IMG/VR virus record: IMGVR_UViG_3300044701_000488
Location: 1 to 30,195 of that record
DNA: 30,195 bases
Direction: 5' to 3' (one strand)
Origin: a virus
Shown: positions 1 to 30,195 of the stretch, one piece after another
Position numbering within the stretch: the stretch's first letter is position 1
Layout: each line of letters begins with the position of its first letter
The notes under the pieces: generated by a model
Seen by the model: the letters and a program-made list of their open reading frames with translations, nothing else
Databases searched by the model: none
Told to the model about the DNA's origin: nothing
Translations under genes and position numbers: made by a program

Positions 1-1
1 T

Positions 2-457
2 GTAAATCACCCCAAAGACCCAGGCGGCATGACCAACTTGGGCGTCACAAAGAAAGTGTGGGAAGCATGGGTAGGCAAAGCTGTTGGCGAAAGCGAGATG
101 CGCGCGTTGACCCCGGCTACAGTGGCACCGATGTACCGCAAAAAGTACTGGGATGCGGTCAAGGCCGACGAGCTGCCAACGGGGCTGGACTATCTGATGT
201 TCGACTTTGCGATCAATGCAGGGCCAGGACGCGCGATCAAGACCATGCAGAAAGCAATCGGAACGAACCCTGATGGCGCCATCGGCCCCAAGACCATGCA
301 AGCGTTGAAGGACGCCGATCCGACCGACTTGATTGCTAAGTTTAGTGTCGAGAAAGAGCTGTTCTACAAGGCACTACCCACGTTCGCCACCTTCGGCAAA
401 GGCTGGCTGCGCCGGGTGGACGAGTCCAAGTCACATGCGGTGACGATGCTGGCGTAA
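2..457 (+). CDS. GH108-type endolysin, 3' part (start lies before the window)
   Basis: Lysis enzyme expected to cleave the glycan strands of peptidoglycan at the end of infection. The reading frame is open from base 2, and the first residues (VNHPKDPGGMTNLGVT) match the conserved N-terminal block of glycoside hydrolase 108. The catalytic Glu, which in this family sits just before that block, is therefore outside the window. An internal ATG at 29 is not the real start. About residues 55-95 (LDYLMFDFAINAGPGRA, then a DGAIGPKT motif) match the PG_binding_3 domain that normally follows GH108. The 151 residues present are close to the family's usual 160-190, so only about 15-40 are missing. No holin or spanin is visible here. 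The last 27 bases overlap, tail to tail, a leftward gene. Family assignment is firm; the activity is inferred from the family. Confidence 0.9.
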   Translation, partial: VNHPKDPGGMTNLGVTKKVWEAWVGKAVGESEMRALTPATVAPMYRKKYWDAVKADELPTGLDYLMFDFAINAGPGRAIKTMQKAIGTNPDGAIGPKTMQALKDADPTDLIAKFSVEKELFYKALPTFATFGKGWLRRVDESKSHAVTMLA

Positions 458-622
458 CTGCCGGCACACCTCACGGTCGCGTGGCGTGATATCGGGCGAT
501 ATCTCTGCCACGCTGCACTGCTCTGGCGTAGGCCGTGGGCGATCAACGGGTATGGCCATGACGATGAACGTGATGGTCGCTACTGCGATCGCGGCGTAGT
601 AAGCAAGGGCAAGTTCTTTCAT
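431..622 (-). CDS. Small single-pass membrane protein, last gene of the left operon
   Basis: A 63-residue protein with one N-terminal hydrophobic segment (about residues 5-24, AYYAAIAVATITFIVMAIPV), then a Pro/Arg-rich linker and a short tail with two Cys (CSVAEISPDITPRDREVC). The layout suggests a membrane-anchored peptide with a small soluble domain; its side of the membrane cannot be told. I recall similar short proteins containing an EISPD motif in proteobacterial phages, but no function is known to me. The start overlaps the stop of the upstream gene as ATGA, which fits translational coupling; the Shine-Dalgarno is poor. The 3' end runs 27 bases into the endolysin gene on the other strand. 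Confidence 0.7.
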   Translation of the reverse strand: MKELALAYYAAIAVATITFIVMAIPVDRPRPTPEQCSVAEISPDITPRDREVCRQLRQHRHRM

Positions 623-801
623 ATGCTTAGCAGCCGACCAAACAGTTTAGTCAACGGCGACTCGTCGAGCGGTCGGTTGCCCAGCACGATGTCTTGCACC
701 ATCCGCTCTTCAGGCGTTGAAGGCCGCGAGTAAAACTGCGGTACGTAATGCGCGCCAATTCTCGGTAGCTCTTCCTGTATAAAATGTCCATCACGAAGCA
801 T
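619..801 (-). CDS. Hypothetical 60-residue phage protein
   Basis: Unrecognised protein of 60 residues beginning MLRDGHFIQEELPRIG. The ATG at 801 was chosen over upstream in-frame starts (frame open to 843) because a near-perfect Shine-Dalgarno (AGGAGG) lies 7 bases before it, inside the end of the preceding gene. No membrane segment or metal motif is visible. The C-terminus (residues 34-60) is amphipathic and may be helical. It overlaps the preceding zinc-ribbon gene by 11 bases and the following gene by 4, so it is translated as part of the compact leftward operon. Confidence 0.7.
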   Translation of the reverse strand: MLRDGHFIQEELPRIGAHYVPQFYSRPSTPEERMVQDIVLGNRPLDESPLTKLFGRLLSI

Positions 802-1036
802 TGTCTTTCCTCCTATCTTCATTTGCGCGGCGAGCGTCGACACCTTTCTTTTTTATCAACGCCACTTCGTCATTAGTATAAATCGATTTTCCCACTAAAA
901 CGTTGCCCGCTATCCACACCTCCGCTGAGTAGGCATTGTTCTTGCATGAGTCACACTTGCGCTGGCGCCGGATGCCGCCTGGCTGCTGCGTGGTGTTGAC
1001 GACATGGGTCTTACTGCCACATTGCTGACATTTCAT
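791..1036 (-). CDS. Zinc-ribbon protein
   Basis: An 81-residue protein with a CxxC pair at residues 3-6 (CQQC) and a second at 28-31 (CDSC), separated by a basic segment GGIRRQRK. This is the geometry of a four-Cys zinc ribbon, and the N-terminal 35 residues resemble the zinc-ribbon part of NrdR-type regulators. The ATP-cone domain of NrdR is absent; the rest is a short charged tail. A nucleic-acid-binding or protein-docking role in early infection is plausible but inferred. It starts inside the stop of the HTH gene (ATGA overlap), which makes coordinated expression of two candidate regulators likely. Confidence 0.8.
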   Translation of the reverse strand: MKCQQCGSKTHVVNTTQQPGGIRRQRKCDSCKNNAYSAEVWIAGNVLVGKSIYTNDEVALIKKKGVDARRANEDRRKDNAS

Positions 1037-1254
1037 TGCGGATCCACTAAGTGATTCCGAATCTTTTCAATACTCCAATCGGTCTTGTCGTAAATGCGCA
1101 GAATCATGTCGCCCGACACGTTGTATTTATCGTGGCGTATACGTGATATGTGCGGCGGCGCTACATCCAAAAACTGAGCTAAGGCGGCGTCATTTTTTAA
1201 ATTAAACTCTTCAACAATGGCGTCAAGCAAACGATGGTTAATTTTTGGGTTCAT
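1033..1254 (-). CDS. Helix-turn-helix DNA-binding protein, Cro/CI-like
   Basis: A 73-residue protein with a helix-turn-helix at about residues 20-45: LKNDAALAQFLDVAPPHISRI, in which the segments around AALAQFLDVA and PPHISRIRHD form the two helices. It then has a short helical C-terminus. Size and layout are those of a small Cro-like regulator or phage HTH_XRE-type protein. No dimerisation or peptidase domain is present, so it is not a full LexA/CI repressor. It overlaps the upstream gene by 4 bases (ATGA). Sites it might bind are the shared -35 region at 3584-3590 or the 11-bp repeats at 11517-11547; both are inferences. Confidence 0.75.
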   Translation of the reverse strand: MNPKINHRLLDAIVEEFNLKNDAALAQFLDVAPPHISRIRHDKYNVSGDMILRIYDKTDWSIEKIRNHLVDPQ

Positions 1255-1445
1255 GGTTTAATGGCTCCTGACATAATCTCGACGCGCTCGCGGGCGTCAC
1301 GCAAAGCGCAATAGCGCTGGTGCAGGCGTTGCAGGTGAGACGAGCGGCGCTCGTTCAACTGCTCTTCGGTCAATAGCGCGAACACCTCGTCTTCCGATAG
1401 CGTGGCTATTCGGTCATTTAGCGCGCGCCAGCTTAGCTTTTTCAT
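1251..1445 (-). CDS. Hypothetical charged helical protein (64 residues)
   Basis: Unrecognised protein, MKKLSWRALNDRIATL at the start, rich in Glu, Arg and Leu, predicted mostly helical. It has neither Cys pairs nor a membrane segment. An AAGGA Shine-Dalgarno lies 7 bases before the ATG at 1445. It overlaps the previous gene by 32 bases in another frame and the HTH gene by 4. Continuous overlap with recognised neighbours is the main evidence that it is real; no function is proposed. Confidence 0.65.
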   Translation of the reverse strand: MKKLSWRALNDRIATLSEDEVFALLTEEQLNERRSSHLQRLHQRYCALRDARERVEIMSGAIKP

Positions 1446-1587
1446 CGTCTATCCTTTGTTGTATTTCCGCGACCTGTTCAACCGCGCGCTCAAATGCTCT
1501 GGCCATCTGGTTTAGTTCCTTCTGGCGTATGCGCTCTTCTGCCAATGCGCCAGGCAGTTTGGCTTTCCAGTAGTCAATTCTTTTCAC
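1414..1587 (-). CDS. Small coiled-coil protein with GTG start
   Basis: A 57-residue, mostly helical protein (start VKRIDYWKAKLPGALAEE) whose residues 20-55 form a charged heptad-like helix, AFERAVEQVAEIQQRID. The frame is open upstream to 1638. The GTG at 1587 is favoured because a GGAGG lies 9 bases before it and because the longer form would overlap most of the preceding 48-residue gene. It overlaps that gene by 14 bases and the next by 32. A structural or adaptor role is possible; nothing specific can be said. Confidence 0.6.
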   Translation of the reverse strand: MKRIDYWKAKLPGALAEERIRQKELNQMARAFERAVEQVAEIQQRIDDEKAKLARAK

Positions 1588-1720
1588 GTTGTTCGGCCTC
1601 CAGTTCACGCAGGTCATTGGCAACGTCTGAGACGCCATGCCAGTCGCTGCGGGCGATCATCACATGCAAGTAATCAATCAAAATTTCACGTTGGGTTTCG
1701 TACTTGGTAAAGTCAGTCAT
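1574..1720 (-). CDS. Short protein of 48 residues just downstream of the helicase
   Basis: An ORF of 48 residues beginning MTDFTKYETQREILIDYLHV and ending in an acidic helix (DLRELEAEQREKN). Support comes from position and signals: its ATG overlaps the helicase stop as ATGA (1717-1720), and a GGAGG Shine-Dalgarno sits 7 bases upstream inside the helicase gene. It fills what would otherwise be an unexplained gap in an operon where every gene overlaps the next. Probably helical and soluble. The tight coupling to the helicase suggests a helicase accessory role; that is inference. Confidence 0.65.
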   Translation of the reverse strand: MTDFTKYETQREILIDYLHVMIARSDWHGVSDVANDLRELEAEQREKN

Positions 1721-3054
1721 TTTAGTGCCTCCATAGCTATGTCGGAAATTGCTCGTTTGTCGTGCAGTGCTGCAAAGATTTTTTCGTCAACTGTCTTGTC
1801 GGCGAGTAGGATATACACCCAGACATCTCGCACCTGACCGGAACGATGGAGCCTGCCGATAACCTGTTCATAGAGTTCCAGCGACCACGGCAGCGACAGA
1901 AAGACCATGTGACATCCTCCGTGCTGTAGATTAAGTCCATGTCCTGCGGACTTTGGATGCACAGCCAGTAGTTCGATCTGCCCGGCGTTCCAGCGCTCAA
2001 TTGCTCGGTCGTCGTCGAGGGTGGCAAGTTTCGGATAGCGGCGACGAAGTTCTGCCACCTCTTCCTGAAACTGGTAAACCAGTAAGGTGTTCGCATGTTG
2101 ATTCTCCTCCAGTAGTTCATCTAATCGATCAAACTTGTGGCTGCTAAACCACACCGCCTCTTTGTTGCTCGTAAATTTACCTGGCACGTCAGACGTTACC
2201 CGGCTGCTGTCGTACACAAAGCCAGACGCCATCTGTTGTAACTTTGATGTAACGGCGGCTGCGTTTGCAGCCAGTATCTCAGCCGTCGGAAACTGTACTA
2301 CAAAGTCTTTCTTCATCTTCTCGTATGGCGCACGGTCGGCAAGCGTGCAGCGCAACTCGACCACATGGCACTCGGGCAGCTTGTCGCGGTACTCGCCTGG
2401 CTCCAAGACGTAGGTGGCTGGCTTGATGCGCTCCATAACCAGCGGCAGGGCGCCGGGGCGTGGCAGCCACTCGCCGAAGTCGCGGTTCATGCAGACGAAA
2501 TACTGTTGCAAGAAGGCGCCCTTGGCGCGGCCCAAGAGCTTTTCATCCACGATCTTGCACTGCCCAAACACGTCTTCGAGGCCGTTGGACGTAAACGATC
2601 CCGTCAGACCCCAGCGTATCTTGAACTGGTCGATCACCTTGTGCAGCGCTTTAAAGCGTGTGCCGGACGGGTTCTTCAACTTAGTCAGTTCGTCAAACAC
2701 GATCGCGTCGAAGGTCGACAAGTCTTGCGCGGCCAGCCAGCCGATGTTGTCGTAGTTGATCGCCACGATGTGGGCGTCAGAGTCTAGCGCCTCGCCTCGG
2801 CTGCGCGGTGTGCCAATCGCTGTGCGGCAGTGCAACATGGGCGCCCACTTGCGTGCCTCAATGGGCCAGACGTCCGTACACACGCGCTTGGGCGCCAGCA
2901 CTAGGAAACGACTGGCGTACCCGTCGCTAATCATGGCGTCCATAGCCGTCAACGTGATGGCCGTCTTGCCGGCGCCGACTGGCGCCAAGATCATTGCCCG
3001 ATCACGCTCGTACAGGAAGTCAGCCGCTTCATCCTGATAAGGTCTAAGTTGCAT
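1717..3054 (-). CDS. SNF2-like superfamily 2 DNA helicase/translocase
   Basis: A 445-residue ATP-dependent DNA helicase or translocase expected to act in phage DNA replication or recombination. In order: Q-motif-like LRPYQ at 3-7; Walker A APVGAGKT at 24-31; DEAH-box variant DELTKLKN at 121-128; motif III LTGSFTSN around 150-157; motif V SAGHGLNLQ; and motif VI QVIGRLHRSGQ ending at 407. The form GRxHRxGQ is typical of SNF2-type enzymes. The length fits the compact phage version with no accessory domain. The ATG at 3054 was chosen over the longer frame (to 3141) because the protein then begins at the family's MQLRPYQ and has a GAGG 5 bases upstream. SNF2-like helicases often sit beside VRR-NUC nucleases in phage replication modules, as here. 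Confidence 0.92.
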   Translation of the reverse strand: MQLRPYQDEAADFLYERDRAMILAPVGAGKTAITLTAMDAMISDGYASRFLVLAPKRVCTDVWPIEARKWAPMLHCRTAIGTPRSRGEALDSDAHIVAINYDNIGWLAAQDLSTFDAIVFDELTKLKNPSGTRFKALHKVIDQFKIRWGLTGSFTSNGLEDVFGQCKIVDEKLLGRAKGAFLQQYFVCMNRDFGEWLPRPGALPLVMERIKPATYVLEPGEYRDKLPECHVVELRCTLADRAPYEKMKKDFVVQFPTAEILAANAAAVTSKLQQMASGFVYDSSRVTSDVPGKFTSNKEAVWFSSHKFDRLDELLEENQHANTLLVYQFQEEVAELRRRYPKLATLDDDRAIERWNAGQIELLAVHPKSAGHGLNLQHGGCHMVFLSLPWSLELYEQVIGRLHRSGQVRDVWVYILLADKTVDEKIFAALHDKRAISDIAMEALK

Positions 3055-3304
3055 CGTTGCCTCTGGCGCGAATGTGCTGGATAAGTTTTCTAATATCTTC
3101 AGCACTTCCTTGCCGATCCATACTTTCATATGTATCAACAAGCCTACCTAACAAAGCGCAAATTGCCTCGCGCTCTGCTGCTGCGCCTGCATCATAGGTA
3201 GTCTTAAAAGCGCCGGTAAAAGTAGCGTCAGAAAACTGAATGACTGCGCCGCCCAATAAAAAATTCCCGCCCAGCTCTTCAACTAATTTGTCTAATCCAC
3301 TCAT
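3044..3304 (-). CDS. Hypothetical protein between nuclease and helicase (86 residues)
   Basis: Unrecognised 86-residue protein (MSGLDKLVEELGG...). Its centre has a segment FKTTYDAGAAAEREAICALL, which resembles the AERE-containing helix seen in many small phage hypothetical proteins. No catalytic motif is visible. The ATG at 3304 is preceded by GGAGA at a suitable distance; an in-frame TTG one codon earlier is less likely. It overlaps the VRR-NUC gene by 26 bases and the helicase by 11, so it is expected to be made together with both. Confidence 0.7.
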   Translation of the reverse strand: MSGLDKLVEELGGNFLLGGAVIQFSDATFTGAFKTTYDAGAAAEREAICALLGRLVDTYESMDRQGSAEDIRKLIQHIRARGNDAT

Positions 3305-3554
3305 CAATCATCTCCGTTGACCATAAGCAAGCGTAGTTTTGTTTTAATCGCAACACGTCGTTGCGGAATATTTTTTGTAGTTCTGACAAACGGCCCTTAC
3401 TGGTTTTCAATTCGATAAACCATGTGGTGCCATCAGGCATACAAGCGATGCGGTCACTCACTCCGCGCTGGTTGACTGACCTAAACTTGTAGGTCTTGCC
3501 GCCAGCCCGCTCGACCGTCCAGACAAAATAATTTTCGATTTCTTTTTCAAGCAT
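3279..3554 (-). CDS. VRR-NUC domain nuclease
   Basis: A 91-residue stand-alone VRR-NUC protein of the PD-(D/E)XK superfamily, a family that includes structure-specific nucleases such as the FAN1 nuclease domain. Visible core: GVSDRIA at 31-37 with D34, then FIELK at 46-50 with E48 and K50, then SELQ with Q60, matching the D...ExK...Q pattern. Length is typical for phage versions. The ATG at 3554 is supported by MLEKEIENY, the usual family N-terminus. No Shine-Dalgarno precedes it. Instead a -10 box ends 8 bases upstream, so the mRNA is predicted to begin within 1-2 bases of the ATG. First gene of the ten-gene leftward operon; likely to process branched or flapped DNA together with the helicase. 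Confidence 0.9.
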   Translation of the reverse strand: MLEKEIENYFVWTVERAGGKTYKFRSVNQRGVSDRIACMPDGTTWFIELKTSKGRLSELQKIFRNDVLRLKQNYACLWSTEMIDEWIRQIS

Positions 3555-3561
3555 GGCCGAA

Positions 3562-3590
3562 ATATAACACCCTAAAAAAGTATTTGACAA
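3562..3590 (-). promoter_or_regulatory. Sigma-70 promoter of the left operon
   Basis: On the minus strand, -35 TTGTCA (3590-3585) and -10 TTATAT (3567-3562) are separated by exactly 17 bases. The predicted transcription start is about 3555, next to the nuclease ATG at 3554, so the message should be almost leaderless. The -35 shares five bases with the -35 of the rightward promoter. Confidence 0.75.
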
Positions 3591-3612
3591 GGATTATTTT
3601 ACACGGCATAGT
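3584..3612 (+). promoter_or_regulatory. Sigma-70 promoter of the rightward replication genes
   Basis: A perfect -35 TTGACA (3584-3589), a 17-base spacer and a -10-like CATAGT (3607-3612, 4 of 6 to consensus). Predicted start near 3619 gives a leader of about 20 bases containing GGAGG before the ATG at 3639. Its -35 overlaps the leftward one, so polymerase cannot occupy both at once. Confidence 0.65.
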
Positions 3613-3638
3613 CGAGGCTCACACACAACGGAGGTAAG

Positions 3639-4763
3639 ATGAACCATTCAAATGTCGTCGGCGGCTCGACCGCCAAGCGCGTCATCAACTGCCCGGCGTC
3701 AGTCAAGCTCGTTCAGCAGATGCCGCCCAAGCCATCAAGTGAACACGCTGACCGTGGCACGCTTCTGCACAACGTCATTGCCGAGCTGCTTGAGTTCGAC
3801 AAGAAGCCAGAGCAGTGCATTGGCACCACCTACAAGAACCAGACACTCACACAGGAGTTGATTGATGAGAAGATTATTCCCGCTCTTGCGGCACTCGACG
3901 CCATCGACCCAGAAAAGCAGATGGAGTACATGGTGGAGACTCGCGTTAGCTTCGGCGATTTTCTTCCTGGCGTATTCGGCAGCACTGATTTGCTTGGCCG
4001 CCGTCATAACCGTGCATTCGTTATCGACTGGAAATTTGGCGACGGGGTGACGGTCGATGCGATTGAAAACCCGCAGCTTTTATTTTACGCAGCAGCGGCG
4101 ATGAGAACACCGGCAGCGCAGTGGGTGTTTGAAGGCGTTGACGAGATCGAGTGCATCATCGTTCAACCGCCGATGGTGCGTCGCTGGATCACAACACCTG
4201 CGCGCGTCAAAGAGTTCGAGCAAGAGCTGCTCTACGCAGTGCGCTTGTCGAGCTGGCCCGAGCCACCGATGACAACGGGTGACCACTGCCGCTGGTGCGC
4301 AGCCAAGCCCGTGTGCCCTGCCATGACGGGCGAAGTCGAGCGTGCGTTAAAGGCACAACTCGCAGCGTTGCCGGTTGAGCAGATCGCGCAGCAGCTGGAG
4401 CAAGCCGATGCAATCGAGAGCTACCTGACCGACCTGCGTGCGCTGGCGTTCCAGATGCTTGAGAGCGGTCAGCCGGTGCCAGGCTACAAGTTAGTCGCCA
4501 AGCAGTCGCGCCGCCAGTGGGTTGAGGAAGCGAAGATCGAGGCATGGGTTGACGCGAACAAAATTGATGACGCATACGAGCCGGTGAAAATTAAATCGCC
4601 AGCACAGCTTGAGAAAGTCTTGAAAAAGGCTAAAATAGAATTTCCCGCTGACATGGTTGTATCTGTGTCATCGGGCGATACGTTGGCGCGTGAGTCTGAC
4701 CCACGCCCAGCGGTGCTTCAAATCGGTCGTCAACTGACGGCTGCATTAAATAAACTTCAATAA
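3639..4763 (+). CDS. DUF2800 protein, predicted RecB/Cas4-like Fe-S nuclease
   Basis: A 374-residue protein of the phage DUF2800 family. Visible signature of RecB-type PD-(D/E)XK nucleases: H44 in GTLLHNVIAELL, D117 in GVFGSTDLL, D130-W-K132 in FVIDWKFGDG, and a QxxxY motif at 146-150. One early Cys (C18 in INCPAS) plus CxxCx5C at C217, C220 and C226 matches the four-Cys iron-sulfur arrangement of Cas4/AddB nucleases. An exonuclease role in DNA replication or recombination is therefore likely. A strong GGAGGTAAG precedes the ATG. First gene of the rightward block, 11 bases before the next gene. DUF2800 genes commonly precede an ssDNA-binding-like gene and a family A polymerase in phages, as here. 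The catalytic role is inferred from motifs. Confidence 0.88.
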   Translation: MNHSNVVGGSTAKRVINCPASVKLVQQMPPKPSSEHADRGTLLHNVIAELLEFDKKPEQCIGTTYKNQTLTQELIDEKIIPALAALDAIDPEKQMEYMVETRVSFGDFLPGVFGSTDLLGRRHNRAFVIDWKFGDGVTVDAIENPQLLFYAAAAMRTPAAQWVFEGVDEIECIIVQPPMVRRWITTPARVKEFEQELLYAVRLSSWPEPPMTTGDHCRWCAAKPVCPAMTGEVERALKAQLAALPVEQIAQQLEQADAIESYLTDLRALAFQMLESGQPVPGYKLVAKQSRRQWVEEAKIEAWVDANKIDDAYEPVKIKSPAQLEKVLKKAKIEFPADMVVSVSSGDTLARESDPRPAVLQIGRQLTAALNKLQ

Positions 4764-4774
4764 GGAAAACAGTC

Positions 4775-5419
4775 ATGTCAAATCTCGTTACTTTCAAAGG
4801 TGCAAACCTTCCTGCCGTATCATCTCTCACCACCGCTCTGCGTTCACTTGAGAGCGTTGCTGGCCCTGCTGGCACCGTCATCATCAAGATGGACAAGACC
4901 GGTCACTGGGTGTTCGGCGCTGACCAGACCGACGTCGAAGAGGACTCGAGCTGGGCAGTCAATCCGTTCTCGTTCGTACATGGCTATATCGCATGGGGCG
5001 ACGGCGAAGTGCTGGCCGAGAAGATGGTCTCGGTCACCGAGCCGCTGCCAGAGATGGAAGCAGCACCGCCCGGCGCCAAGAAGGGCTGGGAGGCGCAAGT
5101 CGGCCTGTCGATGAAGTGCATCTCCGGCGAAGATAAGGGTATGGAGGCGCGCTACACGGTGACGTCTGTCGGCGGCAAGAAAGCCGTGCAAGCGTTAGCA
5201 GTGGCAATCGCTGAGCAGGTCGAGAAGGATCAGACCAAGCCCGTGCCTGTCGTGCATCTCAAAAAGGATCACTACACGCACAAGTCATATGGCCGCATCT
5301 ACACACCGGTCTTTGAAGTCGTCGAGTTCGTTTCGATGAATGGCGAAGCCGATGAAGCAGAAGCACCTGCCGAAGCACCGGCTGAAGCGGCGCCAGCAGG
5401 CCGTCGTCGTCGCGGCTAA
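4775..5419 (+). CDS. Probable ssDNA-binding-type replication protein
   Basis: A 214-residue protein not firmly recognised by sequence. It sits in the slot between DUF2800 and the polymerase, which in related phage modules is often taken by an ssDNA-binding protein (for example DUF2815). Features: a beta-rich centre with FVHGYIAWGDGEVLAEKMVS and a conserved-looking DHYTHKSYGRIYTPVFEVV near 175-195; an acidic, Ala/Pro-rich tail with the repeat EAPAEAPAEA; and a final basic RRRRG. Acidic tails are usual in SSBs, though ending on Arg is unusual. TAAGGA lies upstream of the ATG. The ssDNA-binding role is inferred from context. Confidence 0.7.
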   Translation: MSNLVTFKGANLPAVSSLTTALRSLESVAGPAGTVIIKMDKTGHWVFGADQTDVEEDSSWAVNPFSFVHGYIAWGDGEVLAEKMVSVTEPLPEMEAAPPGAKKGWEAQVGLSMKCISGEDKGMEARYTVTSVGGKKAVQALAVAIAEQVEKDQTKPVPVVHLKKDHYTHKSYGRIYTPVFEVVEFVSMNGEADEAEAPAEAPAEAAPAGRRRRG

Positions 5420-5422
5420 GTA

Positions 5423-5581
5423 GCACGGGGGAAAGCGGATGCTGCCGTGCGACTGGTCGGGAAAACCCAGCCGGTACTGCAGACAGACGCAGCGAGTACC
5501 CCACCTTTCAATGGCACCGGTTACCTAAACATCAGGCTCTTCCTTGGTCGGTTCGACCTGATGAGGCGGTGACCGGGGCCA
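5423..5581 (+). ncRNA. Structured intergenic element before the polymerase gene
   Basis: The 181-base gap holds a chain of inverted repeats. Hairpin A: GCACGG 5423-5428 with CCGTGC 5445-5450, plus an inner AGC/GCT stem with a GGAT loop. Hairpin B: 5452-5475, ending in GGG-AAAA-CCC, one C/A mismatch. Hairpin C: GGTACT 5473-5478 with AGTACC 5495-5500, exclusive with the base of B. Element D: 5512-5525 with 5568-5581 (13 pairs, one G-U, one mismatch) enclosing CATCAGG 5530-5536 with CCTGATG 5557-5563. No U tract follows D, so it is not a simple terminator. It could be a cis-acting RNA controlling the polymerase, a small RNA or a replication site. No known RNA family recognised. Confidence 0.5.
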
Positions 5582-5587
5582 CCCTCT

Positions 5588-5593
5588 TAGAAT
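5588..5593 (+). promoter_or_regulatory. -10-like hexamer directly before the polymerase start
   Basis: TAGAAT (5 of 6 to the -10 consensus) ends 7 bases before the ATG at 5601, and no Shine-Dalgarno is present in AATAAAAACT. If used, the transcript would start at about 5600. No matching -35 exists, because the bases where it should be lie in the 3' arm of stem D, so this is a weak call based on spacing that recurs at two other genes. Confidence 0.3.
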
Positions 5594-5600
5594 AAAAACT

Positions 5601-7565
5601 ATGTCTATTCTTTGGCTCGACTTTGAGACGCGCAGCCGATGCGACCTGCCCAGTAAAGGGGTTTACAACTATGCACAAGACGCCAGTACAGATGTACTTT
5701 GTATGTCCTACGCGTTTGACGACGATGACGTTGTCACCTGGACGCCAGATCAACCTTTTCCCGAGACGGTGCGGAATCACACCGGACTCATCTACGCGCA
5801 CAATGCCGCCTTCGAGCGCCTCATCTTTTGGTACGTCCTACAGTGTAACTTTCAACTCGAACAGTTCTATTGCACAGCGACGCAGGCGCGCGCTAATTGC
5901 TTGCCTGGGTCTCTCGAAGACGTCGGACGCGCCATCAGTAGCAACATGCGCAAAGACCACCGAGGAAGCCAGCTTATCCGACTACTTTCCATCCCTCGCG
6001 CTGATGGATCGTTTAACAATTCGCCAGAGTTAATGGCCGAGATGATCCGCTATTGCGAAACCGACGTGAAGGTCATGCGCGAGGTCAGCCAAGCCATGCG
6101 CCCGCTGTCCGAGCAGGAGCTGGCCGACTATCACACAAATGAGCGCATCAACGACCGGGGCGTGCTGCTTGACCTGCCGCTGGCCAAAGCTGCGGTTGAC
6201 TACGCGTCGGTCGAGCTGGAAGAGATCGAGACGTTAGTCGCTGACCTGACACAGGGCGAGATCACCTCGGTGCGCAGCCCGAAGATGAAACAGTGGGTTA
6301 TGGATCGTGTCGGGCCGCAGGCGTTGAAGATGATGGAGGTCTACAAGGATGGCGACTTGAAGTACAGTATCGATAAGTCAGTGCGCGCCAATTTGTTAAT
6401 TTTTGCCGAGGAAAACCATGAAGAGATTCCGGCCCATGTTGCGGACGTCATTCAATGCGCAGATGACCTCTGGGCGTCGTCAGTTGCGAAGTTCAGCCGC
6501 CTTGCAGGCTTGGCGGACGAAGACGATCATCGAGTACGAGGTGCTTTTGTCTTCGCTGGAGGCTCTGCCACTGGACGAGCTTCGTCGTACGGCGCTCAAT
6601 TACACAATATGTCGCGAAAATGCGCCGAAGACCCAGAAGCTGTTAGGCACGCTATGGTGCGAGGCCACAGCATCACCCCAAGATTTGGAAAACGCGCTAC
6701 AGATGTTCTCAAGGGAATGCTCCGGCCCGCACTGATCGCGGCGCCAGGTAAAGTATTTGTCGGGTACGACTGGTCGGCTATTGAAGCCCGCATGACGCCG
6801 TGGCTGTCTAACGATCCGCAAGCCGACGAGGTGCTGCAAGTCTTCCGCGAAGGCCGTGACATCTATAAACGCGAGGCGGCTGGCATTTACCGCGTACCAG
6901 AAGAAATAGTGTCAAAAGAGCAACGCCAAGTAGGCAAGGTGGCAATTTTGTCGCTAGGATTTGGAGGGTCGATCGGCGCGTTCTCGGCAATGGGTCGCAA
7001 CTACGGCGTCATCATGGCGGAATCTGACTCGCGGCGGATTGTAGACGCATGGCGTCGTGCTAATGCGTGGGCCGTGCGCTACTGGGGCAAACTTGAAGAG
7101 GCGTATACTCGCGCCCTGCGCAATCCTGGCCGTGAGTTCACCGCCGGGCGGGTGACGTACCTGTATGACAAGCAGCACCTCTGGTACGCGCTGCCATCGG
7201 GCCGCATCCTGTGCTATCCGTTTGCTAAGTTTGAGGGTGACGAGATCACTTATGTTAAAGCGGCATGGAAACCCGCAGCAGACGCGAAAGAATGGCCGCG
7301 TGCCCGCTTGTGGCGCGGTCTAGCCACGGAAAATATTACTCAAGCCGCTGCGCACGATTTGCTACGCGAGTCGTTGCGCGTTGCGGATGCCGAGGGGCTG
7401 TGCCCAGTAGCCCATGTTCACGATGAAATTTTGGTGGAGTGCGACGCCAATGATGCAGAGCGCGTTAGTGCCCGGCTGCACGAAATAATGACCACAAATC
7501 TCGCATGGGCGTCGGGGTTGCCGCTTGCGGCAGAAGGTCAGATAATGGCCCGCTACGGAAAATAA
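5601..7565 (+). CDS. Family A DNA polymerase with 3'-5' exonuclease
   Basis: A 654-residue replicative polymerase copying the phage genome. N-terminal proofreading exonuclease of DEDDy type: exo I LDFETR (D7, E9), exo II YAHNAAFE (65-72, with the Glu common in phage versions), exo III YCETD (Y151, D155). Polymerase domain: motif A GYDWSAIEAR with D390, motif B RQVGKVAILSLGFGG (R442-G456), motif C HVHDEILVE with H607-D608-E609. No 5'-3' exonuclease domain, as expected for a phage enzyme. The start is clear because exo I begins at residue 6, yet no Shine-Dalgarno precedes the ATG. Follows the structured spacer and ends 4 bases before a terminator-like hairpin. Function secure. Confidence 0.96.
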   Translation: MSILWLDFETRSRCDLPSKGVYNYAQDASTDVLCMSYAFDDDDVVTWTPDQPFPETVRNHTGLIYAHNAAFERLIFWYVLQCNFQLEQFYCTATQARANCLPGSLEDVGRAISSNMRKDHRGSQLIRLLSIPRADGSFNNSPELMAEMIRYCETDVKVMREVSQAMRPLSEQELADYHTNERINDRGVLLDLPLAKAAVDYASVELEEIETLVADLTQGEITSVRSPKMKQWVMDRVGPQALKMMEVYKDGDLKYSIDKSVRANLLIFAEENHEEIPAHVADVIQCADDLWASSVAKFSRLAGLADEDDHRVRGAFVFAGGSATGRASSYGAQLHNMSRKCAEDPEAVRHAMVRGHSITPRFGKRATDVLKGMLRPALIAAPGKVFVGYDWSAIEARMTPWLSNDPQADEVLQVFREGRDIYKREAAGIYRVPEEIVSKEQRQVGKVAILSLGFGGSIGAFSAMGRNYGVIMAESDSRRIVDAWRRANAWAVRYWGKLEEAYTRALRNPGREFTAGRVTYLYDKQHLWYALPSGRILCYPFAKFEGDEITYVKAAWKPAADAKEWPRARLWRGLATENITQAAAHDLLRESLRVADAEGLCPVAHVHDEILVECDANDAERVSARLHEIMTTNLAWASGLPLAAEGQIMARYGK

Positions 7566-7592
7566 AAAAGCCGCCTTGCCGGGCGGCTCTTT
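7566..7592 (+). terminator. Rho-independent terminator after the polymerase gene
   Basis: GCCGCC (7570-7575), loop TTGCCG, GGCGGC (7582-7587), then TCTTTC. An A tract precedes the stem, so it may also act on leftward transcripts. The T tract is short and interrupted, so some read-through into the primase gene is expected. Confidence 0.6.
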
Positions 7593-7608
7593 CACTACAA
7601 GGACAACA

Positions 7609-9915
7609 ATGGAATTCCTCGAATTTTACACCAATCTCGCGCCAGAAGGCGAGACTGCGCTGATCGTGCGCCAGAAGCCACAACTGAAAGACGGTGAGCC
7701 ACAATATCATGCTGACGGCGCGATTAAAGCGACGTGGCCCGCCTACCTACCCAGCCGTGGCGTGCAAAGCGGTCAGGCATGGTACGGCAACACGGCCAGC
7801 TTCATCATCGACCGTTTCACCGAGGGCAAGCCGTCAGCGTCTGCCGCCCATTGCGAGTACGTGCTGGTCATGGTGCTGGATGACGTGGGCGACCCGATTA
7901 AGGCGCCCAACCTGCCGAACTTGCCGCCGACGTGGGTCATCGAGACGTCACCCGGCTCGTTCCAGTGGGGCTACGTGTTCTCCGAGCAGCCGACCAAGGG
8001 TGAGTACGCTGCAGCCATCCGAGCCATCGCAGACGCCGGCTATACGGATCCAGGCGCCTGCAACCCGGTGCGCAACTTCCGTCTGCCCGGCTCGGTTAAT
8101 CTAAAGCCCGGCAAGAACAATTTCGAGGCCCAGCTGGCCGAGTTCCACCCCGAGCGTGAATACACGCTGGCCGAGATATGCGACGCGCTTGGTGTGGTGC
8201 CCGCGCCCGCTGAGTCGCTCGGCCCGCGCCCGATCCGGCTCTCGGACGACGGGGCCGACGACGTCATGGCGTGGCTCTCTGGCGCGGGCCTGTTGCTCTC
8301 GAAACCCAACCCGCAAGGCTGGGCCGGCGTCACCTGCCCCAACAGTGGCGAGCATACCGACGGCAACCCCGAAGGGCGCTACAACCCGTCGACCCGCTCG
8401 TATTGCTGCTTGCACTCGCACTGCATCGACTTGGACTCGCACACGTTCTTGGACTGGGTAGCCGCGCAGGGCGGCCCGAAACACGCGCCAGGCTTGCGTG
8501 ACGAGCTGCTGGCCGCCGTCATGGATCACACCTTATCGAAGCTACAGCCGACCGAGGCGTTCCCGGACAAGGGCGCGGAGATCATTGCGGAAGTCGAGAA
8601 AAAACAACTGGACAGGGTCACAAGGGAGGACTGGTATGAGCGCTTTGCTTACATTCAAAACGAAGATTCATTCTTTGACACATTGGATCGACGCGAGATT
8701 GACCGCCGTACTTTTAACGCACTCTTTCGACACGTCACCTGTCATTCGATCCACCCGAGCAAGCAGAAACGCCGAATTGAGGCGTCTGTATGCTATGACG
8801 AAAACCGCCAGAAAAAGGGCGCGCTGACCATTGCTGGCATCACTTACGCCGCTGGCGAGACCATGCTGGTATCGCGTGAGGGTCAGGTGTTCGGCAACCG
8901 CTGGGTCAATCACCGTCCGCCGGTGACTGGCGGCAACCCGAAGGTGTGGCTTGACCACGTCGAGCGCATGGTGCCGGATCCGGTCGAGCGCAATCATGTG
9001 CTGGACGTGATGGCCTATAAACTCCAGCACCCGAACCGCAAGATCAACCACGCCGTGCTGCATATCGGCTTCCCAGGGTCAGGTAAGGACACGATGTGGC
9101 AGCCGTTTCTCTGGGGCATCGGCGGCGAGTCGCTCTCAAACGTGTCGATTGTGCGTAACGAGGAAATTCAGTCGCAATGGGGTTACGCGATGGAGTCTGA
9201 GGTGATGGTCTTTGAGGAACTCCGGCAGGCCGAGGCCAAAGACCGCCGGGCGATGGAGAATCACTTAAAGCCTATCATTGCCGCGCCGCCTGAGTTCTTG
9301 ACCGTCAACCGTAAGGGCCTGCACCCGTACCAAGCATTAAACCGCATTTTCGTTCTTGCATTCTCGAATGAGCGTGTGCCCTTGTCGCTGGCCGGGGATG
9401 ACCGCCGATGGTTTGTCACCTATTCGGAAGCAGAGCGCATGACGCAGCCCGCCGCGCAGGCGATCTGGGACTGGTACAAGGCGGGCGGACTGGCCGCTGC
9501 GGCTGGCTGGCTGTATCAGCGTGACGTGTCGCGGTTCAACCCGGGCGCGACGCCGCCATTGACCGAGGCGAAAATTATCATGGTCGAGCAGGGCCGGAGT
9601 GCCGGCGAGTCGTATCTGGTCGATATGATGGAGCGTCGACTGGGTGAGTTTGCGTCCGGTGTGATCGGCGGCCCGTTCCATACCTTGTGCGACCGCCTGC
9701 AAGGCGGCGCAGGCGCCGCGAAGGTATATCAGCAGGCACTACTCCATGCGCTGCGCGAGGCCGGTTGGGTCGATATGGGCCGGCTTGCATCGCGTGAGTT
9801 CACGACGAAAAAACATATCTTTTGCGCGCCTGACATGGCGGGCGCGAGCAAGTCGGAACTGCGGCGCATGGTCGAGGAAACGCCGGCACCGGCAGCCGTG
9901 CGGTTAGTCAAATAG
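7609..9915 (+). CDS. Primase-helicase (RepB-like primase, SF3-type/DUF5906 helicase)
   Basis: A 768-residue protein expected to prime and unwind DNA at the fork. N-terminal about 200 residues resemble the RepB/PrimPol-like primase: acidic VLDDVGD (around 89-95), IETSPGSFQWGY and VRNFRLPGSVN blocks. A likely zinc site follows (CPNSGEH near 243, then CCLHSHC near 265-271). The C-terminal half has the P-loop helicase of phage DUF5906/D5-like proteins: Walker A GFPGSGKDT near 487-495, Walker B EVMVFEE near 530-536, and the later motif FVLAFSNERVPLSL near 580-593 with Asn. The start at 7609 was chosen over 7576 because AAGGA precedes it and 7576 lies inside the terminator stem. Last gene of the rightward replication block. 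Confidence 0.88.
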   Translation: MEFLEFYTNLAPEGETALIVRQKPQLKDGEPQYHADGAIKATWPAYLPSRGVQSGQAWYGNTASFIIDRFTEGKPSASAAHCEYVLVMVLDDVGDPIKAPNLPNLPPTWVIETSPGSFQWGYVFSEQPTKGEYAAAIRAIADAGYTDPGACNPVRNFRLPGSVNLKPGKNNFEAQLAEFHPEREYTLAEICDALGVVPAPAESLGPRPIRLSDDGADDVMAWLSGAGLLLSKPNPQGWAGVTCPNSGEHTDGNPEGRYNPSTRSYCCLHSHCIDLDSHTFLDWVAAQGGPKHAPGLRDELLAAVMDHTLSKLQPTEAFPDKGAEIIAEVEKKQLDRVTREDWYERFAYIQNEDSFFDTLDRREIDRRTFNALFRHVTCHSIHPSKQKRRIEASVCYDENRQKKGALTIAGITYAAGETMLVSREGQVFGNRWVNHRPPVTGGNPKVWLDHVERMVPDPVERNHVLDVMAYKLQHPNRKINHAVLHIGFPGSGKDTMWQPFLWGIGGESLSNVSIVRNEEIQSQWGYAMESEVMVFEELRQAEAKDRRAMENHLKPIIAAPPEFLTVNRKGLHPYQALNRIFVLAFSNERVPLSLAGDDRRWFVTYSEAERMTQPAAQAIWDWYKAGGLAAAAGWLYQRDVSRFNPGATPPLTEAKIIMVEQGRSAGESYLVDMMERRLGEFASGVIGGPFHTLCDRLQGGAGAAKVYQQALLHALREAGWVDMGRLASREFTTKKHIFCAPDMAGASKSELRRMVEETPAPAAVRLVK

Positions 9916-9919
9916 TCGT

Positions 9920-9952
9920 AAAAAAGCCCGTCAGGCTTGTAACCTGACGGGC
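9920..9952 (-). terminator. Strong terminator for the second leftward operon
   Basis: A perfect 10-bp stem (GCCCGTCAGG 9926-9935 with CCTGACGGGC 9943-9952) with a 7-base loop. On the minus strand it is followed by six T (9925-9920), so it ends leftward transcripts from 11.5 kb. On the plus strand there is no T tract, although it lies just after the primase stop. Confidence 0.8.
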
Positions 9953-9954
9953 AA

Positions 9955-9998
9955 ACCCGCCGGAGGGATAGGCGGGTGACTCAAGCGCGAAAACGCGC
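9955..9998. repeat. Two further hairpins between the convergent operons
   Basis: ACCCGCC (9955-9961) pairs with GGCGGGT (9971-9977) around a 9-base loop containing GGAGG, and GCGCG-AAAA-CGCGC occupies 9985-9998. With the terminator stem they form three tandem hairpins in 73 bases between the primase gene and the leftward genes. They may protect the 3' end of the leftward mRNA. Confidence 0.5.
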
Positions 9999-9999
9999 G

Positions 10000-10059
10000 T
10001 TACAATCCTAGCAGAATCGCTAGCATAGCGGCCAGAATCAATCCGATGACAGCGAACAT
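10000..10059 (-). CDS. 19-residue hydrophobic membrane peptide
   Basis: A tiny ORF, MFAVIGLILAAMLAILLGL, that is entirely hydrophobic and long enough to span a membrane. It has a GGAGG Shine-Dalgarno 5 bases before its ATG, located in the last codons of the preceding gene, which it overlaps by 22 bases in another frame. It is the last gene before the terminator. Size and composition resemble KdpF-type micro-membrane proteins that modulate a larger membrane protein; a lysis or exclusion role is also possible. Reality rests on the strong ribosome site and the clean membrane segment. Confidence 0.5.
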   Translation of the reverse strand: MFAVIGLILAAMLAILLGL

Positions 10060-10286
10060 GCGGCCTCCGCTTCAATGTCTTTTACAATCGCGTCTTTGAG
10101 CAGCTCTACTACGTCAACGCCACCAGCGTAAGCGTGAATTAACCAGGCATTGGCGGCCATGCCAACAGACCGGTCTGCGGGTTCCCAATCGACAAAGCAG
10201 AGCAATTCGGTATCGCCGTGACTGTACGTGTACGGCCACAGGTGCTGCGGCCAGTGTGGCGCGGATAGGTCAATTGTCGTTTTCAT
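10038..10286 (-). CDS. Hypothetical early protein (82 residues)
   Basis: Unrecognised acidic soluble protein of 82 residues: MKTTIDLSAPHWPQHLWPYT at the start, rich in Trp and His, with an amphipathic C-terminal helix (VELLKDAIVKDIEAEAA). No known motif. Its ATG overlaps the stop of the upstream gene (10283-10286, ATGA), so it is translationally coupled. Part of the second leftward operon of small genes, a class that in many phages encodes host-takeover factors; no function is assigned. Confidence 0.7.
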   Translation of the reverse strand: MKTTIDLSAPHWPQHLWPYTYSHGDTELLCFVDWEPADRSVGMAANAWLIHAYAGGVDVVELLKDAIVKDIEAEAACSLSSD

Positions 10287-10558
10287 TCTGTTATTTCCTC
10301 AAGTAGCGGGATTGTCGGGTCATATTGCGCGGCCGTTTCAGCGCTTGCGCCGGTATAATCAACGGATTGAAGAAAATTCAGTGCATCAAACCGGCGGATG
10401 TAATCGGCCGTTGACACTGTCGGAGTCCAAGTAGGAAATTTCCGGATGTCTTTGGGTTTCTTTTGCTTGTACGGTTTGCGCGCCAATTTGGCTAACTCAA
10501 TCGGATCGCGATCAAATTTTACTTTATAGGTAGTGCCGTCAATATTTATCGTTTGCAT
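10283..10558 (-). CDS. Hypothetical basic early protein (91 residues)
   Basis: Unrecognised 91-residue protein starting MQTINIDGTTYKVKFD, a beta-hairpin-like beginning, followed by a Lys-rich stretch KLARKPYKQKKPKD at about 25-40 that could bind nucleic acid, and an acidic end. The frame extends upstream to 10633, but the ATG at 10558 is preferred because CGGAG lies 7 bases upstream and the longer form would run 62 bases into the neighbouring gene. It overlaps the next gene by 4 bases. Confidence 0.7.
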   Translation of the reverse strand: MQTINIDGTTYKVKFDRDPIELAKLARKPYKQKKPKDIRKFPTWTPTVSTADYIRRFDALNFLQSVDYTGASAETAAQYDPTIPLLEEITE

Positions 10559-10571
10559 GTTAATTCTCCGG

Positions 10572-10895
10572 TTAATTGGTTTCGGTTTCTTCGTGGCATA
10601 CGTGGCAATGATCGTTTTCATTGTCACTCGCATAAGATTCTAATTCTGCGTAAGTGTCAAAATCGTGCTCTTCGCCACAATCGGGGCATGAGTAAGACCA
10701 TTGGACATCGAAGCCGATCGAGCAATAGACGCAGCCCGGCCAGCACTCGCCGTAAACCCATACGTTGCCGGAATTCTCATTTACGCCTGCCTGCGTGTAC
10801 TTGTCGATAGTTAGACCGGCGGCACGAATAGCCTTGATACAGTCAGTCAGGCGGTCAAGATCAGCGCCTTGGAATTGCTCAAATAAATTTTGCAT
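10572..10895 (-). CDS. Small zinc-finger-like protein (107 residues)
   Basis: A 107-residue protein with several Cys: CWPGCVYC near 52-59, CPDC near 71-74 and CHVCHE near 97-102. Two CxxC pairs 22 residues apart (CPDCGEEHDFD and CHVCHEETE) suggest a zinc-bound C-terminal domain. The N-terminal 40 residues (MQNLFEQFQGADLDRLTDCI) are helical and acidic. AGGAG precedes the ATG. Probably a protein- or nucleic-acid-binding early factor; the family is not recognised. Confidence 0.7.
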   Translation of the reverse strand: MQNLFEQFQGADLDRLTDCIKAIRAAGLTIDKYTQAGVNENSGNVWVYGECWPGCVYCSIGFDVQWSYSCPDCGEEHDFDTYAELESYASDNENDHCHVCHEETETN

Positions 10896-10913
10896 GGTCG
10901 GTTCTCCTGTAGG

Positions 10914-11111
10914 TTAGTTTATAACGGCTTCAATGGCTTGCGCGTCTGTACAGATACAGACAATCCGTTCAAAACGTGGCGCGTTCTCTAATGAATGTAC
11001 AACGACGTTTTTTCCTGTATGTGTGTAGCTTTCTACGCGCATGGGCTTACCGTGTACGCTGATAACTTGCCCGATGGAATAGTTTGCTTTTGGGATATAT
11101 GCGAATTTCAT
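10914..11111 (-). CDS. Hypothetical small beta-rich protein (65 residues)
   Basis: Unrecognised 65-residue protein with a compact beta pattern (IGQVISVHGKPMRVESYTH) reminiscent of small SH3-like barrels, followed by a Cys-containing strand RIVCICT. No catalytic motif. AAGGA lies upstream of the ATG at 11111. Spacing to its neighbours is 18-21 bases, looser than in the left operon. The barrel idea comes only from the strand pattern. Confidence 0.7.
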   Translation of the reverse strand: MKFAYIPKANYSIGQVISVHGKPMRVESYTHTGKNVVVHSLENAPRFERIVCICTDAQAIEAVIN

Positions 11112-11132
11112 GGCCGGTTCCTTATCAAGTTA

Positions 11133-11213
11133 TTAAATTGCGAGCAATACAACGAACATACAGTAAACAAAGACGCCGATTAATAGCGCGGCGATATATT
11201 CAAAAGGTTTCAT
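11133..11213 (-). CDS. 26-residue single-pass membrane peptide
   Basis: A short ORF, MKPFEYIAALLIGVFVYCMF and then VVLLAI, with a short polar N-terminus and one uninterrupted hydrophobic segment from residue 6 to the end. CGGAG lies 8 bases before the ATG, and it sits in line between two supported genes of the operon with a GNRA-capped hairpin just upstream. It is the second micro-membrane protein of this operon. Function unknown; possibilities are modulation of a host membrane complex or superinfection exclusion. Confidence 0.55.
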   Translation of the reverse strand: MKPFEYIAALLIGVFVYCMFVVLLAI

Positions 11214-11231
11214 GTTCAGTTCTCCGATAGT

Positions 11232-11249
11232 GGCCGGCTTGCGCCGGCC
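11232..11249 (-). repeat. GNRA-capped intra-operon hairpin
   Basis: GGCCGGC (11232-11238) and GCCGGCC (11243-11249) form a perfect 7-bp stem. In the leftward RNA the loop is GCAA, a GNRA tetraloop. No T tract follows on that strand, so it is more likely an mRNA processing or stability element between the first and second genes than a terminator. Confidence 0.55.
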
Positions 11250-11256
11250 TTTGGGT

Positions 11257-11442
11257 TTAGATTCTGAATTCAATATGGCCGGCTAAACGAAGGCCTTCAG
11301 CAAGTGCAATCAAATCGCGCCGGCTTTTGTCAGTACGGGCTACACGAATCAGTGACGATAATATGCGCGCAGCTGAAACATCATTCCCGACGTTAACGTG
11401 TGATTCAACAATCGCGGCTTGTTTTGTCTCAAATTTAGTCAT
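11257..11442 (-). CDS. First gene of second leftward operon, hypothetical (61 residues)
   Basis: Unrecognised 61-residue soluble, mostly helical protein (MTKFETKQAAIVESHVNVGN) with a basic centre (RVARTDKSRRDL). AGGAG sits 6 bases before the ATG. It is the promoter-proximal gene behind one of the strongest promoters in the window, so it should be among the most highly made early products. No domain is recognised; the charged helices would suit a small protein-binding inhibitor, which is only a suggestion. Confidence 0.7.
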   Translation of the reverse strand: MTKFETKQAAIVESHVNVGNDVSAARILSSLIRVARTDKSRRDLIALAEGLRLAGHIEFRI

Positions 11443-11465
11443 GTTTTTCTCCTGTTTGCTTAAAA

Positions 11466-11488
11466 ATTAGGCAGCCAATCTGCCAAAT
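11466..11488 (-). promoter_or_regulatory. Attenuator-like hairpin in the leader of the second leftward operon
   Basis: In the leftward RNA, GGCAG-AUUGG-CUGCC (11484-11470), extended by AAU/AUU pairs around one mismatch, is followed by a U run. It lies between the promoter (start near 11500) and the first ATG at 11442. The stem is short, so it may be a weak attenuator or an antiterminator-controlled site. Confidence 0.4.
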
Positions 11489-11506
11489 AATCTGTTGCTG
11501 AAAACC

Positions 11507-11534
11507 ATTGTAGCAAATTGTTTTGCAATGTCAA
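11507..11534 (-). promoter_or_regulatory. Strong sigma-70 promoter of the second leftward operon
   Basis: Minus strand -35 TTGACA (11534-11529), 16-base spacer, -10 TACAAT (11512-11507). The start is predicted near 11500, giving a leader of about 58 bases. The -35 lies between two identical 11-bp repeats. Confidence 0.8.
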
Positions 11535-11547
11535 GGATTGTTTTGCA
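11517..11547. repeat. Paired 11-bp direct repeats flanking the -35 box (operator-like)
   Basis: ATTGTTTTGCA occurs at 11517-11527 and again at 11537-11547, exactly 20 bp apart, about two helical turns. One copy covers the promoter spacer and the other lies just upstream of the -35. Looser TTTTGC/GCAAAA copies follow near 11582 and 11608. The placement suits a repressor or activator acting on this promoter. Confidence 0.55.
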
Positions 11548-11774
11548 TTTATTTGCGCTGGTGATTTTGTCAGCGATCTAAGCAAAATGTAGGCAAAGTT
11601 TTAGGCGCGTTTTGCTTACGCGAATTTGAGCTAGCGCGCGGCTTTTGGGGCTGTGTTGGCTATATTGTCATGATATTGATCTAAACTTAAGTTTTTAAAA
11701 TGTGTATCCTATAGGCTACAGAATACAGTCGCTGGGCGTGCCGTCAGCCGCGCGTACGTTTTCGCAGCAACTTT

Positions 11775-11803
11775 GTGGGCGTGACAATATCGCCCACAAT
11801 ATC
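11775..11803. repeat. Inverted repeat with duplicated ACAATATC
   Basis: GTGGGCG (11775-11781) and CGCCCAC (11791-11797) are perfect inverted repeats around TGACAATAT. The octamer ACAATATC occurs at 11784-11791 and again at 11796-11803, 12 bp apart. Either could be a protein-binding site in the control region. Confidence 0.45.
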
Positions 11804-11862
11804 TACCACTGCCAGTAGGGTTATTACCCTGCTCAGCGCAAAAACCTTCCCCCACGCAAAAG

Positions 11863-11871
11863 TTATCCACA
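11863..11871 (+). promoter_or_regulatory. Perfect DnaA box
   Basis: TTATCCACA matches the high-affinity consensus DnaA box of Gram-negative bacteria. It lies about 110 bp before the tandem repeats and 260 bp before the A/T-rich tracts. A single perfect box can occur by chance, so its value comes from the surrounding repeats. Confidence 0.55.
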
Positions 11872-11904
11872 AATTTGGTAGCAAAAGGGCAACAAAAAAA
11901 GGCC

Positions 11905-11922
11905 CGTGAAACATGTTTCACG
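11905..11922. repeat. Perfect 18-bp palindrome, parS half-sites in everted order
   Basis: CGTGAAACATGTTTCACG is a perfect palindrome. Its halves, GTGAAACA and TGTTTCAC, are those of the ParB site parS (TGTTTCACGTGAAACA) but in swapped order. On the minus strand GGCC and seven T follow, so a hairpin terminator is possible, but no leftward gene ends here. Confidence 0.6.
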
Positions 11923-11981
11923 CACGCATGGCCGGCGATATTTGTAGGCAGTCTAAAACGCCAACATAGCAATCAGGCAAC

Positions 11982-12069
11982 ATGCTGTTAGTAAGTGCTC
12001 ACTAACCTGGATGCTGTTAGTAAGTACTCACTAACCTGGCTGCCTGTAAGTGAGCGCCCACTAACCTGG
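11982..12069. repeat. Three tandem 29-30-bp iteron-like repeats
   Basis: Copy 1 (11982-12010) and copy 2 (12011-12039) are 29 bp and differ at one base. Copy 3 (12040-12069) is 30 bp and more diverged. Each ends in ACTAACCTGG and carries an imperfect dyad, TTAGTAAGTACTCACTAA in copy 2. No spacers separate the copies, so this is not a CRISPR array. Likely binding sites for a phage initiator or for TerS. Confidence 0.8.
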
Positions 12070-12088
12070 GGGGGGTGGGGGGTGGGGG
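12068..12088 (+). repeat. G-rich tract with quadruplex potential
   Basis: Runs of eight, six and five G separated by single T directly follow repeat 3. Splitting the first run gives four G3 tracts with very short loops, the most favourable type for a G-quadruplex on the plus strand or its RNA. Confidence 0.65.
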
Positions 12089-12128
12089 CCGGTGGCATGG
12101 CGGTCACGTCCACGGAGGTGTTACGCGA

Positions 12129-12183
12129 AATTTTTTTTATTTTTCACAGCCCACAGCAAACAATTTTTTATTTTTTTAAAAAT
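12129..12183. other. A/T-rich tracts, possible DNA unwinding element
   Basis: Two T-rich runs (12128-12144 and 12161-12183) flank CACAGCCCACAGCAAACA. Long T and A runs downstream of iterons are typical of the region that melts first in origins. They may also act as an UP element for the TerS promoter. Confidence 0.45.
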
Positions 12184-12193
12184 CCGCTACTAT
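12165..12193 (+). promoter_or_regulatory. Possible promoter giving a leaderless TerS mRNA
   Basis: -10-like TACTAT (12188-12193) is followed by 6 bases and then the ATG at 12200, which places the predicted start on the A of the ATG. The -35 is weak (TTTTTA at 12165-12170, 17-base spacer), but an A/T-rich upstream run may compensate. No Shine-Dalgarno precedes the gene. Confidence 0.45.
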
Positions 12194-12199
12194 TAAGCC

Positions 12200-12649
12200 A
12201 TGTTCAAATCCATCCCGTTTACACCGCGCAAGGTCGAGGCGACAGAGGCACGCCTCCAGGCAATCTATGACGCGGCGGCTCTAGGCTTGAAGGGTGACTC
12301 GTTGGCGTTAGCCGCCGGCATGCTGCCCACCGAGTTTAGGCAACTGTGCGAGCTTGACCCAGCAGCGGACATGGCGGTACTAAAGGGACGCGCCGACAGT
12401 GAGATTGAGGCCAGCGCGCACCTACGGGAGGCCGCCCGTGCTGGCGACAGTAAGGCAGCGCTGGCTATCCTGCAGCACGTCCACGGCTGGACGGCACGTC
12501 AGGAGATCAGTGTGGACATCACGAACAAGATCAGCATCACGCAGGCGCTGCAGCAGGCGCAGGAACGCGTGATCGACGGTCTCATCACCGAACAGAAACC
12601 GGAGTATCTGGAACATGCCACAGAACGCACTCGCGCCCACGCCAGCTAA
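12200..12649 (+). CDS. terS: Terminase small subunit (TerS)
   Basis: A 149-residue protein directly before the large terminase region, with the usual layout: an N-terminal helix-turn-helix (about residues 15-55; AIYDAAALGLKGDSLALAAG then MLPTEFRQLCELDP), a central helical part (EIEASAHLREAARAGDSKAA) and a C-terminal segment for oligomerisation or TerL contact. TerS rings recognise the packaging site and activate TerL. The repeats at 11982-12069 lie about 130 bp upstream, a sensible place for its binding site. No Shine-Dalgarno is visible before the ATG at 12200. It overlaps the next gene by 35 bases. Confidence 0.82.
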   Translation: MFKSIPFTPRKVEATEARLQAIYDAAALGLKGDSLALAAGMLPTEFRQLCELDPAADMAVLKGRADSEIEASAHLREAARAGDSKAALAILQHVHGWTARQEISVDITNKISITQALQQAQERVIDGLITEQKPEYLEHATERTRAHAS

Positions 12650-13184
12650 TAGCCTACGCACTCGCGGCAACACTGTTGCGCCTATGTCGCCGTTTGACCG
12701 CGCGCTGCAAGACTATCCATATTTACAAGATAAAAATCTTTATGGCGTAGTTACTCCAAACCCTAAAGAATCTAGACTGCTGGAGTTTTACCCACCTGAC
12801 GAACCCGGCGCACCGCAAAGCCCACGCCCCAAACAACTACCAATGGGCAACGTAGGGATACAAATATTCAGTAATAAAGTGCAACCTGTAGATGTGCTGG
12901 CGGATTATGTAAGCCATCATGCGGTTAAAAATGACCCAGTGTTACAAGCGCTATATACTGAGTTTGAGTCTAATGTTGACCCTGCTGTGCTAAAACAACG
13001 GTATGAAGTCCATCGCAAAAAGTATGGCGAAAAACGCCCCTACGAACAGTGGAAAGAGCGCACGGGGCTACCTGAACTTTTTAGGGGGTATACGTTTAAC
13101 CAATGGGATAACGCGGAAGAAATGTATACGCCCCAACAGCTAGATATATTAAATCGAGTGCGCGGATACGTTGGGGTTAAATAA
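12615..13184 (+). CDS. Unknown protein between TerS and TerL (189 residues)
   Basis: A 189-residue protein not recognised by domain. Its N-terminus is Pro-rich and probably disordered (MPQNALAPTPANSLRTRG), the middle contains VDVLADYVSHHAVKNDPVLQ, and the C-terminus has YEQWKERTGLPELFRGYTFN followed by YTPQQLDILNRVRGYVGVK. I recall similar C-termini in uncharacterised phage proteins beside terminases. The ATG at 12615 has CGGAG 11 bases upstream; an in-frame ATG at 12684 is an alternative. Its 3' two thirds are more A/T-rich in wobble positions than TerS and TerL. The stop shares one base with the TerL start (TAATG). A packaging or head role is inferred from position. Confidence 0.75.
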   Translation: MPQNALAPTPANSLRTRGNTVAPMSPFDRALQDYPYLQDKNLYGVVTPNPKESRLLEFYPPDEPGAPQSPRPKQLPMGNVGIQIFSNKVQPVDVLADYVSHHAVKNDPVLQALYTEFESNVDPAVLKQRYEVHRKKYGEKRPYEQWKERTGLPELFRGYTFNQWDNAEEMYTPQQLDILNRVRGYVGVK

Positions 13185-14722
13185 TGGCGCAACAGCCGAT
13201 CTATGACGCCGAGGGCGAGCAGCTCTTAATGTCGCGCCTCTGGGCGCCGACCATCGCTGACGACCCCGAGGCGTTCGTATTGTTTGCCTTTCCGTGGGGG
13301 CAACCCAACACGCCGCTGGCCAAGTTCAAAGGCCCGCGCACCTGGCAGCGCAAGATACTGCGCAAGATCGCTACCCACATCAAGACAAACAAGGGGCAGG
13401 TCGACATGGACGCCCTGCGCCAAGCGGTCGCCTCCGGTCGAGGGATCGGTAAGTCCGCGCTCGTTGCCTGGCTCATCTTGTGGATGCTGACCACCCGCAT
13501 TGGATCTTCCGTAATCGTCTCCGCCAACAGTGAAGCGCAGCTCCGCTCAGTCACATGGGGTGAACTCCAAAAGTGGGCCACGATGGTGATTAACAACCAC
13601 TGGTGGGAGTCCAGCGCGACTAAGCTGGTGCCCGCCAAGTGGCTGACCGAGTTGGTCGAGCGGGACTTAAAGAAGGGTACGCGCTACTGGGCAGCGGAAG
13701 GTAAGCTCTGGTCTGAGGAGAATCCCGACAGCTACGCTGGTGTCCACAACCATGACGGCATGATGCTGATCTTCGACGAAGCCTCCGGTATCCCCGACGC
13801 CATCTGGTCGGTCGGTGCGGGCTTCTTTACTGAGCCAATCTTGGATCGGTATTGGTTCGCGTTCTCTAACCCCCGGCGTAATCAGGGCTATTTCTACGAG
13901 TGTTTCCATGCCAAGCGTAACTTCTGGCAGACGGAGAACATCGACTCCCGAACGGTCGAAGACACGGACAAACAGGTATATGAGCAGATCATTGCGGAAT
14001 ATGGCGAGGATTCGCCGCAGGCTAGGGTTGAGGTCTACGGAGAGTTTCCATCAGCTGGCGAAGATCAGTTTATTGGTGCGAGTACTGTCGACGACGCCGC
14101 CAATCGGCCAAAATACAAGGATGAGACGGCGCCAATTGTTGTCGGCGTTGACCCAGCTCGAGGCGGCGCGGACGCGACCGTCATCGTCGTCAGACAAGGA
14201 CGCGATCTGATTGCAATCAAGCGGTACCACGGCGAGGACACCATGACGACCGTGGGCCGGGTGATCGACGCAATCGAGGAGTACCGGCCAGCACTGACCG
14301 TGATCGACGAAGGCGGTCTGGGCTACGGGATACTTGACAGACTTAAAGAACAGCGATACAAGGTGCGGGGAGTGAACTTCGGTTGGAAGTCATCCAAGCC
14401 GGTCATGTACGGCAACAAGCGGGCAGAGATTTGGGGTGCGATGAAGGACTGGTTAAAGACGGCCAGCATCCCGAACGATCGGCAGCTCAAAGCTGACCTG
14501 ACTGGCCCCATGAAGAAGCCCGACTCGTCGGGTACGATCTACTTGGAAGGCAAGAAAGAGATGAAGTCTCGCGGGCTGGCGTCACCGGACGCAGCCGACG
14601 CCCTAGCGGTGACGTTCGCGTTCCCGATGGCGAGCCGAGAATCGAGTTTTGAGCGTGCAACGCGTCGCAGCGACGGCTACACGCCAAGAGTGGCCGCTGC
14701 AACTGGATGGATGGGGGCGTGA
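13184..14722 (+). CDS. terL: Terminase large subunit (TerL)
   Basis: A 512-residue packaging motor with ATPase and nuclease. ATPase: Walker A GRGIGKS at 85-91, Walker B MLIFDEA with D198 and E199, and a coupling-type SNP around 228-230. C-terminal RNase H-like nuclease (Terminase_6C type): VGVDPARGGAD with D323, LTVIDEGGLG with D375, and SPDAADAL with D468 and D471 as metal ligands. Length is normal and all motifs are intact. Start overlaps the previous stop by one base, and its own stop overlaps the next start (TGATG). TerL works with TerS and docks on the portal encoded 0.9 kb downstream. Confidence 0.95.
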   Translation: MAQQPIYDAEGEQLLMSRLWAPTIADDPEAFVLFAFPWGQPNTPLAKFKGPRTWQRKILRKIATHIKTNKGQVDMDALRQAVASGRGIGKSALVAWLILWMLTTRIGSSVIVSANSEAQLRSVTWGELQKWATMVINNHWWESSATKLVPAKWLTELVERDLKKGTRYWAAEGKLWSEENPDSYAGVHNHDGMMLIFDEASGIPDAIWSVGAGFFTEPILDRYWFAFSNPRRNQGYFYECFHAKRNFWQTENIDSRTVEDTDKQVYEQIIAEYGEDSPQARVEVYGEFPSAGEDQFIGASTVDDAANRPKYKDETAPIVVGVDPARGGADATVIVVRQGRDLIAIKRYHGEDTMTTVGRVIDAIEEYRPALTVIDEGGLGYGILDRLKEQRYKVRGVNFGWKSSKPVMYGNKRAEIWGAMKDWLKTASIPNDRQLKADLTGPMKKPDSSGTIYLEGKKEMKSRGLASPDAADALAVTFAFPMASRESSFERATRRSDGYTPRVAAATGWMGA

Positions 14723-14979
14723 TGGCTAAGAAAAGCGTGTCATTAAGTGTCGGAAGAGGCGAGAAGTTGCCCGTATCCAAGGGCGCGGGGCTGACTGCCA
14801 AGGGTCGTGAGAAGTATAATCGCGAGACAGGCAGCAACTTGAAGGCACCGGCACCGCACCCGAAGACGAAGGCGGATGAAGGGCGCAAAAAGTCGTTCTG
14901 CGCCAGAATGGGTGCTGTTGCGGCAAGTGCTAAAGACGGTGAACGCGCCAAAGCGGCGCTCAAACGATGGAAGTGCTGA
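14722..14979 (+). CDS. Small basic protein ending KRWKC (DUF6321-like)
   Basis: An 85-residue Lys/Arg-rich protein starting MAKKSVSLSVGRGEKLPVSK. The C-terminal half, with RKKSFCARMGAVAASAKDGE and the ending ALKRWKC, matches a widespread short family of phage proteins usually found next to terminase or portal genes (DUF6321, by recall). Function is unknown; charge and position suggest binding to packaged DNA or a head-assembly role. The start overlaps the TerL stop as TGATG, so translation is coupled to TerL. First of three Lys-rich small proteins in a row. Confidence 0.8.
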   Translation: MAKKSVSLSVGRGEKLPVSKGAGLTAKGREKYNRETGSNLKAPAPHPKTKADEGRKKSFCARMGAVAASAKDGERAKAALKRWKC

Positions 14980-14981
14980 TT

Positions 14982-15137
14982 ATGGCGACGAAACCAGGGC
15001 TGTACGCAAACATTCACACTAAACAAGAGCGCATCAAGGCCGGCAGCGGCGAAAAGATGCGTAAACCCGGCTCTCCCGGCGCGCCAACCAACAAGGCGTT
15101 CAAGCAGTCGGCTAAAACGGCCAAAAAGGGGAAGTAA
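14982..15137 (+). CDS. Small Lys-rich protein (51 residues)
   Basis: A 51-residue basic protein: MATKPGLYANIHTKQERIKA, then GSGEKMRKPGSPGAPTNKAF, ending in KTAKKGK. Conserved-looking short proteins with the GLYANIH...RIKAGSGEKMRKPG pattern are common in phages near portal genes. Two bases separate it from the preceding stop, so it is probably translated by reinitiation. Predicted disordered and strongly positive; a DNA-binding or virion role is possible but unproven. Confidence 0.75.
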   Translation: MATKPGLYANIHTKQERIKAGSGEKMRKPGSPGAPTNKAFKQSAKTAKKGK

Positions 15138-15138
15138 T

Positions 15139-15285
15139 ATGCCGCTGATTAAGTCGAAATCTGAAAAAGCGTTCAAAGAAAACATCCGCGCCGAGGTAAA
15201 ATCGGGCAAACCGGTCAAACAGGCCGTGGCCATCGCATACGCAACCAAACGCGCGGCGGCTAAACCCGCGAAAAAGACGAAATAA
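15139..15285 (+). CDS. Small Lys/Ala-rich protein (48 residues)
   Basis: A 48-residue protein: MPLIKSKSEKAFKENIRAEV, then KSGKPVKQAVAIAYATKRAA and a Lys-rich end. The SEKAFKENIRAE...KPVKQAVAIAYA pattern is a recurrent short phage motif (seen in DUF6496-like proteins, by recall). One base separates it from the preceding stop. With its two upstream neighbours it forms a cluster of three small, very basic proteins between TerL and portal. Confidence 0.75.
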   Translation: MPLIKSKSEKAFKENIRAEVKSGKPVKQAVAIAYATKRAAAKPAKKTK

Positions 15286-15286
15286 A

Positions 15287-15616
15287 ATGGAACTTTCGCC
15301 TGACGAACAAGCCGTAATTGACTACCACCGGTCAAACCTGTGGCAAGGGCGGGGTTTGAAGAACCCTGACGGGTCGACGACAACGTTCAAAGGGTCGGTT
15401 ATAGGCGCCGACGGCGGGCATATGATTCTACCCACCTACTGGCACGGCCAAGTGCGAGATATTCCGCAAGCCATGCGTTTTGCCATAAAATCTGGCATTA
15501 AGTTTCCAGTTTACCCAACAGTTAAAGAAGCTTTGGCTGCTGAACAACGCCTGCACGGTATTATGGAGCAGGATTTGCGTGATTACGCCGCGCGCCCGCA
15601 ACCGAAAATGAAATAA
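15287..15616 (+). CDS. Conserved-looking phage protein before the portal (109 residues)
   Basis: A 109-residue protein: MELSPDEQAVIDYHRSNLWQ, then KNPDGSTTTFKGSVIGADGG, then a segment around LPTYWHGQVRDIPQAMRFAI and a helical end (EALAAEQRLHGIMEQDLRDY). I recall similar proteins, often annotated hypothetical, near portal genes of podoviruses. The fold appears alpha+beta, with no catalytic motif I can name. It starts one base after the previous stop and ends directly against the portal ATG (TAAATG), which otherwise lacks a ribosome site, so it is likely to carry portal translation by coupling. Confidence 0.75.
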   Translation: MELSPDEQAVIDYHRSNLWQGRGLKNPDGSTTTFKGSVIGADGGHMILPTYWHGQVRDIPQAMRFAIKSGIKFPVYPTVKEALAAEQRLHGIMEQDLRDYAARPQPKMK

Positions 15617-17905
15617 ATGGACTATACCGGCATAAACAAGGCAGCAAAAGTCGCTGATATCGGTGGAAATCCACCGCCCGACGACATCAAGAAAGACAGG
15701 CAAGATGTGCTTGCGGTCATGCGAAAACGCCTGCAAATGGCTATTTCTGCCTTTTCTGAAAGCCGGGAAGACGAGCTAGACGACCTGCGTTTTTATGCCG
15801 GATCACCGGACAATCACTGGCAGTGGCCAGCTGACGTTTTGGCTACCCGTGGTGCAGTGCAAGGTCAGACGATCAATGCACGCCCGACGCTGACGATCAA
15901 CAAGCTGCCCCAGCACGTAAGACAGGTCACCAATGACCAAAGACAAAACCGTCCGAGCGGCAAAGTTATTCCTGCCGACGACAACGCCGACCCAGAAGTC
16001 GCCGAAATCTACAACGGCATGGTTAGGCACATTGAGTACATCTCAGATGCCGACGTTGCTTACGACACCGCCTGCGAGAACCAAGTGGCCTACGGCGAAG
16101 GCTACATCCGAATCCTGACTGAATACTGCGACGACGACACGTTCGATCAGGACATCAAGATCGCACGCATTCGCAACTCATTTTCCGTGTACATGGATCC
16201 GACGATCCAAGACCCGTGCGGGGCGGATGCCAAATGGTGTTTCGTCACCGAAGACTTGCAGCGCGCTGAGTACGAGCGCATGTTCCCAGACGCCAGCCCG
16301 ATCTCAACATTGCAGTCGCAAGGCGTGGGCGACCAGTCAATCTCTGTCTGGATCAATCAGGATACAGTGCGGATTGCTGAGTACTACTACATTGAGTACG
16401 AGAAGGCCACGTTGCATCTTTACCCCGGCAACATCACGGCGTTTGAAGGCTCGCCCGAGGCCAAGCAGATGAAACAGATGGGCATCAAGCCCATCCGTAC
16501 CCGTCAAGTGGACGCCAAGCGGGTCAAGTGGTGCAAGACCAACGGCTACGAGATGCTGGAGGAGAACGACTGGGCAGGCAAGTACATCCCGATCGTGCGC
16601 GTGGTAGGTAACGAGTTTGAGGTTGACGGCAAGCTGTACGTCTCGGGTCTGGTGCGTAACGCCAAGGACGCTCAACGCATGTACAACTACTGGACGAGCC
16701 AAGAGGCCGAGATGCTGGCTTTGGCGCCCAAAGCGCCGTTCATTGGTTACGGTGGCCAGTTTGAAGGCTACGAGATGCAGTGGAAGACAGCCAACACGAC
16801 CAACTGGCCGTATCTAGAGGTCAACCCCGACGTGACTGACGGGGCTGGCGCTGTACTGCCGTTGCCCCAGAGGGCCGCGCCGCCACTGCCGCAGACCGGC
16901 CTGATTCAGGCCAAGATGGGCGCGTCGGATGACATCAAGTCAACCACCGGGCAGTACGACACCAGTTTGGGAGCAACATCCAATGAGCGTTCGGGCAAGG
17001 CGATTTTGGCGCGCGAGCGTCAGTCTGACACTGGCACTTATCATTACGTGGACAATCTGGCACGCGCTGTTCGGTACGTGACGCGCCAGCTGGTTGACTT
17101 AATCCCTAAGATTTACGATACCCAGCGTGTGGCTCGCGTGATTGGTTTGGATGGCGAGACCGAGATGGCTAAGCTTGACCCAACCCAGCAAGAGCCGGTG
17201 CGGGAGATACGCGACCAAAACGATATCGTCATCGACAAGATTTATAACCCCAGCGTCGGCAAGTACGACGTGGTGGTCACCACCGGCCCGTCCTACATGA
17301 CCAAGCGTCAGGAAGCACTGGACGCGATGGGCATGATCCTGCAGTCCAACCCGCAGCTCTGGCAAGTCGCCGGCGACCTGTTCATCAAGAATATGGACTG
17401 GCCTGGTGCGCAAGAGATGGCTGCTCGCTTTGCCAAGATCATCGATCCGAAGATCATGGCCGACAGCGACGAGTCGCCCGAAATGCAGATGGCCAAGCAG
17501 CAGATGGAGGCGATGGGCCAAGAGTTGGATCAGCTGCACCAGATGCTGCAAAGCGTCAATCAGTCGGTCGAAGTCCAAGATATGGAGCGCAAGAACTTCG
17601 AGGCCGACATCAAGGCGTACCAAGCCGAGACGCAGCGCCTCTCAGCTGTTGCCGCAGGCATGACGCCCGATCAGGTGCAAGATGTGGTCATGCAAACTCT
17701 GCGCGACGTAATGTCGGCGGGCGACCTGTCCATGAGCGAGGGTGGGCTAGAGCTGCCGGGCGAGATGCCCATGATGGGCGGGGAAATGGGCATGATGCCT
17801 CAAGATATGCAACAAATGCCCCAAGAAATGGGTATGATGCCTCCAGAATCGGCTGAAATGCCACCGGAAATGCTGAATATGCCGCCAGAGGAGCCACAAC
17901 TGTGA
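15617..17905 (+). CDS. Portal protein, P22 gp1-like
   Basis: A 762-residue portal forming the dodecameric ring at the head vertex, through which TerL pumps DNA. Family features: an N-terminal helical region with LRFYAGSPDNHWQWP (about 55-70), a WINQDTVRIAEYYYIE stem-side block (about 245-260), GATSNERSGKAILARERQSD around 450-470, and a long helical C-terminal part. Length is close to P22 gp1 (725 residues). The last 55 residues are unusually rich in Met, Pro and Glu (MPMMGGEMGMMPQDMQQMPQ), a low-complexity tail. No Shine-Dalgarno; the start abuts the preceding stop. The stop overlaps the next GTG start. Confidence 0.93.
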   Translation: MDYTGINKAAKVADIGGNPPPDDIKKDRQDVLAVMRKRLQMAISAFSESREDELDDLRFYAGSPDNHWQWPADVLATRGAVQGQTINARPTLTINKLPQHVRQVTNDQRQNRPSGKVIPADDNADPEVAEIYNGMVRHIEYISDADVAYDTACENQVAYGEGYIRILTEYCDDDTFDQDIKIARIRNSFSVYMDPTIQDPCGADAKWCFVTEDLQRAEYERMFPDASPISTLQSQGVGDQSISVWINQDTVRIAEYYYIEYEKATLHLYPGNITAFEGSPEAKQMKQMGIKPIRTRQVDAKRVKWCKTNGYEMLEENDWAGKYIPIVRVVGNEFEVDGKLYVSGLVRNAKDAQRMYNYWTSQEAEMLALAPKAPFIGYGGQFEGYEMQWKTANTTNWPYLEVNPDVTDGAGAVLPLPQRAAPPLPQTGLIQAKMGASDDIKSTTGQYDTSLGATSNERSGKAILARERQSDTGTYHYVDNLARAVRYVTRQLVDLIPKIYDTQRVARVIGLDGETEMAKLDPTQQEPVREIRDQNDIVIDKIYNPSVGKYDVVVTTGPSYMTKRQEALDAMGMILQSNPQLWQVAGDLFIKNMDWPGAQEMAARFAKIIDPKIMADSDESPEMQMAKQQMEAMGQELDQLHQMLQSVNQSVEVQDMERKNFEADIKAYQAETQRLSAVAAGMTPDQVQDVVMQTLRDVMSAGDLSMSEGGLELPGEMPMMGGEMGMMPQDMQQMPQEMGMMPPESAEMPPEMLNMPPEEPQL

Positions 17906-18264
17906 GCTGCGCCAACTTTATAGGGATACTGTTTTTGGGCCGAGATGTGGCCCATTCAGTGCATCTGAACACCCGCAGCTATGCAAAACACAAGGCGTTG
18001 CAGAAGTTTTACAACGGTGTTGTGGATCTGGCAGACAAGTTTGCTGAAGCCTACCAAGGCCGACACGGCTTGATTGGTGCTGTTTCGTTGCAATCTACTA
18101 AAAAACCCGGCAATATTTTGGAATTCTTGCAGGCGCAAGTAGAAGAAATTGAAACAATGCGGTACAAGGTAGTGGACAAAGCAGACAGCCCGCTACAAAA
18201 CATCATCGATGAGATTGTCGGGTTATATTTGTCCACGATCTACAAACTGAAATTTTTGGCATAA
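17902..18264 (+). CDS. DUF5856-like helical protein with GTG start
   Basis: A 120-residue helical protein. The segment FLGRDVAHSVHLNTRSYAKH then KALQKFYNGVVDLADKFAEA and YQGRHGLIG matches the DUF5856 family known from several large tailed phages. His and Glu/Asp at helix positions (H18, H21, H30, D43, E49) recall ferritin-like four-helix proteins, but metal binding is only a suggestion. The GTG start overlaps the portal stop (GTGA, 17902-17905). Finding it directly behind a P22-type portal is unusual to my knowledge. It may be a structural or stress-related accessory protein. Confidence 0.75.
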   Translation: MSCANFIGILFLGRDVAHSVHLNTRSYAKHKALQKFYNGVVDLADKFAEAYQGRHGLIGAVSLQSTKKPGNILEFLQAQVEEIETMRYKVVDKADSPLQNIIDEIVGLYLSTIYKLKFLA

Positions 18265-18273
18265 GGAATCAGC

Positions 18274-18540
18274 ATGGCACTTTATTTTCAAGGCAGCGCT
18301 GACAAGCAAATCAAAATTGGCGGCGGCAAACTGTATGGGGTATATATTTCCAGCACTTCTAGCGGCACGTTTGCGATCTATGACAGCGCGACTGCCGACA
18401 CCAGCGACCCCAAGATTGTCGCTACGGTGACGCCAACGGCGGGCACGCAACATGTCAGTTTTCCTGCGGGCCTATGGTTTAGCAAGGGGCTTTACATTGA
18501 TATTGGAAACACCATCGAATATACCGTGGCTTACGAATAA
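18274..18540 (+). CDS. Small beta-rich structural protein (88 residues)
   Basis: An 88-residue protein with alternating strands (GGGKLYGVYISSTSSGTFAI, VATVTPTAGTQHVSFPAGLW, YIDIGNTIEYTVAYE), resembling the small jelly-roll or decoration-type proteins of virions. It has no Cys and no membrane segment. AAGGA precedes the ATG. It lies just before the tailspike gene, so a role as a head decoration or tail component is likely but not shown. Confidence 0.75.
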   Translation: MALYFQGSADKQIKIGGGKLYGVYISSTSSGTFAIYDSATADTSDPKIVATVTPTAGTQHVSFPAGLWFSKGLYIDIGNTIEYTVAYE

Positions 18541-18549
18541 GGATAAAAC

Positions 18550-20973
18550 ATGGCGGTTACTCTTTCTTTATTTGCCGGCGCGGGCGCTCAATTTTTTAGT
18601 AATAACGGCGTTATTTTATCTGGCGGCAAGATATATACATATTTAGCTGGAACCACCACGCCTAATGCTGCATATACGGATGCTACAGGTAACAATGCCC
18701 ATACAAATCCAATTATTTTAGACTCTGCTGGCCGCGTTCCTTCCGGAGAAATTTGGCTTACTACTGGCGTTGGGTACAAATTTGAAGTTACAACGTCGGC
18801 GGATGTTTTATTAAATACTTACGACAATATTCCATCTTCAGCTCAACCGCCCGCAGCAAATGATGCTGATTCAATAATGTACGAACAAGGCTACCTTGTT
18901 ACCGCAGGTAGTTTTGTTGTTGGAAAAACCTATCGCATTGTCTCTGTTGGAACCACTAATTTTACCTTAATTGGCGCAACGGCTAACATTGTTGGCCTTC
19001 ATTTTATCGCTACCGGCGTTGGCACTGGCGATGGAACCGCAGAATTATCACAAACGGTAGAAACAAAATTAAGACAAGCGGTTAGCGTCAAAGATTTTGG
19101 TGCTGTGGGTGATGGTGTGGCAGATGATACGGCTGCAATTCAAGCTGCGGTTACGGCGGCAAAAAACATTATTGTGCCAACTGGCACTTACAAAATTACA
19201 GCAAACATTAATTTATCTAGCAATCAAACCATTGAATGTCAGGCTGATGTTGTTTTTGATGTTTCGTCGGCACCAACTGGAACAAGAGTTTTTTACGCCG
19301 CAGGATCGTTTGGCTCCACATATTCACTAACCGCTGACGCTAATGTGGGCGCAACAACGCTGACTTTAACTTCTGGCGATGCGGCAAATTTTGCAGCAAA
19401 TGATTGGATTCAAATATATTCAAACACAATTTATGACCCTGGTTTTTCAGCAGGAAAAATAGGGGAGATGGTACAGATTGCTTCTGTTGTTTCAGGGACT
19501 ATCACTTTAAAATCCCCTCTAGATGGCGGCAATTACACAACCGCGCAATCAGCAGTTATTCGGAAAGCAACTTTTGTTGAAAACATATCCGTTATAGGCG
19601 GTCAGTTTATTGGCTCAAGCACATCAACCGTTTTGCACGTTGCAGTCCGGTTTGATATTGCTTACAACTGTTCGATCTACAAATCTCGCGCAAAATTTTG
19701 CAACGGTAATTCGTTCAATATACGCGACAGTCTTTTCTGCATTGCGTCCGACATTTATGTTGAAGATGCACTAAATACTGGAACAGGGTACGGCATAAAT
19801 TGGACAGGTACTTGCCAAGACTGCAAAACAGTTAACAGTGTTTTTGTTCGTTGCCGCCACGCAGTTACTAATACTAGCGGTGGCATTGGCCTTTGCCGCC
19901 GATTGAGCTACGAAAATTGCACTTCCTATGACAGCATTAACAACGGTGATGCTTTTGATACGCATTCAAACGGTGAAGATATTGCGTTTGTAAATTGTGT
20001 GTCTTATGACTCATCTGCAAACGGTTTTAATATCGAGTGTGGAACTGCCACGCTAACTGCGTGCAAAGCCATACGAAGCAATCGATCTGGCATAGTTTTT
20101 TCAACAAACGTAACTTTAACCAGCAATAGATTTACGGCTGTTGGTTGCGTTGTTGACACTACCACTCAATTTTACGGATTTAATATCGGCAACGCGAGTC
20201 CAATAAATTCCGCGACACAGCAAATAAGCATTGTGGGTTGCTCGGTGTTTAATACCGCACAAGAAGCAATGTTGGTGGCAGGCGATAGCGGGCATGAAAT
20301 TCATGGTCTTGAAGTAACGGGGGGTCAATTTCAAGGCAATGACGCAGCAAAACAATTTTCTATTGGCGAGTTTACCTCAAAATTCCGCATATCAAACGTG
20401 CATGTCCAATCCGCACAAACAGGCGGAAATGCGATGTTACTTAAAGATTGTTCGTATGGCTCTATTGATAACTGCGTTTTTGAATTTACCACGCAAGGAA
20501 CAGGAACGTGTTTAACAATAGACGACTCAAACAATATTTCTGTATCGAATTGCACTGGCAAACAAGTCAACCCCGCAAGAGGCACAGGTATTACGCTGGC
20601 GGGAACAACAAGTAAAATTTACATTGCGCCAAACAATAATTTTCAAGATTGTGCAACAACAGGTGTTGCAGAGGCTTCTTTAACTATTGCGTCGGGTGTT
20701 ATCACCATCCCTAACAGCAGCATTGGCGTTTGCGTTATTGACACTGAAGGTGGTGCGGCAACTGACGATTTAGACACCATTAACGGTGGCTTTACGGGGC
20801 AAGTTACGGTGCTAACCCCAGCTAGCAGCGCCAGAGATGTAACGGTTAAAGACAACACCGGCAATCTTCGTTTAAACGGCGATTTTGTTTTTGCTGGTGT
20901 TCAAGACACATTGACCTTAATGTGTAAAACCGATGGTGGCTTGTGGTTTGAGTTGTCACGCTCTAACAATTAA
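18550..20973 (+). CDS. Tailspike with P22-like head-binding domain and beta-helix
   Basis: An 807-residue receptor-binding spike. Residues about 1-95 match the P22-tailspike-like head-binding domain (GGKIYTYLAGTTTPNAAYTD, LDSAGRVPSGEIWL). Residues about 115-160 hold a module common in phage fibres (VVGKTYRIVSVGTTNFTLIG). At about 178 comes VKDFGAVGDGVADDTAAIQA, the standard entry to a Pectate_lyase_3-type right-handed beta-helix, followed by many Asn-rich turns to about 700 and a compact C-terminal trimerisation or capping region. It may depolymerise a host surface polysaccharide; no active-site residues can be assigned. Codon use is clearly more A/T-rich than TerL, portal or coat, pointing to exchange. 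Preceded by AAGGAT. Confidence 0.9.
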   Translation: MAVTLSLFAGAGAQFFSNNGVILSGGKIYTYLAGTTTPNAAYTDATGNNAHTNPIILDSAGRVPSGEIWLTTGVGYKFEVTTSADVLLNTYDNIPSSAQPPAANDADSIMYEQGYLVTAGSFVVGKTYRIVSVGTTNFTLIGATANIVGLHFIATGVGTGDGTAELSQTVETKLRQAVSVKDFGAVGDGVADDTAAIQAAVTAAKNIIVPTGTYKITANINLSSNQTIECQADVVFDVSSAPTGTRVFYAAGSFGSTYSLTADANVGATTLTLTSGDAANFAANDWIQIYSNTIYDPGFSAGKIGEMVQIASVVSGTITLKSPLDGGNYTTAQSAVIRKATFVENISVIGGQFIGSSTSTVLHVAVRFDIAYNCSIYKSRAKFCNGNSFNIRDSLFCIASDIYVEDALNTGTGYGINWTGTCQDCKTVNSVFVRCRHAVTNTSGGIGLCRRLSYENCTSYDSINNGDAFDTHSNGEDIAFVNCVSYDSSANGFNIECGTATLTACKAIRSNRSGIVFSTNVTLTSNRFTAVGCVVDTTTQFYGFNIGNASPINSATQQISIVGCSVFNTAQEAMLVAGDSGHEIHGLEVTGGQFQGNDAAKQFSIGEFTSKFRISNVHVQSAQTGGNAMLLKDCSYGSIDNCVFEFTTQGTGTCLTIDDSNNISVSNCTGKQVNPARGTGITLAGTTSKIYIAPNNNFQDCATTGVAEASLTIASGVITIPNSSIGVCVIDTEGGAATDDLDTINGGFTGQVTVLTPASSARDVTVKDNTGNLRLNGDFVFAGVQDTLTLMCKTDGGLWFELSRSNN

Positions 20974-20984
20974 AAGGATACGCT

Positions 20985-21059
20985 ATGTTTTTTAATTGGG
21001 AAGAACTGCCAAAAGAAGTGCAAGAAGCCTACAAGCGGCAACAACAGAAATGTAGATAA
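20985..21059 (+). CDS. 24-residue peptide behind the tailspike
   Basis: A short ORF, MFFNWEELPKEVQEAYKRQQ then QKCR, with AAAGGA 7 bases before its ATG and an amphipathic helical sequence. It fills part of the space between the tailspike stop and the scaffold promoter. Similar very short peptides containing a W..LP..V..AY pattern occur in other phages, by recall. Function unknown; moderate confidence that it is translated. Confidence 0.45.
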   Translation: MFFNWEELPKEVQEAYKRQQQKCR

Positions 21060-21086
21060 CGTAAACAGTACAAACTATTTGCGTAT

Positions 21087-21114
21087 TTGACACACTAAAT
21101 TTTTAATGTAATAT
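21087..21114 (+). promoter_or_regulatory. Strong sigma-70 promoter before scaffold and coat
   Basis: Perfect -35 TTGACA (21087-21092), 16-base spacer, -10 TAATAT (21109-21114). The start is predicted near 21121, giving a 41-base leader. It would let scaffold and coat be made in excess of the upstream packaging proteins. Confidence 0.75.
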
Positions 21115-21142
21115 CAACACTGTATCGGCCCAGTAGACCGAG

Positions 21143-21157
21143 GATTCTTCAGGAATC
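21143..21157 (+). promoter_or_regulatory. Leader hairpin overlapping the scaffold ribosome site
   Basis: GATTC (21143-21147), loop TTCAG, GAATC (21153-21157). The Shine-Dalgarno AGGA (21151-21154) lies half in the loop and half in the stem, so pairing could dampen scaffold translation. The stem is only 5 bp, so the effect may be small. Confidence 0.4.
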
Positions 21158-21161
21158 GAAA

Positions 21162-21947
21162 ATGTCAGAAGAGCAACAAAATCAGTTAGCGGATTCACCC
21201 GCGCCAGACCAGGCACCGACGGCAGAGCCTGTAGCTGAAGAAACACTAGCGCCGGAGAATGAACAGCCGACCGAACAGCAGTCTAAGACCTTCACACAAG
21301 AAGAATTGGATGCCATCGTAGGCAAAAGGCTTGCAAGAGAGCAAAGGAAGTGGGAACGTGAGCAGAGTCGTAAAGTGCAAACCGCACCTACACTTGCAGA
21401 GCTACCGCCTGTCGAGAATTTTGACTCCGTTGATGCGTATGCCGATGCACTGGCAACGCGCAAGGCTGAAGAATTGTTGGCCAAGCGGGAGCTTGAACGG
21501 CAACAGATGGATTTTCTCGATGCGTATCACGACAGAGAAGAGGAAGCACGGAGTAAGTATGATGACTTTGAACAAGTTGCGTACAACCCCAAGCTGCCAA
21601 TCTCTAACGCGATGGCTGAGACGATCCAAGCGTCGGATATTGGCCCTGATATTGCGTATTATCTTGGCTCAAACCCGAAAGAAGCCGCACGTATAGCCGC
21701 ACTGAATTCGCCTATGTTGCAGGCCAAAGAGATCGGTAAACTGGAAGCAAAAATTACTTCCGAACCGGTTTTGAAACGAACAACGAGTGCCCCACCGCCC
21801 ATCGCGCCAATTTCTGGCCGTGGCTCTGGTACACCGTCTTACGATACGACTGACCCACGCTCAGTGAAAAACATGAGCACGTCAGAGTGGATTGAAGCGG
21901 AGCGCCAGCGTCAGATGAAGAAGTGGGAAGCACAACGTAACCGCTAA
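21162..21947 (+). CDS. Scaffolding protein
   Basis: A 261-residue protein in the scaffold position just before the coat gene. The N-terminal 45 residues are acidic and disordered (Gln/Glu/Pro-rich). A typical phage scaffold segment then follows, TFTQEELDAIVGKRLAREQR (about 45-64), with long charged helices to about 175. The basic C-terminus (SEWIEAERQRQMKKWEAQRN) would be the coat-binding end, as in P22 gp8. No protease motif. Preceded by its own strong promoter. The last 4 bases overlap the antisense homing endonuclease gene, which separates it from the coat gene by 677 bases. Confidence 0.88.
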   Translation: MSEEQQNQLADSPAPDQAPTAEPVAEETLAPENEQPTEQQSKTFTQEELDAIVGKRLAREQRKWEREQSRKVQTAPTLAELPPVENFDSVDAYADALATRKAEELLAKRELERQQMDFLDAYHDREEEARSKYDDFEQVAYNPKLPISNAMAETIQASDIGPDIAYYLGSNPKEAARIAALNSPMLQAKEIGKLEAKITSEPVLKRTTSAPPPIAPISGRGSGTPSYDTTDPRSVKNMSTSEWIEAERQRQMKKWEAQRNR

Positions 21948-22564
21948 GTTAAGATTTTAAAGTCGGGAAAGTTCTCAGAAAGGCATCGTTTTCTAACCGT
22001 AAATCTATGAATGCCAGTAGCCAAAGCTGCTTCTGCAAAGGAGCGGTATTCAACCCCAAACACGCTGCACTTAATGTTGCGATGGTGGGTAAGGCTGCGC
22101 GCTTGTTTAGATTCGTCGCTGTACGCGGCTCGCTTAAAATAAAGCCGCTTGCGGCCAAGCAAAGCCGCCCGTTGTTTGGCTTTCGTCTCTTCAGACGTAA
22201 CGCTACCCAACCGCGCTTGACGAATCTTTTCCCGCGCTTCGGCAGAAACGCTATGCCGACCGTTCGTATCGGCATGGCGCTCTGCTATATGCTCTTTGGG
22301 CGTCAAGCATTCAAGATTTTCAACGCGGTTGTCAGTTTTATCGCCGTTAATGTGGTGAATCTGCTTGAGAGGGTCAAAGCCCTTCAGCCAGCAAGCGGCC
22401 ACAACGCGGTGCATAAGCCGCTGACGACCCAACATGAGATAGCCCATGTTGTGGGTTGTCGGCGTGTAAGGTTGGAGCTTTCTGAGAACTTTTCCGCAAC
22501 GCGACACAGCGTACAGGTGGTCAAAAAATCGATATTCGATACCGTCTACTTGGATGCTAATCAT
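21944..22564 (-). CDS. HNH homing endonuclease, free-standing, antisense
   Basis: A 206-residue endonuclease encoded against all surrounding late genes. HNH core at about 68-93: QIHHINGDKTDNRVENLECL with H70, H71 and N79, and then H92 in TPKEH. Two NUMOD3-like repeats follow (SAEAREKIRQARLG at 106-119 and SEETKAKQRAALLGRK at 123-138), and a NUMOD1-like helix-turn-helix at the end (SFAEAALATGIHRFTVRKRC). The N-terminal GYLMLGRQRLMHRVVAACWL is also standard for the group. GGAAGG precedes the start. It occupies the scaffold-coat gap and overlaps the scaffold stop by 4 bases; no intron signature was noticed around it, so it appears to be a selfish insertion. Confidence 0.92.
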   Translation of the reverse strand: MISIQVDGIEYRFFDHLYAVSRCGKVLRKLQPYTPTTHNMGYLMLGRQRLMHRVVAACWLKGFDPLKQIHHINGDKTDNRVENLECLTPKEHIAERHADTNGRHSVSAEAREKIRQARLGSVTSEETKAKQRAALLGRKRLYFKRAAYSDESKQARSLTHHRNIKCSVFGVEYRSFAEAALATGIHRFTVRKRCLSENFPDFKILT

Positions 22565-22624
22565 GTTGTACCTTCCGGTGGCTAAAGAATCTTAATTCTA
22601 ACTGATTTTTGAGAGGAATGCAAA

Positions 22625-23839
22625 ATGGCAAACAGTATCTTAACAATTGACATGATCACACGCAAAGCGTTGGAGATCTTGGAAAACAACCTGGTGCTCA
22701 CTCGTAACGTTAACCGTCAGTACGACGACTCTTTCGCTGTTGAAGGCGCTAAAATTGGTTCCACCCTGCGTATCCGTTTACCAGACCGCGCTCTGGTAAC
22801 CGACGGTGCCGCCCTGCAAGTTCAGGACGACAACGAACAGTTCACCACCCTGACCGTGGCTTCCCAGAAGCACATCGGCGTGAACTTTACCTCTGCCGAA
22901 CTCACCATGCAGTTGGATGACTTCGCTGAGCGTGTTCTGAAGCCTCGTATTTCGCAGCTGGCTTCCAGCATTGACGCTGACGTTGCTAACTCGTACAAAG
23001 CGATTGCTAACTCGGTCGGCACCCCAGGCACCACCCCATCGACTTCGCTCGTTCTGCTGCAAGCTCAGCAGAAGCTGAACGAAAACGCTGCTGTGATGTC
23101 GCCACGCTACGCAACGGTCAACCCAGCCGCTAACGCTGGTCTGGTTGAAGGCATGAAAGGTCTGTTCAATCCGACCGACACTATCAGCCGCCAGTTCAAG
23201 AACGGCATGATGGGCATGGGCGTGTTGGGCTTTGATGAAGTCAACATGTCTCAGTCGATCAAGCAGCACACCACTGGCTCGCGTTCTACCGCCGACACCA
23301 TTTTGGTAAACGGCACTGTTTCGACTCAAGGCCAAGCAACCATCAGCATTGATGGCGGCACTGGTTCTGCGACCGTTACTGTTGGCGACGTGTTTACTAT
23401 CGCTAACGTGTTTGCTGTCAACCCACAGACTCGTGAATCGACTGGTTCGCTCCAGCAGTTCACCGTGACTGCGGCTAGTACTGCTGCTGGCGGCGCTTGG
23501 ACAGATATCGAAATTTCTCCAGCTATGTACACTTCCGCTAACGCTCTGGCAACTATCAATGCATTCCCACAAGACGGCGCGGCGGTAACTTTCCTTGGCG
23601 CAGCTTCGACTCAGTACGCTCAAAACCTCGTCTACCACAAAGATGCGATCACATTTGCGACCGCTGACTTGCTGTTGCCGCAGGGCGTTGACATGGCTTC
23701 CCGCCAAGTCCATAACGGCATTTCGATGCGCGTTGTTCGTCAGTACGACATCAACAACGACCGTCTGCCTTGCCGTATTGACGTTTTGTATGGCTTTAGC
23801 ACGATCCGTCCACAAATGGCTTGCCGTATCTGGGGCTAA
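22625..23839 (+). CDS. Major capsid protein, P22 coat-like
   Basis: A 404-residue HK97-fold coat protein of the P22 gp5 family. Typical start MANSILTIDMITRKALEILE with NRQYDDSFAVEGAKIGSTLR, then HIGVNFTSAELTMQLDDFAE and, near residue 160, RYATVNPAANAGLVEGMKGL. Residues about 225-275 contain a Gly/Thr/Val-rich beta insertion (TISIDGGTGSATVTVGD), in the place of the P22 I-domain. The ending VDVLYGFSTIRPQMACRIWG is also family-like. Length is near P22 gp5 (430). Strong GAGAGGA ribosome site. Codon use is strongly biased, as in highly expressed genes. A hairpin follows the stop. Confidence 0.94.
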   Translation: MANSILTIDMITRKALEILENNLVLTRNVNRQYDDSFAVEGAKIGSTLRIRLPDRALVTDGAALQVQDDNEQFTTLTVASQKHIGVNFTSAELTMQLDDFAERVLKPRISQLASSIDADVANSYKAIANSVGTPGTTPSTSLVLLQAQQKLNENAAVMSPRYATVNPAANAGLVEGMKGLFNPTDTISRQFKNGMMGMGVLGFDEVNMSQSIKQHTTGSRSTADTILVNGTVSTQGQATISIDGGTGSATVTVGDVFTIANVFAVNPQTRESTGSLQQFTVTAASTAAGGAWTDIEISPAMYTSANALATINAFPQDGAAVTFLGAASTQYAQNLVYHKDAITFATADLLLPQGVDMASRQVHNGISMRVVRQYDINNDRLPCRIDVLYGFSTIRPQMACRIWG

Positions 23840-23846
23840 GCACTGG

Positions 23847-23864
23847 TGGGGGTTTCGGCCCCCA
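23847..23864 (+). terminator. Hairpin after the coat gene
   Basis: TGGGGG (23847-23852), loop TTTCGG, CCCCCA (23859-23864). A run of five T comes only 14 bases later, so it is a weak terminator or an mRNA 3'-end stabiliser. It lies 8 bases after the coat stop codon and shares its right arm and flank with the hairpin at 24298. Confidence 0.55.
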
Positions 23865-23895
23865 TTAACGACACTCTTTTTAAAGGAAATTTATC

Positions 23896-24291
23896 ATGGC
23901 TCTTCCTAACGGCGCTGGTGGATACCAGCTTGGTGATGGCAATATTGGCGAAGCTCAACTGGGCGTTCAAGGCGCTCCAACCGCTCTCACCGCAGACGTA
24001 ACCGTAACCGCAGCTCAGCTGGCTAATGGCCTGTTTACTGTGGACTCCGCTGCTGACATTACTGCCACCCTGCCAACCGTAGCATTGCTGGAAGCTACTG
24101 TTAGCAGCGCTAAAGTAAACAGCTCGTTTGATATCGCTGTAGTTAACGTCGACGCTTCGTACCAAGTGACTTTTGCTGCCGGTACAGGCTGGACGCTTGT
24201 GGGTAGCGCAATTGTTCTGGAAGCTACTTCCGGCCAGTTCCGCGCTCGCAAGACTGGCGACGGCACTTGGACTCTGTATCGTATTGCGTAA
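23896..24291 (+). CDS. Beta-rich capsid-associated protein (131 residues)
   Basis: A 131-residue protein with a Gly-rich start (MALPNGAGGYQLGDGNIGEA) and strands such as FDIAVVNVDASYQVTFAAGT, ending GTWTLYRIA. The pattern is that of capsid decoration or head-fibre proteins, which commonly lie just after the coat gene. AAAGGA precedes the ATG. Codon bias resembles the coat gene, so high expression is likely. The exact family is not recognised. Confidence 0.75.
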   Translation: MALPNGAGGYQLGDGNIGEAQLGVQGAPTALTADVTVTAAQLANGLFTVDSAADITATLPTVALLEATVSSAKVNSSFDIAVVNVDASYQVTFAAGTGWTLVGSAIVLEATSGQFRARKTGDGTWTLYRIA

Positions 24292-24297
24292 TAACCC

Positions 24298-24313
24298 GGG
24301 GGCTTCGGCCCCC
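24298..24313 (+). terminator. UUCG-capped hairpin between structural genes
   Basis: GGGGGC (24298-24303), TTCG, GCCCCC (24308-24313): a perfect stem with the very stable C(UUCG)G tetraloop, followed by ATTATTT. Partial terminator or RNase barrier that would lower expression of genes after coat and its partner. Confidence 0.65.
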
Positions 24314-24332
24314 ATTATTTAAAGGATAAATC

Positions 24333-24929
24333 ATGCCTAATACAAAAGCGGTAGGCGTTGCATTTGCCGACCCAGCCTTTGATTCGGTGCAAGTTGGTTC
24401 TGCCGGCGCACCGATTCAAATTACTTCGTCCGGCATTTTGAATGGTAGTTACGCCACTACTTCGGCAACTTCTGGCGATACACGTCTGACGTATCAACGC
24501 TTGGCTTTTACCTCAACTGGCTCGGGCGAAACTATCCGCGCGTTTTCAACGGTAACCGGCGTTAACGCAGCTACTGCAGGCACCATCAACGGCGCGCACA
24601 TCAGCACGTCAATCAATGGTTCCGGCACAATCAGCGGCGCTGCAAACGCCATCCGTGCCACCATCGGTGGTTCGTCCACCAATCCTGGCGGCACGCTGGC
24701 GGCTCTCCAACTGGATTCCGACTTTGCGTCGGGCGGCACTTGGAGCAACGCATCGTTTCTGCGTGTGACTAACAGTGGCACTGGTCTAGTCGGAAATTTT
24801 GCCGCAATGCCGCCAGCCAATGTGGCCGGAGTGTTTCGTGCAGCGGTTGGTACTCCATCGGCTACACATACCATTCCGATTACCAGCGGCGGTACAACTT
24901 ACTACATCATGGTCAGCACTATTGCCTAA
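24333..24929 (+). CDS. Beta-rich structural protein (198 residues)
   Basis: A 198-residue Ser/Thr/Gly-rich protein with regular short strands (VGSAGAPIQITSSGILNGSY, INGSGTISGAANAIRATIGG) and a hydrophobic end ITSGGTTYYIMVSTIA. Such repetitive beta content is usual for decoration or fibre-like virion proteins. An AAAGGA ribosome site lies upstream. Its stop overlaps the next start (TAATG). Specific role unknown; location among capsid genes suggests the head surface. Confidence 0.75.
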   Translation: MPNTKAVGVAFADPAFDSVQVGSAGAPIQITSSGILNGSYATTSATSGDTRLTYQRLAFTSTGSGETIRAFSTVTGVNAATAGTINGAHISTSINGSGTISGAANAIRATIGGSSTNPGGTLAALQLDSDFASGGTWSNASFLRVTNSGTGLVGNFAAMPPANVAGVFRAAVGTPSATHTIPITSGGTTYYIMVSTIA

Positions 24930-25120
24930 TGGAAATTAGCCGAGAGTTTATTGAGTCTGAGATTCAGACGTTAGAGCAAGAGATCGGGAAGGCGCAAGCC
25001 TTCCTGACTCAAGCTCAAGCTGTTTCAGCCGCGTACAAAATGCTGTTGACACGGCTTGACACGCCGGAACCAGAACTACAGAAAGACACTGATGCCGATA
25101 ATCTATCTTCAACACCCTAA
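24929..25120 (+). CDS. Small coiled-coil protein (63 residues)
   Basis: A 63-residue protein with one long N-terminal helix, MEISREFIESEIQTLEQEIG and KAQAFLTQAQAVSAAYKMLL, followed by an acidic, disordered tail. The start overlaps the previous stop (TAATG), and the end overlaps the next gene by 29 bases. Short proteins with this helical ESEIQ..EQEI..A..FL..AQ pattern are frequent in podovirus head regions, by recall. A chaperone or assembly role is possible. Confidence 0.7.
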   Translation: MEISREFIESEIQTLEQEIGKAQAFLTQAQAVSAAYKMLLTRLDTPEPELQKDTDADNLSSTP

Positions 25121-25295
25121 ACACGGCACCAAAGTCGCTAACATGGATTTGGAAGCCGAATTTGATGAACAAAACGGGTGGGAGCGGTATAATCCCGACA
25201 CGCCTTCGGCTCCCGAAGCAGCGGCGCCAGTCAACGAGCTGGAACCCAAACGTCGTCGTAGCCGTTCACCTGTAGAGGCTGCGGCACCAGAATAA
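25092..25295 (+). CDS. Small protein with acidic centre and basic tail (67 residues)
   Basis: A 67-residue protein: MPIIYLQHPKHGTKVANMDL, then an acidic EAEFDEQNGWERYNPDTP, a Pro/Ala-rich linker and KRRRSRSP. The N-terminus (IYLQHPKHGTKVA) followed by NGWERY is a recurrent short phage pattern, by recall. The ATG at 25092 was chosen because the frame upstream (to 25056) has no ribosome site. Overlaps the coiled-coil gene by 29 bases; the adaptor gene starts 9 bases later. Confidence 0.65.
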   Translation: MPIIYLQHPKHGTKVANMDLEAEFDEQNGWERYNPDTPSAPEAAAPVNELEPKRRRSRSPVEAAAPE

Positions 25296-25304
25296 GGAGC
25301 AGAC

Positions 25305-26018
25305 ATGGCCACTACTGCTGGCGATCAAATTAACAGAGCTTTGCGGTTGCTGGGCGTGTTGGCTGAAGGTGAAACTTCTTCCGCTGCGGTTATGCAAGAC
25401 GGCCTGACCGCCTTGAATCAGATGATTGATTCGTGGAACACGGAGCGTTTGGCCGTGTTTTGTACACAAGAGCAAATTTTCCTGTGGCCACCTGACGAGA
25501 TTACTCGCACGCTGGGGCCAACCGGCGACTTTGTGGGCAATCGTCCTATTCTGATTGACGACGCGACCTACTTCCGCGATCCGCAAACCAATGTGTCCTA
25601 CGGCATCAAGCTGATCAACCAGCAGCAGTACGACGGTATTGCAGTCAAGACGGTGACCAGCACGTACCCGCAGGTTATGTTTGTCAACAACACATTCCCC
25701 GACATCACCATGACCATCTACCCAAAGCCTATGCGGCTGTTGGAATGGCATTTTGTGTCGGTGCAAGAACTAACTACCCCCGCTAATTTGGCAACTAATT
25801 TGACCTTCCCGCCAGGGTATCTGCGCGCGTTCGTTTACAACTTGGCGATGGAATTTGCGCCCGAGTTTGGTGTTGAGCCGTCACCGCAGGTGCAACGCAT
25901 TGCCATGACGTCCAAGCGTAACTTGAAGCGCATCAACAACCCAGATGACGTGATGTCAATGCCGTACTCGCTGGTGGCGACTCGTCAACGGTTTAACATC
26001 TTTGCCGGAAATTACTAA
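25305..26018 (+). CDS. Tail accessory/head-tail adaptor, P22 gp4-like
   Basis: A 237-residue adaptor expected to bind below the portal and close the channel after packaging. It begins with the family's helical start (AGDQINRALRLLGVLAEGET, then ALNQMIDSWNTERLAVFCTQ), has a central beta part, and ends in the helices PPGYLRAFVYNLAMEFAPEF and SKRNLKRINNPDD. Length exceeds P22 gp4 (166), as in many relatives. No sign of the separate peptidoglycan-hydrolase activity of P22 gp4 can be judged here. An AAGGAG ribosome site precedes the ATG. The gp10-like gene follows 3 bases after the stop. Confidence 0.85.
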   Translation: MATTAGDQINRALRLLGVLAEGETSSAAVMQDGLTALNQMIDSWNTERLAVFCTQEQIFLWPPDEITRTLGPTGDFVGNRPILIDDATYFRDPQTNVSYGIKLINQQQYDGIAVKTVTSTYPQVMFVNNTFPDITMTIYPKPMRLLEWHFVSVQELTTPANLATNLTFPPGYLRAFVYNLAMEFAPEFGVEPSPQVQRIAMTSKRNLKRINNPDDVMSMPYSLVATRQRFNIFAGNY

Positions 26019-26021
26019 GCC

Positions 26022-27452
26022 GTGAAGACGCCCATTCTTGGTTCAACCTATGTTGCCCGCAGCACTAACGCTGCGGATAGCCGCATGGTCAACCTGTTTG
26101 CGGAAGTGGTGCCTGAAGGCGGTAAAGAGCCTGCGTTCTTGCAACGGGCACCGGGGTTAAACCTGTTGGCAACCGTTGGATTTGGGCCTATTCGGGGCTT
26201 GTGGTCGTTTGGCAATTTCGGCTACGTAGTGTCCGGCAACAGCTTGTACAAGCTCAACACCGCGTACGCGGCTACACTGTTGGGTACGATAGCTGGCACT
26301 GGCCCCGTGTCTATGTCAGACAACGGCACCCAGCTGTTTGTCGCGGCTAATGGCCCCAGCTACATCTACAACGCCACGACTAACGCGTTCCAGCAGATTA
26401 ACGACCCCGACTTCCCTGGTGCGGTGACTGTAGGGTTTTTGGATGGGTACTTTGTATTTAACGAGCCTAACAGCCAAAAAATCTGGGTTACGAGCTTGCT
26501 TGATGGCTTGTCGATTGACCCGCTGGATTTTGCCAGCGCCGAAGGCGCGCCAGACGATATTGTCAGCTTGATTGTCGACCACCGCGAGGTGTGGGTGTTC
26601 GGCACCAACAGCACGGAAGTCTGGTATGACGCCGGCACAGCCGACTTCCCGCTCCAGCGCATTCAGGGGGCGTTTAATGAGCTCGGCTGCGCAGCGCCGT
26701 ACTCGGTGGCCAAGATGGACAACAGCGTCTTTTGGTTGGGCGCTGACGCCAGAGGCCGGGGAATTGTATACCGCGCCAACGGTTACACTGGCCAGCGTAT
26801 CTCAACCCATGCGGTTGAATGGCACATTCAGCAGTACGGCAACCTGTCAGACGCTATTGGCTACACGTACCAGCAAGACGGCCATTCGTTCTACGTGCTG
26901 ATCTTCCCGCAAGCAAACACTACTTGGGTGTACGACGCAGCCACACAGACATGGCATGAGCGGGCAGGTTGGTCTAACGGGTCGTTTACGCGGCACCGCA
27001 GCAATTGCCAGATGGCGTTTAATAACGAAATTATTGTCGGCGACTTTGAGAACGGCAACATCTATGCGTTTGATTTGGACGTGTACGCCGACAACGGGCA
27101 GATACAGAAATGGCTGCGCTCATGGCGCGCGCTGCCTACAGGCCAGAACAACCTAAAACGTACCGCACACCACAGCCTTCAGATCGACTTGGAGTCGGGC
27201 GTTGGATTAAACGTGGGCCAAGGCAGTGACCCTGAGATTATGCTGCGCTGGTCAGATGACGGCGGGCACACTTGGTCTAACTACCATACGGCCAGCATCG
27301 GCAAGATCGGCGAGTATTACCGCCGGGTGTTCTTCCGTCGGTTAGGCATGACCTTAAAGCTGCGCGACCGCGTGTACGAGCTGTCGATGACGGATCCGGT
27401 CAAGATCGCGGTGATGGGGGCTGAGTTACAACTCAGCGGCACGAATGCCTAG
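26022..27452 (+). CDS. Packaged-DNA stabilisation protein, P22 gp10-like
   Basis: A 476-residue tail-hub protein, matching P22 gp10 in length (472) and order. Start VKTPILGSTYVARSTNAADS and VNLFAEVVPEGGKEPAFLQR are typical, followed by repeated beta-propeller-like blades (for example LWSFGNFGYVVSGNSLYKLN, DDIVSLIVDHREVWVFG). In P22 this protein bridges gp4 and the tail needle and holds tailspikes. GTG start three bases after the gp4-like stop, without a good ribosome site, which suggests coupling. Its last 8 bases overlap the next gene. Confidence 0.9.
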   Translation: MKTPILGSTYVARSTNAADSRMVNLFAEVVPEGGKEPAFLQRAPGLNLLATVGFGPIRGLWSFGNFGYVVSGNSLYKLNTAYAATLLGTIAGTGPVSMSDNGTQLFVAANGPSYIYNATTNAFQQINDPDFPGAVTVGFLDGYFVFNEPNSQKIWVTSLLDGLSIDPLDFASAEGAPDDIVSLIVDHREVWVFGTNSTEVWYDAGTADFPLQRIQGAFNELGCAAPYSVAKMDNSVFWLGADARGRGIVYRANGYTGQRISTHAVEWHIQQYGNLSDAIGYTYQQDGHSFYVLIFPQANTTWVYDAATQTWHERAGWSNGSFTRHRSNCQMAFNNEIIVGDFENGNIYAFDLDVYADNGQIQKWLRSWRALPTGQNNLKRTAHHSLQIDLESGVGLNVGQGSDPEIMLRWSDDGGHTWSNYHTASIGKIGEYYRRVFFRRLGMTLKLRDRVYELSMTDPVKIAVMGAELQLSGTNA

Positions 27453-29469
27453 CCCACCCAACCTAACCAATATTACGCCCCCGCGTGTGCCCATCGTGGA
27501 TGAGCGCACGGGGCTGATCTCGCGCGAGTGGTATCGGTTTTTTCTTAATCTGTTTAACCTGACTGGCGGCGGCACCAACGTAACGTCGCTAACAGACTTG
27601 CAGCTGGGGCCGCCTGCGCCGCAGCAAGAAGATTTGGTTGACATCATTATTGATGTTGAGGCGACTAAAACGCAGCCTACGCAAGAGTCTGCGCTGGATC
27701 AGATTGCTGAACTTGCCAAGCAAGTTGAAGGGTTGGAAGCTACGCCAATCCCGGCGCTGGGCACGTTTGCTGCGCTTCAACAGGCCAACTTGCCGTGGAC
27801 GACGTTTGACACCACACCGCAATCAGTACCTTCGGTAACCACCGGCACGCTGTATTGGGATAATGAAGATCGCGCTAAAACGTTAGCGCTTGTCATGGAA
27901 GACACGGGCGATATTATTCAAGATATTGGAGAAGAAACGTTTTACCGGGTCAAAGCCACCGCCACAATCACCAAAGGCCAAGTGTTAATGTTTACCGGCA
28001 CGGTAGGGGCTTCTGGCGGGTTGCTAGCCGCCCCCGCCACAGGCTTAACTGCATTTCAAAACGAATACATTTTAGGCGTCGCCACACAAGATATTGCGTT
28101 AAACGGATGGGGATACGCAACTTGGTTTGGCGAAGTTAGCAAGGTCGATACAACTGGCGGCGTGGAAGCGTGGGTGGACGGTGAAATTTTGTATTACAAC
28201 CCTGCGGTGGCCGGCGGCTTGACTAAAAATGTGCCTGTCGCGCCCAACCCCAAAGTTATCGTTGCGTCTGTTGTTCATGCAGCTACTAACGGCATTTTGT
28301 TTGTGCGCCCGACGTTTGGGTCTGCATTAGGCGCTACGGATTCAAATGTCGAAATTACCGGGCTGGCGAACGGCGATATTTTGCAGTATGACGGAGTGCA
28401 GTCGCGGTGGGAAAATGTCCCTGCGTCGACGTTACCTGTCGGTACGGCTACTAACTTAGCAGGCGGCGCAACAGGATCAGTGCCGTACCAATCTGCGGCA
28501 AGCACTACCGCAATGCTGCCTATCGGCACCGCATTGCAGGTACTCAAAGTTAACGCAGGCGCAACAGCCCCCCAGTGGGTTAGCGGCGCAGCCTTGACTA
28601 AAGTTGACGATACGAACGTCACGTTGACGCTTGGCGGCACGCCAGCCACGTCGTTGTTGGCTGCTACTAGCCTGACGTTGGGGTGGACAGGGCAGCTTGC
28701 GGCTACGCGGGGTGGCACAGGATTTGGCTCCTATGCAGTAGGCGATATTTTGTACGCCGACACAACTACTACGTTGGCAAAATTACCCGATGTAGCAACG
28801 GGTAATGCGTTAATTTCTGGTGGCGTAGGTGTGGCCCCTGCATGGGGCAAAATTGGGTTAACGACTCATGTTAGTGGAACTTTACCTGTTGGTAATGGCG
28901 GCACTGGCACAGCCACGGCATTTACCGCTGGTTCAGTTGTGTTTGCTGGCGCGTCGGGGGTTTACAGCCAAGACAACGCCAACTTTTTTTGGGATGCCGC
29001 AAACATTCGTTTGGGTATAGATACCGCCACACCCGCTTGCGCTTTAGACGTTATTGGGGGTATTCAAACAAGCCGCACTGGGGTTACAGCGCCAGCCGCC
29101 ACCGACGGTAACGTGTTTAGCGGTACTTATACGCCGACGCTAACCAACACTACTAATGTGACCAGTAGCACAGCAGTAGAGTGTCACTACATGAGAGTTG
29201 GCAACGTAGTTACCGTATCAGGGCAGGTATTATTTACTGCTACTTCTGCAAGCGCAGATACACAAGTTGACATGACTTTGCCAGTCGCAAGTAATATATC
29301 AGTAGCAAGACAAGTTGGCGGCGCTGGGGGTTGTATTAGTGCTGGCGAATTTGGGGAAAGCGTAGCGATTGTAGGGATAGCGGCAACTGATACGGCTGGT
29401 TTTCGTTGCCGCCCATCTGTCACAACAAACCAAACATACAATTTTTCATTTACTTACCGGGTGATTTAA
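27445..29469 (+). CDS. Needle- or fibre-like tail protein (674 residues)
   Basis: A 674-residue tail protein in the position of P22 gp26 (needle). The N-terminus, PRVPIVDERTGLISREWYRF then FLNLF, is a recurring virion-attachment motif in fibre-like proteins. A coiled-coil-like segment lies at about 65-95 (DQIAELAKQVEGLEA). From about 95 to 270 is a beta region, and from about 290 to 560 there are fibre repeats such as GGTGFGSYAVGDILYADTTT and TTHVSGTLPVGNGGTGTATA. The C-terminal 110 residues form a separate beta domain (SSTAVECHYMRVGNVVTVSG) that could bind a receptor. At this length it is nearer a fibre than a needle. Overlaps the gp10-like gene by 8 bases. Confidence 0.8.
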   Translation: MPSPPNLTNITPPRVPIVDERTGLISREWYRFFLNLFNLTGGGTNVTSLTDLQLGPPAPQQEDLVDIIIDVEATKTQPTQESALDQIAELAKQVEGLEATPIPALGTFAALQQANLPWTTFDTTPQSVPSVTTGTLYWDNEDRAKTLALVMEDTGDIIQDIGEETFYRVKATATITKGQVLMFTGTVGASGGLLAAPATGLTAFQNEYILGVATQDIALNGWGYATWFGEVSKVDTTGGVEAWVDGEILYYNPAVAGGLTKNVPVAPNPKVIVASVVHAATNGILFVRPTFGSALGATDSNVEITGLANGDILQYDGVQSRWENVPASTLPVGTATNLAGGATGSVPYQSAASTTAMLPIGTALQVLKVNAGATAPQWVSGAALTKVDDTNVTLTLGGTPATSLLAATSLTLGWTGQLAATRGGTGFGSYAVGDILYADTTTTLAKLPDVATGNALISGGVGVAPAWGKIGLTTHVSGTLPVGNGGTGTATAFTAGSVVFAGASGVYSQDNANFFWDAANIRLGIDTATPACALDVIGGIQTSRTGVTAPAATDGNVFSGTYTPTLTNTTNVTSSTAVECHYMRVGNVVTVSGQVLFTATSASADTQVDMTLPVASNISVARQVGGAGGCISAGEFGESVAIVGIAATDTAGFRCRPSVTTNQTYNFSFTYRVI

Positions 29470-29637
29470 ATGGAACGCGCAATCACATTTTTTACGCCGC
29501 CCGACAACCAACATAAGTTAATTGTCACTTTTGAAGATGGCGCGGCGAAAGAATACACACAAGCCGACAAAGATGCGTATCTTGCCGATTACCCAGACCG
29601 CGCTGCAGACGTTGTTGCAATGGGCTGGGGTAATTGA
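29470..29637 (+). CDS. Hypothetical small protein (55 residues)
   Basis: A 55-residue protein: MERAITFFTPPDNQHKLIVT, then FEDGAAKEYTQADKDAYLAD and a short end GWGN. It starts directly after the fibre stop (TAAATG), so it is probably coupled. Strand-turn-strand then helix; no known domain. Position after a fibre gene would fit a fibre chaperone, but there is no sequence evidence. Confidence 0.65.
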   Translation: MERAITFFTPPDNQHKLIVTFEDGAAKEYTQADKDAYLADYPDRAADVVAMGWGN

Positions 29638-29655
29638 TTATTAAAGGAGCAACAA

Positions 29656-29991
29656 ATGACCGTTACCGTTAAAGTCCTCGTCCCCGCCAAGACGGCGGAG
29701 AACACCCAGACAACGCAGTACACCGCGACGGGTGTGACGACCATCATCGACAAGTTTACGGCCACTAACTATAGCGCGTCTGCTGCTACCATTAGTGTCA
29801 ACTTGGTAACGGGTGCAGATACGGCGGGTAACCAGAACTTGATTACCAAAACGAAAACATTGCAACCGTCTGAAGTTTACACATTCCCAGAGATTGTGGG
29901 CCAGGTCTTGGCAGCCAGCGGTTTTATCTCTACTATCGCAGGAACCGCCAGCGCTATCAATATTCGGGCATCGGGCCGCGAGGTAACGTAA
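29656..29991 (+). CDS. Small beta-rich virion protein (111 residues)
   Basis: A 111-residue protein with strands TVTVKVLVPAKTAENTQTTQ, DKFTATNYSASAATISVNLV and KTLQPSEVYTFPEIVGQVLA, the pattern of small jelly-roll-like phage proteins. AAAGGAG lies 7 bases before the ATG. It resembles uncharacterised tail or head-associated proteins that in other phages precede a cupin-like gene, as here. Confidence 0.75.
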   Translation: MTVTVKVLVPAKTAENTQTTQYTATGVTTIIDKFTATNYSASAATISVNLVTGADTAGNQNLITKTKTLQPSEVYTFPEIVGQVLAASGFISTIAGTASAINIRASGREVT

Positions 29992-29994
29992 ACT

Positions 29995-30195
29995 ATGAAC
30001 GCTGTAGAGCTTTTTGACGCAGACGGCACGGCGGTAGTTACGCCAGAGCTGATGCGGCAAAAGGTTGTTGCACTGCAAGATGAATTGCTGCAGATGCCGC
30101 AGGCCGACATTGTGACCACCCACACGTTTTTGCCGGGTGTTTACGAGCGAAAGATTACGGTGCCGCCGTGGACAGTATTGACGGGCGCTGCGCAC
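29995..30195 (+). CDS. Cupin-like structural protein, 5' part (runs off the window)
   Basis: The first 67 residues of a protein cut by the window end: MNAVELFDADGTAVVTPELM, then an amphipathic helix and THTFLPGVYERKITVPPWTV with LTGAAH. The last part resembles the opening strands of cupin-like phage proteins (HxFLPGVY.R.ITVP.GTVLTG...H). I recall such genes between tail and lysis genes, which would fit the endolysin at the other end of this window if the genome continues or is circularly permuted. No termination codon is present. Confidence 0.7.
   Translation, partial: MNAVELFDADGTAVVTPELMRQKVVALQDELLQMPQADIVTTHTFLPGVYERKITVPPWTVLTGAAH

Follow-up and report, generated by a model that had tools for sequence, protein, structure and literature searches.

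What occupies the 181 bases that, in a viral genome from IMG/VR, lie between the gene for a protein resembling single-stranded DNA (ssDNA)-binding proteins and that for the DNA polymerase, and what might it do there? The window, i.e., the whole stretch of DNA analysed (30,195 nucleotides, record IMGVR_UViG_3300044701_000488), has on its given strand a run of genes and elements in the order exonuclease, SSB-like gene, E1, E2, polymerase and primase, where E1 and E2 are the elements at issue, and ahead of that run, at 3584-3612 on the plus strand, is a match to a sigma-70-like promoter which is a match to consensus only (10/12). The SSB-like gene (4775-5419, plus strand) has its stop codon at 5417-5419, the family A DNA polymerase gene (5601-7565, plus strand; PF00476, PHROG 17) begins with the ATG at 5601, and the spacer between them is almost fully structured.

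The product of the upstream gene falls in PHROG 9528. Its AlphaFold model resembles PhiC31 RDF (Z 8.0), then the gp32 proteins of RB69 and T4 (Z 5.6 and 5.3, respectively) and then SSBs. It and a second family of upstream genes are modelled as OB-folds with a resemblance, at moderate Z, to PhiC31 RDF and T4/RB69 gp32. The PHROG label 'nucleotidyltransferase' looks doubtful for a protein with such a model.

Two tandem hairpins

An earlier note, made from the letters of this DNA, had four successive inverted repeats nearly filling the spacer, and an inverted-repeat search bears out that the spacer is so filled. The last of them, its hairpin D, is exact in both parts, with an outer helix of 13 pairs and one A.G mismatch within 5512-5525/5568-5581 and an inner helix of seven pairs at 5530-5536/5557-5563, and is what is here termed E2. 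The first three, A (5419-5428/5445-5454), B (5452-5475) and C (5473-5478/5495-5500), find no support as functional units: in relatives a hypervariable insert takes up most of A and B as well as half of C, and the pairing conserved there is that of GGGG at 5427-5430 with CCCC at 5499-5502, enclosing all between. The spacer is structured, yet built otherwise than had been proposed, as two tandem conserved RNA hairpins, E1 and E2. In the 80 related loci yielded by a search with the polymerase, the spacers show these as two separate conserved elements.

Does the spacer fold better than chance would have it? That it beats dinucleotide shuffles holds throughout, and is clear only for E2. For the spacer as a whole z is -1.9, with 7 of 200 dinucleotide shuffles as good, and folding energy alone is a modest argument; E1 does somewhat better (z -2.3), on the gene strand only, and E2 strongly so (z -4.0), on both strands.

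Compensatory changes in homologues are present for both elements. E2 (5513-5580, plus strand) is a long hairpin with the conserved loop CCUUGGUCGG in which 97.6% of cells are paired and 10 pairs are changed on both sides, against at most 46% for slid controls. About 50 contigs were found to have it, each a member of the window's clade as far as could be seen, and wherever its position was checked it came after E1.

E1 (5427-5502, plus strand) is more elaborate, with a closing stem, P1, an internal loop of bulged-G-like type, a core that is invariant and, at the apex, a hypervariable hairpin, P3. Its general form is P1 - GAAAGCGGAUG - variable hairpin - (U or AC)GCAGCGAGUA - P1', with GAAA/GAGUA as the internal loop and GCGGAUG/GCAGC as the core. 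In the window the GGGG of the 5′ arm is followed by the 5′ core GAAAGCGGATG (5431-5441), which is near-invariant among 70 aligned copies with distinct inserts, then by a long P3 (5442-5486) and the 3′ core GCAGCGAGTA (5489-5498), invariant in alignment A1, whose AGUA faces GAA in a bulged-G signature, and finally by the CCCC of the 3′ arm. A covariance model built without the window, R1, matches it at 5424-5505 with 46.4 bits (E 1e-10 to 1e-11). Invariance of the core is partly circular, since the pattern with which many of the copies were collected fixes much of it; loci derived from the polymerase search, and so gathered without the pattern, have the same core, plus looser variants (L035, L038, L050, L081). 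In these variants, which follow an SSB-like gene, a loop of the GAAA/GAGUA type is kept and the GCGGAUG core is replaced by continuous helix.

The arms of P1 covary, with 477 of 540 cells paired against 309±9 on shuffling. Over 36 aligned copies of E1, 92% of cells are paired and 10 pairs have two-sided changes; none of 500 shuffles of the model alignment, and no slid structure, approaches the observed pairing, where the shuffles ignore kinship of the sequences and the slid controls allow for it in part. P3 is hypervariable in sequence, and the pairs at its base covary when account is taken of the U/AC linker. Stable pairs of E1, read on the gene strand, have 15 G-U against three A-C, an excess that, as far as sequence can tell, indicates RNA made from that strand.

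The description of the spacer as a candidate new cis-regulatory RNA stands, for E1 and E2 both covary and have no Rfam relative: Rfam 15 gave no match at gathering score in the window or the related loci, and chance-level matches only in sensitive mode. As had also been remarked, no Shine-Dalgarno-like sequence precedes the polymerase ATG and there is no T tract, and it holds that the structure is not a plain terminator, as a U tract after the stem is absent; a scan of the window for intrinsic terminators, with a U tract directly after a stem, found no site, and in only one of 44 E1 copies are there at least four T within the 6 nt after the hairpin. ARAGORN found no tRNA or tmRNA cloverleaf in the window, and a literature search with the motif sequence gave unrelated sequence matches only. 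Two further candidates were set aside. CUGAUGA at 5556-5562 recalls a hammerhead core and is not kept in relatives, where it is mostly CUGAUGCUGG. At the base of E2 (5511-5528), the ATG at 5511 opens a five-codon frame, MAPVT and stop, which in relatives reads MAPVI, MTPVI or MALAI; as a conserved gene it fails, with stop and length varying and the start lost in L022.

Ends like those of a tRNA acceptor

Where E1 and E2 resemble one another is at their ends. RCC directly follows P1 in 129 of 155 E1 copies (with A as its first base in 121), at this one position only, as against 3% elsewhere downstream; with similar inserts removed the count is 63 of 80, and RCC is absent at every other offset. 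In the window the ACC at 5503-5505 is like A73 C74 C75 of tRNA or 4.5S RNA, the GGGG begins at position +1 of an acceptor-like stem and C5426 is its N-1; after E2, ACC is at 5581-5583, as it is after the last stem pair in all E2 copies listed. Of the 129 RCC-bearing copies of E1, 126 open with a G-C pair, as do all those of E2; the pair is mostly kept where the rest of P1 differs (GTTGG, GAGGC, GAACCC), while N-1 is C or U in 111 of the 129. Other GC-rich hairpins that follow a stop codon have RCC in 36 of 575 cases (6%), a conservative control as it includes a few E1 variants, against 31 of 44 for E1. Twenty-six of the 155 copies are without RCC, including the ones in temperate or prophage contexts (L181, L210, L212, L216).

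The interior of E2, whose ends are U before the first G, and ACC after the last C, shares nothing with that of E1. The outer helix of E2 has 13-14 bp; the stem of E1 has 4-7 bp and leads into what may be a stacked, non-canonical loop. CCCC-RCC ends are found also on further hairpins in tandem with E1 (L187, L098) and on plain hairpins elsewhere (L027, L043, L054, L089, L159). As these ends are shared by E1, E2 and other, unrelated hairpins, the common denominator is a tRNA-acceptor-like terminus. The arrays in L098 (complement 3832-3651) and L187 (1511-1652) consist of two hairpins before the next gene, each ending CCCC-ACC, and the first hairpin of the L098 array is a looser E1 variant. A partner for ACC within the same RNA was considered and rejected, GGT being present up to 62 nt upstream in only 42 of 80.

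The 4.5S RNAs of Limnohabitans and Comamonas, genera in which E1 occurs, have the same ends as E1 and E2. That of Limnohabitans has C before GACGGG and, after the closing CGUC, ACC and UUUCAAU; this ACC-UUUCAAU trailer is also that of the window's E1, and the agreement in UUUCAAU may be coincidence. RNase P RNA of both genera keeps GGGUAGG, which we take to be the GGU loop (P15 loop) that pairs with RCC.

A possible role for host RNase P

A G1-C72 pair is one determinant read by bacterial RNase P, and another is the RCC of its substrates, which pairs with G292G293U294 (PMC11143913). The substrates include 4.5S RNA, the phage M3 and C4 RNAs and mRNAs, and the first mRNA reported as one was that of T4 gene 32, which encodes an ssDNA-binding protein (PMC11143913). 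From the acceptor-like ends, the likeness to 4.5S RNA and these reviewed substrates, we infer cleavage by host RNase P, and our preferred reading, a tentative one to which we would not give even chances, is that E1 and E2 are tRNA-acceptor-like cassettes at which this enzyme separates the SSB-like message from that for the polymerase.

The spacer would be transcribed within an early replication operon and would fold into the tandem cassettes, each closed by a G1-C72 pair, preceded by a single-stranded 5′ leader and followed by A73-C74-C75 on the 3′ side. Host RNase P would bind these ends, with RCC pairing to the GGU of its RNA, and would cut before E1, after C5426 (5426/5427), 7 nt beyond the stop codon of the SSB-like gene, and again before E2, after U5512 (5512/5513). 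The cuts would part the two messages and leave the downstream RNA with a base-paired, protected 5′ end, and the expression of an abundant DNA-binding protein could so be set apart from that of a scarce polymerase. A base-paired 5′ end is known to protect transcripts. The core of E1 and its bulged-G-like loop may keep the stem in a geometry that the enzyme can read, with the apical hairpin free to vary.

Several features count against this. RNase P normally also reads a T-stem-loop some 12 bp away, and its usual preference at N-1 is for U. The E1 stem has only its 4-7 bp before the internal loop, N-1 is mostly C, some copies are without RCC, and U-1 of E2 is able to pair with A73. The near-invariant core of E1 also exceeds what RNase P alone should need.

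Neighbouring genes

What does E1 accompany? Of 146 copies, 124 start 2-12 nt past a stop codon, with a mode of 5-7. The genes before it come from a number of groups that are unrelated to one another and in many cases ssDNA-binding: the window's own family, canonical SSB (PF00436), Enc34 ssDNA-binding (PF10991) and PHROG SSB families, and further proteins with a DDDIPF tail, DUF669 and singletons such as RecT. Of the elements found by pattern scan, 31 of 101 follow ssDNA-binding families (assigned by profile, the window's family by fold resemblance), and about 60 do if the tail-bearing, OB-like and DUF669 families are counted as such. Downstream genes are diverse, with 118 proteins in 60 clusters. 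E1 is associated less with the polymerase than with the gene before it, which often encodes an ssDNA-binding protein.

That E1 lies so close to the preceding stop codon, that upstream genes are concentrated in ssDNA-binding families and that those downstream are diverse speaks also for an alternative that is on the unlikely side and still has to be taken seriously, namely that E1 and E2 are 3′-UTR structures for stability or attenuation in which RNase P is not involved. A hairpin just after the stop would block 3′-5′ exonucleases or slow RNA polymerase, and so raise the upstream ssDNA-binding protein relative to the products of downstream genes; a host protein may in addition recognise loop and core. 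In some relatives without E1 (L058, L059, L071) a plain GC hairpin is retained at that position, which fits this. However, it leaves unexplained the positional RCC, the G-C first pair and the near-invariant core, and a U tract is almost never there.

In some relatives the SSB-like gene and the polymerase have between them a plain hairpin without RCC, or nothing, and the element is therefore dispensable, a further point against the RNase P reading. A relative in polymerase, that from Manatee Spring (MW202483), has a GC hairpin after its SSB-like gene, without ACC. A different neighbour is a small cysteine-rich, signal-peptide-like protein (MKYLFALWLA...CTTCCYG...) that adjoins E1, before or after it, in different phages (L014, L016, L096, L100, L117, L149, L159), as if the two travelled together.

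Exchange of modules

From one relative to another the interior hairpin of E1 is entirely different in sequence, and identical P3 inserts occur with different P1 stems, from which it follows that modules have been exchanged. Might the hairpins be cut out as stable small RNAs acting in trans, either to counter host defence or, for example, as decoys or mimics of a host RNA resembling tRNA or 4.5S RNA, with the hypervariable hairpin as the changing part? Such exchange and the tandem arrays would suit this, as would a size of 60-80 nt, the tRNA-like ends and the precedents of the phage M3 and C4 RNAs (PMC11143913). We think it improbable, as P3 has no conserved loop sequence fit to be a seed and the elements are almost always intercistronic and on the gene strand. 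Mobile insertion into existing hairpins was also considered; the constant strand and the bias towards G-U speak against it, although exchange of modules is clear.

Spread and hosts

E1 is a new phage RNA family, absent from Rfam and widespread in many unrelated phages; a pattern scan finds it in at least 120 IMG/VR stretches, and 36 of 38 records with a match have just one. It is in essence a viral element. Copies are also present in a Limnohabitans MAG and in Comamonas odontotermitis, and it is found in three of 90 genomes of the genus of that MAG, in two of 399 of the order of Comamonas (Comamonas itself included) and, among 398 genomes of the phylum of Comamonas, in Comamonas itself only. 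One contig from the genus of the Limnohabitans MAG (G832:C2) has two matches, 685452-685527 and 685927-685998, some 400 nt apart.

Matches to the pattern in Bacteroidetes, Planctomycetes and Prevotella were set aside as chance. At L203-L205, L207-L209 and L211, a match of 28 bases is within a reading frame, presumably hisF of Bacteroidetes and Planctomycetes, and is an apparent coincidence of coding; such matches could mislead counts that depend on the pattern. The match in L202 also looks coding and was rejected.

A cultured example is Bordetella phage vB_BaM-IFTN6 (L218), whose E1, at 31603-31671, is without clear P1 or RCC. A tRNA-Arg(TCT) gene (31426-31502), unannotated in the record, follows about 100 nt downstream.

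That this E1 is within a leftward gene cluster, that there is usually a single copy per genome, in phages otherwise unrelated, and that E1 is most often two genes and about 1.8 kb into its gene run, would each be in keeping with an element that acts from nascent RNA to modify RNA polymerase, a put-like antiterminator of the early operon. Our estimate of its chances is low, lower than for small RNAs: RCC ends and the tandem arrangement with the unrelated E2 would go unexplained, and the window scan found no terminator-like site near E1. A literature search for put-RNA papers found none with the terms used. Least credible by far are the two earlier suggestions of a riboswitch-like switch between mutually exclusive hairpins B and C, which overlap in the window sequence alone and fail as a switch because the helices involved, lying largely in the hypervariable insert, are not conserved across the family, and of a DNA strand origin, against which the 15 to 3 bias to G-U over A-C and the gene-strand-only folding advantage of E1 indicate RNA.

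Relation to known systems

The recurrence of E1 after ssDNA-binding-protein genes of different families suggests that phage replication operons have some need in common. To return to RNase P, a wider form of the proposal, which we advance with more reserve than that for the window, is that phages of Burkholderiales-like freshwater bacteria may have exchangeable tandem cassettes, with acceptor ends and unrelated interiors, that recruit host RNase P after ssDNA-binding-protein cistrons, and that this may be a general code for phage RNA processing in which RNase P takes the place of RNase III or RNase E. Should RNase P indeed read these ends, phages would be using a universal and essential host ribozyme to fix the proportions of replication proteins, and the reported cleavage in T4 gene 32 would gain a broader frame.

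How do the parts compare with what is familiar? The GAA that in E1 faces AGUA between two helices, near-invariant in 70 copies, is like the bulged-G motif of sarcin-ricin and loop E RNAs, although the likeness is one of sequence signature and for the remainder of the core no counterpart is recognised. As wholes, E1 and E2 are reminiscent of the precursor of 4.5S (SRP) RNA (RF00169) in being long hairpins with a GC-rich closing stem, G1-C72, a 3′ ACC and a single-stranded leader, but they have no RF00169 match and are located inside phage operons. M3 RNA, the C4 antisense RNA of P1/P7 and T4 gene 32 mRNA are phage transcripts listed as substrates of host RNase P, and the product of the last is an ssDNA-binding protein whose fold the window's upstream gene product resembles; with these, however, no sequence similarity is shown, C4 is an antisense regulator, and cleavage of E1 and E2 is only predicted. 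Conserved structured RNA after a gene has been called 'highly unusual' in bacteria (Weinberg et al. 2010, PMC2864571). The L17 downstream element and other structured RNAs of 3′-UTRs share that position with E1, which differs from them in belonging to phages, in following unrelated genes and in its acceptor-like ends.
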